A stretch of DNA of 64,000 nt from Kaistia soli DSM 19436. Its GTDB lineage: Bacteria; Pseudomonadota; Alphaproteobacteria; Rhizobiales; Kaistiaceae. Shown here piece by piece: positions 1 to 64,000 of the stretch. Positions within the stretch are counted from its first letter, which is position 1. Every line of letters begins with the position of its first letter. A program made the position numbers and the translations under genes. The stretch covers positions 868,001 to 932,000 of the forward strand of contig NZ_FQUP01000001.1 in assembly GCF_900129325.1 (NCBI RefSeq). Reading direction: 5' to 3'. The notes beneath the pieces were generated by a model. That model was given only the letters and a program-made list of their open reading frames with translations. It was not told the origin of the DNA and ran no database searches.

Positions 1-497
1 CGCGGCAGCGAGGCGAAGAAGGTGCGCATCATCCAGATCGAGAAGGGCAGCGCGAAGGTCACATTGACCAGCACCAGGGCAAGATCCGTGTCGATGAGGC
101 CGACCTTGGCGAACATCAGATAGATTGGGATCAGGATCACGATCGACGGGAACGCGTAGGCGACCATGATCAGCCGATAAAGCATGTCGCGGCCGCGGAA
201 TTCGAGCCGGAAGAACGCATAGCCCGCCATCAGCGCAAGAATGACCGTGACGAAGGCTGACGAGGCCGCGACGAGAACCGAATTCAGGAAATAGGTCGGG
301 AAGGCCGATGTCTGCAGCAGCTTCTGATAGTGCTGCAGCGTGAAGCTGTGCGGAAACCAGGTCGGCACGCGGTTGATGATCTCGCGCGGCAGCTTGAACG
401 ACGAGGTGCCGACCAGCCACATCGGCGCCAGCACGAGGAATACGAGCGCGAGCACCGCCAACGCGAGGACCAGCCAGCCGAGAGGACCGCGCTTCAT
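1..497 (-). CDS. Sugar ABC transporter permease, MalG type (partial, C-terminus beyond window)
   Basis: The reading frame enters from the left edge and starts at the ATG complementary to 495-497. About 165 N-terminal residues are visible: a short basic start (MKRGPLGWL), a first membrane segment, a periplasmic stretch containing FPHSFTLQHY, and several further hydrophobic segments, as in the MalG-type inner-membrane subunits of carbohydrate importers. The EAA loop that contacts the ATPase lies outside the window. Its start overlaps the stop of the upstream permease by 4 bases (ATGA), so the two are translationally coupled in the gntR-SIS-binding protein-permease operon. The sugar cannot be read from this subunit; the operon regulator suggests an amino sugar. 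Family assignment is firm. Confidence 0.9.
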   Translation of the reverse strand, partial: MKRGPLGWLVLALAVLALVFLVLAPMWLVGTSSFKLPREIINRVPTWFPHSFTLQHYQKLLQTSAFPTYFLNSVLVAASSAFVTVILALMAGYAFFRLEFRGRDMLYRLIMVAYAFPSIVILIPIYLMFAKVGLIDTDLALVLVNVTFALPFSIWMMRTFFASLP

Positions 498-1396
498 CGT
501 CCCGTCTCCTTCGGCGCGAGGCGGTCGAGCAGGACGAGGGCAAGGCCGATCATCAGCACGCTGGCGACGACCGACATCGCGGCCGCGTCGCCCATCCGAT
601 AGGCCTTGAAGGCGGTCTCGTAGATGAGGACCGGCAGCGTCTCGGTTCCCCCGGCCGGGCCGCCAGCGGTCAACAGCCAGATGATGTCGAAGACATTGAA
701 GGAGAGCAGCGTGCCCATGACGGTGAGCACCAGCAAAGTCGGCTGCAGCAGCGGCCAGGTGATGGCGCGAAAACGGGCGACCGCGCCGGCGCCATCGACG
801 GCGGCCGCTTCATAGATGTCGCCCGGAATGCGCTGCAGGCCCGCGAGCAGCATGATCGCGACGAAAGGGAACCAACGCCAGGAATTGATCAGGATGAGGC
901 TCGTCATCGCAGCGGGACCGCTGGCGAAGAAGCCCATGGGGCGATCGATGATGCCGAGCTGGATCAGCAGCGGATTAACCATGCCGCCCGAGGGCGACAG
1001 CAGCCAGCGCCAGATGATGACCACGACAACCGTCGGGATGATCCAGGTCAGGATGATCCAGACGCGGGCGACGCGGACGCCCGGGAATTTCTCGTTGAGG
1101 ACCAGGGCCGCGGTGAGCGCCAGAATGGTCTGGACGACAGCATTGCCGACGACCCAGACGACCGAGATGCCGAGCGCGTGCCAGAATGTTCCGTCTGTGA
1201 GAACGCGGGCGTAGTTGTCGAGGCCGGCGAAGGGGCCGTCTGAGCCGATCACGCGGATGTCGCGCAGGCTGATATTGATCGCCGAGATCATCGGCACTAT
1301 CAGCGTCGCGGCGAGCAGCCCGAGCGGCAAAGCGAGCAGCAGGAAGGCGACGCGCCCGTCACTGCCGCGGCCGGATGAAGTCGGCTTCGAAGCCAT
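494..1396 (-). CDS. Sugar ABC transporter permease, MalF type
   Basis: A 300-residue inner-membrane permease with about six hydrophobic segments. The EAA loop is visible in the second half as YEAAAVDGAGAVARFRAITW, the conserved contact site for the ATPase. The frame stays open up to 1438, but that start abuts the hairpin at 1443-1468. The ATG at 1394-1396 follows a GAGGAT-like ribosome binding site and gives the usual MalF-type N-terminus (MASKPTSS), so it is preferred. It pairs with the MalG-type permease (4-base overlap) and with the binding protein upstream. No ATPase gene is present in the visible part of the operon, so the importer either borrows a shared MsmK/UgpC-type ATPase or has one beyond the left edge. 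Confidence 0.93.
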   Translation of the reverse strand: MASKPTSSGRGSDGRVAFLLLALPLGLLAATLIVPMISAINISLRDIRVIGSDGPFAGLDNYARVLTDGTFWHALGISVVWVVGNAVVQTILALTAALVLNEKFPGVRVARVWIILTWIIPTVVVVIIWRWLLSPSGGMVNPLLIQLGIIDRPMGFFASGPAAMTSLILINSWRWFPFVAIMLLAGLQRIPGDIYEAAAVDGAGAVARFRAITWPLLQPTLLVLTVMGTLLSFNVFDIIWLLTAGGPAGGTETLPVLIYETAFKAYRMGDAAAMSVVASVLMIGLALVLLDRLAPKETGR

Positions 1397-1442
1397 CGGT
1401 TGATCGGATCCTCGTGCTCGGGCAGCGATCGGCTGCAAAGGT

Positions 1443-1468
1443 GGCGGCGGGCCTCGCGACCCGCCGCC
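1443..1468 (-). promoter_or_regulatory. Hairpin between binding-protein and permease genes
   Basis: A perfect 9-bp GC stem (1443-1451 pairing with 1460-1468) with an 8-base loop lies just after the binding-protein stop at 1475 and before the MalF-type permease. No T-run follows. Hairpins at this place in sugar importer operons (as in malE-malF) are known to protect the upstream message so that the binding protein is made in excess. That role here is inference. Confidence 0.6.
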
Positions 1469-1474
1469 GTCCGC

Positions 1475-2758
1475 TTACTTCGTGGCTTCGATCATCTGCG
1501 CCTGGCCAGCCTTGACGGCGGCGGCCGGGTCCTCGCCATTGATCACGACCTTCTGCAGCGTCTCAGCCAGGATGTTCTGGGCCGAGATCGGACCGATGGC
1601 CGGGAAGACATGGCCGCCCGTGAAGCCGAACAGCATGCCGGCATGCGAATTCGCGATCATCTGCTCGACCTGCGGCTTGTACTTGACGACCAGCGGATCG
1701 CTCCAGAACGTCGCCGACTTCGCACCATCGGTGGTGACCGGCAGGAACAGGCCGGGCTCCATGTTCAGGAACTTGCCGTAGTTCTCCGGCTCCAGCAGGA
1801 AGGCGATGAACTTCTTGGCCGCGTCACGCTTCGCCGCATCCTTGGCGAGGATGATTGCCGCATTCGAATAGGCGATGGTGGACGAGCTCTTCTCGCCGTC
1901 GGCATGGGGCACCGCCGCGACGCCGAGATCGGCCGCATCGCCGCCGCCCTGCTGGTCATAGGTCGAGATGACCGAGAACTGCAGGATCGAAGCGCAGGTC
2001 TCCGACGCAAAGCAGGCTTCCGCCTCGCCCCAGGTCCAGTTCGCCGCGTCGGGCGAGGAGAACTTGTAGAGATCCTTGTAGAACGCGTAGGACTCGACGG
2101 TCTTGGGATTATCAAAGCGCAGCGTGCCGTCGGCATTGAAGAGTTCGGACGCGCCGTTGTTGACCATGACGGCATAGGTCGTCTGGTCGGTGTAGAGCTG
2201 CTTGTTGGCCGGCAGACCGACGCCAACGACGCCGTCCTTGGACAGCTTCTCGGCCGCGGCCTTCCACTCGCTCCACGTCGTCGGCACCGCAATGCCGGCA
2301 TCGGCGAACATCTTCTTATGATACCAGAAATTGAGGCTCATATTGTAGAGCGGAACGGCCCAGACGCCGCCGTCATAGCTGTAGGGCTCGACGGTGGCGG
2401 GAATGAAATGGTGCTGGCCGTCGAGTTCCTTGACGAAGTCAGCCACGCTGTCGAGCTGACCGGCCTTGCGGATCACCGTGGTGAAATCCGGAATGGCGAA
2501 TAGGATGTCCGGCGCATTGCCCGCCGCCATGGCCGCGGGGACCTTGGCATAAACCTCGCCCCAGCTCTGCGGCTCCTGGCTGACCTTGATATCCGGGTTG
2601 GCCGCGTTGAAAGCGTCGATCAGTTCTTGCACGCGCTGGACGCGGTGCGGTGGCTGCTCCATGTGCCAGATCTTGACGTCGGTCACCGCCAGGGCCGGCA
2701 GGGCGCCGAAAACGGTCAGCGCGAACGCGCCGGCCAGTGCTTGTCCCTTGAATCGCAT
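1475..2758 (-). CDS. Extracellular sugar-binding protein of ABC transporter (family 1)
   Basis: A 427-residue periplasmic binding protein. It opens with a Sec signal peptide (MRFKGQALAGAFALTVFGA, then a cleavage site after LPALA) and continues with VTDVKIWHMEQPPHRVQRV, the start of a family-1 solute-binding fold. Length and layout match MalE/UgpB-like receptors. It delivers the sugar to the two permeases downstream. It sits 27 bases after the SIS gene in the same operon. The substrate is not determined; the NagR/DasR-like operators in front of the operon favour N-acetylglucosamine or a chito-oligosaccharide. Confidence 0.94.
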   Translation of the reverse strand: MRFKGQALAGAFALTVFGALPALAVTDVKIWHMEQPPHRVQRVQELIDAFNAANPDIKVSQEPQSWGEVYAKVPAAMAAGNAPDILFAIPDFTTVIRKAGQLDSVADFVKELDGQHHFIPATVEPYSYDGGVWAVPLYNMSLNFWYHKKMFADAGIAVPTTWSEWKAAAEKLSKDGVVGVGLPANKQLYTDQTTYAVMVNNGASELFNADGTLRFDNPKTVESYAFYKDLYKFSSPDAANWTWGEAEACFASETCASILQFSVISTYDQQGGGDAADLGVAAVPHADGEKSSSTIAYSNAAIILAKDAAKRDAAKKFIAFLLEPENYGKFLNMEPGLFLPVTTDGAKSATFWSDPLVVKYKPQVEQMIANSHAGMLFGFTGGHVFPAIGPISAQNILAETLQKVVINGEDPAAAVKAGQAQMIEATK

Positions 2759-2785
2759 GGTTTTTTTCCCTCTGTGCCGCCCTCT

Positions 2786-3511
2786 TCAGAGGTGCGGATT
2801 ATGCGCCTTGTAGATCTCCGTCAGCTTCACGTTGTTTTCCGCCGCGCCCGGCATATTGGCGCTGAGATAGACCGGGGCGGGGTGGCCTTTGCGTTCGAGG
2901 TCGGCTGCGACCTCGACGAGGAGAGCATTGAGCAAAGCGGCGCCGAGCACGGTCGAGACCGGACCGGCGGTGACGCCTTCGCGAATGGTGGCCACAGCAT
3001 CGCCGGGCGGCGCTCCGGTATCGAGCACGAAGTCGCCGAGATCGGCGAGCCGTTCGCGACCCTTGGCGGCTGCGGTCGAATAGGCGACCGACGTCACGGC
3101 GATGACCTTGGCGCCCCGCGCGCGGCCGAAACGTGCGGCTTCGACAGGCGCTGCGTTGACCCCCGACGTCGAAAACACAATGAGCACATCGGCCGGACCG
3201 ATCGGGTAGCGGCTCAGGACGATATCGGCGAGGCCGGTCAGCCGCTCCAGCTGAGTACTGGCCAGGGCGCCCTCATGCAGCATCACGGCGGAGGAGAGCA
3301 CTGGCACGACGCAGGCGAGACCACCGGCGCGGAAATGCCCCTCCTCGGCCATCATATGCGAGTGACCAGTGCCGAAAATGTAGATCAGGCCGCCCTTGGC
3401 GACCGCTTCAGCAGCAACCTCCGCGGCCGCGGCGAGGGTCGCGGCTTCGCGACGCGAGGCGATCTGGAGCAGCGAGACGGCTTTTGCGAGATAGTCGGAA
3501 GCGGCGTTCAT
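2786..3511 (-). CDS. SIS-domain sugar-phosphate binding/isomerase protein (UPF0309-like)
   Basis: A 241-residue cytoplasmic protein with one sugar isomerase (SIS) domain. Visible motifs are IFGTGHSHMMAEEGHF near residue 45, a phosphosugar-binding loop typical of the UPF0309/YfeU-like group, and VFSTSGVNAAPVEAA near residue 110. SIS proteins bind phosphorylated sugars and either isomerise them, remove a lactyl or amino group, or sense them. It lies between the gntR regulator (8-base gap) and the binding-protein gene, so it probably acts on the imported sugar after phosphorylation. Amino-sugar phosphate isomerase or deaminase is plausible but not proven by the sequence. Confidence 0.9.
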   Translation of the reverse strand: MNAASDYLAKAVSLLQIASRREAATLAAAAEVAAEAVAKGGLIYIFGTGHSHMMAEEGHFRAGGLACVVPVLSSAVMLHEGALASTQLERLTGLADIVLSRYPIGPADVLIVFSTSGVNAAPVEAARFGRARGAKVIAVTSVAYSTAAAKGRERLADLGDFVLDTGAPPGDAVATIREGVTAGPVSTVLGAALLNALLVEVAADLERKGHPAPVYLSANMPGAAENNVKLTEIYKAHNPHL

Positions 3512-3519
3512 GAAAATCC

Positions 3520-4254
3520 TCAGGCGTCGGTGCTGCCGGGTGCGAGACGAACGCGCATCGTGAAGCGGTCGCCGCGATAGACGGACTGGACGAATTCGAT
3601 CGGCCTCCCTTCGGCCGTAAGGCTGAGCCGGGTCAGGCGGAGCACGGGAGCGCCGGCCTCAACCTGAAGGATTGCCGCGTCCGATTCCGTCGCGGCGCTC
3701 GCCTCGAAACTCTGTTCGGCCTCGACGGGCAGGATGCCGTAGCGCCGCCGCAAGGTGGCGTAGAGCGAGTCGGCTGCGAAATCGGCGGCGTTCATCAGGC
3801 CGGGCGCCAGGTTCTCGGGAATATGAGCCGCCTCAAGGGCGACAGGGACGGCATCGGCCTGGCGGAGGCGGAGGAGGCAAAACACCTCGTCCCCTTCACT
3901 GATGGATAGCCGCGCCGCGACCTCCGCGCTCGCGGCGACCGTGCGCGCAGCCAAGACGATGCTGGACGGACGCCGTCCGGACCGGCGCATGTCCTCGGAA
4001 AAGCTGGTGAGCGTCTGCAGGCGCTGATCGATGCGGCTGGCCGAGACGAAATAGCCCTTGGCCTCGATGCTGGAGATCAGCCCCTGATCGACAAGCGCCT
4101 TCAGCGCCCCGCGCGCCGTCATGCGGCTGACGCCGAATTCGGCGCTGAGCTCACGCTCCGACGGCATGCGCCCGCCGATTTCGAGCGCCCCAGATCGGAT
4201 GGCGCCGACAAGCTTGTCGGCTATGCGGCGGTATTGAGGAACAGACGACGACAC
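3520..4254 (-). CDS. GntR family regulator, HutC subfamily (UTRA domain)
   Basis: A 244-residue regulator. The N-terminal winged helix is seen as GGRMPSERELSAEFGVSRMT (about residues 27-46), the diagnostic GntR box. It is followed by a UTRA effector domain starting near residue 80 (QTLTSFSEDMRRSGRRP) and ending with the usual PIEFVQSVYRGDRF strand. UTRA proteins of the NagR/DasR branch sense GlcN-6-P or GlcNAc-6-P. It is the first gene of the operon, and palindromic TGGTATAGACC sites sit just upstream of its start, so it probably represses itself and the sugar importer. The exact effector is inferred from the operators, not from the protein. Confidence 0.94.
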   Translation of the reverse strand: MSSSVPQYRRIADKLVGAIRSGALEIGGRMPSERELSAEFGVSRMTARGALKALVDQGLISSIEAKGYFVSASRIDQRLQTLTSFSEDMRRSGRRPSSIVLAARTVAASAEVAARLSISEGDEVFCLLRLRQADAVPVALEAAHIPENLAPGLMNAADFAADSLYATLRRRYGILPVEAEQSFEASAATESDAAILQVEAGAPVLRLTRLSLTAEGRPIEFVQSVYRGDRFTMRVRLAPGSTDA

Positions 4255-4269
4255 GAGGAATTCCTGGAC

Positions 4270-4315
4270 TGGTATAGACCGCTTGCCTTGGTATAGACCA
4301 GTCTCATTCTGGTCT
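4270..4315 (-). promoter_or_regulatory. Paired NagR/DasR-like operators for the GntR regulator
   Basis: TGGTATAGACC occurs twice as a direct repeat, at 4270-4280 and 4289-4299 (the latter continuing as TGGTATAGACCA to 4300), 19 bases apart. A further arm makes the inverted pair AGACCAG (4295-4301) and CTGGTCT (4309-4315). The element begins 16 bases upstream of the gntR start. It closely resembles the dre-type operator (core TGGTCTAGACCA, or TGGTATAGA in Bacillus) of NagR/DasR regulators of N-acetylglucosamine use. Confidence 0.75.
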
Positions 4316-4358
4316 GCAAGTCCTCACGGCGTGCCGGGCCGTCTTTTGCCGATCGCGC

Positions 4359-4383
4359 GGAACGGACGTCCGGCTTTCCCGTT
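4359..4383 (+). promoter_or_regulatory. EcfG (general stress sigma factor) promoter
   Basis: GGAAC at 4359-4363, a 16-base spacer, then CGTT at 4380-4383. This is the exact consensus of the alphaproteobacterial general stress sigma factor EcfG/RpoE2. It lies 57 bases upstream of the DUF892 gene start, in the right orientation. Confidence 0.8.
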
Positions 4384-4439
4384 GGAGGGGCGTGGATCAT
4401 TCGGGGGCCGATACGCTCAAACATGAGACGGAGGCCGAA

Positions 4440-4946
4440 ATGGGCTTGTTTTCCAAGGACATCAAGACGCTGAACGATCTGTTCGTGCACCAGCTTCAGG
4501 ACATCTACTACGCCGAGAACCAGATCCTGAAGGCGCTGCCGAAGATGATCGATAAGGCGACCTCGACCGAATTGAAGGCGGGGTTCGAAGCGCACCTCAC
4601 CGAGACCGAAGGCCATGTACAGCGGCTGGAGCAGGTGTTCCGCCAGCATGGCGCCGAGATCAAGGGCGTCGACTGCCCAGCGATCGACGGCATCATCAAG
4701 GAAGCTAATGAGGTCGCCGGCGAAGTCGATGACAAGGAAGTGCTGGACGCGGCTCTCATCGCTTCGGCGCAAGCTGTCGAGCACTATGAAATGACGAAGT
4801 ACGGCACGCTCGTCGCGTGGGCGCGTCAGCTCGGCCGAGAGGACTGTGCCGCTCTCCTTCGCCAGAATCTCGACGAGGAAAAGGCGGCCGACAAGAAGCT
4901 GACGGCCATCGCCGAGAGCAAGGTCAACCTGCGCGCGGCCAGCTGA
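4440..4946 (+). CDS. DUF892 (YciE/YciF-like) ferritin-like stress protein
   Basis: The 168-residue product (MGLFSKDIKTLNDLFVHQLQ) belongs to the DUF892 family of ferritin-like four-helix proteins related to YciE/YciF. The repeated acidic and histidine-bearing helices (YYAENQILKALPK, HLTETEGHVQRLEQVF, SAQAVEHYEMTKYG, NLDEEKAADKKL) carry the probable di-metal ligands. The frame is open from 4392, but GGAGG at 4430-4434 fits the ATG at 4440, which also gives the usual family N-terminus. An EcfG promoter directly upstream places it in the general stress response. A small basic protein gene follows 28 bases downstream. The biochemical role of the family is not settled. Confidence 0.93.
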   Translation: MGLFSKDIKTLNDLFVHQLQDIYYAENQILKALPKMIDKATSTELKAGFEAHLTETEGHVQRLEQVFRQHGAEIKGVDCPAIDGIIKEANEVAGEVDDKEVLDAALIASAQAVEHYEMTKYGTLVAWARQLGREDCAALLRQNLDEEKAADKKLTAIAESKVNLRAAS

Positions 4947-4974
4947 CCGCGGCAGTTTCTCAAGCAGGTTCGTT

Positions 4975-5295
4975 ATGCCTCGTGGTGATAAGTCGAAATA
5001 TACCGACAAGCAGGAGCGCAAGGCCGATCATATAGCCGAGGGCTATGAGGAGCGTGGCTTATCGGAAAAGGAGGCCGAACGCCGGGCTTGGGCGACCGTC
5101 AACAAGGATGACGGTGGCGGCAAGAACCCGGGCGGGTCCGGCCGCGGCAAAGCAACGAGCCATCCAGCCTCGCATGCTGGTGGCGATAAGGGCGGAGCAG
5201 CTTCTGCTTCAAGGTCCGCCGCCGACCGGTCTGCCTCCGCCAAGAAGGCAGCAGCGACGCGCAAGCGAAACGCCGAGCACCGGGCCGGTCACTAG
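4975..5295 (+). CDS. Small basic conserved protein ('plasmid stabilization protein' family)
   Basis: A 106-residue soluble, highly charged protein. The N-terminal half (MPRGDKSKYTDKQERKADH, then EKEAERRAWATVNKDDGGG) matches a conserved bacterial family that databases usually label 'plasmid stabilization protein', although no such activity is shown for it. The C-terminal half is a low-complexity Ala/Ser/Lys/Arg tail that could bind nucleic acid. It follows the EcfG-controlled DUF892 gene by 28 bases and is probably co-transcribed as a stress gene. Its stop codon overlaps that of the opposing gene in a shared CTAG. Confidence 0.8.
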   Translation: MPRGDKSKYTDKQERKADHIAEGYEERGLSEKEAERRAWATVNKDDGGGKNPGGSGRGKATSHPASHAGGDKGGAASASRSAADRSASAKKAAATRKRNAEHRAGH

Positions 5296-6230
5296 GGATG
5301 GAGGGCGTCGCCGGGCAAGGCGACGCCCACTACGCTAGACCGTCGCGTCCTGGCGACAACCGCGATGGTTGCGGCTTGCTCGAACAATGCCAGCAGCGAG
5401 CCGAAAAAGAGCGACATTTCAGTCCGCAGAACCTCTGTCGGTACGCCGCCAGCCGACCCATTCTCATTCAGTAGAAGACCCGCATCTTCCGCCTCGCGGA
5501 GGACGGCGCGCGCATGCGCGCGCGACACCCCGAACCGTCGGGCAAGGCTTGCGATCGGCGGAGCCTCGCCACCTTGCCGCGTCGTCCCGACGACGACGAG
5601 CAGCATGACCAAGCCTGCATCCCGTTCGGCAAGAGCGGCAAGACGTGGCGAACTCTGAAGCGGCCGGAAACCGGCGCGGAAGGCTCGCCCCATTGTCACA
5701 GCGATGGAAGCGCGAAAGGCGTGGTCATCGAGCGACGCCAGTGCTTCGCCACCGACAGGCCGCAGCACAGACAACGCCTGCAGCACTGATTGCCAACGAT
5801 CGAGCACCGTCGCCCAAAGCTTTTCGGTCGGCACGAGCGGCCGTTGGCGCCGATCGTCCGAAATCGGCCCGTCCTCCAGATAGCCCTGCCAACGCAGCAG
5901 CGCGATCATGGCTTTCGCTCGCCCGGCGCTTGCATAACCACCGATGCCGGCAAATTCGATCAGCCGCGCTGCGGTCAGCCGAAGACCGGATGTATCAGGC
6001 TCGGCATCGAGATACAGCGCACCGACCGCGAAGAGAATGCGGCCACGATCATTCATCAGGCGATTGAGCAGCGGCTTGCCATCGAAATGCCGTATGATGC
6101 CATCCGCCGCGATCGCCATAGCAAGGTCGAACGCGGGATGCGCTCGCAGCGCCACGACGGCCGCCGGTGACGGCTCGGCGAAGTTCGGCAACGCGGCTAC
6201 AGGCGTCTCTGCTCTCATGATGCTGCTCAT
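5292..6230 (-). CDS. Unknown winged-helix DNA-binding protein
   Basis: A 312-residue soluble protein I do not recognise as a named family. Near residue 230 there is a clear winged-helix segment (IASLARRFGVSRAHARAVLR, then EDAGLL), as in MarR/GntR-like regulators. The N-terminal two thirds are alpha-helical with no enzyme motif I can see, and include a second possible helix-turn-helix around residues 85-110 (TAARLIEFAGIGGYASAGRA). The end is hydrophobic (EMSLFFGSLLALFEQAATIAVVA). It could be a transcription regulator. It is transcribed towards the small basic protein gene and overlaps its stop by a few bases. Confidence 0.8.
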   Translation of the reverse strand: MSSIMRAETPVAALPNFAEPSPAAVVALRAHPAFDLAMAIAADGIIRHFDGKPLLNRLMNDRGRILFAVGALYLDAEPDTSGLRLTAARLIEFAGIGGYASAGRAKAMIALLRWQGYLEDGPISDDRRQRPLVPTEKLWATVLDRWQSVLQALSVLRPVGGEALASLDDHAFRASIAVTMGRAFRAGFRPLQSSPRLAALAERDAGLVMLLVVVGTTRQGGEAPPIASLARRFGVSRAHARAVLREAEDAGLLLNENGSAGGVPTEVLRTEMSLFFGSLLALFEQAATIAVVARTRRSSVVGVALPGDALHP

Positions 6231-6335
6231 TCGCCGGCTCTCTCGGTCGGCAGTCTCGAATTGCAGCCAAAAAGTGACATTGGGAAGCTCCGGCGCTCCA
6301 GCAACAAGTCTCGTAGGTCAATCTTGGAGGAAGTC

Positions 6336-6644
6336 ATGAACCGATTCGTTCGACGCTGCGCATTCGCATTCCTAACAGTGATCGTTGCCATGGCGCCTGC
6401 AGTGGTGCCGCAGCAAGCGTCAGCCGTGGTCTATTGCAAGTCAGTCGGCGTGCCGAAAGGCTGCGTTGCAGCGCCTTCGGCGGCTGCCGTGCGCTGCACG
6501 CGGCCCGGCTATCCCGCCGGCTGCTTTGCTGGCGCCGGCGCGCCCGGCGTCGGTGTGACGCGCGGTGTCGGTGTCGGAGCACCTGGCGTCGGCGTGCAGC
6601 CGATGAACCGTGGCGGCCCGGTCAATCGGGTCGGCGTTCGCTGA
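6336..6644 (+). CDS. Small exported Gly/Val-rich protein with paired Cys motifs
   Basis: The 102-residue product starts at ATG 6336 after a good GGAGG site at 6326-6330; the frame is open further upstream but lacks a ribosome site there. A signal peptide (MNRFVRRCAFAFLTVIVAM, cleavage after QQASA) is followed by two copies of a C-x(5)-P-x-G-C motif (CKSVGVPKGC and CTRPGYPAGC), which could form disulphides in the periplasm. The tail is a GVGV-rich, low-complexity stretch. No function can be assigned. Another small exported protein follows 22 bases after its stop. Confidence 0.75.
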   Translation: MNRFVRRCAFAFLTVIVAMAPAVVPQQASAVVYCKSVGVPKGCVAAPSAAAVRCTRPGYPAGCFAGAGAPGVGVTRGVGVGAPGVGVQPMNRGGPVNRVGVR

Positions 6645-6666
6645 AATCTCGGAAGAGGGTAAACCA

Positions 6667-6939
6667 ATGATGAAGACTTTCATGGCGGCCGGGCTGTTCA
6701 TCGCTTTTGGCACCGGAACTGCATTAGCCGACCAGGCGTCGGCCGATGCCTGCGCGGGCTCGCTGAATACCGAGGCGAAGGCGATCTATGCCGCCGCCAT
6801 CGGCAGCGTCGGCAGCACTGATCTCAAATCCTTGCTGACCGAAAAGACCAAGGGCCTCGTGATGGCTGGCACAGTATCGCGCAGCACCGCGAAGGAATCG
6901 GCCATGGCAGCCGCGAACTGCCTCGAAATGGCGCAATAG
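6667..6939 (+). CDS. Small periplasmic conserved hypothetical protein
   Basis: A 90-residue protein beginning MMKTFMAAGLFIAFGTGTA with a Sec signal peptide cleaved near ALA-DQ. The mature part is a small helical domain with two cysteines (DACAGSL and AANCLEMA) that could form one disulphide. The ATG at 6667 is preceded by an AGAGGG site and is preferred to the upstream in-frame start at 6610, which lies inside the previous gene. No enzyme motif is visible. It probably shares a transcript with the preceding exported protein. A GC hairpin follows its stop. Confidence 0.78.
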   Translation: MMKTFMAAGLFIAFGTGTALADQASADACAGSLNTEAKAIYAAAIGSVGSTDLKSLLTEKTKGLVMAGTVSRSTAKESAMAAANCLEMAQ

Positions 6940-6961
6940 TTGCTGAAACGCGCCGGTCGCA

Positions 6962-6981
6962 GCGGCGGTGTTTCCCGCCGC
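6962..6981 (+). terminator. Possible terminator hairpin after the small exported genes
   Basis: A 7-bp stem GCGGCGG (6962-6968) pairs with CCGCCGC (6975-6981) around a 6-base loop, and CCTTT follows a few bases later. The T-run is weak, so factor-independent termination is only a possibility. Confidence 0.4.
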
Positions 6982-7005
6982 CGCCCCTTTCCGGAAAAGC
7001 GATCC

Positions 7006-7129
7006 TGATGCGAGGGTCGCCGCGCAAGCGGCGGCCTAGCTCCGTTCGTCCCCATATGCTGGAATGGCTTAATCAGTTTCCGATAGCCATTTCACGACTA
7101 ACGCCGCGTTGCGCAGGGCCCTCGCATCA
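7006..7129. repeat. Long-range inverted repeat in the leader of the flavin reductase gene
   Basis: The 11-mer TGATGCGAGGG (7006-7016) recurs exactly inverted as CCCTCGCATCA (7119-7129), about 100 bases away. Just inside the left arm is a 6-bp hairpin, CGCCGC/GCGGCG, closed by a GCAA tetraloop (7018-7033). The element ends 33 bases before the flavin reductase start. It may be a structured leader or chance; I recognise no known RNA family. Confidence 0.35.
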
Positions 7130-7162
7130 AAGGGCACGCGGCGCGGTCCGGGGAGAATTGCG

Positions 7163-7696
7163 ATGTCCCTCGCCGAAGCCATTGACGGTCCCGATCGCCT
7201 CGACGGCGAGCGGTTCAAGCACGCCATGCGCCATCTTGCGGGCGCTGTCAGCGTCATCACGGCGGGGACTGGCCCAGAGCGAACCGGCTTCACGGCGACG
7301 TCGGTGTCATCGCTCTCGGCTGACAGCCCATCGATCATCGTCTCGCTTAACCGGGCGTCCTCGTCCTGGCCGGTGCTGCGGCGGGCGGGGCGTTTCGCTG
7401 TCAACATCCTCGCCGAAGACCAGCAGCCGATCGCCGAGGCATTTGCCGGGCGCGGCGGGCTCAAGGGCGCCGACCGCTATCGCGACGCCCAGTGGTTTAG
7501 CTTCGCAAGCGGCAGCCTTGGCCTTTCAGGCGCGCTTGTCTCGATCGACTGCGTATTGGAAGAAGCGATCGAACGTCACTCCCATGCCATCCTGATCGGT
7601 GCGGTGCACGAGGTCGTGCTGACCGCCGAAGCGCAGCCGCTGCTCTATTGGCACGGCGCCTATCGCCGGATTTCCAACCTGACGGGCGAGGATTGA
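7163..7696 (+). CDS. Flavin reductase (FMN-binding, HpaC/RutF-like)
   Basis: A 177-residue flavin reductase-like protein that would reduce FMN or FAD with NAD(P)H for a partner monooxygenase. The split-barrel FMN fold is recognised from FKHAMRHLAGAVSVITAG, GFTATSVSSLSADSPSIIV, WPVLRRAGRFAVNIL and the closing HGAYRRI. The ATG at 7163 has GGGGAG at 7150-7155; the frame is open from 7109 without a better site. No monooxygenase partner is adjacent. Its stop lies 13 bases from the stop of the convergent epimerase-like gene. Confidence 0.92.
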   Translation: MSLAEAIDGPDRLDGERFKHAMRHLAGAVSVITAGTGPERTGFTATSVSSLSADSPSIIVSLNRASSSWPVLRRAGRFAVNILAEDQQPIAEAFAGRGGLKGADRYRDAQWFSFASGSLGLSGALVSIDCVLEEAIERHSHAILIGAVHEVVLTAEAQPLLYWHGAYRRISNLTGED

Positions 7697-7709
7697 CGCC
7701 CTAAGGCGT

Positions 7710-8591
7710 TCAGGGCGCCGGGGCGGCGATGCGGATAGCGATGTGACGCGTGATGCTGCCCGATGGCGGCACCACGACCATGCCCGGCATGTCGGCCATC
7801 TCGCCGTCAAAACCGGCCGGTGCGGCGTGACCCTGCCAAGGCTCGAGGCAAAGGAAGGGCGCGCCCGGCTTGGTCCAGATGCCGAGATAGGGAAGATCGG
7901 GGAAATCGACACGGATGCCATCGGAGCCCGGCGCGCCAAACCAGAGCGACCGGCTCGTGAGATTATCGAAGATGATCGCATCCTCGAGGAAAAGTGACGC
8001 GTCCAGCGGCAGGATCTTGCCTTCCACAGGCGTCGGATAGCCGGCGGCATCAACGCCGCCGCCGGTCAGGCGGCGGATATCGGCGCGCTCCTCGCGCTCG
8101 AACATGACGACATGCCCGGTCTGCGGCGCGCTGGCGCCGGGCAGCGGCCACTGGAAGCCCGGATGGAAGCCGATCGACGCCGGCATCGGGGCGGCCCCCT
8201 GATTGCGGGCGGTCACGGTCTGGTAAAGCGTCGTCCCGGCGATTTCGAACCGGATATCCAATTCGAAATCGAAGGGATAATGGCGCCGCGTCTCGACATC
8301 GGCGATCAGGCGAAAGCCGGCCCTCTCGGGGCCCGATGACAGAACCTCAAAATCACGATCGCGCGCAAAGCCGTGCTGACCGATCGGAAAATCGCTACCG
8401 CCAATGCGGATCTGGTCATTGGCCGCGCGACCGACGATCGGAAACAGGATCGGCGCGTGACGCCCCCAGAACGTCGGATCCGCTTGCCAGAGCCATTCGC
8501 GTCGCTCGGCATCGGTCAATGACTGCAGTTCCGCGCCCTTGCGCGCCACGACGACTGTGATCGCGCCGTTCGAGAGTTTGACCGTATCCAT
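7710..8591 (-). CDS. Aldose 1-epimerase family protein (LacX-like)
   Basis: A 293-residue galactose-mutarotase-fold protein. Visible family motifs are KGAELQSLTD near residue 18, the substrate-side GFHPGFQWPL near residue 140, and CLEPWQGHAAP near the end. These are as in the LacX-like subgroup that interconverts anomers of hexoses or sugar phosphates. The frame is open from 8639, but the ATG at 8589-8591 (MDTVKLSNG) follows a GGGG-type ribosome site and gives the usual LacX start. It stands alone between the convergent flavin reductase gene and the end of the formate dehydrogenase operon. The natural sugar is unknown. Confidence 0.9.
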   Translation of the reverse strand: MDTVKLSNGAITVVVARKGAELQSLTDAERREWLWQADPTFWGRHAPILFPIVGRAANDQIRIGGSDFPIGQHGFARDRDFEVLSSGPERAGFRLIADVETRRHYPFDFELDIRFEIAGTTLYQTVTARNQGAAPMPASIGFHPGFQWPLPGASAPQTGHVVMFEREERADIRRLTGGGVDAAGYPTPVEGKILPLDASLFLEDAIIFDNLTSRSLWFGAPGSDGIRVDFPDLPYLGIWTKPGAPFLCLEPWQGHAAPAGFDGEMADMPGMVVVPPSGSITRHIAIRIAAPAP

Positions 8592-8635
8592 ATTCCTGAC
8601 CCCATCCTGCACCGCATCGACCGCGTCGCAATGCA

Positions 8636-8857
8636 TCACGCCGGTTCGTCAACCGCAAGACGGGCAACGGCCGCAGCTGCGATCGGCGACAATCCAGCAC
8701 CCCCGCTTTTGGCATGGTCAAGGATGGCGCGGCGCATGCGCGGATCCCAGAACTGCCGCAGGTGGGTCGCGACGGCGTCCGGGGCCGCGGCGTCGCCTTG
8801 CGCGGCAAAGAACAGTGCAATCTGGTTGGCCATCCGGACCAGCTTGTCAGGCGACAT
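8636..8857 (-). CDS. fdsD: Formate dehydrogenase delta subunit
   Basis: A 73-residue protein, MSPDKLVRMANQIALFFAA..., matching the small FdsD family required for active NAD-dependent formate dehydrogenase. The family pattern is visible: MANQIALFF near the start, then HLRQFWDPRMRRAI. The frame is open to 8953, but the preceding residues are a shadow of fdhD. The ATG at 8855-8857 overlaps the end of fdhD by 11 bases. It closes the fdsGBACD operon. Confidence 0.92.
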   Translation of the reverse strand: MSPDKLVRMANQIALFFAAQGDAAAPDAVATHLRQFWDPRMRRAILDHAKSGGAGLSPIAAAAVARLAVDEPA

Positions 8858-9677
8858 GGCGGATGGCTCCGTCAGCGAAAAGTCGGCGGGGATGAGTAAA
8901 GACTTCGAAGCCGTCGGCCCGGGCCACGGCAACCAGCGTGATCCCGGCGGCATCGGCGGTGCGAATGGCGAGGTCGGACGGTGCCGAGACGGCGACGATG
9001 AGCGGCGCGCCGATCACGGCAGTCTTCTGAACCATCTCGACAGAGACGCGGCTCGTGAGAAGGACCGCGCCCTGATCGGCCTCGCCACGCCAGCGCGACA
9101 GCGCGCCGGCCAGCTTGTCGAGCGCATTGTGACGGCCGATATCCTCGCGGACCGGCCCCACGCCGCAGCCCGGCCGCCAGAAGGCGGCCGCATGCATCGC
9201 ATGGGTCGCCTCGTTGAGGGTCTGCATCGGACCAAGCGCCGCCATCGCAGCCAGAATGTCCGCCGGCGAGAAGGTTGCCTCCGCCTCGACCTGCGGCAGG
9301 ATACGCGTCGCTGCTTCGAGGCTCTCGATCCCGCAGAGGCCGCAACCAACCGGCCCCGCCATCGAACGTCGGCGCGCCGCCAGCCGCGCCTCGCGGGGAA
9401 TAGCGAGCCGAAGCCGCATCTCGATGCCGAGATCACTGTCGATCCGCTCGATCGCCTCGATCTCGTCGGCCGTATCGACAATACCCTCCGTCAACGAAAA
9501 GCCGATCGCGAGGTCATCGAGATCGTTCGGGCTCGCCATCAGCACCGCATGGGTCGAGCCGCCATAGGTGATCGCGACCGCGATCTCCGCGGGCACGGTG
9601 CGCCCCGCCGGCAGCGCGACGCCGCGGCGAAAGGCCAACGTCTCGACTGTCTCGCAGGCGAGATCGATCCCAGCCAT
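8847..9677 (-). CDS. fdhD: Formate dehydrogenase accessory sulfurtransferase FdhD (FdsC)
   Basis: A 276-residue protein that passes sulfur to the molybdenum cofactor of formate dehydrogenase. The diagnostic cysteine loop is present as GPVGCGLCGIESL near residue 110, with the two sulfur-carrying cysteines. Other family motifs are GFSLTEGIV, GPVREDIGRHNALDKL and LTSRVSVEMVQK. The start at 9677 (MAGIDLACETVE) lies 4 bases after the fdsA stop; a longer open frame upstream is antisense-frame shadow inside fdsA. It acts in the cytoplasm on FdsA, and its place between fdsA and fdsD is the classic fdsGBACD order. Confidence 0.95.
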   Translation of the reverse strand: MAGIDLACETVETLAFRRGVALPAGRTVPAEIAVAITYGGSTHAVLMASPNDLDDLAIGFSLTEGIVDTADEIEAIERIDSDLGIEMRLRLAIPREARLAARRRSMAGPVGCGLCGIESLEAATRILPQVEAEATFSPADILAAMAALGPMQTLNEATHAMHAAAFWRPGCGVGPVREDIGRHNALDKLAGALSRWRGEADQGAVLLTSRVSVEMVQKTAVIGAPLIVAVSAPSDLAIRTADAAGITLVAVARADGFEVFTHPRRLFADGAIRHVA

Positions 9678-9681
9678 GCCC

Positions 9682-12564
9682 TTACTCCGCAGCGTCGAGC
9701 CGGCCGAGGATACGGCGGCTCTCATGCGTATGCTCCAGATAGTCCTCCTGCCACGCGCTTGGCCCGTTCGACGGCGAGACCTGCACGGCCGTGACCTTGT
9801 ATTCCGGGCAGTTGGTGGCCCAGTCGGAATAGTCGGTCGTGATGACATTCGCCTGGGTGAGCGGATGATGGAAGGTGGTGTAGACCACGCCCGGTGCGAC
9901 ACGGTCGGTGATCGTCGCGCGCAAGGTCGTCTCGCCGGCACGACTTGCGACCCGGACGAAATCGCCGTCCTTGAGGCCCCGATTTTCCGCGTCATGGGGA
10001 TGGATTTCGAGCAGGTCCTCGGCATGCCAGACGACATTCGCGGTGCGCCGCGTCTGCGCGCCGACATTGTACTGGGAGAGGATTCGCCCGGTGGTGAGCA
10101 GCAGCGGGAAGCGTGCGCCGGTGCGCTCATCCGTAGGCACATATTCGGTGATCATGAACTGACCGAGGCCGCGCGAGAACCCGCCGATATGCATCACCGG
10201 CGTGCCCTCCGGCGCCTTCTCGTTGCAAGGCCACTGCACCGATCCGAGCCGTTCGAGCACCTCGTAGGAGACGCCTGCAAAGCTCGGCGTCGTCAGCGCG
10301 ATCTCGTCCATGATCTCGGAAGGATGGGCGTAGTGCCAGCCGAGGCCCATGGCATTGGCGAGGTTCTGCGTGACCTCCCAGTCGGCATAGCCATGCGCAT
10401 CGCCTCCGCCATTTTTGGGGCTCATCACCTTGCGCACGCGGTTGATGCGCCGCTCGGCATTGGTGAAGGTGCCGTCCTTCTCGAGGAAGGTGGAGCCCGG
10501 AAGGAAGACATGGGCGTAGTTCGCGGTCTCGTTCAGGAAGAGATCGTGCACGACGACGCATTCCATCGCCGAAAGACCTGACGTGACGTGATGCGTGTCT
10601 GGATCGGACTGCACGATATCCTCGCCCTGCACATAAAGGCCGAGAAACGAGCCATCGAGCGCGGCGTCGAACATGTTCGGGATGCGAAGGCCCGGCTCGT
10701 TGTCGAGCGGCCGGCCCCAGAGCTTTTCGAAGATTGCCCGCGTCGCGTCGTCCGAAATATGCCGATAGCCCGGCAGTTCATGCGGGAACGAGCCCATGTC
10801 GCAGGAACCCTGGACATTGTTCTGCCCGCGCAAAGGATTCACGCCGACGCCGGGCCGGCCAAGATTGCCGGTCGCCATCGCCAGATTGGCGATCGCCATC
10901 ACCGTGGTTGAGCCCTGGCTGTGCTCGGTGACGCCGAGGCCGTAATAGATCGCGCCATTGCCGCCGGTCGCATAGAGACGCGCGGCGGCGCGGATTTCCG
11001 CTGCCGGCACGCCGCAAACCCGCTCGACCGCCTCGGGGCTGTTACGTTCTTCGGCGATGAAGCTTGCCCAATGCTCAAAGGCATCGCGGTCGCAGCGCTC
11101 CGTGACGAAGCGCTCGTCGACGAGGCCTTCGGTCACGATGACATGAGCCATCGCGTCAAGCACGGCGACATTGGTGCCGGGCTTCAGCGCCAGATGATGC
11201 GACGCCGCGACATGAGGCGACCGGACGAGGTCGATGCGACGCGGATCGATGACGATGAGCTTCGCGCCCTCGCGCAGTCGCTTCTTCAGCCGCGAGGCGA
11301 AGACCGGATGACCGTCCGTCGGGTTGGCGCCGATGACGAGCACGACATCGGAATGCTCGACGCTGTCGAAATCCTGCGTGCCGGCCGACGTGCCGAACGC
11401 CGTCTTGAGGCCATAGCCGGTCGGCGAATGGCAGACGCGGGCGCAGGTATCGACATTGTTATTGCCGAAGCCCGCGCGGACCAGCTTCTGGACGAGATAG
11501 GTTTCCTCATTCGTGCAGCGCGACGAGGTGATGCCGCCGATCGAATCCTTGCCATGCGCCGCCTGGATCGCGCGGAACTTGGTCGCGACGGTCGAGAGCG
11601 CCTCGTCCCAGGAAACCTCGCGCCAGGGGTCGGTGATCTTCTCGCGCACCATGGGCTGCAGGATGCGATCCCGATGATTGGCATAGCCCCAGGCGAAGCG
11701 GCCCTTGACGCAGGAATGGCCGTGATTGGCCTTGCCATCCTTCCACGGCTCCATGCGCACGAGGTCCTCGCCGCGCATTTCGGCCTTGAACGAGCAGCCG
11801 ACGCCGCAATAGGCGCAGGTCGTGACGACCGAATGCTCTGGCGTGCCCTTCTCGACGACACTCTTCTCGATCAAAGTCGCGGTCGGGCAGGCTGAAACGC
11901 AGGCGCCGCAGGAGACGCATTCGGAGCCCAGGAAGCTCTCATGCTGGCCAGGCGAAACACGGCTGTCGAAACCCCGGCCCTCGATCGTCAGCGCGAACGT
12001 GCCCTGCACCTCCTCGCAGGCCCGCACGCAGCGCGAGCAGACGATGCATTTCGCCGGGTCATAGTCGAAATAGGGGTTCGACTGGTCCTTGGCCTGGAAC
12101 AGCGGATTGCCGCTCTTGGCGACGTGATTGGCGCCAGGTTCGTAGCGCACATCCCGCAGACCGACCGCGCCGGCCTGGTCCTGCAATTCGCAATCGCCGT
12201 TCGCTGCGCAGGTGAGGCAATCGAGCGGATGATCGGAGATGTAGAGCTCCATCACGCCGCGGCGGAGCTTCCGTAGCCGGTCCGTCTCGGTGCGCACGAC
12301 CATGCCTTCCGCGACCAGCGTGGTGCAGGAGGCGGGCGTGCCGCGCATGCCTTCGACCTCGATGAGGCAGAGGCGGCAGGAACCGAACGCCTCGACGCGG
12401 TCGGTGGCACAGAGTTTGGGGATCGACGTACCCATCTCGGCGGCGGCGCGCATCACCGAGGTGCCAAACGGCGCCGTCACCTTCTGGCCATCGATCGTCA
12501 GGCTGACCATCGTCGCCGATGTCGAAGCCGGCGTGCCGAAGTCGATCTCGTGGATCATGCCCAT
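9682..12564 (-). CDS. fdsA: NAD-dependent formate dehydrogenase, molybdenum catalytic subunit
   Basis: A 960-residue catalytic subunit that oxidises formate to CO2. In order: an N-terminal [2Fe-2S] domain (Cys52, Cys63, Cys66), a NuoG-like cluster segment, two [4Fe-4S] ferredoxin motifs (CIVCSRCVRACEEVQGT and CVSCGACVSACPTATL), the CAYCGVGCSF cluster of the molybdopterin oxidoreductase core, and a C-terminal cofactor-binding domain. The probable Mo ligand is Cys378 in CARVCHSPTGYG, a cysteine rather than selenocysteine enzyme. A frame open to 12810 extends it falsely; ATG 12562-12564 has an AAGGAAA site and overlaps fdsB by 10 bases. It is a soluble cytoplasmic complex with FdsB and FdsG. Confidence 0.97.
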   Translation of the reverse strand: MGMIHEIDFGTPASTSATMVSLTIDGQKVTAPFGTSVMRAAAEMGTSIPKLCATDRVEAFGSCRLCLIEVEGMRGTPASCTTLVAEGMVVRTETDRLRKLRRGVMELYISDHPLDCLTCAANGDCELQDQAGAVGLRDVRYEPGANHVAKSGNPLFQAKDQSNPYFDYDPAKCIVCSRCVRACEEVQGTFALTIEGRGFDSRVSPGQHESFLGSECVSCGACVSACPTATLIEKSVVEKGTPEHSVVTTCAYCGVGCSFKAEMRGEDLVRMEPWKDGKANHGHSCVKGRFAWGYANHRDRILQPMVREKITDPWREVSWDEALSTVATKFRAIQAAHGKDSIGGITSSRCTNEETYLVQKLVRAGFGNNNVDTCARVCHSPTGYGLKTAFGTSAGTQDFDSVEHSDVVLVIGANPTDGHPVFASRLKKRLREGAKLIVIDPRRIDLVRSPHVAASHHLALKPGTNVAVLDAMAHVIVTEGLVDERFVTERCDRDAFEHWASFIAEERNSPEAVERVCGVPAAEIRAAARLYATGGNGAIYYGLGVTEHSQGSTTVMAIANLAMATGNLGRPGVGVNPLRGQNNVQGSCDMGSFPHELPGYRHISDDATRAIFEKLWGRPLDNEPGLRIPNMFDAALDGSFLGLYVQGEDIVQSDPDTHHVTSGLSAMECVVVHDLFLNETANYAHVFLPGSTFLEKDGTFTNAERRINRVRKVMSPKNGGGDAHGYADWEVTQNLANAMGLGWHYAHPSEIMDEIALTTPSFAGVSYEVLERLGSVQWPCNEKAPEGTPVMHIGGFSRGLGQFMITEYVPTDERTGARFPLLLTTGRILSQYNVGAQTRRTANVVWHAEDLLEIHPHDAENRGLKDGDFVRVASRAGETTLRATITDRVAPGVVYTTFHHPLTQANVITTDYSDWATNCPEYKVTAVQVSPSNGPSAWQEDYLEHTHESRRILGRLDAAE

Positions 12565-14132
12565 GTCGCGATTTCCTTTTCGGCAGTAGCCGCCGGCGCG
12601 AGGCCGAAGTCGCCCGGATAATGGCGCAGCGCGCTCATCACGGGATAGGGCGTGAAGCCGCCGAGGGCGCAAAGCGAACCGAACTTCATGATATCGCAGA
12701 GATCCTCGAGCAGGGCAGCGTTTTTCACAACCTCGCGGCCGGCGATCATGGCATCGAGCAGTTCCACGCCGCGCGTCGAGCCGATGCGGCAGGGCGTACA
12801 CTTGCCACAACTCTCATGGGCGCAGAATTCCATGGCGAAACGCGCCATGCCGGCCATTTCGACCGTGTCGTCGAAGACAACGACACCGCCATGGCCGATG
12901 AGACCATCGCGCGCGGCGAAAGACTCGTAATCGAACGGGGTATCGAACAGGGCCGGCGGGAAATAGGCGCCGAGCGGTCCGCCAACTTGGACGGCGCGGA
13001 TCGGGCGGCCGGTCAGCGTGCCACCGCCGACGGTTTTTACGAGTTCGCCGAGAGTCACGCCAAACGCCGCCTCGAACAGCCCACTATAGCGGATATTGCC
13101 GGCGAGCTGGATCGGCATCGTGCCACGCGACCGCCCGAAGCCGACCGCCGCATAAGCCTCGGGACCTTCCGAAAGGACGAAAGGCACGGACGCGAGCGTC
13201 ACGAGATTATTGACAGCCGTCGGCGCGCCGAACAGGCCCTTGTGAGCGGGAAGCGGCGGCTTCGCGCGCACCTCGCCGCGCTCGCCCTCGATCGATTCGA
13301 GCAGCGCGGTCTCCTCGCCGCAGACATAGGCGCCGGCGCCGACGCGCACTTCGATGTCGAAGGCACGGCCCGTTCCGGCGCAGTCAGGCCCAAGCCAGCC
13401 GGCCGCTCCCGCGGTCGCGATCGCCGCCTTCATCCGCGCGATCGCATGCGGATATTCCGAGCGGATGTAGAGATAGCCGCGCGTCGCGCCGACGGCGAGG
13501 CCGGCGATGGCCATGCCCTCGATGACGGAGAAAGGATCGCCTTCCATCAGCATGCGGTCGGCAAAAGTCCCGCTGTCGCCCTCGTCGGCATTGGCGACCA
13601 CGAACTTCCGCGCGCCAGCCGCCTCCAGTACGGTCTTCCACTTGATGCCGGTCGGGAATCCAGCGCCACCACGCCCACGAAGGCCGGAGGCGGCTACCAT
13701 CGCGACGATCTCGGCTGGCGGGAGAGCCGCGGCGCGCATCAGGCCGACGCCGCCGCCATGAGCGCGGTAGTCGGCGAGCGAGGCCGGATCGATGATGCCG
13801 CAGCGGGCAAAGGTGAAACGCGTCTGCGCCTTCAGGAACGGAATCTCGTCAGTGCGGCCAAGGAACAGTCTCTCGCCACGCCCTTCGAAGAGGCCCGCCG
13901 CGATGAGGGACGGAACGTCCTCCACCGAGACCGGCCCAAATGCGACGCGGCCGGTCGGCAATTCGACCTCGACCAGAGGCTCCAGCCAGTAGAGGCCGCG
14001 CGAGCCGTTACGGACGATATCGACGGAAACGCCGGCCGTAGCCGCTGCTTTGGCGATCGCCGCTGCAACGTCATCGGCACCGACGGCCAGCGCCCCGGCA
14101 TCACCGGGCACAAAGATGCGGAGCGCACTCAT
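12555..14132 (-). CDS. fdsB: NAD-dependent formate dehydrogenase, NADH/FMN subunit
   Basis: A 525-residue diaphorase subunit that passes electrons from formate to NAD+. It has an N-terminal thioredoxin-like [2Fe-2S]-type region followed by a NuoF-like module: GLRGRGGAGFPTGIKW for NADH/FMN binding, ANADEGDSGTFADR, the AYVCGEETALLESIEG loop, and the C-terminal [4Fe-4S] site ESCGKCTPCRIGS with a later cysteine in GSLCALGG. The start at 14130-14132 overlaps the fdsG stop (ATGA). The open frame to 14345 is a shadow over fdsG. It works with FdsA and FdsG in the cytoplasm. Confidence 0.96.
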   Translation of the reverse strand: MSALRIFVPGDAGALAVGADDVAAAIAKAAATAGVSVDIVRNGSRGLYWLEPLVEVELPTGRVAFGPVSVEDVPSLIAAGLFEGRGERLFLGRTDEIPFLKAQTRFTFARCGIIDPASLADYRAHGGGVGLMRAAALPPAEIVAMVAASGLRGRGGAGFPTGIKWKTVLEAAGARKFVVANADEGDSGTFADRMLMEGDPFSVIEGMAIAGLAVGATRGYLYIRSEYPHAIARMKAAIATAGAAGWLGPDCAGTGRAFDIEVRVGAGAYVCGEETALLESIEGERGEVRAKPPLPAHKGLFGAPTAVNNLVTLASVPFVLSEGPEAYAAVGFGRSRGTMPIQLAGNIRYSGLFEAAFGVTLGELVKTVGGGTLTGRPIRAVQVGGPLGAYFPPALFDTPFDYESFAARDGLIGHGGVVVFDDTVEMAGMARFAMEFCAHESCGKCTPCRIGSTRGVELLDAMIAGREVVKNAALLEDLCDIMKFGSLCALGGFTPYPVMSALRHYPGDFGLAPAATAEKEIATWA

Positions 14133-14590
14133 GGCTGCAGCCCGGCAGCAAGATGCGCGGCCTTCGTGCCGTCGAGCCTGCCCGACAGCTTGCCGTCGAC
14201 CATGGCGTTTGGCGCCGTGGCGCAGAGGCCGAGGCAATAGACCGGCTCCAGGGTCACAGCGCCATCCGGCGAGGTTTCGCCGAGGCGAATGCCGAGCGCC
14301 TGTTCGAAGCCTTGCGCCACCTGGTCCGAGCCCATCGACTTGCACGCTTCGGCGCGGCAGACGCGGACGAGATGGCGGCCGGCCGGCTTGTCGCGAAAAT
14401 CGTGATAGAAGGTCACGATGCCGTGGATTTCGGCGCGCGATCGATTGAGCGCCGCCGCGATCATGGGCACGGATTCGGCCGGTACATAGCCTAACGCTTC
14501 CTGCACGGCATGCAAAATCGGCAGCGCGGCGCCCTCGACCCCGCGGAAACGCTCGACGATCGCCGCGACGCGGCCGGCTTGATCCTGCAT
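14129..14590 (-). CDS. fdsG: NAD-dependent formate dehydrogenase gamma subunit (NuoE-like)
   Basis: A 153-residue [2Fe-2S] subunit resembling NuoE. The four cluster cysteines are visible in VCRAEACKSMGSD and YCLGLCATAPNAMV, and the family motif ALGYVPAESVPMIAA lies near residue 33. It is the first gene of the fds operon and hands electrons within the FdsB diaphorase unit. Start choice is odd: GGGAGG lies directly against the ATG at 14588-14590 with no spacer, while another AAGGA lies about 11 bases further upstream. It shares a 158-base divergent intergenic region with uxaC. No fdsR regulator is adjacent. Confidence 0.94.
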   Translation of the reverse strand: MQDQAGRVAAIVERFRGVEGAALPILHAVQEALGYVPAESVPMIAAALNRSRAEIHGIVTFYHDFRDKPAGRHLVRVCRAEACKSMGSDQVAQGFEQALGIRLGETSPDGAVTLEPVYCLGLCATAPNAMVDGKLSGRLDGTKAAHLAAGLQP

Positions 14591-14748
14591 CCTCCCACCA
14601 ATCCTTTTTGTTCTTTCAATTCGCTCCAGAGTTGCCTCTTCCGGCCTCCGGATCAAGCGCCTGAGAACGTGATGATGCGCCGAAGCCTTTGCTGTCGCCC
14701 TCCGGCGCCATCCGTGATGATATGGCGCCCTTTTCGAGGGATGCGTCG

Positions 14749-16152
14749 ATGTTGATCCATGAAGACCGCCTCTTTCCCGCCGATCCCGAGACGCGCACAG
14801 TCGCACGGCGGCTGTATGGCGAAGTCCGCGACCTGCCGATCGTCTCGCCGCACGGCCATACCGATCCGGCTTGGTATGCGCTGAACGAGCCGTTCCCGGA
14901 CCCCGCGCGGCTGTTCGTCGTGCCGGACCACTATGTCTTCCGCATGCTCTACAGTCAGGGCGTCAGCCTCGAATCGCTCGGCGTCCCGACCGTGGACGGC
15001 AGCCCGGTCGAGACCGATCCGCGCGCGATCTGGCGCCGTTTCGCCGAGAATTATCACCTCTTCCGCGGCACGCCGACGCGCATGTGGCTCGACCATGCCT
15101 TCGCGACGCTGTTCGACATCGAGGAGCGCCTCTCGGCCGCGACGGCCGACGCAACCTATGACCGGATCGCCGAGCGGCTAGTCGAGCCGGCCTATCGCCC
15201 TCGCGCGCTGTTCGAGCGGTTCGATATCGAAGTGATCGCCACGACCGAGAGCCCGCTCGACGATCTCCGCCATCACCAGGCGATCGCCGCATCCGGATGG
15301 GGCGGCCGCGTCGTGACCGCCTATCGGCCCGATCCGGTCGTCGACCCTGATTTCCACGGCTTCCGCGACAATCTCGAGGCCTTCGGCGCGCTCACCGGCT
15401 GCGATGTCTCGACCTTCGCCGGCTATCTCGATGCCCACCGTGCCCGACGGGCTTTCTTCAAGGCTCATGGCGCGACCTCGACCGACCACGGCCACCCCAC
15501 CGCCGCGACGGCGGACCTCTCCCCCGTCGAGGCCGAAGCGCTCTATCACCGTGTCCATGCCGGTGCGGTCAGCGCTACTGATGCCGAGCTTTTCCGTGCG
15601 CAGATGCTGACCGAGATGGCGGCGATGAGCCTCGACGACGGCTTGGTGATGCAGATCCATCCCGGCTCGTTCCGCAACCACAATCCGCAGCTTTTTGCCC
15701 GCTTCGGTCGCGACAAGGGCGCCGACATCCCGACGCGAACCGACTATGTCCATGCGCTGAAGCCGCTCCTCGACCGCTTCGGCAATGAGCCGTCGCTCAG
15801 CGTGATCCTGTTCACGCTCGACGAGACCGCCTATTCGCGCGAACTCGCACCGCTGGCGGGCCACTATCCCGCGCTGCGACTCGGTCCGGCCTGGTGGTTC
15901 TACGATTCGCCCGAGGGCATGCGGCGCTATCGCGAGCTCGTCACCGAGACCGCCGGCTTCTACAACACCGTCGGTTTCAACGACGACACGCGCGCCTTCC
16001 CCTCTATACCTGCCCGGCACGACGTCGCCCGCCGCGTCGACTGCGCCTATCTCGCCGAGCTCGTGGTGACGCATCGCCTCGACGAAGACGAGGCGGCTGA
16101 GCTCGCGCATGATCTCGCCTATGGCCTCGCCAAGAAGGCCTATCGGCTTTAG
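14749..16152 (+). CDS. uxaC: Glucuronate isomerase
   Basis: A 467-residue uronate isomerase converting D-glucuronate to D-fructuronate (and galacturonate to tagaturonate). It starts MLIHEDRLFPADPETRTVAR, the usual UxaC opening, with the metal/active-site segment SPHGHTDPAWY soon after and the later LDDGLVMQIHPGSFRNHN and GPAWWFYDS motifs of the amidohydrolase-like fold. ATG 14749 with GAGGG at 14736-14740 is preferred to the upstream in-frame starts at 14689 and 14722. No other uronate gene is next to it, which is unusual because uxaC is commonly grouped with uxuA or fructuronate reductase. Confidence 0.95.
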   Translation: MLIHEDRLFPADPETRTVARRLYGEVRDLPIVSPHGHTDPAWYALNEPFPDPARLFVVPDHYVFRMLYSQGVSLESLGVPTVDGSPVETDPRAIWRRFAENYHLFRGTPTRMWLDHAFATLFDIEERLSAATADATYDRIAERLVEPAYRPRALFERFDIEVIATTESPLDDLRHHQAIAASGWGGRVVTAYRPDPVVDPDFHGFRDNLEAFGALTGCDVSTFAGYLDAHRARRAFFKAHGATSTDHGHPTAATADLSPVEAEALYHRVHAGAVSATDAELFRAQMLTEMAAMSLDDGLVMQIHPGSFRNHNPQLFARFGRDKGADIPTRTDYVHALKPLLDRFGNEPSLSVILFTLDETAYSRELAPLAGHYPALRLGPAWWFYDSPEGMRRYRELVTETAGFYNTVGFNDDTRAFPSIPARHDVARRVDCAYLAELVVTHRLDEDEAAELAHDLAYGLAKKAYRL

Positions 16153-16166
16153 CGGAGAAAGCGACA

Positions 16167-16994
16167 TTGAGACGGGTCGAAACGCCTTCGGTGACTGGTT
16201 GGCTTACCGGAGAGACCCGTGGCCGGACCGGCGTCGTTGTCCTCGGCGGGTCGAGCGGTCGCGTCGATGTGAGCCGGGCGGAACTTTTCGCCGCACAGGG
16301 AACGGCAGCGCTTGCGCTACAGTGGTTCGGCGGTCCCGGCCAAGCCCAGGGGATTTGCGAGATCCCGATCGAGACCTTCATCGCTGCCACTGATCATCTG
16401 GCCGCGCTGGATTGCCGCAGAATCGTCTATGTCGGCACGTCGAAAGGCGCGGAGGCGGCATTGCTGGCCGCTGTCCACGACCCGCGGATTGACGCGGTGA
16501 TCGCAATCAGTCCGAGTTCGGTGGTCTGGGGCAATATCGGACCGGGCCTCGACGGCATCAGTTGGCCGGAGCGATCGTCATGGACGCTTGGCGGGTCAGC
16601 TCTTCCATTCGTCCCTGCAGACCCGACATTCAAGCCGCCGCTGCGAGAGAACCTCAAGGCCTACCGCACTCTGTTCGAGCACTCTCTCAGTCGGTTCGAG
16701 AGCCTTGTCGAGACGGCTACAATCAGGATCGAGGACGCCCGTGCGGACACGCTCCTTGTCGCTGGAGGCGACGATGCGCTCTGGCCGTCTGACCGTTTCG
16801 CCGAAATGCTGGTTGCCCGCGCCCATGCGGCGGGGCGGACGATCGACTATCTTACAGACCCTGACGCTGGCCACCGTGTGCTTCTCCCCGGCGAAACAAC
16901 GAAGCGCTCCAGCCTTCACGCCCATGGCGGCAGCGACGTCGCCGATGCCCGCCTTGGTGCCATGGCGTGGGACCATGCAGTGGCGATATTGTGA
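16167..16994 (+). CDS. Alpha/beta hydrolase, acyl-CoA thioesterase/BAAT C-terminal-like
   Basis: A 275-residue soluble alpha/beta hydrolase. The nucleophile elbow is GTSKGAEAALLAAV (Ser near residue 91), the acid is probably in LVAGGDDALWPSD and the histidine in DPDAGHRVLLPGE, giving a full Ser-Asp-His triad. The arrangement resembles the C-terminal catalytic domain of acyl-CoA thioesterases/bile-acid acyltransferases, without the N-terminal beta domain of the animal enzymes. It begins with TTG, preceded by GGAGA at 16154-16158, 14 bases after uxaC. It precedes cobG by 79 bases; no functional link to either neighbour is evident. Confidence 0.85.
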   Translation: MRRVETPSVTGWLTGETRGRTGVVVLGGSSGRVDVSRAELFAAQGTAALALQWFGGPGQAQGICEIPIETFIAATDHLAALDCRRIVYVGTSKGAEAALLAAVHDPRIDAVIAISPSSVVWGNIGPGLDGISWPERSSWTLGGSALPFVPADPTFKPPLRENLKAYRTLFEHSLSRFESLVETATIRIEDARADTLLVAGGDDALWPSDRFAEMLVARAHAAGRTIDYLTDPDAGHRVLLPGETTKRSSLHAHGGSDVADARLGAMAWDHAVAIL

Positions 16995-17073
16995 TCCGTT
17001 CGAAATTGACGACGGCGCCCGATGCGCTGCTTGCCCGACTGACCAGACTGATCCAAGGCCATGATCGCGTGAC

Positions 17074-18435
17074 ATGACGGACTTCCGCCGCAACGCCTGT
17101 CCGAGTCTCGCCGTGCCGATGCGGACCGGCGATGGCTTTCTGGCGCGGTTGCCGCCACTCGCCGAGGCGTTGACGCCGCATCAGCTAGCTTCCATCGCGG
17201 CTGCGGCGCGGCGGCGTGGCAATGGCCTCGTCGAGATTTCTAAGCGCGGCAATGTGCAGATCCGCGGCCTCGCTTCGCCCGATACGGCTGGGCTTTCCGA
17301 CGATCTCGCCGCGGCGGGATTGAATCTCTCTGAAGGACTGCCGGTCAGCAGCGATCCGCTCGCATGGCTGGCACCGGCGGGGATCGATCCCGCTCCGATC
17401 ATCGCGAAGCTTCATGCGGGCCTCGCGGAACGTGACCTTGTCGCGCGGCTCGCGCCCAAGGTGGCGCTGCTTCTCGACATGGGCACGCCGACCGCCCCGG
17501 CCAGTGTCGCGGCCGATCTGCGACTTGCCTACCGGGCGGACGGCGTCCATCTAGGCCTCGGTGGCACGCATCAGAGCGCGCTCTGGATCGGGTTCGTGGC
17601 TCCGGACGAGGCCGTCGCGGCGGCGCTCGACGTGCTTGCCGCTCTCGCGGCGCATGGCCCGGACGCCCGCCTCGCCGGATCAGGCCAACTCTGGGATCTG
17701 CAACCCGTCTTGGCGTCGCTGCCAACGCTTCGGCCCGCTACCGCACCAGTTATGCACCCGTCGCAAGCGTCGGTCGGCCCGATCGCCGGGCTGGCGCTGC
17801 CCGCCGCCGGAATTGCCTTCCCCTTTGGGCAGGCCGAGGCGGAGGCGCTCGAGCAACTCGCCGCGACGGCGCTTGCCGCAGGGATCGTCGCTTTTGCGCC
17901 CGCGCCCGAACGCGCGCTGCTGTTCGCCGGACCGCACACGGCCGTGGCCGCCACGGTCCGCCACGCTGCGGCGCTCGGCTTCATCACCGACCCCGCTGAT
18001 CCGCGCCGTTTTCTTTCGGCCTGTATCGGCAGCGCCGGCTGTGCGACCGGCCGGTTTCCAGCGCGCGCACTCGCAACCGCCGCCGCTACTTCGCTGGAGC
18101 GCCTCCTCGACGGTTCGCTCGAGATCCATTTTTCGGGCTGCGGCAAGGGTTGCGCACATCCCGATCCGGCCGCCTTCACCCTTTCCGGTATCGACAAGGG
18201 CGCCGCACTTGTGCTTGACGGACGGGCGCGCGACGAAGCGATCGGATTCGCTTCGCCGGAAAAGCTGGTCGAGCGGCTCGAACGCCTTGCGGCCGCGAAG
18301 GCGGAGGGCGAGACGGCCCGCGCAGCGATCATGCGGATCGGACGGGCTGGCGTCGCCAGCACGATGACCGGAGAGGGTTCGGCGGGGCATGGCGGAGAGC
18401 CGGGAACATCTGACGGCAGGCGATTATCTGCGTGA
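17074..18435 (+). CDS. cobG: Precorrin-3B synthase
   Basis: A 453-residue sulfite/nitrite-reductase-like monooxygenase that uses O2 to hydroxylate precorrin-3A, giving the gamma-lactone precorrin-3B in aerobic vitamin B12 synthesis. Seen in order: a ferredoxin-like half domain with GNGLVEISKRGNVQIRG near residue 48, and cluster/siroheme cysteines in ACIGSAGCATGRFPA and HFSGCGKGCAHPD in the second half. The C-terminal tail after residue about 430 is Gly/Ser-rich. It starts the plus-strand cob run; its end overlaps cobH by 47 bases. Its presence marks the oxygen-dependent pathway. Confidence 0.95.
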   Translation: MTDFRRNACPSLAVPMRTGDGFLARLPPLAEALTPHQLASIAAAARRRGNGLVEISKRGNVQIRGLASPDTAGLSDDLAAAGLNLSEGLPVSSDPLAWLAPAGIDPAPIIAKLHAGLAERDLVARLAPKVALLLDMGTPTAPASVAADLRLAYRADGVHLGLGGTHQSALWIGFVAPDEAVAAALDVLAALAAHGPDARLAGSGQLWDLQPVLASLPTLRPATAPVMHPSQASVGPIAGLALPAAGIAFPFGQAEAEALEQLAATALAAGIVAFAPAPERALLFAGPHTAVAATVRHAAALGFITDPADPRRFLSACIGSAGCATGRFPARALATAAATSLERLLDGSLEIHFSGCGKGCAHPDPAAFTLSGIDKGAALVLDGRARDEAIGFASPEKLVERLERLAAAKAEGETARAAIMRIGRAGVASTMTGEGSAGHGGEPGTSDGRRLSA

Positions 18436-19042
18436 CGGCAACGCTATCTATGAGCGTTCCTTCGCGATCATTCGCGCCGAAGCAGACCTGTCGCGCTTCT
18501 CAGAGGCCGAAGCGCATGTCGTCGTGCGCATGATTCATGCCTCCGGCCTCGTGCCGCTCGGCAATGTCGTCCATTTCGGGCATGGCTTCGCCGACACCGC
18601 ACGCGCAGCGCTCGTGGCGGGTGCGCCGATCTTCTGCGATTCCGAGATGGTGGAGCGCGGTGTGACGCGGGCTCGGCTGCCGGCCGGCAACGACGTCATC
18701 TGCACGCTTCGCGACCCGCGCACCGCCGATGAGGCCGCGCGTCTCGGCACGACGCGCTCGGCTGCGGCGATCAATTTCTGGGGCGAGCGGCTCGCCGGCA
18801 GCCTGGTCGTGATCGGCAATGCGCCGACCGCGCTTTTCCATCTGCTCGATGCCGTCGCGGCTGGCGCCCCGCGTCCCGCAGCCATCATAGGCGCGTCCGT
18901 CGGCTTCGTCGGGGCGGCCGAATCCAAGGATGCGCTGGCGCAGAGCCCGCTCGCCCTCCCCTATGTGATCGTCGAAGGCCGTCTCGGCGGCAGCGCGATT
19001 GCTGCGGCAGCCGTCAATGCGCTGGCGAGCGACCGGCTATGA
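18389..19042 (+). CDS. cobH: Precorrin-8X methylmutase
   Basis: A 217-residue enzyme that moves the methyl group from C-11 to C-12 of precorrin-8X to give hydrogenobyrinate. The catalytic His sits in VVRMIHASGLVPLG (near residue 50), and the family segments PIFCDSEMVERGVTR and IGASVGFVGAAESKDAL are present. It overlaps cobG by 47 bases in another frame and cobI by 4 bases, so translation along cobGHIJ is coupled. Confidence 0.96.
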   Translation: MAESREHLTAGDYLRDGNAIYERSFAIIRAEADLSRFSEAEAHVVVRMIHASGLVPLGNVVHFGHGFADTARAALVAGAPIFCDSEMVERGVTRARLPAGNDVICTLRDPRTADEAARLGTTRSAAAINFWGERLAGSLVVIGNAPTALFHLLDAVAAGAPRPAAIIGASVGFVGAAESKDALAQSPLALPYVIVEGRLGGSAIAAAAVNALASDRL

Positions 19043-19782
19043 CCAGCGAGCCAAAATCTGTGCTCGGCCGGCTCTACGGCGTCGGCGTCGGCCCGGGCGA
19101 TCCCGAACTGCTGACGCTGAAGGCGGCGCGTATCATCGACGCGGCCGACGTCGTCGCCTATTTCGCCAAGGAAGGGCGTCCGTCGAATGCGCGCGCCGTT
19201 GTCGCCGCAAAGCTCGGTCGCCAGCGGGAGCTTACCCTCGCCTATCCGGTCACGACCGAGATCCACCGCCATGACGCAGCCTACCGCGGAGCGATCGGCG
19301 CCTTCTATGAGGAAGCGGCGGCGCAGGTTGCGGCGGCCCTCGATGCAGGGTTCGATGTCGCCGTGCTTTCAGAGGGCGATCCGCTGTTCTACGGCTCCTA
19401 CATGCATCTGCATTGCCGTCTCTCGTCGCGCTATGAAACCGAGGTCGTTCCGGGGGTCACAGGCATGTCGGGCGGCTGGTCGGGCGCCGGCCTGCCGATC
19501 GCGCAGGGCGACGACGTCCTGATGGTCCTGCCCGGGACGCTCGATGAGGAAGACCTTGCGGCGCGTTTCGCCAGCGCCGACGCTGCTGTCGTCATGAAGC
19601 TTGGCCGCAACCTCGGCAAGGTGCGACGCGCGCTTCAGGCTGCCGGCAAGCTCGACGGCGCCTTCTATGTCGAGCGGGCGACGACGGCGGGCGCTCGCAC
19701 CATCCGCCTCGCTGACAAGCCCGACGACACTGCACCCTATTTCTCGATCGTCCTTGTTCCGGGCTGGGGGACGAAGCCGTGA
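19039..19782 (+). CDS. cobI: Precorrin-2 C20-methyltransferase
   Basis: A 247-residue SAM-dependent tetrapyrrole methylase making precorrin-3A. The N-terminal GVGVGPGDPELLTLKAAR motif and the SEGDPLFYGSYMHLH segment (near residue 112) are typical of CobI/CbiL. PGVTGMSGGW follows as the second SAM-binding region. It overlaps cobH and cobJ by 4 bases each. Confidence 0.96.
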   Translation: MTSEPKSVLGRLYGVGVGPGDPELLTLKAARIIDAADVVAYFAKEGRPSNARAVVAAKLGRQRELTLAYPVTTEIHRHDAAYRGAIGAFYEEAAAQVAAALDAGFDVAVLSEGDPLFYGSYMHLHCRLSSRYETEVVPGVTGMSGGWSGAGLPIAQGDDVLMVLPGTLDEEDLAARFASADAAVVMKLGRNLGKVRRALQAAGKLDGAFYVERATTAGARTIRLADKPDDTAPYFSIVLVPGWGTKP

Positions 19783-20537
19783 CCGGCCGTCTCGCGGTGA
19801 TCGGGCTCGGCCCGGGCGAGCCGCGCCACCGGACGGCTGAGGCCGAGGCTGAACTCGCCGGTGCTGAGGCGATCTACGGCTACGGGCCCTATGTCGACCG
19901 CGTGGCGGATCGGCCGGGCCAGATGAAGATCGCCTCCGACAACCGCGTCGAACTCGACAGAGCCGGTGCCGCCCTGGCGCACGCCGCGCGCGGCGGCCGG
20001 GTCGCAATGGTCTCGGGCGGCGATCCCGGTGTCTTCGCCATGGCATCGGCCGTCTGCGAAGCGATCGAACGCGGCCCGGCAGAATGGCGCAGTGTCGATC
20101 TCGCGATCGTCCCCGGCGTCACAGCCATGCTGGCCTTGGCCGCCGCCTGCGGCGCGCCGCTCGGCCATGATTTCTGCGCCCTCTCGCTTTCCGACAATCT
20201 GAAGCCATGGAGCCTCGTCGAGACGCGCCTCACCGCCGCGGCCTCGGCCGGCTTCGTCATCGCGCTCTACAATCCGATCTCGCGGGCTCGCCCCTGGCAG
20301 CTCGGCGCAGCGTTCGAGCGCCTGCGCGGGGTGCTTCCGTCCAGCGTGCCCGTCATCTTCGGTCGCGCGGTCGGCCGACCGGACGAGCAGGTCACGATCA
20401 CGACGCTCGGCGACGCCGATCCCCAAAAGGCCGACATGTCGACACTCGTCATCGTCGGCTCGGCCGAGACGCGCATCATCGAGCGGCCCGGTCTACCGCC
20501 GCTCGTCTATGCGCCACGCTCGGCCGGAGGCGCATGA
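19779..20537 (+). CDS. cobJ: Precorrin-3B C17-methyltransferase
   Basis: A 252-residue tetrapyrrole methylase that methylates C-17 and contracts the ring to precorrin-4. Visible motifs: VIGLGPGEPRHRTAEAE at the start, YGYGPYVDRV (typical of CobJ/CbiH), VSGGDPGVFAMASA, and FVIALYNPISRARPWQ. The last 31 bases overlap the tail of cobK on the opposite strand. Confidence 0.96.
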   Translation: MTGRLAVIGLGPGEPRHRTAEAEAELAGAEAIYGYGPYVDRVADRPGQMKIASDNRVELDRAGAALAHAARGGRVAMVSGGDPGVFAMASAVCEAIERGPAEWRSVDLAIVPGVTAMLALAAACGAPLGHDFCALSLSDNLKPWSLVETRLTAAASAGFVIALYNPISRARPWQLGAAFERLRGVLPSSVPVIFGRAVGRPDEQVTITTLGDADPQKADMSTLVIVGSAETRIIERPGLPPLVYAPRSAGGA

Positions 20538-21271
20538 TGGCGGAGAAAGTCGAGCAGGGCGTCGATCGTCTCGACCTCCGGCAAGCCGCTTGCCGGCGGA
20601 CGCGCGACCATCATCACCGGCAGGCCCAGCGCCCGAGCCGCGTCGAGCTTGGCCCGCGTGGCCTCTCCGCCGCTGTTCTTGGTCACAAGCGTCTCAATCT
20701 GCAGGCGCCGCAGCAACGCGACCTCGTCGTCGACGGCGAACGGGCCGCGCTCCAGCAGGAATTCGGCGTCGGGCAGCGCGAGCGGCGGTTCGATCGGCTC
20801 GATGCTGCGAAACCAGTAATGATGCTGCGGCGCGACGGCGAAGGCATGTGCTTCCTGCCTTCCGATCGTGACCAACACGCGTCGCGGTCTCTCGCCGAGT
20901 CCGGCAACGAGGTCTTCGAGCGAGGAGAACAGGCGCCAGTCATCGCCGGGGCCGGCCTGCCAGGGCGGGCGGATCAGCCTGACAGCGGGAATGCCCGTTT
21001 CATTTGCCGCAAGCGCGGCATTGGCGGCGATCCGTGCGGCGAAGGGATGCGTCGCGACGATGAGCGCGTCGATCTTCTCGGTCCTCAGATAGCCGACGAG
21101 ACCGGCCGCGCCGCCGAAACCGCCGATGCGGACCGGCACGGCCTGTGGCAGGGGCGTCGCCGTGCGGCCAGCAAGCGACAGGATAGCCGCATAGCCAGGC
21201 AGCAGCGCGATGCGCGCGGCGAGCGTCCGTGCTTCCGTCGTTCCGCCGAGAATGAGCAGTCTCGTTGCCAT
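20507..21271 (-). CDS. cobK: Precorrin-6A reductase
   Basis: A 254-residue NADPH-dependent reductase of precorrin-6A. It opens with RLLILGGTTEARTLA, the CobK/CbiJ nucleotide-binding motif, and shows IVATHPFAARIAANA, RLIRPPW and VTKNSGGEATRAKLDAAR. The true start is the ATG at 21269-21271; the longer frame to 21436 runs under cobL. It is on the opposite strand to its pathway partners: tail-to-tail with cobJ (31-base overlap) and head-to-head with cobL, separated by only 23 bases. Confidence 0.95.
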   Translation of the reverse strand: MATRLLILGGTTEARTLAARIALLPGYAAILSLAGRTATPLPQAVPVRIGGFGGAAGLVGYLRTEKIDALIVATHPFAARIAANAALAANETGIPAVRLIRPPWQAGPGDDWRLFSSLEDLVAGLGERPRRVLVTIGRQEAHAFAVAPQHHYWFRSIEPIEPPLALPDAEFLLERGPFAVDDEVALLRRLQIETLVTKNSGGEATRAKLDAARALGLPVMMVARPPASGLPEVETIDALLDFLRHHAPPAERGA

Positions 21272-21294
21272 CGCCAGTCCGGGAGGTCCCTCGC

Positions 21295-22518
21295 GTGAGC
21301 GCCGACCCTGCCCTCTCGGGACCGTGGCTGTCCATCGTTGGCATCGGCGAGGACGGGGCCAACGGACTTTCGCCGCAGGCGGAACGGGCCATTTCTGCCG
21401 CGCGCTTCGTCTTCGGCGGCACGCGGCATCTGGCACTCGCCCACGACCTCATCAGAGGTGAGGCGATCGCATGGCCGACGCCTTTTTCAATCACGCCTTT
21501 GCTGGAGCGGCGCGGTTTACCCTGCGCCGTGCTCGCGTCCGGTGATCCGTTCCTTTATGGGGTCGGAAACCTCATCGCCAAGGCGCTCTTGCCGAGCGAA
21601 TATCTGTCGATGCCGGCACCCTCGGCCTTCAGTCTCGCCGCGAATCGACTCGGCTGGCCCTTGGCGGATGCCACGACGCTCTCGCTGCATGGCCGGCCGC
21701 TCGCGCTGATCCGGCCGCATCTTTCTCCCGGCCGCCGTCTTCTGGTGCTGACCTCCGACGAGACAGCGCCCGCCTCCATTTCAGCACTGCTTTCAGCCGG
21801 CGGCTTTGGCCCGTCGCGGGTCACGTTGATGGAAGCGCTTGGCGGCCCGCTTGAACGGATCCGCACCGCCCACGCCGAGGCGTTTGACCTTAAGGAAATC
21901 AATCCGCTCAACCTGCTGGCAATCGAAGTCGTCGCGGCAGCAGATGCGCGGATCGTCTCGCGCGTCGCGGGGCTCGACGACGCGCTTTATGAAAGCGACG
22001 GCCAGATCACCAAGCGCGAGATCCGCGCCCTGACCCTCTCGGCTCTTTCGCCGCGACCGGGACAACGACTCTGGGACATCGGTGCCGGCTCCGGTTCGGT
22101 CGGCATCGAATGGATGCTGGCGGGAGCTTCGCTCAGCGCCATCGCCATCGAGCCGCGCGCCGATCGGGCAGCGCGAATCCGCCGCAATGCCGAGGCATTT
22201 GGCGTGCCGGGTCTCGCGGTTGTCGAAGGCAGCGCGCCGGAAGCGCTTGCTGGATTGCCGGTGCCCGACGCGATCTTCATCGGCGGGGGGGCATCCCGGC
22301 CCGGCGTCCTCGATGTGGTGATGACCACCTTGCCCTCCAGCGGCCGACTGGTCGTGAACGCCGTGACCTTGGAGACGGAGCGGCTTGTCCTCGCCGCTCA
22401 TGCCGAGCAGGGCGGATCGCTCATCCGCATCGCCATCGACCGCGCTTTGCCGCTTGCCGGCATGACGGCATGGGAGCCTGCCCGGCCGATCACGCAATGG
22501 ACCTGGGTGAGGCCATGA
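21295..22518 (+). CDS. cobL: Precorrin-6Y C5,15-methyltransferase (decarboxylating)
   Basis: A 407-residue fusion of a CbiE-like methylase (C-5) and a CbiT-like methylase/decarboxylase (C-15), yielding precorrin-8. The first module shows WLSIVGIGEDGANGLSP and ASGDPFLYGVGN; the second, from about residue 225, shows LWDIGAGSGSVGIEWM and IFIGGGASRPG. A GTG start at 21295 with GGGAGG at 21281-21286 fits better than the TTG at 21265. It overlaps cobE by 4 bases. Confidence 0.96.
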   Translation: MSADPALSGPWLSIVGIGEDGANGLSPQAERAISAARFVFGGTRHLALAHDLIRGEAIAWPTPFSITPLLERRGLPCAVLASGDPFLYGVGNLIAKALLPSEYLSMPAPSAFSLAANRLGWPLADATTLSLHGRPLALIRPHLSPGRRLLVLTSDETAPASISALLSAGGFGPSRVTLMEALGGPLERIRTAHAEAFDLKEINPLNLLAIEVVAAADARIVSRVAGLDDALYESDGQITKREIRALTLSALSPRPGQRLWDIGAGSGSVGIEWMLAGASLSAIAIEPRADRAARIRRNAEAFGVPGLAVVEGSAPEALAGLPVPDAIFIGGGASRPGVLDVVMTTLPSSGRLVVNAVTLETERLVLAAHAEQGGSLIRIAIDRALPLAGMTAWEPARPITQWTWVRP

Positions 22519-22913
22519 TCGTCGCAGGGATCGGCTGCCGGAAGGGCGCGCCGCAGCAGGACATCCTCGCTGCGATCGCGCAGGCGCTGCAGGCCGCGAT
22601 GCTCTCGCCCGACCGGCTCGATCTCATCGCCACGGCGGCCGAAAAGGGCGGCGAAGAGGGCATCGCGGCCGCGGCCGCCGCCTTTGGCTGTCCGCTCGTG
22701 CTGGTTCCGCCTGGCGAACTGAAGATCGCCGGCGAAAAGGCGGTTACCCGCTCAGAGCGTGTCGTGGCTCTCTTTGCGGTTCCCTCGGTTGCCGAAGCCG
22801 CCGCGCTTGCCGCGGCAGGCGACGGCGCGCAGCTGGTTGCGCCCCGCCGTGTCGCCGGCATGGCGACCTGCGCGATCGCTGTCAGCGGTGACGAGCCGGG
22901 AGAAAACCCATGA
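22515..22913 (+). CDS. cobE: Cobalamin biosynthesis protein CobE (CbiG C-terminal-like)
   Basis: A 132-residue protein ([17 protein letters not shown]) equal to the stand-alone C-terminal domain of Cbi[21 protein letters not shown] and the LVLVPPGEL segment are typical. Its exact step is unsettled; it may help process the ring-contraction acetaldehyde/lactone stage or aid the methylases. The longer open frame from 22110 is a shadow in cobL; the ATG at 22515 overlaps the cobL stop and has a GGTGAGG site. It overlaps cobM by 4 bases. Confidence 0.9.
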
Positions 22914-23674
22914 CGGTCCATTTCATCGGCGCCGGCCCGGGCGCGGCGGACCTCATCACGCTGCGCGGCCGCGACCTGATCGCGCGCTCGCCGGTCTGCC
23001 TCTATGCCGGCTCGATCGTGCCAGCGGCGCTGCTCGATTTCTGTCCGCCGGGGGCGCGCAAGGTCAACACCGCGCCGCTCGATCTCGATGCGATCGAGGC
23101 GGAATATATCGCGGCGCACAAGGCCGGGCTCGACGTGGCACGGCTGCATTCCGGCGATCTCTCGATCTATTCAGCCGTCGCCGAGCAGATCCGCCGGCTG
23201 GAGAAGCACGACATCCCCTATACGCTGACGCCCGGTGTCCCGGCTTTCGCTGCCGCCGCTGCCGCGCTTGGCCGCGAGCTGACCGTGCCTGGCATCGCGC
23301 AGAGCGTCGTGCTCACCCGCGTCTCCGGGCGCGCCTCTGCCATGCCCGAGCGCGAGACGCTGGCCGCGTTCGCCGCGACGGGCACGACGCTCGTGCTGCA
23401 TCTCGCCGCGCAAGCCCTGCCGCGTGTCGTGAGTGAATTGCTGCCCTTCTACGGGGCCGATGGCGCGGTCGCGGTCGTCTTCCGCGCCAGTTGGCCGGAC
23501 GAGACGATCATTCGTGCCACCCTCGGCACCATCGAGGCGGCCCTCGACGGCACCGGCATCGACCGCACAGCAACGATCCTTGTCGGGCCGGCGCTGGCGG
23601 CGGAAGGCTTCGCCGACAGCGCGCTCTACAGCCCCGACTATGTTCGCCGCTATCGCGGCGGCGGCGAGGCCTGA
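22910..23674 (+). CDS. cobM: Precorrin-4 C11-methyltransferase
   Basis: A 254-residue tetrapyrrole methylase producing precorrin-5. The N-terminal [16 protein letters not shown] and [11 protein letters not shown] are typical of CobM/CbiF, followed by [15 protein letters not shown] and [18 protein letters not shown]. It is the last plus-strand gene of the cobL-E-M run and ends 10 bases before the stop of cbiD on the other strand. Confidence 0.96.
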
Positions 23675-23684
23675 GTTCAGCGCG

Positions 23685-24833
23685 TCATCCGGCGCGGCCG
23701 ACCAATTGTCCCTGGCGGTCGAACACGACGACATCGAGCGCGATCGGCGACCCCGCGACGGCCTTCGCTGCAGTCGACAGGGCCGCTCCGGCGATCGCCT
23801 TGCCAAGATCGATGCCCTCGGCCGTCGCCAGCGCGAAGGCCTCGGCGGCGACATTGGCCGTTCGGATGCGCTCGGCGAGCACGGGGCTGCCGCCGGCCGC
23901 GACCGCGAGCCGCGCGAGATGATCGAGATCGACGCTGCCGCGCTTCGAATGCAGATCGAGCAGGCCCTGCCCGAGCTTCGCCATCTTGCCGATGCCGCCG
24001 GCGATGGTGACGCGGTCGACCGGATGGGCCTTCAGATATTTGAGCATGCCGCCGACGAAATCGCCCATTTCGAGCAAGGCCGGGTCAGGCAATCCGTAGA
24101 GCGCCTTGACGGCGGCCTCGGAGGTCGAGCCGGTCGAGCCGGCGACATGGGTCAGGCCGGACGCGCGGGCGACATCGATGCCGCGATGGATCGAATGGAT
24201 CCAGGCTGAGCAGGAATAGGGAATGACGATGCCCGTGGTGCCAAGCACCGAGAGGCCGCCAAGAATGCCGAGCCGACCGTTCAGCGTCCGTTCGGCGAGC
24301 TTTTCACCGCCGGGAATGGCGATCTCTATCTCGAGGTCGAGCACGCCGCCGCTGACCTCGGCCAGCGCCGCCGCGATCATGGCGCGCGGCACCGGATTGA
24401 TCGCGGGCTCGCCCGGAAGCAGCGCTAGACCCGGCCGCGTCACCGTGCCGACGCCCGCGCCCGCCTTGAAGCGAAGCCCGCTGCCGGCGGGCAAGGGACG
24501 TATCGTGGCGATGACCAGCGCGCCATGCGTGACATCCGGATCATCACCAGCGTCCTTGACGATGCCGGCGCTGGCGGCGCCATCCCGCAGCTGCGTTTCG
24601 GCCAGCGTGAAACCGGCCCGGCCACCACGCGGCAGCGGGATCTCGACGGGATCGGGGAATTCGCCGGTCAGGAGGGCGGCAAAGGCCGCCTTGGCCGCAG
24701 CCGCGGCGCAGCAGCCCGTCGTCCAGCCGCGTCTCAGCGGCCCGGCGGGGATGCCGTCCTGATCCGGCGTAGCAGCGGGATGTTGATTATCCGACACAAC
24801 GCCATCTATACCGCCCGTATCAGCGTCCGTCAC
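23685..24833 (-). CDS. cbiD: Cobalt-precorrin-5B C1-methyltransferase type enzyme (CbiD)
   Basis: A 382-residue CbiD-family protein. LRRGWTTGCCAAAAAKAAF (near residue 33), the later GTTGIVIPYSCSAW, HVAGSTGSTSEAAVKALYGL and AGGIGKMAKLGQG are diagnostic. CbiD methylates C-1 and removes the two-carbon unit in the cobalt-early pathway; here it replaces CobF, which is absent from the window. It begins with GTG at 24831-24833 with only a weak ribosome site. It is divergent from cobB with 56 bases between, and convergent with cobM. Confidence 0.94.
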   Translation of the reverse strand: MTDADTGGIDGVVSDNQHPAATPDQDGIPAGPLRRGWTTGCCAAAAAKAAFAALLTGEFPDPVEIPLPRGGRAGFTLAETQLRDGAASAGIVKDAGDDPDVTHGALVIATIRPLPAGSGLRFKAGAGVGTVTRPGLALLPGEPAINPVPRAMIAAALAEVSGGVLDLEIEIAIPGGEKLAERTLNGRLGILGGLSVLGTTGIVIPYSCSAWIHSIHRGIDVARASGLTHVAGSTGSTSEAAVKALYGLPDPALLEMGDFVGGMLKYLKAHPVDRVTIAGGIGKMAKLGQGLLDLHSKRGSVDLDHLARLAVAAGGSPVLAERIRTANVAAEAFALATAEGIDLGKAIAGAALSTAAKAVAGSPIALDVVVFDRQGQLVGRAG

Positions 24834-24889
24834 CGAAAGTCGGCCATGCTTCCGCTCGTTGTCAGCACCTGGCGCCGCCTCGAGGTCCG

Positions 24890-26206
24890 ATGACGACGCG
24901 CGGGCTCATTCTTTCGGCGATCCGATCCGGCGAGGGCAAGACCATCGTCACTGCGGCGCTGATCGCGGCGCTCCGGCGGCGTGGTCTGGTCGTTGGCGGC
25001 GCGAAGAACGGTCCGGACTATATCGATCCGAGCTTTCATGCAGCTGCCAGCGGTCGGCCAAGCTTCAATCTCGACAGCTGGGCCATGCCACCAGCGCTTC
25101 TGGACGGGCTGGCGGCCCGCGCGGGCGACGGCGCCGACCTCCTGATGATCGAGGGCGCGCTCGGCCTTTTCGACGGCGTCGGCGGCCCAGCGGGTGCGCG
25201 CGGCGCCACGGCGGACCTCGCCGCGCGATTTCGCCTCCCCGTGGTGCTGATCCTCGATGTCTCCGGCCAGTCCCAGACCGTGGCCGCGATCCTGCGCGGA
25301 CTGATGCTGCATGATCCGGACGTTGAGGTGGCCGGCGTGATCCTGAACCGCGTCAGCAGCGAGCGCCATCGGGCCCTCATTGCGGAGGCGGTCGCGCCGC
25401 TCGGCCTGCCGATCCTCGGAAGCCTGCCCCGCGACGCCGCGTTTGCCCTGCCCGAGCGTCATCTCGGCCTGGTGCAGGCAGGCGAGCAGGGCGATCTCGA
25501 CGCCCGCATCGCCGCCGCCGCCGACTGCCTCGCCGGTCATGTCGATCTCGATGCGCTGGTCGCGCTCGCGCGGCCGCCACATATCACGATTGAAGACGCG
25601 GCATTGCCCGCGCTGCCACCGCCCGGCATGCGGATCGCGCTGGCTCGGGACGACGCCTTCTCGTTCGTTTATCCACATCTTGTCGACGGATGGCGAGCAG
25701 CAGGCGCGATGATCGTTCCGTTTTCGCCGCTTGCCGATGAGGCCCCCGACCCGTCGTGCGACGCTTGCTGGTTGCCCGGCGGCTATCCCGAACTCCATGC
25801 CGGACGCCTTGCCGCTGCCGCGACCTTCCTGTCAGGGCTCCGCCGGTTCGGAGCGACGCGGCGGGTGCATGGCGAATGCGGCGGCCATATGGTGCTCGGC
25901 CGGGCGCTGGTCGATGCCGAGGGGACAAGCCACGCGATGGCGGGGATGCTCGATCATGTGACGAGCTTCGCGTCGCGGCGGCTGCATCTTGGCTATCGGA
26001 AGGCAACGCTCGCCGCCGATTGCGCGCTTGGCCCTGCCGGCGCGCGGATCGCCGGGCACGAGTATCATTATTCGACCGTGGTGGAAGCCGGTCAGGATGC
26101 GCCTTTTGCGACCATCGAGGATGCGCGCAGCGTCTCGCTTGGCGCGGCCGGGGGCCGGCGCGGCCAGGTTTCGGGCAGCTGGTTCCACGCGATCGCATCG
26201 CTTTGA
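24890..26206 (+). CDS. cobB: Hydrogenobyrinate/cobyrinate a,c-diamide synthase
   Basis: A 438-residue glutamine-dependent amidotransferase that amidates the a and c side chains of the corrin ring. The N-terminal ATPase part shows ILSAIRSGEGKTIVTAAL (P-loop variant) and KNGPDYIDPSFHAAASG, and IEGALGLFDGVGG follows. The C-terminal glutaminase-like half (from about residue 245) carries the catalytic cysteine in HGECGGHMVLG and the later histidine in AGHEYHYST. It closes the cob region. Cobalt insertion genes (cobNST) are not here. Confidence 0.95.
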   Translation: MTTRGLILSAIRSGEGKTIVTAALIAALRRRGLVVGGAKNGPDYIDPSFHAAASGRPSFNLDSWAMPPALLDGLAARAGDGADLLMIEGALGLFDGVGGPAGARGATADLAARFRLPVVLILDVSGQSQTVAAILRGLMLHDPDVEVAGVILNRVSSERHRALIAEAVAPLGLPILGSLPRDAAFALPERHLGLVQAGEQGDLDARIAAAADCLAGHVDLDALVALARPPHITIEDAALPALPPPGMRIALARDDAFSFVYPHLVDGWRAAGAMIVPFSPLADEAPDPSCDACWLPGGYPELHAGRLAAAATFLSGLRRFGATRRVHGECGGHMVLGRALVDAEGTSHAMAGMLDHVTSFASRRLHLGYRKATLAADCALGPAGARIAGHEYHYSTVVEAGQDAPFATIEDARSVSLGAAGGRRGQVSGSWFHAIASL

Positions 26207-26376
26207 AGGGACCCGCCGGGCTCCTCTTTTAACCGCGGCGGCCGATCCCATATAGGCCCTATCACCCCCCTGCCAGGCCGTTTCGGCACGGCAGCGCCAG
26301 ATCGTCAAACTAAGCGATTGCGCTGCAGCGAGATTCTCGGCAGGATTCCCTTCATGCGACGTGCGATCGGTTTCAG

Positions 26377-26706
26377 ATGAGCAAGGACATTCGTCGGCCC
26401 GAGGATGGCGACCCGTCCATCGGCATCGCTACCAAGACACGGCCGAAGACCAAGCGGCCGAGCCTTTACCGTGTGCTCCTGCTCAATGACGACTACACGC
26501 CGATGGAGTTCGTCGTGCATGTACTCGAGCGGTTCTTCAATAAGTCCAGGGAAGAAGCGACGCAGATCATGCTGCACGTTCATCAGCATGGCATGGGGGA
26601 GTGTGGAGTTTTCACCTACGAAGTGGCCGAGACCAAGGTCACCCAGGTGATGGATTTCGCGCGCAAACACCAGCATCCGCTGCAATGCGTGATGGAAAGG
26701 AAGTGA
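26377..26706 (+). CDS. clpS: ATP-dependent Clp protease adaptor ClpS
   Basis: A 109-residue adaptor that delivers N-degron substrates to ClpAP. Family motifs: [20 protein letters not shown] around residue 38, then [21 protein letters not shown]. The acidic [10 protein letters not shown] loop forms the N-degron pocket. An N-terminal extension of about 30 residues that engages ClpA is present. It lies 10 bases upstream of clpA, the usual pair. The 170 bases before it hold no other gene I can see. Confidence 0.97.
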
Positions 26707-26715
26707 GGTCCTAAC

Positions 26716-29160
26716 GTGCCGTCATTCTCCCGCAGCCTCGAAAAGGCACTTCATCAGGCTCTCGCTTTCGCAAACGAGCGCCACCAGGAATATGCGACGC
26801 TTGAACATCTTCTGCTGGCGCTGATCGAAGATCAGGACGCAGCGGCGGTGATGCGCGCCTGCAATGTCGATCTCGACATGCTGAAGCGCAGTCTCGTCGA
26901 TTACATCGACACCGAGCTGGCCAATCTCGCGCATGGCCCGGAAGAGGATTCAAAGCCCACCGCCGGCTTCCAGCGCGTCATCCAGCGCGCCGTGATCCAT
27001 GTCCAGTCGTCCGGTCGCGAGGAAGTGACCGGCGCCAATGTGCTCGTCGCGATCTTCGCCGAGCGCGAGAGCCATGCCGCCTATTTCCTGCAGGAGCAGG
27101 ACATGACTCGTTATGACGCCGTCAACTACATCTCGCATGGCATCGCCAAGCGGGCAGGCATGAGCGAGAGCCGGCCGGTGCGCGGCGTCGACGACGACGC
27201 GGCGACGGTTGAAAGCCGGGACGAGAATTCCAAGAAGAAGGCCGACGCGCTCGACGCCTATTGCGTCAACCTCAATGACAAGGCGCGCAAGGGCAAGATC
27301 GACCCGCTCATCGGCCGGGATAGCGAGATCGCGCGCACGATCCAGATCCTCTGCCGCCGGCAGAAGAACAACCCGCTCTTCGTCGGCGACCCCGGCGTTG
27401 GCAAGACCGCGATTGCCGAGGGGCTCGCCAAGCGCATCGTCGAAGGCGATGTGCCGGACGTGCTCGCCGGCTCGACGATCTTCTCGCTGGACATGGGCAC
27501 GCTTCTGGCCGGCACGCGCTATCGCGGCGATTTCGAGGAACGGCTGAAGCAGGTCGTCAAGGAGATCGAGGAATATCCAGGCTCGATCCTGTTCATCGAC
27601 GAGATCCATACGGTGATCGGCGCAGGCGCCACCTCCGGCGGCGCGATGGATGCGTCCAACCTGCTGAAGCCGGCTCTGGCCGGCGGTTCGATCCGCTGCA
27701 TCGGCTCGACCACCTACAAGGAATATCGGCAGTTCTTCGAGAAGGATCGGGCGCTCGTCCGCCGCTTCCAGAAGATCGACGTCAACGAGCCGACGGTTCC
27801 GGATGCGATCGAGATCCTCAAGGGCCTCAAGCCCTATTTCGAGGACTTTCACCGCGTGCGGTTCACCAACGACGCCATCAAGGCGGCGGTGGAGCTTTCG
27901 GCGCGCTACATCCATGACCGCAAGCTGCCGGACAAGGCGATCGACGTGATCGACGAGACCGGCGCCTCGCAGATGCTGGTCGTCGAGGGCAAGCGCAAGA
28001 AGACGATTGGCGTCAAGGAGATCGAAGACACGATCGCCACCATGGCGCGCATCCCCTCGAAGACGATCTCCAAGAACGACTCCGAGGTGCTGAAGTCGCT
28101 CGAGACGACGTTGAAGCGGGTTGTCTACGGCCAGGATCGGGCGATCGAGCAGGTCACGTCGGCGATCAAGCTGGCGCGTGCCGGTCTGCGCGAACCCGAG
28201 AAGCCGATCGGCTCCTATCTATTTGCGGGCCCGACCGGCGTCGGCAAGACCGAAGTCGCCAAGCAGCTTGCGGCCAGCCTCGGCGTCGAGCTGATCCGCT
28301 TCGACATGTCGGAATATATGGAGCGTCACACGGTCTCGCGGCTGATCGGCGCCCCGCCCGGCTATGTCGGCTTCGACCAGGGCGGGCTTTTGACCGACGG
28401 CGTCGACCAGCATCCGCATTGCGTCCTGCTGCTCGACGAGATCGAGAAGGCGCATCCGGACCTGTTCAACATCCTGTTGCAGGTGATGGATCACGGCAAG
28501 CTGACTGACCACAACGGCAAGCAGGTCGACTTCCGCAATGTCGTGCTGATCATGACGACCAATGCGGGCGCCGCCGATCTTGCGAAGCCGGCGATTGGCT
28601 TCAAGAACTCGATGCGCGATGCCGACGATCAGGAGGCAATCAACCGCCTGTTCGCGCCGGAATTCCGCAACCGTCTTGATGCGATCGTCCAGTTCGGCAA
28701 TCTCCCGATCGAGGTTGTCCGCAGTGTCGTGCAGAAGTTCGTCATGCAGCTGGAGGCGCAGCTCGCCGATCGCGGCGTCACCTTCGATCTCTCCTCAGAG
28801 GCGATCGATTGGCTGGCCGAGAAGGGTTACGACCGCCAGATGGGTGCACGGCCGCTCGGCCGCGTGATCCAGCAGAACATCAAGCAGCCGCTCGCCGACG
28901 AAGTTCTGTTCGGCAGGCTGCGCAAGGGTGGCACGGTCAAGGTTTCGGTCGAGACCAAGGAGAATGGCGAGACCGGACTGAAGCTCGAGCCGATCGAGGA
29001 CGCGCCGGTGACGCCAAAGCCAGAGCCGGAAGAGGCGAAGGCGAAGGCAGCCCGTCCGAAGCGGAAGTCCGCCACGGCCAAGAAGCCGGCCGCTACGTCC
29101 GACAAGAGCCCGCCCAAGCGCGGCGGACTCGTACCCAAGGTGCCGCTGAAGGCGGACTAA
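26716..29160 (+). CDS. clpA: ATP-dependent Clp protease ATPase subunit ClpA
   Basis: An 814-residue AAA+ unfoldase that feeds ClpP. In order: the N-terminal Clp domain (residues 1-150), the first AAA+ module with Walker [14 protein letters not shown] near 225 and Walker [10 protein letters not shown], and the second module with [14 protein letters not shown] near 507 and [13 protein letters not shown]. The last 50 residues form a Lys/Ala/Pro-rich tail ([17 protein letters not shown]) beyond the E. coli length; such tails occur in alphaproteobacterial ClpA. It begins with GTG at 26716, preceded by GGAAGTGAGG. A strong terminator follows. Confidence 0.97.
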
Positions 29161-29185
29161 GGTTCTAATGGACTTGAATGCAGAA

Positions 29186-29212
29186 GGGCGCCGCACTCGC
29201 GGCGCCCTTTTT
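29186..29212 (+). terminator. Rho-independent terminator of clpSA
   Basis: A 9-bp GC stem (29186-29194 with 29199-29207), an ACTC loop and an immediate run of five T follow the clpA stop by 26 bases; two A's before the stem pair with the first T's. Confidence 0.9.
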
Positions 29213-29250
29213 GTTGTAGCTGCCGCCGGAGCGATGGCGACGGGCCGGGA

Positions 29251-30285
29251 CTAGATCGCGCCGGCGTTCTTCAGTTCCTGTTTGGCGAAGGCATAGAAGA
29301 CCGGCGCGGCTATGAGACCGGCAACGCCGAACGCGGCCTCCATCACGATCATCGCCACCAGCAGTTCCCAGGCGCGGGCGTGGATGCGGGAGCCGATGAT
29401 CGCGGCGTTCAGGAAATATTCGAGCTTGTGGATGCCGATCAGGAAAGCCAGCGCGCCGGCCGCCGCATAGGGCGAGACGCTGAGCGCGACGAGCACGATC
29501 GCCGTGTTCGAGATGAGATTGCCGATGACGGGCAGCAGGCCAACGACAAAGGTCACCACGATCAGGGTCTTGGTGAGCGGAAGGGGCACGCCGAACAGCG
29601 GCATCACCACGGCCAGGAAGATGCCGGTCAGAACCGTGTTCACCGCGGAGATCCGCACCTGAGAGAACACGACCTGTCGGAATGCTGTGGCGAGATTGCG
29701 ACAACGGCGCCTGCCGGCATCGGCAAGCGGAGCGCGGCGGCCGTCGGTGCCCCCAAGCACCTGCTCGCCCATCTCATGCGAGAAGGCGACCAGTGCGCCG
29801 ATCGCGATGCCAACGATGATATGAACCGTCAGCCGGCCGACATCCTGGCCGATGGACGCGACCTGGCGGCCGTTGCCGCGCAGCCATTCGACTCCTAGCG
29901 CCTTCAACGCGTTGATATCTGCCGGCAGGAAGTCGGCGACGCCCTGCGGCAGGCTCGGCCGGATATGCTCCAGCGCGACAGCCATTTGCGACATCAGTTC
30001 CTGTATCGGCTGCCCCCCGGCGGCAATGAACGATCCGAGCCAGAGCGAGATCACCAGCAAAGCGCCGGCGACCGCGGAGGTCATAACGGCGATCGAAATC
30101 GTCTTTGCGACGGCCGTATTGACGCCGAGGCGACGAAAGGATGGCACGGTCAGATCGACGAGTTCGTAGACGAGGAGGCCCGACAAAAGGACCGAGAGGA
30201 TGTGAAGCTCGAGCACCAGCCAGAGGGCGAGCCCGGCCAGGACCAGCGATGCCCATTCCCAGCGCGACAATTTATCCGAATCCAC
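29251..30285 (-). CDS. AI-2E family transporter (TqsA/YdiK-like membrane protein)
   Basis: A 344-residue integral membrane protein with about seven to eight hydrophobic segments arranged as in the AI-2E transporter (PF01594) family: an N-terminal pair, a long periplasmic region (residues about 85-150), then paired C-terminal helices including LIVVTFVVGLLPVIGNLISN and HKLEYFLNAAIIGSRI, the conserved family signature. Members export AI-2 or act as Na+/H+ antiporters. The frame is open to 30417, but that part overlaps the sigma factor gene; GTG 30283-30285 follows a GGGGACG site. Substrate unknown. Confidence 0.85.
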   Translation of the reverse strand: MDSDKLSRWEWASLVLAGLALWLVLELHILSVLLSGLLVYELVDLTVPSFRRLGVNTAVAKTISIAVMTSAVAGALLVISLWLGSFIAAGGQPIQELMSQMAVALEHIRPSLPQGVADFLPADINALKALGVEWLRGNGRQVASIGQDVGRLTVHIIVGIAIGALVAFSHEMGEQVLGGTDGRRAPLADAGRRRCRNLATAFRQVVFSQVRISAVNTVLTGIFLAVVMPLFGVPLPLTKTLIVVTFVVGLLPVIGNLISNTAIVLVALSVSPYAAAGALAFLIGIHKLEYFLNAAIIGSRIHARAWELLVAMIVMEAAFGVAGLIAAPVFYAFAKQELKNAGAI

Positions 30286-30361
30286 GTCCGTCCCCGATGC
30301 CCACTTTGTAGCCGGGAACCTGACATGCCTTGAGGTGCAATGTCGCGGAGTTTCGATCTGA

Positions 30362-31306
30362 TCAGGATCCCGGTGCACGAATTGGTCGAACGTCGCCTCC
30401 CGACTCAGCCGCTCCATCCGTCAGGAAGGCTTCCGCATCGGCCAGCTTGTCCGGATTTCTTATAACGTAGACAGCGAGGATCTTGCCGCCCTCGACCTCT
30501 AGCGCCGTCGTCTGGATCGTGCCTTTGGCGTCGATCGATACATAGCCGGGCAAGCCATTGATCCACAGGGGTCGCGACCAGCGCATGCGCGACCGGTCTT
30601 CCGGATCCGATTTCTGGAACAGCCCCGCGAAGAAGCGGCTTATCTTGTCGGCGCTGAACAGGATGTTGAGGCTTGCTGGGCGCTTGCCGCCGCCATCGCT
30701 GTGCAAAGTTGCGGCCTCTGCGAGCATATCGCGCAAAACCGTGGCGTTGCCGCTTCGTGTCGCCTCAAAAAACGCGGTGGCGAGGCGTGCGGCCTCGTCG
30801 GCATCGACAGCGAAGCGCTGCCTCGTCTGGCCGACATGGCCACGAGCCCGCGCGACAAGCTGACGACAGGCCGCCTCGTTTCGATCGATCGCCTCAGCGA
30901 TTTCACCGATCTCCATATCGAAGAGGTCGTGCAGGATAAAGACGGCGCGCTCGAGCGGCGACAGGCGTTCGAGCGCCAGCATCAATGCGACCGGCGCATC
31001 GATCCGGTCATCCACCGCTGGCGGCGGCGAGGCGAAACGCTCAAGGACCGGCTCCGGCAGCCAGGGGCCGACATAGTCCTCGCGCCGTGCCCGCGCCGAT
31101 TTCATCCAGTCGAGGCAGAGGCGCGTCACGATCTTGGCGAGCCAGGCACGCGGGCTCGCCAGATCAGCGGGGATGGAGCCGTGCCAACGCAGGAATGCGT
31201 CCTGGACGATATCCTGCGCATCGGCCAGCGAGCCGAGCATGCTGTAGGCAAGCCGGGTCAGGAAAGCCCTGTGCCGCTCGAACTCGATCGCCGATGCGTT
31301 GGACAT
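30362..31306 (-). CDS. ECF41-group RNA polymerase sigma factor with SnoaL-like C-terminal domain
   Basis: A 314-residue sigma factor. Region 2 (AYSMLGSLADAQDIVQDAFL, residues 20-39) and region 4 (LSPLERAVFILHDLFDMEIG) are clear, followed by a C-terminal SnoaL-like domain of about 120 residues. The ECF41 hallmarks are all present: WLPEP after region 2, DGGGK in the SnoaL domain, and NPDKL near the end. The C-terminal domain regulates the sigma factor in place of an anti-sigma protein. It follows the CMD/AhpD-like gene by 16 bases, and the matching ECF41 promoter lies upstream of that gene, so the pair autoregulates. Confidence 0.94.
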   Translation of the reverse strand: MSNASAIEFERHRAFLTRLAYSMLGSLADAQDIVQDAFLRWHGSIPADLASPRAWLAKIVTRLCLDWMKSARARREDYVGPWLPEPVLERFASPPPAVDDRIDAPVALMLALERLSPLERAVFILHDLFDMEIGEIAEAIDRNEAACRQLVARARGHVGQTRQRFAVDADEAARLATAFFEATRSGNATVLRDMLAEAATLHSDGGGKRPASLNILFSADKISRFFAGLFQKSDPEDRSRMRWSRPLWINGLPGYVSIDAKGTIQTTALEVEGGKILAVYVIRNPDKLADAEAFLTDGAAESGGDVRPIRAPGS

Positions 31307-31322
31307 TCAACCCCGCGGCGCT

Positions 31323-31793
31323 TTACGCCACCTTCAGCGCGGCGCCCTTTCTATCGCTGGGATGAACCGTGCGGAAGCCCACGGCCAAGCGATTCCAGCT
31401 GTTGATGACGTTGATCAGCACCGTCAGGTCGACCTGTTCCTTCGGCGTGAACGCGGCCTGAAGGGCCTGATAGTCCTCGTCCGGCGCGTGGCTCTGCGCG
31501 ATTAGCGTCAGCGATTCCGTCCAGGCAAGAGCCGCCCGCTCGCGCGGGGTATAGAGCAGGGATTCGCGCCAGGCACTGAGCAGGTAGATACGCGCTTCCG
31601 TTTCGCCGGCCTTACGCGCGTCGGCTGTATGCATATGCAGGCAATTGGCGCAGCCATTGATCTGCGAAGCGCGGATCTTCACCAGTTCGGCCAGGCTGTG
31701 CTCGATCGAACAATTCGCCACATAGTTGCTGATAGCCAACATGGCCTGTACCGCCTCGGGATTGGCGGTATGAAAAATCACTCTCTCGCTCAT
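31323..31793 (-). CDS. Carboxymuconolactone decarboxylase/AhpD-like protein (ECF41 partner)
   Basis: A 156-residue protein of the CMD family with the AhpD redox motif INGCANCLHMHTADARKAGE (CxxC followed by His) near residue 50, suggesting peroxidase or disulphide reductase activity. Such COE proteins are the standard genomic partners of ECF41 sigma factors and usually the main target of the sigma. The ATG at 31791-31793 is six bases after GGAG; the frame is open to 31850 but lies over the promoter. It is first in the two-gene operon with the sigma factor. Confidence 0.93.
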   Translation of the reverse strand: MSERVIFHTANPEAVQAMLAISNYVANCSIEHSLAELVKIRASQINGCANCLHMHTADARKAGETEARIYLLSAWRESLLYTPRERAALAWTESLTLIAQSHAPDEDYQALQAAFTPKEQVDLTVLINVINSWNRLAVGFRTVHPSDRKGAALKVA

Positions 31794-31822
31794 GATCATC
31801 TCCATTGGATAGACGAACACGA

Positions 31823-31849
31823 GACGAGGCAGCGGCGCCATCTGTGACA
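31823..31849 (-). promoter_or_regulatory. ECF41-type promoter
   Basis: On the minus strand TGTCACA (31849-31843) is followed by a 16-base spacer and CGTC (31826-31823). This is an exact match to the ECF41 consensus TGTCACA-N16-CGTC. It lies about 30 bases upstream of the start of the CMD gene, whose operon encodes an ECF41 sigma. Confidence 0.85.
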
Positions 31850-31880
31850 TCGCCGCAGCTTTTTTCCGCTGAGAGCGCCC

Positions 31881-32921
31881 CTACTGGAAGGTCAGCAGGC
31901 TGTGCGGCGCCGGCGGCATCGCCTCGATCGTTACGCCGTTAAAGCCTGCGGCACGCGCCATGTCGTCATATTCCCGCGCGGTGAAGGCCTCTCCTTTCGG
32001 CGTCGTCGCCAGCATCAGGAACGAGAAGGCTGCCGGCCAGGGCGGCGACAATCCATCCTCGGAAACGACATTCTCGATCGCCAGCACCTGCCCGCCCGGC
32101 GCCAGGCTGGCGCGCACCTTGCGCAGCAATCCGGCGCATGTCTCCGGATCGAAATGGTGCAGGAAATGCGGCACGAGGACGAGATCGTAGCCTTGCCCCC
32201 AATCGACGTCGAAGGCGCTCCCTGGCACCGGATGATAGCGCGCGCCGATACCGGCTTCCTGCGCATTGCGCCCGGCGAGCTGCAACACGGCGCGCCAATC
32301 GACTGCATAGACTTCGCTTCCGGGCACGGCCTTGCCGACGGCGATGCCCCAGCGTCCATGGCCGGCGGCGATATCGAGAACCTTGCGTGGCGGACGGGGC
32401 CACGCGGCGACACGCTCGCCCACCTCGTCTGCCGTCGCCGCCATCAGCGGCGTCATTGCCGAGGCGAACTTGATCCAGATGGGATTATCGGGCGCGATAT
32501 TGGCGAGGCCCACTGCACCGCCATTGCGGACATAGGCTGCCGGGTCATCGAGCAGCAGACCGAGAATCTCGGGCGACGCCAGAAACGCGACGACGCCGCC
32601 GAAATAGGCCGGAGATTCAGGATCGAGAAAAACAGCGCTCGAAGGCGTCAAGCCGTAGCGCCCGTCCCTCTTCTGCAGGAGGCCGAGAAAGGCCAGATAG
32701 TCGCAGAGAATTTCGACCCCTCGCTCCGAGGAAGAAGTCGCACTGGCGATGGCGGAAGCATCGTCAGCGCCGGCGGCGATGGCTTTGAAGACACCGACTT
32801 CGACAGCGGCCCTCGCCGCCGCGGTTTTCTGGAATCCCATCAACGTATCGATGAATAGATTGGGCGAAGGACCTTCGCCTGATATAGCCGAGGTCTCGGA
32901 CACAGCTGCGTTGTTCGACAT
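31881..32921 (-). CDS. SAM-dependent O-methyltransferase (acetylserotonin/hydroxyneurosporene type)
   Basis: A 346-residue class I methyltransferase with an N-terminal helical dimerisation/winged-helix domain (residues 20-100, ending KRDGRYGLTPSSAVFL) and a C-terminal SAM-binding fold: LDIAAGHGRWGIAVGK (motif I, near residue 185), YAVDWRAVLQLA, and the catalytic region VPHFLHHFDPETC. The pattern matches plant-type family-2 O-methyltransferases and bacterial hydroxyneurosporene methyltransferases. The acceptor is unknown. GGGGAG precedes the ATG. It sits just upstream of the ECF41 promoter and is divergent from gnd (228 bases between, with no further gene seen). Confidence 0.88.
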   Translation of the reverse strand: MSNNAAVSETSAISGEGPSPNLFIDTLMGFQKTAAARAAVEVGVFKAIAAGADDASAIASATSSSERGVEILCDYLAFLGLLQKRDGRYGLTPSSAVFLDPESPAYFGGVVAFLASPEILGLLLDDPAAYVRNGGAVGLANIAPDNPIWIKFASAMTPLMAATADEVGERVAAWPRPPRKVLDIAAGHGRWGIAVGKAVPGSEVYAVDWRAVLQLAGRNAQEAGIGARYHPVPGSAFDVDWGQGYDLVLVPHFLHHFDPETCAGLLRKVRASLAPGGQVLAIENVVSEDGLSPPWPAAFSFLMLATTPKGEAFTAREYDDMARAAGFNGVTIEAMPPAPHSLLTFQ

Positions 32922-33149
32922 GCTCTATCTCCCCGATACTTTTGCTCCATGCAGATATCTGACGACCACACGAGCATCCGCCGACCGGATGTTCGCCGCA
33001 AGTTCGCCTTTCGATCGACGCGCCGGCCTTGCTTCAGGCGCGGGCCAACGAACCGGGCGGCGGCCAAGAACGCAGCAATGCCGGATAGAACTCGCCAAGT
33101 GGTCGGTGTAAGGTCCGGCCACTGAATTCGGAATCGCGATCGCGACAGG

Positions 33150-34595
33150 GTGGATAGCGTGGTGGAACTGGCTGATATTGGCGTGCTTGGACTCGCCGTG
33201 ATGGGTGCAAACCTTGCCCGCAATGCAGCGCGCAAGGGCTTTGGCGTTGCGGTCTACAACCGGCATGGCGGGCGCACGGACGACCTGATCAATGAATTCG
33301 GCTCCGAGGGCCGCTTCACGCCCTCGAAGACGATCGCGGACTTCGTTGCCTCGATCGCCCGTCCGCGTCCGATCATCATCATGGTGAAGGCCGGCAAGCC
33401 GGTCGACGACGTGATCGAGGAACTCATCCCTCACCTCGACGAGGGCGACATCATCATCGACGGCGGCAATTCGCTGTTCACCGACACCAACCGCCGCTTC
33501 CACTACCTGACCGAAAAGAAGCTGCGCTTCATCGGCATGGGCGTTTCCGGTGGCGAGGAAGGCGCGCTCGAGGGCCCGAGCATGATGCCGGGCGGCACGC
33601 GCGAGGCCTATGCCCGCATCGAGCCGATCGTCACCAAGATGGCCGCGCAGGTCGATGGCGAGCCCTGCTGCACGTATATCGGCACCGAAGGCTCCGGCCA
33701 TTTCGTGAAGATGGTGCATAACGGCATCGAATATGCCGACATGCAGCTGATCACCGAGGCATATGACCTGTTCAAGACGGTCTACGGCCTCGAAGCGCCT
33801 GCCATCGCGGACATTTTCGCCGACTGGAACGAGGGCGAGCTCAACTCGTATCTCATCGAGATCACCGCGGCCGTGCTGCGCAAGGTCGATGATACCGGCA
33901 AGCCGCTGGTCGATTCGATCGTCGACGAGGCCGAGCAGAAGGGCACCGGACGCTGGACGGCGCAGTCGGCGCTCGATCTCGGCATTCCGCTCACCTCGAT
34001 CACCGAGGCGGTGTTTGCGCGCGCTCTCTCCGCCCGCCGTACCGAGCGCGCCGCCGTCGAAGCGCGCTTCCCGCATGGCGACGTTGCGAAGCGTGCACCG
34101 TCAGCCGCCGAGATCGATGCCATCAAGGATGCGCTCTACGCCTCCAAGATCGTCGCCTATGCACAGGGCTTCGAGCAGCTTCAGGTCGCCGCGCAGCAAT
34201 ATGGCTGGGAGCTGAAGCTCGGCGAGATCTCGACGATCTGGCGCGGCGGCTGCATCATCCGTGCCCGCTTCCTCAACCGTATCCGCGAGGCCTATGCCTC
34301 CGGCACCGGCGGCGGAAACCTGCTGCTGCAGGACTATTTCGCCGATGCGGTCATCAAGGCCGAGGCGAGCTGGCGCAAGGTCGTCGGCCTGGCGGTCGCC
34401 GAGGGCATTCCCGTGCCCGCCTTCGCCTCGTCGCTCGCCTATTATGACGGCCTGCGCCGTGCGCGCGGTCCGGCCAACCTTTTGCAGGGTCTCCGCGACT
34501 ATTTCGGCGCCCACACCTATGGCCGCCTCGACAAGCCCGGCAAGTTCCACACCCGCTGGAGCCAGGACGGCAGCGAAGTGAAGACTTCGGACTAG
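33150..34595 (+). CDS. gnd: 6-Phosphogluconate dehydrogenase, decarboxylating
   Basis: A 481-residue enzyme of the pentose phosphate pathway (6-phosphogluconate to ribulose-5-phosphate, CO2, NADPH). Seen: the NADP-binding IGVLGLAVMGANLARNAA, IIIDGGNSLFTDTNRR, the substrate motif GMGVSGGEEGALEGPSMMPG, and the catalytic lysine region GHFVKMVHNGIEYADMQ near residue 188. Length is normal for the homodimeric type. The start is uncertain: GTG at 33150, 33159 or 33162 are all possible, and an AGGGTGG site favours the latter two. A strong hairpin follows the stop. Confidence 0.97.
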   Translation: MDSVVELADIGVLGLAVMGANLARNAARKGFGVAVYNRHGGRTDDLINEFGSEGRFTPSKTIADFVASIARPRPIIIMVKAGKPVDDVIEELIPHLDEGDIIIDGGNSLFTDTNRRFHYLTEKKLRFIGMGVSGGEEGALEGPSMMPGGTREAYARIEPIVTKMAAQVDGEPCCTYIGTEGSGHFVKMVHNGIEYADMQLITEAYDLFKTVYGLEAPAIADIFADWNEGELNSYLIEITAAVLRKVDDTGKPLVDSIVDEAEQKGTGRWTAQSALDLGIPLTSITEAVFARALSARRTERAAVEARFPHGDVAKRAPSAAEIDAIKDALYASKIVAYAQGFEQLQVAAQQYGWELKLGEISTIWRGGCIIRARFLNRIREAYASGTGGGNLLLQDYFADAVIKAEASWRKVVGLAVAEGIPVPAFASSLAYYDGLRRARGPANLLQGLRDYFGAHTYGRLDKPGKFHTRWSQDGSEVKTSD

Positions 34596-34608
34596 CCATA
34601 ACGTCTTC

Positions 34609-34641
34609 GTGCATCGCCGCGGCCCTGCCGCGGCGATGCAC
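34609..34641. terminator. Strong hairpin between convergent gnd and mgtC-like genes
   Basis: A perfect 15-bp stem (34609-34623 with 34627-34641) and a 3-base loop lie between two converging stops, only one base from the mgtC-like stop. No long T-run follows on either strand, so it may act as a 3'-end stabiliser or bidirectional block rather than a classic terminator. Confidence 0.6.
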
Positions 34642-34642
34642 T

Positions 34643-35359
34643 TCAATCGGTCGTGCTGCCCTCCCAGCTCGCATGGCGCACGTCCGGCAGCAGTGACAGA
34701 CCCCGTGTCACGGCATCGAGCTCCTTCTTTGCGACCGACGTGCTGACGAGCGTCGCGACGAGCTCGACGACGTCATTGTCGCGATCGACCACATCAACAT
34801 CGCCGACCGGATATTTCGCCGCCTCGAGCCGCTGAACCAGGGTGTCGCGGAGGTCGGCCATGGCGTCGGCCTGGACGAGAAGGCGCACCTCATAGGTCGC
34901 CTCGGCGACGCTATCGGCCAGTGGCGCGCGATTAATGAGCGCCGCGACCGGATGCAGCAGCGTGTTGCCGGCAAGGACAAACACCGTCAGCAGCGCTGCT
35001 TCCGCCAGCATGTCTGTTCCCGTGCAGGCACCGATCGCGGCCGAGCACCAGAGGGTCGCCGCCGTGTTGAGGCCCCGGACATTCATGCCCTCCTTCATGA
35101 TGACGCCGGCACCGAGAAAACCGATGCCGGAGACCACATAGGAAATCACGCGCACTGCCTCGGTGGATCCGGCGATGCGCTGGGCGAGATCGACGAAGGC
35201 GGCGGCGCCGACGGCGACGAGCACATTGGTCCGCAGTCCCGCCGTCCGCTGCCTGTATTGGCGCTCGGCGCCGATCAGCGCGCCCAGGACAAAGGCCGCC
35301 GTGAAGCTCACCAGCGTGTCGAGGAACTGCAGATGGTCATATGTTTCGATGAACTTCAC
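34643..35359 (-). CDS. MgtC/SapB family inner membrane protein
   Basis: A 238-residue membrane protein with four to five N-terminal helices and the family signature ALIGAERQYRQRTAGLRTN (near residue 27), then VSGIGFLGAGVIMK and GLNTAATLWCSAAIG. The soluble C-terminal domain (residues 160-238) resembles the ACT-like domain of full-length MgtC. MgtC of pathogens aids growth in low magnesium and inhibits the ATP synthase; the role of environmental members is less clear. No magnesium riboswitch is visible in the short upstream gap. Confidence 0.92.
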   Translation of the reverse strand: MKFIETYDHLQFLDTLVSFTAAFVLGALIGAERQYRQRTAGLRTNVLVAVGAAAFVDLAQRIAGSTEAVRVISYVVSGIGFLGAGVIMKEGMNVRGLNTAATLWCSAAIGACTGTDMLAEAALLTVFVLAGNTLLHPVAALINRAPLADSVAEATYEVRLLVQADAMADLRDTLVQRLEAAKYPVGDVDVVDRDNDVVELVATLVSTSVAKKELDAVTRGLSLLPDVRHASWEGSTTD

Positions 35360-35408
35360 GTAGTCGTCTCCGAGACCCGGGCCGCAACCAAGCCGGGCTG
35401 TGTCACGA

Positions 35409-35849
35409 TCATATGACGGTCCGTGCCACGCCCGTCGGTGGCCAAGCGCCGTCGACCGGATAGACGGCCTCGGGACCCGGCCAGGGCGGCAGCGTGAAAC
35501 CGATGGCTGTCAGCGGCTCGTCCTCGTCGGCACGGAACTGGAAGCCGGTCCCCGCGGGTATGGTGATCGAGAGACCGGGCACAAGGTCGACGATTTCGGC
35601 GCGCCCGCCCGCCGCACGCCACATGTGCCCGCGCCCGGAGATGAAATACCATGCTTCGTCCAGGCCGCGATGCGCGACGGCGACCGAGACGGCGCCGGCC
35701 GGCAGCGTAAAATGCGCCATGCTGCCGCCCGGCAGGGCGACCAGCGGCCGAACTTCAGACCCATCCGGCGCGATGTGATCCGCGGTCGGCGAGAGGGCGA
35801 TCGTGTCGAAGAGCGGTGTCTGCTCAGAAGGCATGGGCGCGGCTCGCAT
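35409..35849 (-). CDS. Cupin domain protein
   Basis: A 146-residue single-cupin protein. The barrel motifs are partly visible: AVAHRGLDEAWYFISGRGHMW and, later, LVPGLSITIPAGTGFQFRA. The usual histidines of motif 1 are partly replaced, so metal binding and enzyme activity are uncertain. ATG starts at 35849 and 35834 are both possible; a TTG further upstream (35876) is less likely. It lies 44 bases after the nucleoside hydrolase gene on the same strand and may be the last gene of the nucleoside uptake operon. Confidence 0.82.
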   Translation of the reverse strand: MRAAPMPSEQTPLFDTIALSPTADHIAPDGSEVRPLVALPGGSMAHFTLPAGAVSVAVAHRGLDEAWYFISGRGHMWRAAGGRAEIVDLVPGLSITIPAGTGFQFRADEDEPLTAIGFTLPPWPGPEAVYPVDGAWPPTGVARTVI

Positions 35850-35893
35850 CTGGAAAAGCACGCCTTTCCCAAGCAAGCCGCATGCCCGCTGGC

Positions 35894-36850
35894 TCAGGCG
35901 ACGTTCTTCATCAGGGCCACGAAATCCGCCTCGAAGCGCGCTCGGTCGATCGCCATGCAGACATTGGCATTGTGCAGCTCGTTGGCCGTACGGCGCCGAT
36001 CCGCGACGGTCTGGCCGCGCGTCAGTTCGCCATGCAGTTCGATGTCGACATACATCCGCTCCATCGTCGCGAGGCTTGGATCTTCGGCAATCGCCACGGC
36101 GAGCGGATCATGCAGCCCGCAGCCTTTGATGCCCGGATACATCGTCTTGTAGGAATTCACATAGAACTCGGTGATCTTCATCAGCGTCTGCGACGCCGGA
36201 TCGCCGGCCGCCACGATGTCGGCCATCATGTCGGTCGAGAGCAGCGTCGTCATGGTGACGTCCATGCCGACCAACGTCACATTGGCGCCGGCCTGTAGCA
36301 CGATATGCGCCGCCTCGGGGTCGTTGGCGAAATTGGCGTCGACCATCGGTGCGACGGGGCCGTGGATGCCCGGATGGAAAATCGTCGAGCCCATGATGAC
36401 GATGCCCTTGGCGAGCTTCGCGATCTCGGGCGCCTTGGTAAGCGCGAGCGCCACATTGGTGATCGGGCCAACCGGGACCAGCGTGATTTCGCCGGGATTC
36501 TCCTTGACGAGGCGGATCATCAGGTCGATCGCGTGCTCGTCGACCGCCTTGATCTTCGGCGTGGGCAGTTCGACATCGCCGAGGCCGTTGGAACCATGCA
36601 CATGGTCGGCCATGCGCTTGTAGGGGCGGATCAGCGATCGTCCGACGCCGGGCGCCACCGGGATTTCCGGCCGGCCGAGCAACTCGAGAATCTTCAGCGT
36701 GTTCTCGGTCGCGATCGACGTATCGGTATTGCCGAAGGTCGTGGTCAGCGCTTCGAGCTTAATGCCAGGGCGGCGCAGGGCATAGAAGATCGCCATGGCG
36801 TCGTCGATGCCTGTGTCGACGTCAAGAATGATGCGGCAGGGATCGGTCAT
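35894..36850 (-). CDS. Nucleoside hydrolase (inosine-uridine preferring type)
   Basis: A 318-residue N-ribohydrolase that splits imported nucleosides into base and ribose. The calcium-binding signature is LDVDTGIDDAMAIFYA at the N-terminus, followed by VPVGPITNVALAL and the C-terminal CGLHDPLAVAIAED containing the active-site histidine and aspartate. ATG 36848-36850 is the true start; the long open frame to 37327 lies over the permease gene. It follows a complete BMP-type nucleoside ABC importer, which fits a scavenging pathway. Base specificity cannot be read directly. Confidence 0.94.
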   Translation of the reverse strand: MTDPCRIILDVDTGIDDAMAIFYALRRPGIKLEALTTTFGNTDTSIATENTLKILELLGRPEIPVAPGVGRSLIRPYKRMADHVHGSNGLGDVELPTPKIKAVDEHAIDLMIRLVKENPGEITLVPVGPITNVALALTKAPEIAKLAKGIVIMGSTIFHPGIHGPVAPMVDANFANDPEAAHIVLQAGANVTLVGMDVTMTTLLSTDMMADIVAAGDPASQTLMKITEFYVNSYKTMYPGIKGCGLHDPLAVAIAEDPSLATMERMYVDIELHGELTRGQTVADRRRTANELHNANVCMAIDRARFEADFVALMKNVA

Positions 36851-36861
36851 GGCTGTCTTTC

Positions 36862-37782
36862 TCAAGGCGAGGCGGTGATGGTTGGGTCCTGGCGGCGGCG
36901 CCGCTTGGTATGGGTCAGCACCAATGCTACCAGCGTCACCACATAGGGTACGACGTCGGTGACCTGGTTGGGCAGGCCCTGCCCCTGCAGGCGCACCGAG
37001 AAGGCGTCGGCGAATCCGAACAGGACGCAGGCCAGCGCCGCATAAAGCGGATGATTGCGGCCGAGCATCACGGCGACGACGGCGATCCAGCCGCGCCCGG
37101 CGCTCATGTCCTCCGAAAAGATGCTGACCGTACCGAGCGAGAGTTGCGCCCCAGCAAGGCCGACGATGGCGCCGGCGACGAGCACGGTCACGATCCGGTA
37201 GCGCGTGACGTCGACGCCCATGGTCTCGGCCGCCTCGGCGTCCTCGCCGACGCCGCGAAGGCGCAGGCCGAGCGGCGTGCGGAACATCACGACCGTGACG
37301 ACCGCGACGAGGATCCAGGCGACCCATGTGAGCGCGGTCTGGCGCGAGAAGATCCAGCCAATCACCGGCCAGCCATTGATGGCGGCAATGCGGATCTTCT
37401 CCAGCCCGACAATGGCCGGGTCGCTGAACGTGCCGCTGACACCGAACATCTGGCGCAGCAGATAAGCCGTGAGCCCCGAGGCCAACAGGTTCATGCCGAC
37501 GCAGATGACGACCGCATCGCCGCGAAACACTGTGACGCCATAAGCGAGAATGAGCGAGAAGGCGACCGTCGCCAGCGTGGCTGCCGCGATGCCGCCGAGC
37601 GCACTCCCCGTCGCATAGGAGCCGACGACGGCGGCGAAGGCACCGACCAGCATCTGGCCCTCGAGCGCCATGTTGAAGACGCCGACGCGGCCGCAGAGCG
37701 TTCCGGCGAGGGCGGCCAGCAGGATCGGCGTGATCGCCTGCACGGCCGAATTGACGAGAAAGGGCGTGATGAAATCAAGCAT
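36862..37782 (-). CDS. Nucleoside ABC transporter permease (second subunit, NupQ/YufQ-like)
   Basis: A 306-residue inner-membrane permease of the branched-chain/nucleoside class (PF02653), with about eight to nine hydrophobic helices. LCGRVGVFNMALEGQMLVGAF near residue 30 is the family hallmark, and MGVDVTRYRIVTVLVAGAIVG the cytoplasmic coupling segment. It begins at 37780-37782, sharing one base with the stop of the other permease. The partner nucleoside hydrolase gene starts 11 bases downstream. Confidence 0.93.
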   Translation of the reverse strand: MLDFITPFLVNSAVQAITPILLAALAGTLCGRVGVFNMALEGQMLVGAFAAVVGSYATGSALGGIAAATLATVAFSLILAYGVTVFRGDAVVICVGMNLLASGLTAYLLRQMFGVSGTFSDPAIVGLEKIRIAAINGWPVIGWIFSRQTALTWVAWILVAVVTVVMFRTPLGLRLRGVGEDAEAAETMGVDVTRYRIVTVLVAGAIVGLAGAQLSLGTVSIFSEDMSAGRGWIAVVAVMLGRNHPLYAALACVLFGFADAFSVRLQGQGLPNQVTDVVPYVVTLVALVLTHTKRRRRQDPTITASP

Positions 37783-38816
37783 CAGCGCGTCTCCCGCCGC
37801 CGGCCGACGCCATGGCGGATGGCGAGGAAGAGAATGATGATCGACTGCAGCACCATGGTCAGCACGCGCGGGATCGACGTCTCGCGCTGCATGGCAAAGC
37901 CGCCGGTCTGCAGCGCCGCGAAAAAGGCGCCGGCGAGGATCGCGCCAAGCGGTTCGCCGCCGGCGAGGAGCGCCGCCATCAGGCCTGACCAAGTGTAGCC
38001 CGGCGAGAGCAGCGCGCCGTCCTGGAAGCGGAACTGCGAGCCGAGCACGATCAGCGCGCCGACGAGCCCGGCAATGGCGCCGCTCGCGAACATGACGCCG
38101 GTCATCTGGCGGGCTAGGGGCACGCCGCCATAGCCGGCGAAACGGGCATTGAGCCCGCGCATGCGCAGCTCATAGCCGCCGACCGTGAAGCGGTCATAGA
38201 GCACCACCAGCACGGCGACGACCAGCATGACCAGCAGGCCGGCATTGAGCGGACCGGAGAGGACCGGCAGCCGCGCCGCCTCGGGGATCATGGGAGTCTG
38301 CGCGAGACCCGTCGTGGTGTCGCGGAGCGGAAACCCGACGACATAGGAGCAAATGCCGATCGCCGGGTAGGAGAGCAGCAGGCTCGAGATCAGCATGGGG
38401 ATGCCATGCCGCGTCTCGCCCCAGGCAGCAATGGTCGCATAGAGACCGCTCGCCACCATCGCAGCGAGAATGGCGACGACGATCAGCAACGGTCCGGGAC
38501 CGGGGAGGTAGAGGGGTACGAGCGCCGCGACGAGCCCGCCGATCACCATCTGGCCGTCGCCGCCAAGATTGATCATCCCGCCGCGCAGCGGGATCGCGGC
38601 GACCAGCGTCATGCCGACCAGTGGAACGGCCCAGTTAAGCGTGTTCGGCAGGCTGTCCCAGGCCAGCGACCCAGTAACGATGGCGGCATAGGCCTCGACG
38701 GGGTTGCCGCCCGAGACCAGCACAAGCAGGCCGCCGAGAACGACGCCGACCAGGATCGCCAACGGCACGGGCGGTATGCGCAGCAGGCGCCGCATGGGGC
38801 GGGCAACGTCACTCAT
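37782..38816 (-). CDS. Nucleoside ABC transporter permease (first subunit, NupP/YufP-like)
   Basis: A 344-residue membrane permease of the same class. [20 protein letters not shown] near residue 80 corresponds to the 'GxxNxGxEGQ' signature, and [19 protein letters not shown] is the coupling loop. Its N-terminus ([16 protein letters not shown]) is cytoplasmic and basic. It lies 27 bases after the ATPase gene. With its partner it forms the heterodimeric channel of the BMP-type importer. Confidence 0.93.
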
Positions 38817-38843
38817 CGAACTTCCCGCCGGCCAGGTCTGCCA

Positions 38844-40385
38844 TCATGCCGCCTCCTGGACGCGGCCGGCCATCAGCAGGCCGAGCGCCTCCTCGGTCGC
38901 CGTCGCAGCGTCGACTTCCGCGAGGATGCGGCCCTCATACATCACCAGGATACGGTCGGCGAGCGCGAGGATCTCGGAAAGCTCAGCCGAGACGAGCAGC
39001 ACAGCGGCGCCGCGATCTCGCTCGGCGACAAGCTCCGAATGGATGAACTCGATCGCACCGACATCGACGCCGCGTGTCGGCTGCTCAGCGATCAGCAGCG
39101 GCGCCCGATGAGTCAGCTCGCGTGCGACGACGACCTTCTGAAGATTGCCGCCTGAAAGCGTGCCGACCGCCAGCTTCTCGGAGCCGATCTTGATGCCGAA
39201 GCGCGCGATCATCGCACGTGCCTCTGCGGCGAGCGCACGGCCATCGAGCAGGCCGCCCCGGGCGAGCGGCGGGTGGCGATGAAAACCCATGGCGAGATTG
39301 TCTGCCGCGCTCGCCGCGCGTGCCGTGCCGGTCACGGCACGATCCTCGGGGATATAAGCGAGACCGGCGACACGATGCGCGTCGACCCCGGCCGCCGTGA
39401 CGTCCTGGCCGGCGATCGAGACACGGCCACGAAAAGGTTGCCTCAGTCCGGCCAGCGCCTCGATCAGTTCGGTCTGGCCATTGCCGGCGACCCCGGCGAT
39501 GCCGACGATCTCTCCGCCCCGGACGGTCAGCGAAGCGCGATCGACCAACGGCCGGCCGTCGTCGGAGAGAACCGTCAAATCATCGGCGACCAGCACCGGC
39601 GCGCCGGGCGAGGCTGGTGCCTTCTCGACCTTGAGGTTGACGGCACGTCCGGTCATAGCGCGGATGATCTCGCGCGGCGAGGTTTCGGCGGTGACCATGC
39701 GCTCGACCACGCGGCCATCGCGCAGCACCGTCACACGGTCCGTGATCGTCATCACCTCGTGCAGCTTGTGCGTGACGAAGAGGATCGTGCGGCCGTCGGC
39801 GGCGAGATGGCGGATGACATCGAACAGCCCGTCGCGCTCTTGAGGGGTCAGAACAGCGGTCGGCTCGTCGAGAATGAGAATCTGCGCATCGCGATAGAGG
39901 GCCTTCAGGATTTCAACGCGCTGGCGCACGCCGACCGACAGGCTGCCGACGACGACCGTGGGATCAACCGCGAGCCGATAGCGCGCAGCGATCTCGCCGA
40001 CGCGCTCGATCGCCGCGCGGCGATCGATGAGCCCATGCCGGCTTGGCTCCATGCCATAGACGACATTTTCCCAGACCGTCAGCGAATTGAACAGCTTGAA
40101 GGCCTGGTGAACCATGCCCATGCCCTCGGCGATCGCATCGAGGGCAGAGCGGTATTCGACCCTGCGGCCGCGCATCAGGATCTCGCCAGCGTCGGGCTGC
40201 TGCAATCCATAGAGGATCGACATCAGCGTCGACTTGCCGGCGCCGTTCTCGCCCATGACGGCATGGACCTCGCCGCGCGCGACGACGAGGTCGACCCGAT
40301 CATTGGCGACGAGAGGGCCGTAGCGCTTGACGATGCCGCGCGCTTCGAGCTCGGCCACCGGCGTAACAACCGGCCCGGCCGTCAC
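38844..40385 (-). CDS. Nucleoside/sugar ABC transporter ATP-binding protein (double ATPase)
   Basis: A 513-residue protein with two ABC domains in tandem, as in RbsA/YufO. The first has Walker [15 protein letters not shown] near residue 45, signature [15 protein letters not shown] and Walker [14 protein letters not shown]. The second has a degenerate P-loop ([14 protein letters not shown]) but a normal signature ([15 protein letters not shown]) and [13 protein letters not shown]. One active and one altered site is usual for this group. It powers the two downstream permeases and lies 40 bases after the binding protein. Confidence 0.95.
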
Positions 40386-40425
40386 GACGGCACCCTCTGC
40401 ATGATGCTGCCTCTTGCTTCGCGCG

Positions 40426-41454
40426 TTACTTGGCGAGCTGCATCGGATCGGCGACCTTCAGCGTCCCTGCAACGATCTCGTCCCGCAGCGCCTTCACCTT
40501 GGCGAGAGCCTCGGGATATTCGGCAATGAGGCAGCCGGACGCCGCGACACCGGCCTCAAGGCCCGTCAGCGTCATGCCGCCCTCGGCGAGGCCGAGCGCC
40601 GCGACTTGCGGCTGGTCGCCCTTGGCAATGCCGGCGACGCCCTTCTCGATGACGACGTCAGTGCGCTTCTCGACATTGTCCATCACGGCGCCGGGCGCCT
40701 GCTTGCACTGGTTGACGTCGACGCCGAAGGCCGCGGCGCCATCGAGATCGCCAAGGCCCTTGAAGATGCCGCCATTCGAGCCGGCGCCAGCCGCCATCAC
40801 CCGATCGACATCATCGGAAACCAGAACGGCTGCGCGCTGCTGGCCGCGTGCCGGATCGGAGAAGGGATTGTTGCCGCCGATCCACAGCGTTTCAGCCGTC
40901 TGGACGTCCGGCTTGACGTGCTTGGCACCGGCGAGGAACGGATCGGTGTAGCGATGCAGAAACGGAATATCGAGCGCGCCGATCGCACCAACCTTGCCGG
41001 TCTTGGTGGTGAGACCCGCTTCAGCGCCGGCGAGGAAGGTCGCCTCATATTCGCGGAACACCGAGCAGTAGATATTCGGAGCGAGCGTCTGCGGGCAGCT
41101 GTCGACCAGGAGGAACTTCGTCTCGGGGTTGGCCTTGGCCACCTCCGGCAGCACGTCGTTGAACTCGAACCCAACCGCGACGACGACGCCTGCCTCCTTG
41201 GCAGCCGCCTCGAGATTCTGGCGGATCGTGGTCGGGTCCGTGCTCTCATAGGCCTTGGCTGTGCCGCCGAGGGCCGCCGCTGCCTTCTCGGTGCCGGTCT
41301 TGGCGAGCTTCAGGAAGTCGTTGACCCCGATCGGATTGGGCGAGACGAAGACGACGAGCTTCGGGTCGGCAGCAGCAGCCGGCTGCGCCACCAGCGCCGA
41401 GACGGCCAGGACCATCGCCGCACCGCTCATCATCAGGCCTTGAAACTTCATCAC
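40426..41454 (-). CDS. BMP family periplasmic nucleoside-binding protein
   Basis: A 342-residue binding protein with a Sec signal peptide (cleavage near AQPAAAA-DP) and a BMP/PnrA-like domain beginning LVVFVSPNPIGVNDFLKLAK. EAAAKEAGVVVAVGFEFNDVL and GKVGAIGALDIPFLHRYTDPF are typical of the group that binds purine nucleosides. It is the first gene of the minus-strand operon and divergent from the SDR gene, with 123 bases between. The nucleoside hydrolase in the operon supports a nucleoside ligand. Confidence 0.93.
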   Translation of the reverse strand: MMKFQGLMMSGAAMVLAVSALVAQPAAAADPKLVVFVSPNPIGVNDFLKLAKTGTEKAAAALGGTAKAYESTDPTTIRQNLEAAAKEAGVVVAVGFEFNDVLPEVAKANPETKFLLVDSCPQTLAPNIYCSVFREYEATFLAGAEAGLTTKTGKVGAIGALDIPFLHRYTDPFLAGAKHVKPDVQTAETLWIGGNNPFSDPARGQQRAAVLVSDDVDRVMAAGAGSNGGIFKGLGDLDGAAAFGVDVNQCKQAPGAVMDNVEKRTDVVIEKGVAGIAKGDQPQVAALGLAEGGMTLTGLEAGVAASGCLIAEYPEALAKVKALRDEIVAGTLKVADPMQLAK

Positions 41455-41577
41455 GCGCTCCTCATGCCAATCGAAGATTGGAACTTAGCCAGTAGCGAAC
41501 GAGCCGACAACCGCGATTGACCGCAGCGACGCCATGCCTATCCTCCGGACAGCGTCCTGTCCCCAGATGGATTCCCG

Positions 41578-42417
41578 ATGTCCAAATACATGATCACCGC
41601 GCCGAGTGCGCCGCTCCCGGTCCGCACGCCCCGCATCCTGCCCGTCCATGAGGGCAAGAGCTTCGTCGTAACCGGCGGCTCGGGCGGCATCGGCAAGGCG
41701 ATCGCCGGCCTCCTGCTGGCCCAAGGCGCACATGTCGTCGTCGCCGATCTCAAACCCGCGAGCGCCGAGGCAACGGCGGAGGAACTCGGCGGCGCCGGCA
41801 AGGGCTGCTTCGCCGTCGCGATGGATGTCGGCTCGCAATCCTCAGTCGCGGCCGGGATCGACGCGGCTGCGGCAGCCCTCGGAACCATCGACGGCCTGGT
41901 GAACTGCGCCGCGATCGTGCTGCATTCCGATCCGCTTGAGATCAGCTGGGATGACTGGCGTCGACAGTTCGAGATCAATCTTTTTGGCGCCTACGAGGCA
42001 TCTCGGCTGGTGGCGAAGCGGATGATCGACGCCGGCACGCGCGGCGCAATCGTTTCAATCGCTTCGGAAGCTGGAAAGAAGGGGCATAAGGAATCGCTGG
42101 CCTACAGCGCCAGCAAGGCAGCACTGATCTCCATGACGCGCATGCTGTCGGAGACGCTGGCCCCGCACGATATCAACGTGAACTGCGTTTGCCCCGGGGG
42201 CGTCGCGACGCCGATGCTGCGCGAAGTATCGGAAGCCTATTCGGGCTTCACGGGCGAAGGCGCACCGGCCATCTTCGACAAGATGCTGAGCCAGCAACTC
42301 ATCCGCCACCTGCAGCCCATCGAGGTGGCGCGGGTAACGTCGTTCCTTCTCACGGACGATGCCATGCTGATCCGCGGTCAGGCGGTCAATGCCGACGCGG
42401 GCGAAACGCCTTACTGA
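41578..42417 (+). CDS. Short-chain dehydrogenase/reductase
   Basis: A 279-residue NAD(P)-dependent oxidoreductase. The cofactor motif is VVTGGSGGIGKAIAGLLL (near residue 30) with NCAAIV, the catalytic Ser in IVSIASEAG and the YSASK pair near residue 177. The acidic residue after beta-2 (VADLKP) suggests NAD preference. An N-terminal extension of about 25 residues precedes the fold. The substrate is unknown; its nearest neighbours (nucleoside importer, response regulator) give little help. Its stop overlaps that of the opposing response regulator gene by 7 bases. Confidence 0.93.
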   Translation: MSKYMITAPSAPLPVRTPRILPVHEGKSFVVTGGSGGIGKAIAGLLLAQGAHVVVADLKPASAEATAEELGGAGKGCFAVAMDVGSQSSVAAGIDAAAAALGTIDGLVNCAAIVLHSDPLEISWDDWRRQFEINLFGAYEASRLVAKRMIDAGTRGAIVSIASEAGKKGHKESLAYSASKAALISMTRMLSETLAPHDINVNCVCPGGVATPMLREVSEAYSGFTGEGAPAIFDKMLSQQLIRHLQPIEVARVTSFLLTDDAMLIRGQAVNADAGETPY

Positions 42418-42815
42418 CCCTCGCCCGCCGCTTCGAGCGGCTGCTTGATCAGCGCAGTCATCGCGGCGACCAGATCCTTGACCTCGAACGGCTTGCCGAT
42501 CGCCTGCATGGTGGCCGGGTCGAAGCCCGGCCAGAGCCTGATCCCCGCGACATCACCGGTCGAAAACAGGATGCCGAGGCTCGGGCGCAGTGCGAGCGCC
42601 CGTTCGGCCAGCGCGCGGCCATCCATGCCGGGCAGCTCGACATCGGTGATCATGAGAGCGATCGGCAGATCGCCTGCTAGTACGGGCAGCGCCGCCGAGG
42701 CATCCTCGGCCTCGATTGTCGTGAAGCCAAGATCGCCGAGTTGATCGCTCATGACCATGCGCAGGATCGGTTCATCCTCGACCACGAGTATGATTCCGGT
42801 GCTGCTGCTGATCAT
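42411..42815 (-). CDS. Stand-alone response regulator (receiver domain only)
   Basis: A 134-residue CheY-like receiver without output domain. Key residues: acidic pair Glu13/Asp14 (VVEDEPILRMV), phosphoacceptor Asp58 (ITDVELPGMDG), Ser85/Thr86 (LFSTGD) and Lys108 (IGKPF). GGAGGG precedes the ATG 42813-42815; the huge open frame upstream is antisense to the aldehyde dehydrogenase gene. An EcfG promoter 44 bases upstream places it in the general stress response, where single-domain regulators such as SdrG are known to act. No kinase is adjacent. Confidence 0.92.
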   Translation of the reverse strand: MISSSTGIILVVEDEPILRMVMSDQLGDLGFTTIEAEDASAALPVLAGDLPIALMITDVELPGMDGRALAERALALRPSLGILFSTGDVAGIRLWPGFDPATMQAIGKPFEVKDLVAAMTALIKQPLEAAGEGQ

Positions 42816-42858
42816 CGAGGCCCTCCTTTCCGACGTTTTGCGCGCCATTGGATGTAGC

Positions 42859-42884
42859 AACGGAAAATCGCGCCGAATGGTTCC
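42859..42884 (-). promoter_or_regulatory. EcfG (general stress sigma factor) promoter
   Basis: On the minus strand GGAAC (42884-42880), a 17-base spacer and CGTT (42862-42859), within the accepted EcfG consensus. It lies 44 bases upstream of the response regulator start. Confidence 0.75.
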
Positions 42885-42977
42885 GCCCACGCTTATACGG
42901 TGCGACCACGTCGCCGGTTGCGGCCGCGATGCATCGGATCGATCTAGAAGGAGTTCAAAAGCGCGAGGGCTTCCGGG

Positions 42978-44546
42978 ATGGCAATGATCACTGGCGAGGT
43001 TCTGATCGGCGGCGGAGCGTCTTCTGGCGGGGCGCCGGGCATCCGTGCCACCAATCCGAAGACCGGCGCATTGCTTGAACCGATCTTCACTTTCGCCGAT
43101 GAAGCCGATGTCGACCGCGCCGCGCGGCTTGCCTGGGACGCTTTCGACTCCTTTCGCGATAGCGATCTCGAAATCCGTGCCCGCTTCCTGGAGGGCGTCG
43201 CCGCTGCGATCGAGGGTCTCGGCGAGACTCTGATCGACCGCGCCGAGGCCGAAACCGGGCTCTCGCGGCGTCGTCTCACGATCGAGCGCAACCGCACGAC
43301 CAACCAGCTGAGACTTTTTGCCGAAGTGGTCAGGGCCGGCGAATGGCTCGATCTTCGCATCGACCCGCCGCTGCCGGACCGCGCACCCTTCCCCAGGCCC
43401 GATCTCCGACTCCGCCAGATCGGCGTCGGGCCGGTCGCGGTGTTCGGCGCCAGCAATTTTCCGCTGGCCTTCTCGGTCGCAGGCGGCGACACGGCGGCGG
43501 CCTTCGCGGCCGGATGCCCGGTGATCGTCAAGGGCCATCCGGCCCATCCGGGCACGGGGGAACTGGTCGGGCATGCGATCCAGGCGGCGGTGGCCGATGC
43601 CGGGCTGCCGGCCGGCGTCTTCGCGCTGCTGAACGGCGCCGTCGACACCGGGACCGCGCTGGTGCGCCACCCGATGATCAAGTCGGTCGGCTTCACCGGC
43701 TCGCGCGGCGCGGGCCTCGCACTCATGGCGATTGCCGCGGCACGGCCCGAACCAATCCCCGTCCATGCCGAGATGAGCAGCATCAATCCCGTCTTCATCC
43801 TGCCCGTGGCCCTTCGCGAGCGTACCGAGCAGATCGCGCGTAGCTTCGTCGACTCGATGGCACTCGACGGCGGCCAGTACTGCACCAATCCGGGCCTCGT
43901 CTACGCCGTCGCCGGACCCGATCTCGAAGCGTTTCTCAGCCATGTCGAGGCCGCGCTGGCGCTGAAGCATGCCGAGGCGATGCTGACACCTGGGATCCAC
44001 CAGGCCTTCGACCGAGGCGTCGGCGCGCTCGCCTCGCATCCCGACGTGCAGATCCTCGCCCGCGGCTTGGATGGTGACGACGCCAATGCGACGGCCCCGG
44101 CCATTTTCCTCACCGATGCGGCGCGTTTCGAGGCTGATGAGGCCCTCGGCCACGAAGTCTTCGGCGCGTCATCGCTGATCGTGCGCTGCGAGACGATCGA
44201 CGCGATGCTGGAAGCCGCCGAACGGATGGAAGGCCAGTTGACCGCGACGCTGCAGCTCGATGCCGGCGACATCGCCGAAGCGAGGCGCCTGCTGCCGGTG
44301 CTGGAGCGGCGCGTCGGCCGCATCCTCGCCAATGGCTGGCCGACCGGTGTCGAGGTGAGCCACGCGATGGTTCACGGCGGCCCCTACCCTGCCACCGCCG
44401 ATAGCCGCTTCACCTCGGTCGGCACGCTGTCGATCCGTCGTTTCCTGCGGCCTGTCTCCTACCAAAACCTGCCGCAGGAGCTGCTTCCGGCGGTGCTTCG
44501 CGACGATGCGCTGCCACGGCTCGTCGACGGCGTTCGGCAGGGCTGA
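42978..44546 (+). CDS. Aldehyde dehydrogenase, 2-ketoglutarate-semialdehyde type
   Basis: A 522-residue NAD(P)+-dependent dehydrogenase. The catalytic Cys302 lies in DGGQYCTNPGL and general base Glu265 in HAEMSSINPVFI; the nucleotide site shows FGASNFPLAFSVAGGDTA and VKGHPAHPGT. The whole pattern (AGGDTAAA, GHPAHPGTGE, SMALDGGQYCTNPGL) is that of alpha-ketoglutaric semialdehyde (2,5-dioxovalerate) dehydrogenases that end the non-phosphorylative catabolism of pentoses, sugar acids or hydroxyproline. None of the preceding pathway enzymes is adjacent. Starts at 42978 and 42984 are both possible. Confidence 0.93.
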   Translation: MAMITGEVLIGGGASSGGAPGIRATNPKTGALLEPIFTFADEADVDRAARLAWDAFDSFRDSDLEIRARFLEGVAAAIEGLGETLIDRAEAETGLSRRRLTIERNRTTNQLRLFAEVVRAGEWLDLRIDPPLPDRAPFPRPDLRLRQIGVGPVAVFGASNFPLAFSVAGGDTAAAFAAGCPVIVKGHPAHPGTGELVGHAIQAAVADAGLPAGVFALLNGAVDTGTALVRHPMIKSVGFTGSRGAGLALMAIAAARPEPIPVHAEMSSINPVFILPVALRERTEQIARSFVDSMALDGGQYCTNPGLVYAVAGPDLEAFLSHVEAALALKHAEAMLTPGIHQAFDRGVGALASHPDVQILARGLDGDDANATAPAIFLTDAARFEADEALGHEVFGASSLIVRCETIDAMLEAAERMEGQLTATLQLDAGDIAEARRLLPVLERRVGRILANGWPTGVEVSHAMVHGGPYPATADSRFTSVGTLSIRRFLRPVSYQNLPQELLPAVLRDDALPRLVDGVRQG

Positions 44547-44813
44547 CCGCCGCATTTCTGCCCGCGGTCCTCGCGGCCTTGCGTCCAGGCTTCACTAACT
44601 GGCGTCCTCGCGTTTGCGGGGGCGACGTGAGGATGCGCGCAATCGGCCAGCCGCACCACATCCGGCCGGCATCCACAGGCATGCCGCAGGCACTCGATTC
44701 CTCGTTGCCGAAACGAAAGCAAAGTGATTTACTCCCCTTCAAGCGCCGCAGACAGGCGTGTCGGACCGGCGGCAGCCGGCTCCAGGTGGAAACATTCTTG
44801 AGGAGTTCGAGAT

Positions 44814-46112
44814 ATGAGAAGAAAGTTCCGCGTCGCCCTTTTGGCGACGGTGGCGACGCTTGTCGCCGGCGCCGCCTCAGCCCAGGACCTGATCGCCAAG
44901 GATCGCGTCGGGCCGGCAGATGCGCCGAAAACCCTCTCCTTCCGCCTGACTGGCGACGGCCCCGGCAATACCCTCCCGGATATCGCGGAGGGCTATCAGA
45001 AGCTCTTCGTCGACTTCATCCAGAAGCATCCCGGCTGGCAGATCAAGCTTGAGCGCATGTCCGACAATATCGGGCAGGAGCAGGCGCGCATGCTGGAGCA
45101 GACGAAGTCGGGCACCGGCCCGGACTGCGCCGCTGTCGATAGCTTCGTGCTCGCGCTGTTCATGAATGCTGGCGTGCTGAAGCCGCTCAACGAATATTTC
45201 ACGCAGGCCGAGATCGACGACCTGTTCCCGTTCGTTCGTGAAGGCATTACGGGCAAGGACGGCAAGATCTACGCCTGGTGGTGGGATACCGACCTGCGCG
45301 TGCTCTACCGCAACAAGGATATCGTTGCGGACGCACCGCAGACCTGGGACGAGCTGAAGGCCGCCGCCATCGCCTCCAAGGACAAGGGCATGGAAGGCGT
45401 CCTCGTCAATGGCGGTCGCTGGGAAGGCACGACGTTCGACTGGCTGGCGAATTTCTGGGCGCAGGGTGGCAAGCTCGTCGACGACAGCGGCAAGCCGATC
45501 TTCGCCGAGGGCGAGAACCGCGAGAAGTTCCTGAAGGCCGTCAACTACTTCAAGGACCTCGTCGACTCGGGTGCCGCGCCGAAGCGCATCGCGACGATCG
45601 TCAACTATGACGAGTTCAACGCCGCCGCGGCGGCCGGTTCGACCGCTCTCTTCATCGGCGGCAACTGGCAGCTGGCCCAGCTCAAGAGCACGCTGGAGCC
45701 GGAAGAGTTCGCCAAGTGGACGTTCTCGGCGATCCCCGGCCCGACCAAGGATCAGCGCTCGACGGGCACCGGCGGTTGGACCATCGGCGCCTTCTCGTCC
45801 GATCCGGAAAAGGTCGCCATGTGCGCCGGCATCGCCAAGGAAATCTATTCGGGCGCCGGCAACGCGCTGCAGCAGCAGTTGCCGACCTCGAAGGCGCTGT
45901 TCGACAAGTATGACGTCTTCAAGTCCGACGCCAACAAGGCCTTCGCCGCCGCGCTCGTTGACGGCCAGGCACGTCCGGGCGTTCCGATCTATCCGGAGAT
46001 CTCCAACCAGATCCAGGTGATGATGGGTGACGTGCTGACCGGTGCCAAGACGCCAGAAGCCGCCCTCGACGCCGCCAATGCAGCGGTGCAGGCCGCTTAT
46101 GCGCGGCTCTAG
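44814..46112 (+). CDS. Extracellular sugar-binding protein of ABC transporter (mannoside cluster)
   Basis: A 432-residue periplasmic receptor with a signal peptide (MRRKFRVALLATVATLVAG, cleavage after ASA). The mature part shows family-1 features: KTLSFRLTGDGPGNTLPDI, WWWDTDLRVLYRNKDIV and GGNWQLAQLKSTL. GAGGAG lies ten bases before the ATG. It heads the group of binding protein, two permeases and GH38 alpha-mannosidase, so a mannose-containing glycoside is the likely ligand. The 267 bases upstream hold no gene I can see but must carry the promoter and probably a ROK operator. Confidence 0.93.
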   Translation: MRRKFRVALLATVATLVAGAASAQDLIAKDRVGPADAPKTLSFRLTGDGPGNTLPDIAEGYQKLFVDFIQKHPGWQIKLERMSDNIGQEQARMLEQTKSGTGPDCAAVDSFVLALFMNAGVLKPLNEYFTQAEIDDLFPFVREGITGKDGKIYAWWWDTDLRVLYRNKDIVADAPQTWDELKAAAIASKDKGMEGVLVNGGRWEGTTFDWLANFWAQGGKLVDDSGKPIFAEGENREKFLKAVNYFKDLVDSGAAPKRIATIVNYDEFNAAAAAGSTALFIGGNWQLAQLKSTLEPEEFAKWTFSAIPGPTKDQRSTGTGGWTIGAFSSDPEKVAMCAGIAKEIYSGAGNALQQQLPTSKALFDKYDVFKSDANKAFAAALVDGQARPGVPIYPEISNQIQVMMGDVLTGAKTPEAALDAANAAVQAAYARL

Positions 46113-46137
46113 GCGCTGACGACCATCTGATCTGACG

Positions 46138-46172
46138 CGAAGTCCCGGCCGGCATGCCTGTCCGGGACTTCG
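46138..46172 (+). promoter_or_regulatory. Hairpin between binding-protein and permease genes
   Basis: A perfect 11-bp stem CGAAGTCCCGG (46138-46148) with CCGGGACTTCG (46162-46172) and a 13-base loop lies between the receptor stop and the permease start. No T-run follows. It occupies the same place as the hairpin at 1443-1468 and may likewise stabilise the receptor message. Confidence 0.65.
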
Positions 46173-46203
46173 TATCTGCGGTTTCGCGGGAGGAATGACC
46201 GTC

Positions 46204-47145
46204 ATGACGATGACCGGAGCGGCCGTGGCGGGCGGTCGAGGCGAAATCGCCCGGACGAGCCTCAGGAGGCGCATCGAGAGCCATCCGTTCTCGTGGCTGC
46301 TGCCGGTGGCGCTCCTGCTGGGCGTCTTCTATCTCTACCCGATCATCGACGTGTTCCGGCTCGCTTTCACCAATGCGAGCCTGCGGGGCGGCGAAGAGCA
46401 CTACACCGTCGATTCGATCAGGGCACTGATCGCCAATCCGATCCTGCTGGACATTCTGTGGACGACCTTCGTCTTCACCGCCGGCAGCGTCATCGGCCAA
46501 CAATTGTTCGGCCTCGGCATCGCCGTCCTTGTGATGCGCGGCGAGCGTCGGCGCCTCTACGGCATGACCGCGCTGCGCACGCTGGTGCTGGTCGCGTGGG
46601 TCATTCCCGGCATCGCAAACGGCCTGATCTGGCAGATGCTGTTCAGCGAAGCGCCCTTTGGCGCGATCAACAGCGTGTTGCGCATGATGCATGTCCAGCC
46701 AGTCGCCTGGCTGTCTGACCCCAACATCGCCATGGTCTCATCGATCATCTCGAATGTCTGGCGCGGCACGGCTTTCTCGATGATCGTGTTCTATGCGGCC
46801 CTGAAGGCGATCGACACGACGCTCTATGAGGCGGCGAGCGTCGACGGCGCCAATGGCTGGCAGCGCTTCCGCTTCATCACGCTGCCGCAGATGCGGCCGG
46901 CGATCCTGGTCAATTCGATCCTGATCACCATCGCGACCCTCAATACCTTCGACGCCATCATCTCGCTCACCGGCGGCGGCCCCGGCCGCGCCACCGAGGT
47001 GCTGTCGCTTTATACCTTCAACACCGTATTCCGGAATCTCGACCTGGCCGGTGGCAGCGTGCTCTCGGTGCTGATGCTGGTCATCAGCCTTGTGCTCGCG
47101 GTCGGCTATGCCTCGATGATGCCGCGCCGGGAGGCCAACGAATGA
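46204..47145 (+). CDS. Sugar ABC transporter permease, MalF type (mannoside cluster)
   Basis: A 313-residue membrane permease with six helices. The EAA loop is YEAASVDGANGWQRFRFITL near residue 215. GGGAGG at 46188-46193 is almost against the ATG at 46195 but ten bases from the ATG at 46204, which is therefore preferred. It overlaps the next permease by 4 bases. No ATPase gene is found in this operon; a shared ATPase encoded elsewhere is assumed. Confidence 0.93.
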   Translation: MTMTGAAVAGGRGEIARTSLRRRIESHPFSWLLPVALLLGVFYLYPIIDVFRLAFTNASLRGGEEHYTVDSIRALIANPILLDILWTTFVFTAGSVIGQQLFGLGIAVLVMRGERRRLYGMTALRTLVLVAWVIPGIANGLIWQMLFSEAPFGAINSVLRMMHVQPVAWLSDPNIAMVSSIISNVWRGTAFSMIVFYAALKAIDTTLYEAASVDGANGWQRFRFITLPQMRPAILVNSILITIATLNTFDAIISLTGGGPGRATEVLSLYTFNTVFRNLDLAGGSVLSVLMLVISLVLAVGYASMMPRREANE

Positions 47146-47984
47146 CATCCGACGCGCGCGAACGGCTCTGGGACGCCGCGACCTATGTGATCGCGGTCGT
47201 CATCGCCGCCTTTTTCCTGGTGCCCCTGCTGTGGCTGCTGTCGCTGTCGCTCCGGACACGGCAGGAGGTCTATCTCGGCGCCGCCCGCTTCATCCCCAAG
47301 CACCCGACGCTGGCGAATTTCGAGCAGATTCTCTCAGATCCAGCCTTCATTACCTATCTCTGGAACGGGCTGAAGCTCTCGGCGCTTGGCGGCATCGGCT
47401 GCCTTCTGGTAGCGGCGCCGGCCGCCTATGCCTTCTCGCGCTTCCATTTTCAAAGCCGTTCCAGCCTTATGATGAGCATCCTGGCGTTCCAGATGGTATC
47501 GCCGCTGGTCATCCTGGTGCCTCTCTATCGCTACATGTCGTCGCTCGGCCTCCTGGACGGCCATTTCGGTGTGACGATGGTCTATATCGCCGTCAGCCTG
47601 CCGATGGCCGTCTGGCTGCTGAAGAGCTCCATCGACGGCATTCCGAAATCGCTCGAAGAGGCGGCCGAGATCGACGGCTGTTCCCGCTTCGGCATTTTCT
47701 GGCGCATAACGCTGCCGCTGGTAGCCCCCGGCCTTGCCTCGGCCTTCATCCTGATCATGATCCTGAACTGGTCCCAGTTCCTGGTGCCGTTCCTCCTGCT
47801 GTCCACCGACTCGAAGCTGCCGATTTCCGTCGCGATCTTCACCTTCGCCGGAACGTCGAATGCCTCGTCCACCCAGGTGCTCGCTGCGGCCTGTCTCGTT
47901 GCGGTCGTTCCCGCCATCGTCGCCTTCCTGCTGCTGCAGCGGATGATCGTCGGTGCGTTGACGGCTGGCGCGGTGAAGGGCTGA
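47142..47984 (+). CDS. Sugar ABC transporter permease, MalG type (mannoside cluster)
   Basis: A 280-residue membrane permease with six helices: the first near residues 12-35, the family motif SRFHFQSRSSLMMSILAFQM near 95, and the EAA loop LEEAAEIDGCSRFGIFWRI near 172. It pairs with the MalF-type subunit. The mannosidase gene follows 40 bases downstream, so import and hydrolysis are probably co-expressed. Confidence 0.94.
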   Translation: MTSDARERLWDAATYVIAVVIAAFFLVPLLWLLSLSLRTRQEVYLGAARFIPKHPTLANFEQILSDPAFITYLWNGLKLSALGGIGCLLVAAPAAYAFSRFHFQSRSSLMMSILAFQMVSPLVILVPLYRYMSSLGLLDGHFGVTMVYIAVSLPMAVWLLKSSIDGIPKSLEEAAEIDGCSRFGIFWRITLPLVAPGLASAFILIMILNWSQFLVPFLLLSTDSKLPISVAIFTFAGTSNASSTQVLAAACLVAVVPAIVAFLLLQRMIVGALTAGAVKG

Positions 47985-48024
47985 GCGCCCCCCGAATTTT
48001 TATGCCCCCTGAGGAGTAGTCCCC

Positions 48025-51000
48025 ATGTCTCTCACCCTCCAGCAGCGGCTGGATCGCATCAATGTGCGCGTCGAGGAGCTCGAGTTCTGGCGCGAGCGCG
48101 AGACCGTGCCGGTCGATGGCTGGCAGTTCGACGGCGCGCCGATCGCGCTCGGCGGGTTCTGGCCACGCAATGATGGCGTGCGCAAGCTGGCCGCACAGGC
48201 TGTCGTGCCCGATCACTGGCCGCTCGACGAAACGCTGCTGATGCTGAATGTCGGCGGCGAGAGCCTGATTGCCCTAACACCGGCCGGCGGCGAGACCGAG
48301 CGCTTCGGCCTCGATCCCTTCCATGAGGAATTTCCGGTTCCGGCTCATCGCTTCGCGATCGACATCGACGCCGTGGCACGCCGGCCCTTCGGCGAGCCGG
48401 TGCGCGAGCCGCGGCTGACCCGCGCGCATCTCGCCTGGATCGACAAGCCGGTGCATGAGCTTCGTCTCCTGCTGCAGCAGGTGGCAGAGGCGGTGCAGTA
48501 TCTCGGCGAGCACGAGGTCGTGCCGCATCTCATCAAGGCGGCCGAGGAAACCTTCGCTGCGCTCGACTGGCCGTCGGCAACGGCCGACTATGTTTCCCGC
48601 ACGGCGCCGCAGCGCGGCCAGCAGCGGATCTGGCAACTGCCCGAGCTGAAGCAGAATCCCGACGCGCTGCGTCAGGACCAGCGCGCCAGCGTGACGGCTG
48701 CGCTCGAGGCGCTGCGCGGCAAGCTGCGCGCTTTGAAGGCGGTCTATCCGCAGCAGGGCAAGCTCGCCATCACCGGCCACGCCCATATCGATCTCGCCTG
48801 GCTCTGGCCCTATGCCGAGACCCGCCGCAAGGCGCGCCGCACCTTCCATACGGCGCTGCAGCTGATGAAGCAGTTCCCCGACTTCGTCTTCAACCAGTCG
48901 ACCGCCGCCTATTATGCGCAGGTCGAGGAAGACGATCCGGAACTCTTCGCGAAGATCCAGGCCGCCGCAAAGGCCGGGCAGTGGGAAACCGTCGGCGCGA
49001 TGTGGGTCGAGCCGGACACGAACATGCCGACCGGCGAAAGCTTCGTGCGCCAACTCCTCTACGGCCAGCGCTATTTCGAGCAGAAGTTCGGCGTCCGCCA
49101 TCGCGTCTGCTGGCTGCCGGACTGCTTCGGCTTCTCCGGCGCGCTGCCGCAGCTCCTGCGCCAGGCCGGCGTCGATTCGTTCTTCACCATCAAGGTCAAC
49201 TGGTCGGAAACCAACCGCTTCCCGTATGACCTGTTCTGGTGGGAAGGCCTCGACGGCAGCCGCGTCCTCGCACACACGTTCGACAACCCAGTCAACGGCT
49301 ATAACGGCTCGACCGAGCCGAAGGCGATCATCGGCACGTGGAAGAATTTCCGCGGCAAGGTCATCCATGACGAGAGCCTGCTGGCGGTCGGCCATGGCGA
49401 TGGCGGCGGCGGCGTGATGCCGGAAATGCTGGAGCGGCAGAAGCAGCTCGCGGACTTCCCGGCGGTGCCGTCCATGCGACCGGCGCGTGTCGAAGAGTTC
49501 TTCGGCCGCATCCATGACAACCTGCCCGCCAACGTTCCGACGTGGATCGGCGAGATCTATCTCGAGCTGCATCGCGCGACGCTGACGACACAGAGTGGTA
49601 CCAAGAAGAAGCACCGCGAGGCGGAGCGCGCGCTGATTACCGCTGAAACGGTCTCTTCGCTCGCGATGCTGCTCGGCGCCGAAAAGCCGGAAAGCCTCGA
49701 GGCCCAGTGGCGTCCGGTGCTCAAGAACGAGTTCCACGACATCCTCCCGGGCTCGGGCGTCCGCGAAGTCTATGTCGACGCCGAGAACGAGCTCGCCGCC
49801 GCCCGCGATGTAGGACTGGCGCGCCAGCAGGAGGCGCTCGGTGCCCTCGTCGCGAAGCTGCCGAAGGGCGAGGCACAGGACGTCACCGTGCTGGTAAACC
49901 CGACGCTCTCCGACCGCCCCGTGCGTTTCGAGGGGCCGGATGGTCCGGTTGCGACCGCGTCAAACGTGCCGGCGCTTGGCATCACGGTCATCGGCAAGGC
50001 CGGCCTCGCTGCCGCGCCGGGTCTGATCGTTACGGCCGACCGGCTGGAGAACAGCCATATCCGCGTCACGATCGGCAAGGACGGCTCGATCACCAGCCTC
50101 TTCGACAAGCAGGCCGGCCGCGAGGCCCTTGCCGGCCGTGGCAACCAGCTCGTCGCCTATCCGATGGACAAGCCCCGCAACTGGGATGCCTGGGATCTCG
50201 AGGACGACTACACCGCCAACGGCCAGGAACTGACCGAAGTCGAGTCCGTGGAGATCGTCGAAAAGGGACCGCACCGCGCCGCGATCAAGATCGTCAAGCG
50301 CTTCCGCGATTCGACGGTGACCCAGACCTATTCACTTTGGGCCAATGCGCCGCGCCTCGACATCAAGACGCATCTCGACTGGCATGACCGCCGCGTTCTT
50401 CTGCGAACCCTGACCCCGGTCGCGGTTCGCTCCGATTACGCGACGTTCGAATGCGCCTTCGGCGTCGTCCGCCGCTCCACCCATGAGAACACCTCGTGGG
50501 ATGCGGCGAAGTTCGAGGTTCCCGGCCATCGCTTTGCCGATCTCGCGGAGCCGGGCTTCGGCGTCGCGATGCTCAACGACGGCAAGTATGGCCATAGCGT
50601 GCGGGGCAATGTGCTTGGGCTCAGCCTTCTGCGGTCGCCGATCTATCCCGATCCGATGGCCGACGAAGGCGAGCAGAGCTTAACCTATGCGCTGATGCCG
50701 CATGCGGGCGACCTTTTCGCGGCCGGCGTACTGCGCGAGGCGGAAGACCTCAACCAGCCGCTGCTCTCAAGCGCCGCCCACGGCCTGCAGCCCGGCGAAG
50801 TCACGCCGGTCAAGGTTGCCGGCCATCCGGTCGCCATCGCTGGACTGAAGCCGGCCGAGGACACGGCCGACGTCGTGCTGCGCGTCTATGAGCCGGCCGG
50901 CGGGCGCGGCAAGCTGGATGTTTCGGTGTCCGGCGGTTGGAAGGTTGGCGGGGACGTCAATCTCCTTGAGGAGACCGTGCAGCGGAACGAGGACTTCGGC

Positions 51001-51042
51001 ATCCGTCCGTTCGAGGTCCGCAGCCTCCGCCTGACGCGATAA
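48025..51042 (+). CDS. Alpha-mannosidase, glycoside hydrolase family 38
   Basis: A 1005-residue GH38 retaining alpha-mannosidase. The zinc site begins with GHAHIDLAWLWPYAE (His/Asp near residues 251-256), and the catalytic nucleophile is Asp366 in WLPDCFGFSGALPQLL. Further zinc/substrate residues are in VGHGDGGGGVMPEML. The C-terminal half is the mutarotase-like beta-sandwich usual for the family. No signal peptide is seen, so it acts in the cytoplasm on imported oligosaccharides, in line with the importer just upstream. GAGGAG precedes the ATG. The N-terminal domain (residues 1-230) is typical of bacterial Man2C-like members. Confidence 0.96.
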   Translation: MSLTLQQRLDRINVRVEELEFWRERETVPVDGWQFDGAPIALGGFWPRNDGVRKLAAQAVVPDHWPLDETLLMLNVGGESLIALTPAGGETERFGLDPFHEEFPVPAHRFAIDIDAVARRPFGEPVREPRLTRAHLAWIDKPVHELRLLLQQVAEAVQYLGEHEVVPHLIKAAEETFAALDWPSATADYVSRTAPQRGQQRIWQLPELKQNPDALRQDQRASVTAALEALRGKLRALKAVYPQQGKLAITGHAHIDLAWLWPYAETRRKARRTFHTALQLMKQFPDFVFNQSTAAYYAQVEEDDPELFAKIQAAAKAGQWETVGAMWVEPDTNMPTGESFVRQLLYGQRYFEQKFGVRHRVCWLPDCFGFSGALPQLLRQAGVDSFFTIKVNWSETNRFPYDLFWWEGLDGSRVLAHTFDNPVNGYNGSTEPKAIIGTWKNFRGKVIHDESLLAVGHGDGGGGVMPEMLERQKQLADFPAVPSMRPARVEEFFGRIHDNLPANVPTWIGEIYLELHRATLTTQSGTKKKHREAERALITAETVSSLAMLLGAEKPESLEAQWRPVLKNEFHDILPGSGVREVYVDAENELAAARDVGLARQQEALGALVAKLPKGEAQDVTVLVNPTLSDRPVRFEGPDGPVATASNVPALGITVIGKAGLAAAPGLIVTADRLENSHIRVTIGKDGSITSLFDKQAGREALAGRGNQLVAYPMDKPRNWDAWDLEDDYTANGQELTEVESVEIVEKGPHRAAIKIVKRFRDSTVTQTYSLWANAPRLDIKTHLDWHDRRVLLRTLTPVAVRSDYATFECAFGVVRRSTHENTSWDAAKFEVPGHRFADLAEPGFGVAMLNDGKYGHSVRGNVLGLSLLRSPIYPDPMADEGEQSLTYALMPHAGDLFAAGVLREAEDLNQPLLSSAAHGLQPGEVTPVKVAGHPVAIAGLKPAEDTADVVLRVYEPAGGRGKLDVSVSGGWKVGGDVNLLEETVQRNEDFGIRPFEVRSLRLTR

Positions 51043-51170
51043 GGCATCGCGCCGCCGCGCCTTCACCCCGGACCTCCCGCGGGGCGAAGGCGACGGCGCG
51101 GTTCGGCCGGCCCCCGCTCTTCCAAACAGGGCGGGGGCCGGGTCGCCTCCTTCTTGCTTCGGCCGGGCGG

Positions 51171-52415
51171 ATGCGCCAAGCAGAGCAGACCATGAATGAC
51201 CTCGCCGGCTCCAATTCCGAGCTCGCCGCCAGCCACAATCGCGGCGTGATCCTGCGCGCCATCCAGCGCTACCAGCCGATCTCGCGCACCGAGCTCGCGC
51301 GCCGGTCCGGCCTCACCAAGCAGACTGTCACGCGCATCGCCGAGCGGCTCATCGGCGAGCGGCTGGTGCTCGAAGCGCGGCGCCGCCACGGCCAGCCCGG
51401 TCAACCGGCGATCGAGCTCGAGATCAATCCGGATGGTTGCCACGCCATCGGCGCCTATGTCGCGCGCGACCACGTCACCGTCGTCGCCATCGACGCCTCG
51501 GGCGCCGTGCGTGGGCGCATTCATCACGAGATCGGATACGCGCTTCCGGAAATGGCCGTGTCGCTGATCGAGGAGGCGATCTCGACCTTCAAGCGCCGGC
51601 GCACCATCGACGAGCGGCAGCTCGCCGGCGTCGGCCTGGCGCTGCCGGACTGGCTCGGCGAAATCCCGTTTCCCGGCATGCCCGAGCGCTATGCCGCCTG
51701 GACCGGCTATGATCTGCGCGGCCGTTTCGCGCGCTTCACCGACCTGCCGCTCTATATCGAGAACGATGCCATCGCGGCCGCGATTGGCGAACTCAACTAC
51801 GGCCTCGGCGTCGAGAGCCGCAGCTTTTTCTACATCTTCATCGGCGCAGGCCTCGGCGGCGCGGTCGTGCTCGACGGTATGTGTCATCACGGCGTGACCG
51901 GGCTTTCGGGCGAGATCGGCTGGCTGCCAACGCTGGTGGAGAACCAGCCGGAAGGCAGCCGCGTCCAGCCGCTTGGACAGTTGGTCTCGCTCTATGTCCT
52001 CTACGAATTCCTGGGCCGACATGGCATTGCCGTCGAGCGTCCCTCCGATCTGCTCGGGCTCGACACACGCGGACGGGCGCTTGTCTCGGACTGGCTGCGC
52101 GAGGCGGCGCGCTATATTGCCGAGGCCGCCGTGCATATCGGGCTGCTGATCGATCCGGACGCCGTGGTCATCGGCGGGCGTTTGCCGGTGCGGCTCATCG
52201 ACGAGATGCTGCTTTACGTGAACGAACATCTCGGCCGCGATCCGCGCCCCGCGCCGGCCATCCACCGCGCCGCCGGTTCGGAAGACGCGACGGCGCTCGG
52301 CGCCGCGACGATGCCGCTTGCCGAGGTGCTGAGGCTCGAATCCTACGATGCCGCGCAATTGCGCCGGCAGCCGCTGACCGGGCTGCCCCCGCAGGCGAGC
52401 CCTTTCATCGGCTGA
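51171..52415 (+). CDS. ROK family transcriptional regulator
   Basis: A 414-residue repressor-like protein. It has an N-terminal helix-turn-helix (YQPISRTELARRSGLTKQTV, about residues 36-55) and a ROK sugar-binding domain with IYIENDAIAAAIGE-like and FIGAGLGGAVVLDG segments and TGLSGEIGWLP. The zinc-binding Cys cluster of ROK kinases is absent, so it senses sugar without phosphorylating it. Starts at 51171 and 51192 are both possible. It follows the mannosidase by 128 bases on the same strand and probably controls the mannoside operon. Confidence 0.93.
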   Translation: MRQAEQTMNDLAGSNSELAASHNRGVILRAIQRYQPISRTELARRSGLTKQTVTRIAERLIGERLVLEARRRHGQPGQPAIELEINPDGCHAIGAYVARDHVTVVAIDASGAVRGRIHHEIGYALPEMAVSLIEEAISTFKRRRTIDERQLAGVGLALPDWLGEIPFPGMPERYAAWTGYDLRGRFARFTDLPLYIENDAIAAAIGELNYGLGVESRSFFYIFIGAGLGGAVVLDGMCHHGVTGLSGEIGWLPTLVENQPEGSRVQPLGQLVSLYVLYEFLGRHGIAVERPSDLLGLDTRGRALVSDWLREAARYIAEAAVHIGLLIDPDAVVIGGRLPVRLIDEMLLYVNEHLGRDPRPAPAIHRAAGSEDATALGAATMPLAEVLRLESYDAAQLRRQPLTGLPPQASPFIG

Positions 52416-52424
52416 GCCATCGGG

Positions 52425-53606
52425 TCAGCCGGTTGCGAAGCCGTTCACTTCCGGCGGCTCGCGTGGGTCCGGCAGCAGCGTTTCAAGGAAGGGCAGCATC
52501 GCAGCGCCGATCAGCACGCAATCCGGCCCAAGCGTGGCCGGCACGATCTCAGGCAGCCATTGCGGCTGCTGCGGACCGGCCATGCGTTCGCTGCGAACGG
52601 CGGCAAAGCGACGTGTGAACAGGCTGATGAGATCGCGCGGCAGCCGGCCGCCCACGAAAATCCCGCTCGGCGCGAGGAACCCGGAGACCGCGATCACCGC
52701 ATCGACGAAATGCAGCGCCGCACGGTCGACCCAGCGCTCGACGAGCGCGCGACCCTCGTTGTCGAGCTGCGACAGGAAATCGTCGGACCCGCCGCCCGCA
52801 TCCCAGTGGCGGTCGATGAGCGGCTGCAATTCTGCCGTCGAGGCCGCCTCGTCGAGCAGGATGCCGTCCTCGCCCGTCCGCATCTGGCCGATGCGCCCGG
52901 CGCGATCCGTGACGCCGTGAAAGAGATGGCCGCGGATCATCAGGCCGGCGCGAACCTCGCGACCGAACAATACATGGACGAAGCTGCCATCGCCGGGTGC
53001 GGCGCCGAGCAGCCGCTCGCCAAGTGCTGCCGCGACCGAGCTACGCTCGACGGTCACCAGAGAGCCCGGCAGCGCGGCTGTGATTGCCGCCGGATCAAAC
53101 GGGGTTGCAACGCCGATGCCGAGCAGCCTGCCCCGAAGGGCCGGATCGAAGGCGTCGAGCATATCCGACAAGGCAGCGCGCATCACCGGCCCGACATCGG
53201 CGATGGCGGCTGAAGCGGCGCGGCGACGATCGCGGTGAACGATGCGTCCCTTGAGATCGACGATCGCAACCTGAACCGAATCGCCATAGGGATCGACGCC
53301 AAGCGCGAAGGCGCCGTTCGGTTCGATGGCGAAGCGGGCGGCGCGGCCGCCATCGACGGGGCGAATCACATGCGCCTCGACAAGGCGGCGGATGATGTTG
53401 GTGATTCCGGGCGCGGTGAGGCCGGTGACTTCGGCGAGATCCTGCCTCGTGAGCGCGACGGCCCTGCGCAGCGCTTCCAGCGTGACACGTGCATTGTGAT
53501 CGGCGGCATGGACGAGATTTCGGCCTGCCGAGCCGCGCACCGGCACGGCGCGTTCGCGCATCGGGGCGTCTGCAATGCGCGGATGATAGTCCCTGCCGAA
53601 GGGCAT
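52425..53606 (-). CDS. ROK family transcriptional regulator (second, convergent)
   Basis: A 393-residue ROK-type regulator with an N-terminal helix-turn-helix (LTRQDLAEVTGLTAPGITNI, about residues 52-71), an ATP/sugar-like domain beginning ALGVDPYGDSVQVAIVDLKG, and HGVTDRAGRIGQM in place of the normal GE/GH element, so kinase activity is unlikely. The zinc cysteines are also absent. GGAGAG precedes the ATG at 53604-53606. It runs tail-to-tail with the first ROK gene (9 bases between stops). The two proteins are clearly different in sequence, so this is not a recent duplication. Confidence 0.92.
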   Translation of the reverse strand: MPFGRDYHPRIADAPMRERAVPVRGSAGRNLVHAADHNARVTLEALRRAVALTRQDLAEVTGLTAPGITNIIRRLVEAHVIRPVDGGRAARFAIEPNGAFALGVDPYGDSVQVAIVDLKGRIVHRDRRRAASAAIADVGPVMRAALSDMLDAFDPALRGRLLGIGVATPFDPAAITAALPGSLVTVERSSVAAALGERLLGAAPGDGSFVHVLFGREVRAGLMIRGHLFHGVTDRAGRIGQMRTGEDGILLDEAASTAELQPLIDRHWDAGGGSDDFLSQLDNEGRALVERWVDRAALHFVDAVIAVSGFLAPSGIFVGGRLPRDLISLFTRRFAAVRSERMAGPQQPQWLPEIVPATLGPDCVLIGAAMLPFLETLLPDPREPPEVNGFATG

Positions 53607-53767
53607 CGTCTCTCCTGCCACCTCTCGTTTAACTCTCTGCAGGCGGCCTACCAGTAGTCTGTGATCGGCGTACCGCAGACCAAGGAATATGTCACATTAT
53701 CTGTCCCGAATCCGCCCGCCTTCGTTCCCGCGGGAGAAGTCGGATCGACGGGCGCGGCGCAAACGAA

Positions 53768-53792
53768 AAGGGCCGCGCAATGCGCGGCCCTT
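53768..53792 (-). terminator. Rho-independent terminator of csbD-like gene
   Basis: Read on the minus strand, an 11-bp stem (53792-53782 with 53778-53768) around a 3-base loop is followed by a TTTTCGTTT tract, 20 bases after the csbD-like stop. Confidence 0.85.
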
Positions 53793-53812
53793 CCGATCAG
53801 AAATAAGTTGGC

Positions 53813-54031
53813 TCAGAGATTGCGATGAGCGGCGTCGCGAAGCTTGTCGGCCGAATCCTTGACCTTGGCCTTGGCTTCGCCGACGGCCTGCTGCGTCTCG
53901 CCCTTGACTTCCTGAGCAATGCCCTCGGCCTGGAGCTTCTCATTGCCGACTGCCTTGCCGACGCCCTGCTTGACGTTGCCGGCGGCCTCGTTGGCGAGAC
54001 CCTTGATCTTGTCGGTGGTGCTGCTGGTCAT
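53813..54031 (-). CDS. CsbD family general stress protein
   Basis: A 72-residue hydrophilic, helical protein ([20 protein letters not shown]...) with the CsbD repeat-like pattern [20 protein letters not shown] and [18 protein letters not shown]. CsbD-like proteins are strongly induced in general stress; their molecular role is unknown. A GGGAGA ribosome site precedes the ATG, an EcfG promoter lies upstream and a clean terminator downstream, so it is a single-gene stress unit. Confidence 0.95.
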
Positions 54032-54067
54032 GTCATTCTCCCGGGGGGTTATTGAACACGAGGAAAG

Positions 54068-54092
54068 AACGCCGCCGATCGGAAAGCGTTCC
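54068..54092 (-). promoter_or_regulatory. EcfG (general stress sigma factor) promoter
   Basis: On the minus strand GGAAC (54092-54088), a 16-base spacer and CGTT (54071-54068), the exact EcfG consensus, 37 bases upstream of the csbD-like start. Confidence 0.82.
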
Positions 54093-54191
54093 CAAGGCGC
54101 TCGATTTTGCCGTGCGAGCCTCTGCCCGCCATGCTAACGGCTGAGGGGAAAGCCACGGGCCCGCAGAGGCCCACACTGCCGGGAGGACCAC

Positions 54192-55307
54192 ATGGAAAAC
54201 GCCGATCTACACACAATCACCGCCGAGGGGGCCGAGGCCGTTCTCGATCTGCGCGGTGGCCATGTCCGGCGCTTCGCGGTCTCCGGTGGCGGGCGGATGA
54301 TCGAGCCGACGCATACGGCGCCATGGGCTGATGACGCGGCGATCCAGGCCGACGAAAGCATCCTGCCCAATCTCCGCTATCTCTCGGGCGATTTCTTCTG
54401 CGCGCCGTTCAGCACGGCCGATCTCGATGGCAGCCTGCCGCATGGCTGGCCGGCCAATGCCCGCTGGACCGTACTCGAAACCGTGCCCCATCCTGACGGC
54501 GGCACGATCGCGCGCTACGAGCTGTCACGGCCGGTGATGGGCGCGCGGCTCATCAAGGAATTCGCACTGCGCGACGGCCATCCCTTTCTCTACCAGCGCC
54601 ACATCTTCTATGGCGGAGAAGGCGCGCTGCCCGTTGCCAGTCATGGCATGACCCGCTTCACGGCAGGCGGCAGGCTCGCCTTTTCGCCCAAGCGCTATGC
54701 CCTGACGCCGGATGCGGCGATGGAGCCCGATCCGGCGCTCGGCCGCTCCGCGCTCGCTTATCCCGCGCGCTTCAACGACCTGACGCGCGTGCCGATGACC
54801 GATGGGTCGGTCGCCGATGTCACGACCTATCCGTTTGCCGAGCGAAACGAAGATTTCATCATGCTCGTCGAGGCCGAGGGCTCGAAAATCGGCTGGGCCG
54901 CCGCGACCCGCCCCGACAAGCGCGACATCTATCTGAGCCTCAAGAACCCTGCCGACCTGCCGGTGACGCTACTCTGGTTCTCCAATGGCGGCCGCGACTA
55001 CAAGCCGTGGAATTCGCGCCATATCGGCGTCCAGGGCATCGAGGAAGGGCGCACCTATGGCGGCGCCGGCCACAAGGCGTCGATCGCGCCGAACCCGCTG
55101 ACGGAAGACGGTGTACCGACAGCGCTGGTGCTCGACCCCGAAGGCGAGGTCGAGGTCCGCAACGTCATTGGCGGCCTGCCACTGCCTGATGGCTGGACGC
55201 GCGCCGCGGGCGTCGAGGTCGGCACGGACACAGTAACGGTTACGGACGAGAGCGGCGCGACACTCACGGTGCCGTTCGACGCGGCGTTCCTCACCCGCAG
55301 CCGCTAA
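54192..55307 (+). CDS. Unassigned protein, probably with a galactose-mutarotase-like fold
   Basis: A 371-residue soluble protein with no signal peptide. Its beta-rich pattern recalls aldose-1-epimerase-like, carbohydrate-binding beta-sandwiches: EAVLDLRGGHVRRFAVSG at the start, YLSGDFFCAPFSTAD, and a histidine in VASHGMTRFTAGG. I do not recognise a named family and no catalytic pair is certain. GGGAGG lies nine bases before the ATG. It stands between the EcfG-controlled csbD-like gene (divergent) and ridA. The nearby mannosidase and ROK genes make a sugar-related role possible. Confidence 0.8.
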   Translation: MENADLHTITAEGAEAVLDLRGGHVRRFAVSGGGRMIEPTHTAPWADDAAIQADESILPNLRYLSGDFFCAPFSTADLDGSLPHGWPANARWTVLETVPHPDGGTIARYELSRPVMGARLIKEFALRDGHPFLYQRHIFYGGEGALPVASHGMTRFTAGGRLAFSPKRYALTPDAAMEPDPALGRSALAYPARFNDLTRVPMTDGSVADVTTYPFAERNEDFIMLVEAEGSKIGWAAATRPDKRDIYLSLKNPADLPVTLLWFSNGGRDYKPWNSRHIGVQGIEEGRTYGGAGHKASIAPNPLTEDGVPTALVLDPEGEVEVRNVIGGLPLPDGWTRAAGVEVGTDTVTVTDESGATLTVPFDAAFLTRSR

Positions 55308-55411
55308 CAACCCCAGTTCCCGCAGCAATCGCGCCGGCTGGCCTTGACCGGGGCCGCCGGCTTGCCGATAGCAGCGCTTCCCAATTCACCGCACACGCAC
55401 AGGAGAGTTTC

Positions 55412-55759
55412 ATGACGACCATCACCCGGATCGAGAGCGGCCCGCGCATGAGCCAGGCCGTGGTTTATGGCGATCTGGTCTATCTTGCCGGTCAGGTTGG
55501 CGAGGGCGACGACGTCGCCGCACAGACCCAGTACGCCCTTGCCGAAGTCGATCGCCTGCTCGCGCTGGCCGGATCCAGCAAGGCCCGCATTCTCTCGGCG
55601 ACGATCTGGCTCGCCGACATGGCGGATTTCGCGGCGATGAACTCCGTTTGGGACGTCTGGGTCGATAAGGCCAATCCGCCGGCGCGCGCCACCGGCGAGG
55701 CGAAGCTCGCCGCGCCGAAATACAAGGTTGAGATCATCATCGTCGCCGCCAAGGGCTGA
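55412..55759 (+). CDS. RidA/YjgF family enamine/imine deaminase
   Basis: A 115-residue protein of the Rid family that hydrolyses reactive enamines and imines released by amino-acid enzymes. GDLVYLAGQVGEG near residue 20, and the key arginine (PARATGEAKL) with the glutamate 15 residues later (YKVEIIIVAAKG), match the catalytic Arg105 and Glu120 positions of E. coli RidA. It is preceded by AGGAGAG. No pyridoxal enzyme is adjacent. Its end lies 43 bases from the stop of the convergent VIT-type gene. Confidence 0.93.
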   Translation: MTTITRIESGPRMSQAVVYGDLVYLAGQVGEGDDVAAQTQYALAEVDRLLALAGSSKARILSATIWLADMADFAAMNSVWDVWVDKANPPARATGEAKLAAPKYKVEIIIVAAKG

Positions 55760-55802
55760 CCATTAAAGGGCAGACGACGCCCACATGAACCGGCGCGGCG
55801 GC

Positions 55803-56501
55803 TTAGACCGCCGTGCCGACCAGCGCGCCGATGCCGGCCGTGATCGCCATGGCAAGCGCGCCCCAGAACGTGACGCGCAGCGCGCCCTTGCTGAGCGAGG
55901 CCCCGCCCGTCCGCGCGCCGAGCGCTCCGAGAACCGCCAGAACGAACAGCGTGGTGATCGAGACGATCGGCACGATCAGCGACTGCGGTGCCAGAAGGGC
56001 CGCGATCAGCGGCATGGCCGCGCCGACAGAGAATGTCGCCGCCGAGGTGAACGCCGCCTGGACAGGGCGCGCTTCTGTCGTCTCATTCATGCCGAGTTCG
56101 TCGCGGGCATGCGCCGCAAGTGCATCGCGTTTCGTCAGCTGGACCGCAACCTTCTGTGCCAGTTCCGGGTCGAGGCCGCGCTCGACATAGATCGCGGCAA
56201 GTTCGGCCAGTTCCGCATCTGGATTGACGTTGAGCTCGTGCTGTTCGCGCGCAAGATCCGCGCGCTCCGTGTCGGACTGCGACGACACCGAGACATACTC
56301 CCCGGCCGCCATCGACATGGCCCCGGCGACGAGGCCGGCGACACCGGCCAGCAGCACGTCGCTCCGCCCCGTGGCGGCCGCCGCCACGCCGACGATGAGG
56401 CTCGCCGTCGAGACGATGCCGTCATTGGCGCCGAGCACGGCAGCGCGCAGCCAGCCGATCCGGTGAACGAGATGCGATTCCGCGTGAGCCGATGGCGCCA
56501 T
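55803..56501 (-). CDS. VIT1/CCC1 family iron/manganese transporter
   Basis: A 232-residue membrane protein with five hydrophobic segments. The hallmark first helix GWLRAAVLGANDGIVSTASL (near residue 16) and AGAMSMAAGEYVSVSSQSD carry the transport-site residues. The cytoplasmic metal-binding helix region between helices 2 and 3 (REQHELNVNPDAELAELAAI) is rich in Glu. It exports or sequesters Fe2+/Mn2+. The true start is 56499-56501. An Irr-type iron box lies 12 bases upstream, so expression is likely repressed when iron is scarce. Confidence 0.93.
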   Translation of the reverse strand: MAPSAHAESHLVHRIGWLRAAVLGANDGIVSTASLIVGVAAAATGRSDVLLAGVAGLVAGAMSMAAGEYVSVSSQSDTERADLAREQHELNVNPDAELAELAAIYVERGLDPELAQKVAVQLTKRDALAAHARDELGMNETTEARPVQAAFTSAATFSVGAAMPLIAALLAPQSLIVPIVSITTLFVLAVLGALGARTGGASLSKGALRVTFWGALAMAITAGIGALVGTAV

Positions 56502-56513
56502 GGTCCAGCTTTC

Positions 56514-56530
56514 TTTGGAATTATTCCAAA
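56514..56530. promoter_or_regulatory. Irr-type iron control element (ICE box)
   Basis: TTTGGAATTATTCCAAA is a perfect 17-base palindrome with one central base. It matches the Irr-box pattern TTTAGAA-N3-TTCTAAA with one symmetrical change in each arm. It lies 12 bases upstream of the VIT/CCC1 gene, a fitting position for repression by Irr when iron is low. Confidence 0.72.
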
Positions 56531-56708
56531 CTGATAGCGCATTGCAGGTGGATTGTCGCTTGTTCTTTAAATTGGCGACGGATTGCCGCGGGACACCTCT
56601 TGCCGATCTGCCTTTAAAACGGACATGATCAAGCATTGTGCGACCTTGCTGTGTCGCGCACGCCAACGGCCATTTTGCCGCCTTGGGAACAACTCTCCGG
56701 AGCCGGGC

Positions 56709-58190
56709 TTGCCTCTCGATTATTCCGCACTTTCATCGGGCGAATCCGCCCTCGCTGACCTGACCGAGGCGGCCCGCGCCGACATCGCCGCACTGGCCTA
56801 TCCCGACAAGGCTTGGGTGAAGCCGGTTTCCGGTCCCGACGGCGATGCGGCGGCCGATGTGCTCATTGTCGGCGGTGGGCAGTCCGGGTTGACGATCGCG
56901 GCGGCGCTCCGCCGTGAGGGCATCGCCAATGTCGTCGTGCTCGACCAGGCTCCGGCCGGAGCCGAGGGCCCGTGGGTGACCTTTGCCCGCATGCCGGAGC
57001 TGAGGACCCCGAAGATTACGGTCGGGATGGATTTCGGCATCCCCAATCTCGGCGTACGGCGCTGGTTCGAGACGCGCTATGGCAGAGACGCCTGGACGTC
57101 GCTGATCCGTCTGCCACGCACCGACTGGATGGATTATCTCAACTGGTACCGCGCCGTCTGGGCGATCGATGTCGAGAATAGCACCGTCGTGACCGACATT
57201 GCTGATGCCGGTGGCCTCGTTAGGGTCACAGCGCGCCAGAACGGTGCCGAGAGCATCCGCTATGCAAAGCTCGTCGTGCTCGCCACCGGCTCCGATGGCG
57301 CCGGCGCTTGGCGCGTGCCCGATTTCATCACGGCCGCCCTGCCGCCGGATCGTTATGACCACTCAAACCAGCCGATCGATTTCACGCGCTTGAAGGGGAA
57401 GGCGATCGGCATTCTCGGCCACGGCGCCTCGGCCTTCGACACCGCGGTCGCCGCGCTCGAAGCCGGCGTCGCCTCGGTGGATCTGTGCTTCCGACGTGCC
57501 CGCCTGCCACGCGTCAATCCGCACCGCTATATCGAAAATGCGGGCATCATGACCCATCATCCCCTCCTCGATGACACGGTGCGGTGGCGGATCGCGCGGC
57601 ATTTCCGCTTGAATGACCAGCCGCCCGCCTGGGCAAGCTTCGAGCGCGCGATCGCCATGCCAGGATTCCGCATGCATGCCGGCTCGCCCTGGCTCGACAT
57701 GGCGCTGGAAGACGGGCGCATCCGCGTCACCACGCCCGCCACGGTGCTCCATTTCGATCACGTCATTCCCGCGACCGGACAGGTCATCGACCTCGCCGCG
57801 CGGCCGGAACTCAACTCACTGCATGACCTCGTCGCGCGATGGCAGGACCGCTTCGTGCCACCGCCGGAAGAGGCCGATGCGGGGCTCGGCCAGTTGCCTT
57901 ATCTCGGCGACGGCTACGAGATGCTGCCGCGAGATCCCGGCGGACCGGACTGGGTGACGCGCGTCCATGCCTTCAACGCGCTGTCGACAGTCAGCCAGGG
58001 ACCGCACTCGACCTCGATTTCGGGCCATCGCCATGCTCTGCCCCGTCTGGTGCGCGGCCTGACGCGCCGGCTGCTGCTGGACCAACAGCATGAACTGATC
58101 GCGGGGCTTGAGGCCTATGCCGACCAGGATCTGCCGCTGCCGGACGACTTTGAGGCGGCGCTGGCGCTGAATGGCGGCCGGCCCGCCTGA
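56709..58190 (+). CDS. FAD/NAD(P)-dependent oxidoreductase (flavin monooxygenase-like)
   Basis: A 493-residue flavoprotein. ADVLIVGGGQSGLTIAAALR near residue 50 is the FAD Rossmann motif, and AIGILGHGASAFDTAVAALE near 225 is a second, NAD(P)-like motif, the arrangement of flavin-containing monooxygenases. VLATGSDG and HVIPATGQVID correspond to the ATG-type segments. A TTG start at 56709 with GGAG seven bases before is preferred; the frame is open to 56583 but the extra part looks non-coding. It precedes two PF06684 genes on the same strand and may oxidise a substrate whose product they act on. Confidence 0.85.
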   Translation: MPLDYSALSSGESALADLTEAARADIAALAYPDKAWVKPVSGPDGDAAADVLIVGGGQSGLTIAAALRREGIANVVVLDQAPAGAEGPWVTFARMPELRTPKITVGMDFGIPNLGVRRWFETRYGRDAWTSLIRLPRTDWMDYLNWYRAVWAIDVENSTVVTDIADAGGLVRVTARQNGAESIRYAKLVVLATGSDGAGAWRVPDFITAALPPDRYDHSNQPIDFTRLKGKAIGILGHGASAFDTAVAALEAGVASVDLCFRRARLPRVNPHRYIENAGIMTHHPLLDDTVRWRIARHFRLNDQPPAWASFERAIAMPGFRMHAGSPWLDMALEDGRIRVTTPATVLHFDHVIPATGQVIDLAARPELNSLHDLVARWQDRFVPPPEEADAGLGQLPYLGDGYEMLPRDPGGPDWVTRVHAFNALSTVSQGPHSTSISGHRHALPRLVRGLTRRLLLDQQHELIAGLEAYADQDLPLPDDFEAALALNGGRPA

Positions 58191-58319
58191 CGACATTCGC
58201 AAAAAGATCGAGATGCAGCCGCCGCTTTCTTGACAGCGTGAGCCGTGCGAAAGATTGTTGATGGTCTAACAATCTCGGTTGCAGACGCGTGTTCTGCTCC
58301 CGCATGCGAGGAAGGCTCG

Positions 58320-58904
58320 ATGCCCGAAATCAAGGTTCGCAAATTCGTGACGGTGGTCGAGGAAATCCTGCACGAAGGAGGTCCACCCGCCGCCGTCCCG
58401 CCGCGCCGGGCCGTTGTCGCGGCCGTGATCGAGAACCCTTACGCCGGGGCCTATGTCGAGGACATTGTCGGGCTGATGGATGACCTGAAGCCGCTTGGCC
58501 TGGAGATGGCAACGCGCCTCGTCAAGGCGCTGGGCGGTGACGCCGCCGTTGTCGAAGGCTATGGCAAGGGCGCGATCATCGGCGAGGCGGGCGAGCTGGA
58601 GCATGGCGCGCTGTGGCACAATCCCGGCGGCTATGCGATGCGCGAGCTGCTCGGCGGCGCCAAGGCGATCGTCCCCTCGGCCAAGAAGGTCGGCGGACTC
58701 GGCACCAAGATCGACATCCCGATCACCCATATCAACGCCTCCTATGTGCGCAGCCATTTCGACGCCATCGAGATCGGCATCGGTGACGCCCCCCGGCAGA
58801 ACGAGATGGTGCTGATCCTCGCGATGACCACGGGTCCGCGCGTGCATGCGCGCGTCGGCGGCCTCGCGGCAGCGGACATCAAGGCCGGGGATGGCCTCCG
58901 GTGA
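58320..58904 (+). CDS. PF06684 (DUF1185) 'amino acid synthesis' family protein, copy 1
   Basis: A 194-residue protein (MPEIKVRKFVTVVEEILHEG) of the PF06684 family, whose known structures have a trimeric chorismate-mutase/YjgF-like fold and whose chemistry is not established. Conserved segments seen: AAVIENPYAGAYVEDI, YGKGAIIGEAGELEHGAL, IVPSAKKVGGLGTKIDIPI and HARVGG. The ATG at 58320 follows GAGGAAGG; the frame open to 58245 is less likely. It overlaps its paralogue by 4 bases. Nearby amidases suggest action on a cyclic amide or related compound, which is inference. Confidence 0.93.
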   Translation: MPEIKVRKFVTVVEEILHEGGPPAAVPPRRAVVAAVIENPYAGAYVEDIVGLMDDLKPLGLEMATRLVKALGGDAAVVEGYGKGAIIGEAGELEHGALWHNPGGYAMRELLGGAKAIVPSAKKVGGLGTKIDIPITHINASYVRSHFDAIEIGIGDAPRQNEMVLILAMTTGPRVHARVGGLAAADIKAGDGLR

Positions 58905-59485
58905 GCCCGCGCATCCGCAAGATCGTCACCATCCTCGAGGAAACGCTGATCGAGGAAGGCCGCGCGGTCGCAAAGCCGACGCGCCGCGCCGCGGCACTCG
59001 CTGTCATCGAGAACCCGTTCGCCGGTTCCTATGTCGAGGATCTCGGGGAATTGTTCGACGCCGGCGAGGAACTCGGCGCCCTGCTCGGCGCGCGCGCCGC
59101 GGCGGCGCTCGGCATCGACCCGACTGAAGTCGAGAGCTTTGGCAAGGCGACGGCGATTGGCGCCGATGGCGGACTGGAGCATGGTGCAGCATTGATGCAT
59201 CCAAAGCTCGGCGCACCGCTGCGCGCCCTGCTTGGCAAGGGGGCGGCGCTGATCCCCTCCTCAAAGAAGCGCGTCGGCCCTGGCGCGACCTTCGACATTC
59301 CGCTCGGCCACAAGGATGCGGCGCGTGTGCGCAGCCATTTCGACGGTATGGAAGTGCGGATCGCCGATGCGCCGCGCGCCGACGAGATCGTCGTCGCGGT
59401 TGCACTGACCGATTCCGGCCGGCCCCACCCGCGCGTGGGCGGGCTGAAGAAGGAAGACGTCAAGGGCGAGGACGGGCTGCGCTGA
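58901..59485 (+). CDS. PF06684 (DUF1185) 'amino acid synthesis' family protein, copy 2
   Basis: A 194-residue paralogue of the preceding protein, the same length, with matching segments LAVIENPFAGSYVEDL, FGKATAIGADGGLEHGAA, LIPSSKKRVGPGATFDIPL and HPRVGG. It begins with GTG at 58901, overlapping the first copy's stop. Two different copies in one operon suggest either a heteromer or two related substrates. Its stop lies 9 bases from that of the convergent ketopantoate-reductase-like gene. Confidence 0.93.
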   Translation: MSPRIRKIVTILEETLIEEGRAVAKPTRRAAALAVIENPFAGSYVEDLGELFDAGEELGALLGARAAAALGIDPTEVESFGKATAIGADGGLEHGAALMHPKLGAPLRALLGKGAALIPSSKKRVGPGATFDIPLGHKDAARVRSHFDGMEVRIADAPRADEIVVAVALTDSGRPHPRVGGLKKEDVKGEDGLR

Positions 59486-59494
59486 GAGCGCTGC

Positions 59495-60418
59495 CTACCG
59501 CGCAGCCTCGGGGGCGTCCTCCGGCCTTGCGGCGGCGCGCTCGCGCAACCTGACGAGCAGTAGCAGCGCGCGATTGACCGGCGTCGCGACGCCGAGCGCA
59601 GCTCCCTTGGTGACGATATAACCGTTCAGATGGTCGATCTCGGTCGGCCGGCCACGGGCGAGATCCAGCGCGGTCGACGACATCTGACCTTTCATCGTCG
59701 CGGCGATGGCACGCACCTGTGGCCAGAGGTCGTCTGGCAACGAGACGCCTACCGCCGCGGCCACCGCGCCGCATTCGTCGACGACGTCGCGCATCATATC
59801 GGTGACGCCCGGCTCGCCAATGAAACTGCCATAGGGAAGTCCGGCGATCGCCGAGATCGCGTTATAGGCGCAGTTGATCACGAGCTTGGTCCAGAGCGCG
59901 GTCGCAACGTCGCGTGAGACGGTCACGGGCAGGCCGGCCTCCGTGAAGGCGGCGGCGTACACGTCATTACCGGGTCCGGGCTCGACGATCAGTTCGCCGC
60001 GCCCGTGATGGCGCACATGGCCGGGACCCGCCATCCCGGCCGCCACATAGACGACGCTGGCGCTGACGGGCCGGCCAAGCGTTCTCGCCAGCCGTTCGGC
60101 ATTGTCGACGCCGTTCTGCAGGCTCCAGATCGCCGTCTCGCTGCGCAGATGCGGGCGCAGGGTCTCGCCGGCAGGCTCTGTATCGGTCGATTTCACGCAG
60201 AAGAGGACGAGATCCGCCTCAGTGACCGCGGCGGGATCCTCCGTGGCGGCGAGATGCACGCGATGCCGGCCGTCGGCGCGCTCGATCAGCAGTCCGTCAC
60301 GCCGGATCGCCTCGACATGCAGCGGTCGCGCGATCAGTGTCACCGCGTGCCCGGCTAGAGCCATCATCCCACCGAAATAGCAGCCGACCGCTCCGGCGCC
60401 CATGACGACGATGCGCAT
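59495..60418 (-). CDS. Ketopantoate reductase-like dehydrogenase (ApbA/PanE family)
   Basis: A 307-residue NAD(P)H-dependent enzyme. The N-terminal MRIVVMGAGAVGCYFGGMMA is the nucleotide-binding motif; the catalytic lysine is in ALWTKLVINCAYNAISAIAG near residue 180, and IDHLNGYIVTKGAALGV carries the C-terminal substrate residues. PanE reduces 2-dehydropantoate, but members in catabolic operons act on other 2-oxo or formyl acids. A GGGAGGAAAC site precedes the ATG at 60416-60418. It is the last gene of the enamidase operon, so reduction of the ring-opened product is plausible. The true substrate is unknown. Confidence 0.9.
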   Translation of the reverse strand: MRIVVMGAGAVGCYFGGMMALAGHAVTLIARPLHVEAIRRDGLLIERADGRHRVHLAATEDPAAVTEADLVLFCVKSTDTEPAGETLRPHLRSETAIWSLQNGVDNAERLARTLGRPVSASVVYVAAGMAGPGHVRHHGRGELIVEPGPGNDVYAAAFTEAGLPVTVSRDVATALWTKLVINCAYNAISAIAGLPYGSFIGEPGVTDMMRDVVDECGAVAAAVGVSLPDDLWPQVRAIAATMKGQMSSTALDLARGRPTEIDHLNGYIVTKGAALGVATPVNRALLLLVRLRERAAARPEDAPEAAR

Positions 60419-60492
60419 GTTTCCTCCCTCGAACACTCTTCGCGAGATCGATCATAGCGCAGGCCGGAGGACTGGCGACCGCCGAAGGATTG

Positions 60493-61689
60493 CTACGAGA
60501 CCACCTTCGCCATGCTGGCGGCCGGCGGGGTGTTGCGCGAGCGTTGGGTGCGCACGACGCCGTCGATCACCGTCATCGAGATGCCGGGAATATCTCCGAG
60601 TCTGACGGCTTCCAGCAGCGTCGCACCGGCCGAGTGCTGCGGCTTGTCCATCAGCACGAAATCGGCGGCGCGACCCACCTCGATCAACCCGCAATCAAGG
60701 TCACGCATTCGCGCCGTGTTGCCGGTCGCGAAGCAGAAGGCAATCTCCGGCGCGACATTGCCGAGCGAAGACAGCATCGACACCATTCGCATGATGCCAA
60801 GCGGTTGAACGCCTGAGCCCGCCGGTGCGTCGGTGCCAAGGATGATGCGGTCAAGCTGGCCAAGCTCGCGCGCCGTGTTCAGCGCGAGCAGCGCCGCGCG
60901 CATATTGCCGTTATGGACCAATTCGAGGCCGCGGCCGCATCCCTCGCAGAGGCAGACGATATCGCCGTCCGGCAGCGCGGTCGGACCGCCATTCACATGG
61001 CCGATGACGTCGGTGTCGGCGGCGAGCACGACGTCCTTGTCGATGAGGCCCGATCCCGGGATCGACGGACCGCCAGTGTGGATCGTCGAGATGATGCCGT
61101 ATTTCCGCGCCCAGCCGACCATCTGGCGCGCCGTCTCGCCATCCTTGACCGAGCCAAGGCCGACTTCGCCGAGCATCGTGACGCCGGCCGCGGCAAGCTC
61201 GCGGAAATCCTCCTCGATCATGCCCTTCTCGATCACCGGCGCGCCGGCGTGAACCTTTACGCCCGAGGGGCTGAAAGCCGAGAAGGTGCGCTGCGCCGCG
61301 ATCGCCAGCGCCTTGAGGCCGACAATGTCGGTCGGGCGGCCGGGCGTGTGCACTTCGCCGGCCGAAATCAGCGTGGTGACGCCGCCATGCAGGCCGGAAT
61401 CGATCCAGCCGATCTGGTTCTGACGCGGCGTCCAGTCGCCAGCGACCGGATGGACATGACTGTCGATGAGGCCGGGCGTCAGCGTCGAGCCATGCGCGTC
61501 GATCCGCGTCGTCGCGCCTTCGAGATCGAGATCGGCCCTGCGCCCGAAGGCTGTGATCCGGCCGTTCTCGGCGATGATCGTATCGGCATCGAGGATCGGG
61601 CGCCCGAGATCGCCGGAAAGGACGAGGCCGATATTCTCGATGACGAGCTTGGTCGGACCCTCGCTCTCAGTCGGGGCATCGTGGCTCAT
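60493..61689 (-). CDS. Enamidase-like metal-dependent amidohydrolase
   Basis: A 398-residue cytoplasmic amidohydrolase. Metal-binding motifs in order: GLIDSHVHPVAGDWTPRQ near residue 75, MLGEVGLGSVKDGE, IHTGGPSIPGSG, HVNGGPTALPDG, and GTDAPAGSGVQPLGI. These match, in order and wording, my recollection of the Eubacterium barkeri enamidase that opens 6-oxo-1,4,5,6-tetrahydronicotinate to 2-formylglutarate; the C-terminal RSRNTPPAA is also shared. AAAGGA precedes the ATG. It is flanked by a MarR regulator and a ketopantoate-reductase-like gene. The family is firm; the substrate is inferred. Confidence 0.88.
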   Translation of the reverse strand: MSHDAPTESEGPTKLVIENIGLVLSGDLGRPILDADTIIAENGRITAFGRRADLDLEGATTRIDAHGSTLTPGLIDSHVHPVAGDWTPRQNQIGWIDSGLHGGVTTLISAGEVHTPGRPTDIVGLKALAIAAQRTFSAFSPSGVKVHAGAPVIEKGMIEEDFRELAAAGVTMLGEVGLGSVKDGETARQMVGWARKYGIISTIHTGGPSIPGSGLIDKDVVLAADTDVIGHVNGGPTALPDGDIVCLCEGCGRGLELVHNGNMRAALLALNTARELGQLDRIILGTDAPAGSGVQPLGIMRMVSMLSSLGNVAPEIAFCFATGNTARMRDLDCGLIEVGRAADFVLMDKPQHSAGATLLEAVRLGDIPGISMTVIDGVVRTQRSRNTPPAASMAKVVS

Positions 61690-61770
61690 GGGGGTCCTTT
61701 CGGTCGGTCACGCGATGGTGTCAAAACGGCAGGCAAGAGCACTCGCCTCGCCAGGTCCTCGTTGCGGCTT

Positions 61771-62316
61771 TCAGGCGTCCGGCTGGTCGTCGGCGTCAGC
61801 GATGCGCGACAGCATTTCCATGAACAGCGCGCGCTCGCTCGGCTTCAGCGGCGCCAGCACGCGGCGGCCGACCTCGACGCTTTTCGCGAGCAAGGGCAGC
61901 GTATATTCGACGCCCTTCTCGGAGAGACGGATCATCGAGAGGCGCTGGTCATCGGGCGAGGCATAGCGCTCGACGAAGCCGTGTTTGGAAAGCTTGCGGA
62001 TGACGATGCTGATCGTGGACGGATCCATCGCCGTCAGCCGGCCAAGCTGGTTCTGCGAGACCTCGCCATGCTTCATGATCGTGGCCAATGCCGCCATCTG
62101 GGTCGGCGTCAGGTCATGCTCGCCCAGGACCTCCTGGAACCGCATCGTAGCGCGCTGGTGGGCGCGGCGGATGATATGGGCCGGATGGACCGCAAGCTCA
62201 TAGCCGGTCGAGTCGAAGAGATCGCGGTGCGTCGCCTTCGCTGCGGCCGATCGGGTCTGCATCGGCTCGCCGTCAAGGCTCAGCATTCCCCCGTCTGCTT
62301 CATCATCCGATGCCAT
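61771..62316 (-). CDS. MarR family transcriptional regulator
   Basis: A 181-residue winged-helix regulator. The DNA-binding part shows LTPTQMAALATIMKHGEVSQ, then LGRLTAMDPSTISIVIRKL and the wing RYASPDDQRLSMIRLSEKG. The N-terminal extension of about 40 residues is longer than usual. MarR regulators often respond to aromatic acids. It lies in the middle of the operon, 32 bases after the isochorismatase-type gene and 81 bases before the enamidase-like gene; the 81-base gap could hold an operator. Confidence 0.94.
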   Translation of the reverse strand: MASDDEADGGMLSLDGEPMQTRSAAAKATHRDLFDSTGYELAVHPAHIIRRAHQRATMRFQEVLGEHDLTPTQMAALATIMKHGEVSQNQLGRLTAMDPSTISIVIRKLSKHGFVERYASPDDQRLSMIRLSEKGVEYTLPLLAKSVEVGRRVLAPLKPSERALFMEMLSRIADADDQPDA

Positions 62317-62348
62317 CCAGCCGGTCTCCTTCTAGTCTGGACGCGGCC

Positions 62349-62993
62349 TCAGGCCGCGATCTGCTGATTGTCGATCACCTGGCCCGACGTCAGGGCGGCG
62401 ACCACGGAGGCCGCGTCGCTCACAACCCCGAAATGGGTGGCGATGTCGTAGAGGGTCGATTCCTGCTCGCGCGGGCCGGTCGCAGCGCAGCAATCACGCG
62501 GGACGACGACCTCATAGCCGTTGAAGAAGGCGTCGTGAACCGTCGATCGCACGCAGATATTGGTGACGACGCCGAATACGACCAGCTGGTCGACCAGCAT
62601 GTCCTTCAGCACGAGATCGAGGTCGGTCTGGAAGAAGCTCGAATAGCGATGCTTGATGACGTGGATCTCGTCCTCGCGCGCGCCGAGATCTTCGATGATC
62701 TCCGTCGCCCAGGTGCCCTCGACGCCATGCGGCGTGCGCTTCAGATATTCGCGGTCGCGGCGCATGTTGCGGCGATGGCTGTCATGCACCCAGATCACCG
62801 GCGCGCCGACCTTGCGCGCCGCCTCGATGACCTGAAGCTGCGGGCCGACCAGCACCTCATAGCCCGGCAGCACCATCCGGCCGCCCGGCTTGCAGAATTC
62901 GTTGATCATGTCGACCACGATCACGGCGGTGCACGCCGGATCGAGCCGCGCCTGCTCGGGATTGTTATGGGCCGAGAACACATCGACGGACAT
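62349..62993 (-). CDS. Cysteine hydrolase, isochorismatase/nicotinamidase family
   Basis: A 214-residue amidase-like hydrolase with the full catalytic triad: Asp28 in VIVVDMINEF, Lys in VIKHRYSSFFQTDLD and Cys in VVTNICVRSTVHDAF, including the conserved cis-peptide before TN. Members hydrolyse nicotinamide, maleamate, N-carbamoyl compounds or ureidoacrylate. The metal-binding residues that mark true nicotinamidases are not clearly visible. It follows the nucleoside hydrolase by 26 bases. A role in releasing ammonia or a carbamoyl group in the pathway is likely. Confidence 0.93.
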   Translation of the reverse strand: MSVDVFSAHNNPEQARLDPACTAVIVVDMINEFCKPGGRMVLPGYEVLVGPQLQVIEAARKVGAPVIWVHDSHRRNMRRDREYLKRTPHGVEGTWATEIIEDLGAREDEIHVIKHRYSSFFQTDLDLVLKDMLVDQLVVFGVVTNICVRSTVHDAFFNGYEVVVPRDCCAATGPREQESTLYDIATHFGVVSDAASVVAALTSGQVIDNQQIAA

Positions 62994-63019
62994 CAGGGGT
63001 TCTCCTCTGTGGTTTGGCT

Positions 63020-63976
63020 TCAGTCCCGAAGCAGGCTGTAAAGCAATTCAAAGAAACGGTCGGAATCGACTTCCGTGCAGATATCGGCGTTGTCGGGCAG
63101 ACCGCGCTCCTTCCAGAAGTCGGCGACCGTCGCCCCGAACGCATAGGTCCCTGCAAGATCGACGCCGATATGCGCCGGCCGCGTGCGCACCAGGGTCGGA
63201 TCGATGATCAGCGCCAGCGCCAGCGGGTCATGCAGCGCGCCGCCGACGCCCATCGAGTTGCGATGCAGCTTTTCGTAGAACAGCAGCCAGTCGTTGACGA
63301 CGCGGCCGAGCTCGGTGTCGATCTTGCGGAATTCCGCATATTGCGGCTCCTCGACCAGCACCTGCATGGTGACGTCGAGGCCGACCATGGTCAGCTTGAT
63401 GCCGCTGTCGAGCACGATCTTCAGCGCCTCGGGATCGCAGAAGGCGTTGAACTCGGTCGGCGTGATGATCTCGCTCTTGCGATAGAAGACGCCGCCCATC
63501 CAGGTGACGTCTTTGATCTTCGGCAGCAGCTCGGGATATTTCAGCACGAAGAGGCCGATATTGCAGAGCGGCCCGGTCGCGACGATGCGCAGCGGCTCGT
63601 CCTGCTCGCGCAGCGTCTTGGCGATGAAGTCGACCGCATGCATCGGCTCGAGCGTCTTGGTCGCCATCGGCAGATAGGGCGAGCCCTCGAGGCCGCTCGG
63701 GCCATCGGCGGTGCCGAGGACCAGAGGGCGTGCGAGAGGCCGATAGCAGCCGGCCGCGACGGGAACATCGCCGGCGCCGATGAACTCCAGGATGCGCAGC
63801 GTATTGGAGACGCATTTGTCGAGCTCGGCATTACCGCAGGTGACGGTGACACCGAGAAGATCGATGGCCTTCGAGCGATGCGCCATCACCAGCGCGATGG
63901 CATCGTCATGGCCTGGATCGCAGTCGAGGATGATCGGCGTGGGGCGCGCAGGGGCAGTGGCTGTCATGGTCATCAT
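63020..63976 (-). CDS. Nucleoside hydrolase (second copy)
   Basis: A 318-residue N-ribohydrolase. LDCDPGHDDAIALVMAH is the calcium-binding signature, then VATGPLCNIGLFVL and GGALHDPLALALIID with the active-site histidine. It is only moderately similar to the other nucleoside hydrolase in this window. Starts at 63976, 63973 and 63967 are possible; GAGGG fits the first two. As the first complete gene of the enamidase operon it suggests the substrate reaches the pathway as a nucleoside. Confidence 0.94.
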   Translation of the reverse strand: MMTMTATAPARPTPIILDCDPGHDDAIALVMAHRSKAIDLLGVTVTCGNAELDKCVSNTLRILEFIGAGDVPVAAGCYRPLARPLVLGTADGPSGLEGSPYLPMATKTLEPMHAVDFIAKTLREQDEPLRIVATGPLCNIGLFVLKYPELLPKIKDVTWMGGVFYRKSEIITPTEFNAFCDPEALKIVLDSGIKLTMVGLDVTMQVLVEEPQYAEFRKIDTELGRVVNDWLLFYEKLHRNSMGVGGALHDPLALALIIDPTLVRTRPAHIGVDLAGTYAFGATVADFWKERGLPDNADICTEVDSDRFFELLYSLLRD

Positions 63977-63983
63977 CCGTCCC

Positions 63984-64000
63984 TCAGGCCGCCTTGTAGA
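63984..64000 (-). CDS. C-terminal end of an upstream gene (partial)
   Basis: Only the last codons (reading YKAA and a TGA stop at 63984-63986) lie in the window. The spacing of a few bases to the nucleoside hydrolase start fits an operon. No identity can be given. Confidence 0.3.

Follow-up and report, generated by a model that had tools for sequence, protein, structure and literature searches.

The 64,000-nucleotide stretch of Kaistia soli DSM 19436 DNA analysed here (the window) ends in a gene cluster that, as judged from the encoded sequences, probably joins a nucleoside-fed front end to the back end of the THON (6-oxo-1,4,5,6-tetrahydronicotinate) branch, with entry at THON and onward conversion to glutarate. 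THON is the point of entry we infer, and our guess for the imported nucleoside is the riboside derived from NAD(P)H in a hydrated or an oxidised form.

Gene calls and profile searches confirmed that the five minus-strand open reading frames at 59495-63976 are real and correctly placed. Read from the window end inwards, they encode a nucleoside hydrolase with a full catalytic motif (NH1; 63020..63976; PF01156, IU_nuc_hydro, 288 bits; RihA 3g5i, E 2.1e-62), an isochorismatase-fold amidase predicted to remove a ring carboxamide (ISO; 62349..62993; PF00857, 149 bits), a MarR-family cluster regulator (61771..62316; PF01047, 53.5 bits), an enamidase-family amidohydrolase (ENA; 60493..61689) and an ApbA/PanE-family reductase (KPR; 59495..60436; PF02558/PF08546; TIGR00745, 271 bits against a cutoff of 141). 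The preliminary description had presented them as a candidate operon of five genes in close order; the set is real, but the operon so drawn was incomplete, having missed the genes beyond the window end and two PF06684 genes on the plus strand (58245-59485). The former comprise a second nucleoside hydrolase (NH2), the 3′ end of which lies in the window (63984..64000, minus strand) and which continues to C4:932991 (L010:1984-2991), and, upstream of it, the two permeases, ATPase and BMP binding protein of a BMP-type ABC transporter. The latter encode the AA_synth/DUF1185 proteins AAs1 (58245..58904; 242 bits) and AAs2 (58901..59485; 232 bits; 2QTP, E 2.2e-78), lie near the ring opener, and are, together with two dehydrogenases (xSDR and SDR) about 13 kb from the operon, members of the system. 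The MarR gene recurs in 10/10 nucleoside-type and 7/7 GCDH-type loci (one duplicate in each count). A linked sugar operon contains Gfo/Idh and IolE-like genes.

The suggestion that the amidohydrolase belongs to the enamidase family has been borne out: the Eubacterium barkeri enamidase (PDB 2VUN) is its nearest solved structure by a wide margin, matching over the whole length with E 1.4e-110, as against 1.7e-07 for the next-best structure, and with 47% identity (180/384 positions). Residues H78, H80, E175, H204, H231 and D287 of ENA align with H67, H69, E164, H193, H220 and D276 of 2VUN, a set (His-x-His, bridging Glu, two His, Asp) that we take to be the metal-binding residues, and these six positions are kept in the ENAs of all nucleoside-type (10/10), GCDH-type (7/7) and HNR/MoH-type (52/52) rows. 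An ENA gene stands beside that of 6-hydroxynicotinate reductase (HNR) or of a Mo-hydroxylase in 52/99 compared loci, in tallies that include two duplicate loci, apply cut-offs of 40% of query length and, for more general families, 38% identity, and rest on a GC-frame heuristic for the fetched loci, in which starts may be misplaced and genes missed. The ENAs of those 52 loci are 66-81% identical to that of the window, and NH1 or NH2 was found in none of them (0/52). ENA is a predicted lactam opener, which would hydrolyse THON. The Kaistia ENAs lie on two branches of the tree, and a single clade of nucleoside-type and GCDH-type sequences was rejected at p-AU 0.013, for a group picked after the tree had been seen. 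Neither of the two trees contains L081, L106 and L112 (3/99 loci), which have no called ENA gene; the first had 97 rows, 22 of which (near-copies, the duplicates L050 and L091, and the long branches L048, L049 and L087) were dropped from the second, to which five others were added.

In the proposed pathway, the BMP-type ABC transporter would import an N-riboside, NH1 and NH2 would strip the sugar, ISO would take off the ring carboxamide, and xSDR and SDR, with roles that are guessed, would turn the base into the 6-oxo lactam. This lactam would then be opened by ENA to yield 2-(aminomethylene)glutarate or 2-formylglutarate, which the AA_synth proteins (AAs2 being predicted to act after ring opening) might process by enamine hydrolysis or decarboxylation, a role that is likewise a guess. 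The carbon would leave via glutarate and glutaryl-CoA, although the enzyme labels behind the glutaryl-CoA step are weak: next to ENA are genes for an acyl-CoA dehydrogenase and a CoA-transferase, both of which score under the NCBIfam cutoffs; an acyl-CoA dehydrogenase of that kind was found in 15/15 genomes, which may reflect general metabolism. AAs2 was found in 49/52 HNR/MoH loci and AAs1 is the AA_synth copy present in all seven plasmid loci L210-L216; the AA_synth/DUF1185 family has so far been tied to amino-acid metabolism by fold and context only, at least in the available part of the source (PMC2954203). xSDR and SDR are the sole redox enzymes recurring with the cluster across lineages. 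The predicted fold of xSDR (pLDDT 61.8, 7 sequences) was of low confidence, matched only general extended SDRs and was uninformative as a guide to the substrate. It may tentatively be supposed that the cluster serves the catabolism of damaged NAD(P)H, namely that hydrated-nicotinamide riboside, with NAD(P)HX as its source, enters the cell and is deribosylated, that xSDR oxidises its 6-hydroxy group to give the lactam, that ISO takes off the amide, and that the enamidase or HyuAB opens the ring. The literature searched yielded neither a catabolic pathway of this kind nor a documented natural source of THON riboside.

The known route from nicotinate to THON has no counterpart in this genome, in which HNR gave 0 matches at E 0.001 and seven match stretches included no close nicotinate Mo-hydroxylase (best 33% identity, compared with 60% in G017 and 53% in G031); therefore, the pathway cannot start from nicotinate via known enzymes. 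One outcome that the preliminary description had named as refuting its reading, a genome without the preceding pyridine-ring enzymes, thus holds in part, but comparison still places the opener at the THON step. The earlier overall reading is partly supported: what endures is the enamidase family and a conserved link between nucleoside hydrolases, amidase and ring opener, and what finds no support is the ketopantoate-reductase step. Nor are nucleoside-type genomes always devoid of HNR, a rule disproved by the 4/12 genomes with a nucleoside-type ENA locus that carry HNR elsewhere. In G008, G229 and G266 HNR is elsewhere and the single ENA is inside the nucleoside locus, which speaks for an opener acting at the THON step, although the sole ENA need not be the sole lactam opener of these genomes. 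The HNR matches carry the 6-hydroxynicotinate reductase annotation in public records.

An ordinary nicotinamide or nicotinate riboside might also be the substrate. The nucleoside hydrolases and ISO would then produce nicotinate, which would be converted to THON for ENA by a hydroxylase and a reductase, both non-homologous to the known ones and encoded elsewhere in the genome. The seven Mo-hydroxylase match stretches, best at 33%, would leave room for such enzymes. NH1 retains both the Ca-binding Asp motif and the His of the HDP motif; NH2 retains the Asp motif, but its catalytic His is replaced by Asp in 40/40 locus copies from 18 genomes (7 copies partial). Such a replacement would suit the chemistry of the NH-fold Urh1, which cleaves nicotinamide riboside; the pyridinium that leaves in this reaction should not have to be protonated, according to the available part of the source (PMC11241417). 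However, no hydroxylase or HNR gene is labelled in the nucleoside-type loci read, and HNR is missing from 13/14 same-genus genomes, all 14 of which keep ENA, making a start from the ordinary riboside a doubtful possibility.

That the front end does feed the THON back end is suggested by the way in which the modules are exchanged. The picture is one of a single back end (opener and AA_synth), two front ends (hydroxylase/reductase or nucleoside module) and an opener that is either an enamidase or HyuAB. The nucleoside clusters of Sinorhizobium medicae and Rhizobium rhododendri have HyuAB instead of ENA; S. medicae WSM419 is a carrier of the HyuAB version. One or the other front end is present on 33 plasmid records, in a tally covering one replicon per strain and not its chromosome; of these, 16 combine HNR with ENA, 10 HNR with HyuAB and 7 the nucleoside module with HyuAB; the window provides the fourth combination, nucleoside module with ENA. 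Among 72,556 plasmid records, NH2, ISO and xSDR each match an identical set of 7, and all seven of these have HyuA, with ENA absent from the record. The same HyuA is carried by HNR plasmid records without ENA (at a threshold of 58%, chosen once it was apparent that the next match stood at 45.5%), HNR and HyuA being neighbours in five loci read, and HyuAB is near AA_synth in both nucleoside-module plasmid loci read (n=2). The 2 x 2 tally omits ENA rows below 60% (9/25 records, 38-46%), all of which are without HNR. Mutual exclusion of ENA and HyuAB within a genome was ruled out by G123, with HyuAB in its HNR locus and ENA at another.

The same openers could be met in a system for some other nucleoside, the base of which would be a small lactam or imide with no origin in nicotinamide that ENA or HyuAB opens by chance. 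Hydantoin pathways, too, are made up of HyuAB and isochorismatase-type amidases, and the Gfo/Idh and IolE-like genes of the linked sugar operon suggest an unusual glycoside; against this, nicotinate-type ENA was recruited on two branches, which, with the AA_synth genes in common, points to the same lactam, and a different base appears unlikely.

The full Asp-Lys-Cys triad claimed for the amidase is present (D28, K114, C147) and is supported by the alignment with RutB, in which the PDB chains with an altered Asp or Cys depart from the others in just these columns. Furthermore, D71, H73 and H89 are invariant in 9/9 aligned sequences (ISO and 8 relatives) and form a D-x-H...H set that presumably resembles the nicotinamidase metal site. 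The overall closest proteins to ISO are 3HB7 and RutB rather than the nicotinamidases, and its best NCBIfam score is with the RutB model (119.5 bits, below the cutoff of 378). A Rut-like scheme might be drawn from this resemblance, with uridine giving uracil, ENA forming ureidoacrylate, ISO acting as RutB, AA_synth and RidA hydrolysing aminoacrylate and KPR reducing malonic semialdehyde, the more so as NH1 scores best with pyrimidine hydrolases in NCBIfam (below cutoffs) and a RidA-like gene is found at 55412-55759. On the genes compared, it is very improbable because HyuAB substitutes for ENA in HNR and nucleoside clusters alike and the ENA tree is linked to HNR, in keeping with the identity to enamidases adjoining HNR/Mo-hydroxylase given above; moreover, D71, H73 and H89 are opposite N, G and Q in the RutB alignment, and outside Kaistia the nucleoside-type loci that were read yielded neither KPR nor RidA.

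KPR fares no better as the reducer of 2-formylglutarate, the step assigned to it in the preliminary description. Found in 4 and not in the other 10 of 14 distinct nucleoside-type loci, of which stretches of 20-28 kb were read, and absent from a locus whose enamidase is 96% identical to that of the window, it was rejected as a core step and is probably accessory, outside the core system. The E. barkeri 2-(hydroxymethyl)glutarate dehydrogenase is of the beta-hydroxyacid dehydrogenase family, to which KPR has no match at E 0.001; ApbA/PanE models match instead.

The association of nucleoside hydrolase, amidase and ring opener, already noted from the window, is kept in several lineages even though the order of the genes has been rearranged. 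NH2 orthologues occur in 16/397 genomes of the order, all 16 within the 18/397 that have ISO (hypergeometric probability 1e-26 with genomes and 5e-8 with genera as units, uncorrected for descent); the 16 genomes are not independent because 11 of them represent one genus. This conservation speaks against chance grouping. That the nucleoside genes serve general salvage and are a chance neighbour of the enamidase cluster is hardly credible when NH2 keeps to genomes with ISO and the gene set is constant while its order varies between families, even though the NH/transporter operon is at a locus separate from ENA in the Kaistia terrae group and the K. soli genome has 14 nucleoside hydrolase matches.

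An interchangeable front end and interchangeable openers (enamidase or HyuAB) for apparently one lactam make gene function predictable across many soil bacteria. They also tie the AA_synth/DUF1185 family to a step that follows THON, and UPF0280 to the side of the reductase. Should the substrate be a hydrated NAD(P)H remnant, the route would consume the damaged cofactor instead of repairing it.

With respect to known systems, ENA is homologous over its whole length to the E. barkeri enamidase and has the bridging Glu and the five other aligned ligand positions in common with it, but it belongs to a genome without an HNR match and sits among nucleoside hydrolase, amidase and AA_synth genes. Compared with RihA/UriH-type nucleoside hydrolases, NH1 has all motif residues, whereas NH2 has the aspartates but Asp for the catalytic His. 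ISO has the triad in common with RutB, N-carbamoylsarcosine amidase and nicotinamidase, all of the isochorismatase fold, and is overall nearest 3HB7/RutB, yet with the D-x-H...H set. The HyuAB hydantoinase/oxoprolinase pair of the Neorhizobium and Pleomorphomonas HNR clusters takes the same ring-opener place beside AA_synth, although it is of a different protein family. Finally, a conserved nicotinate cluster with 6-hydroxynicotinate reductase and THON has been published, according to the available part of the source (PMC3511419). In the loci compared here, this aerobic cluster of Azorhizobium, Bradyrhizobium and relatives has the enamidase-family, AA_synth and MarR genes, and likely the glutarate route, in common with the window locus, in which the front end is replaced: it is without Mo-hydroxylase, reductase and UPF0280 and has instead the BMP transporter, NH1, NH2, ISO, xSDR and SDR.

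The five minus-strand genes, encoding the nucleoside hydrolase NH1 (63020-63976), the isochorismatase-fold amidase ISO (62349-62993), a MarR regulator, the enamidase-family amidohydrolase ENA (60493-61689) and an ApbA/PanE-family reductase, were re-read as open reading frames and lie where the preliminary description had placed them; family model searches confirmed the families assigned there. The suggested comparison of ENA with a characterized enamidase likewise bore out the assignment: among PDB chains the top match, over its whole length, is Eubacterium barkeri enamidase 2VUN (E 1.4e-110; runner-up E 1.7e-07), with 180 of 384 residues identical and all six ligand positions, which we take to be the metal-binding residues of 2VUN, unchanged; the sequence search gives no grouping with hydantoinases. 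In distant relatives (43-45%) at loci L029 (genome G031) and L030 (G046), Lys replaces the bridging Glu and, at L030, the first His of HxH is also changed, to Gln; both adjoin an AA_synth gene, with Mo-hydroxylase genes or an HpaB-type gene close by.

The window covers positions 868001-932000 of contig C4 of a 5.23 Mb genome (G000). Past the window end the operon extends, on the same strand and with tight spacing, through NH2, a second nucleoside hydrolase at window-equivalent 63984-64991 (-), and through genes for two permeases, an ATPase and a BMP-family binding protein. Two AA_synth genes (PF06684; 58245-59485, +) face the operon, adjoined by a FAD/NAD(P)-binding monooxygenase-like gene (56583-58190, +) that is present in four of nine distinct Kaistiaceae nucleoside-type loci, i.e. 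those with NH1 or NH2 near ENA. Divergent from the BMP operon, a sugar ABC transporter, IolE-like and IolG-like genes, a third nucleoside hydrolase and two SDR genes (L010:8196-16263, window-equivalent 70196-78263) might, by analogy, represent an oxidative deglycosylation set. A further nucleoside-hydrolase and ABC transporter cluster (35894-41454, -; two permeases, ATPase, binding protein) has an SDR and an aldehyde-dehydrogenase-like gene as neighbours, its families judged by eye except for the nucleoside hydrolase, a family match; the whole genome (5.2 Mb) holds 14 matches to the nucleoside hydrolase family.

The surroundings of ENA were compared in 99 loci. Besides the window region these comprise 18 taken from relatives by place and 80 on named genome contigs, the latter being the best 80 among 262 relatives; the set contains two duplicates and several short loci. 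Near ENA, either 6-hydroxynicotinate reductase (HNR) or a Mo-hydroxylase (MoH) is present in 52 loci, NH1/NH2 in 10 (9 distinct genomes), a glutaryl-CoA-dehydrogenase-like gene (GCDH-type) in 7 (6 distinct) and none of these in the remaining 30; NH1 or NH2 was found in 0/52 HNR/MoH-type loci, UPF0280 in 48/52 HNR/MoH-type, 0/10 nucleoside-type and 0/7 GCDH-type loci, and the AA_synth protein AAs2 in 49/52, 9/10 and 7/7, respectively. UPF0280, which is ApbE-like, accompanies HNR, not ENA, and the flavin of HNR may depend on it. HNR itself matches no Pfam or NCBIfam model, but hits to it in public plasmid records frequently carry the label ‘6-hydroxynicotinate reductase’.

The preliminary description had proposed a look-up of HNR and nicotinate hydroxylase elsewhere in the genome: HNR gave 0 matches, and the G000 Mo-hydroxylase closest to the cluster MoH has just 33% identity (orthologues in G017, 60%, and G031, 53%), so that, judging from gene content, nicotinate cannot get to ENA through known enzymes in the window organism. 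HNR occurs in 4 of the 31 genomes searched (G008, G017, G031 and G037), G008 being the only one among 14 of the same genus. A simple rule by which a nucleoside-type ENA locus excludes HNR is contradicted by 4 of 12 genomes with such a locus (G008, G112, G229, G266), which have HNR at another place; the search found none in the other eight (G000, G003, G004, G005, G007, G013, G015, G022).

The nucleoside genes travel together. Of 397 genomes of the order, 18 have ISO orthologues (E 1e-60); the genomes with NH2 orthologues (E 1e-70) number 16 and all belong to those 18 (ISO without NH2: G017, G123). The chance probabilities of this overlap are 1e-26 by genome and 5e-8 by genus, a significance inflated by descent because 11 of the 16 NH2 genomes are of one genus. 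NH2 is present in 14/14 same-genus genomes. Orthologues of xSDR, a linked dehydrogenase, were found (at least 57%) in 19 of 24 genomes tested, by coordinates all within about 15 kb of ISO, and not in G006 (fragmented), G018, G123, G031 and G037. Among 72,556 plasmid records, NH2, ISO and xSDR match the identical seven (E 1e-60, 1e-50 and 1e-50, respectively), six of Sinorhizobium medicae and one of Rhizobium rhododendri. Gene order is shuffled, with the genes kept together, in the two of these seven loci that were read (L210, L211) and in G112, G229 and G266, the recurring set being the BMP transporter, NH2, NH1, ISO, MarR, the AA_synth protein AAs1 and xSDR. A second dehydrogenase, SDR, sits next to xSDR in 11 of the lineages or genomes whose loci were read (the window genome, G002, G003, G007, G008, G010, G112, G229, G266, S. 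medicae and R. rhododendri) and was not seen there in the G017 and G022 loci. A separate operon, with a sugar ABC transporter, IolE-like and Gfo/Idh genes and, in most cases, xSDR and SDR after them, adjoins the nucleoside genes in the other Kaistia loci that were read as well as in G015, G022, G112 and R. rhododendri, and is absent from this position in the loci of G008, G229, G266 and S. medicae. In the Kaistia terrae group (loci read in G001, G010 and G012) the nucleoside hydrolase operon and ENA lie at separate places.

A single clade of all nucleoside-type ENAs is weakly rejected (p-AU 0.0375). One of Kaistia nucleoside-type and Kaistia terrae-type ENAs is rejected (p-AU 0.013, for a group picked after seeing the tree); the latter type groups with ENAs of HNR loci (support 98/95). 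From the tree, ENA seems to have been taken from nicotinate clusters more than once. The sole ENA (E 1e-40) of G008, G229 and G266 sits in the nucleoside locus, with HNR elsewhere in the genome, and the hydantoinase/oxoprolinase-type pair HyuAB was not found within the loci fetched from them.

HyuAB appears to offer a second ring opener. HyuA is present on all seven nucleoside-module plasmid records, HyuA/HyuB being near AA_synth in the two read, and ENA on none, each record covering a single replicon. HNR clusters without ENA have the same pair, as in Neorhizobium (hnr-UPF0280-AA_synth-AA_synth-hyuA-hyuB), Pleomorphomonas (Hnr-UPF0280-AA_synth-HyuAB) and three further loci. Of 26 HNR plasmid records, again single replicons and not whole genomes, 16 have ENA (at least 60%) and the other 10 HyuA (at least 58%), with zero overlap; HyuA reaches this level in 17 plasmid records, of which 10 also carry HNR and the other 7 the nucleoside module, and the next match is at 45.5%. 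Once the window type is counted, each of the two front ends is seen with each of the two openers. Strict alternation of ENA and HyuAB is countered by G123, where the pair (L180:1915-5837) lies within an HNR/Mo-hydroxylase locus and ENA at a different one.

As to the chemistry, NH1 has a complete nucleoside hydrolase motif; in NH2 the catalytic His is Asp in 40/40 locus copies (18 genomes), the Asp ligands being kept where the copy covers them. Since the leaving group of nicotinamide riboside is expected to need no protonation (an excerpt of PMC11241417), a hydrolase without the His would suit a riboside of the pyridinium type; a role of NH2 as a non-catalytic partner is equally possible. The open-licence literature searched showed no natural origin for the proposed riboside. 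ISO is closest to 3HB7 and RutB, and its D71, H73 and H89, invariant in the alignment, presumably resemble the nicotinamidase metal site. xSDR is an extended SDR nearest to 4ID9, with matches also to uronate dehydrogenases, which oxidize a hemiacetal carbon; by analogy, it would oxidize 6-hydroxy-tetrahydronicotinamide to the lactam. On hydration NAD(P)H is known to give ring-hydroxylated and cyclic forms (an excerpt of PMC11715087), and the substrate chain of the cluster might, on the same analogy, run from hydrated NAD(P)H via xSDR oxidation to the lactam. AA_synth accompanies ENA or HyuAB regardless of front end and therefore most likely acts after ring opening. The exit would be glutarate, as supported by the CoA-transferase and acyl-CoA dehydrogenase adjoining ENA in the Kaistia terrae group, which score below cutoff against the succinate-glutarate (596 bits, cutoff 750) and glutaryl-CoA (221 bits, cutoff 470) models; a dehydrogenase of this kind is present in 15/15 genomes tested (G000 copy, C4:863732-864952).

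One shared lactam as substrate of both openers and both front ends is the most economical reading. In the known systems, as excerpted, E. barkeri enamidase opens the ring of 6-oxo-1,4,5,6-tetrahydronicotinate, followed by deamination to 2-formylglutarate (PMC9304392), and in Azorhizobium the same lactam passes on via glutarate (PMC3511419).
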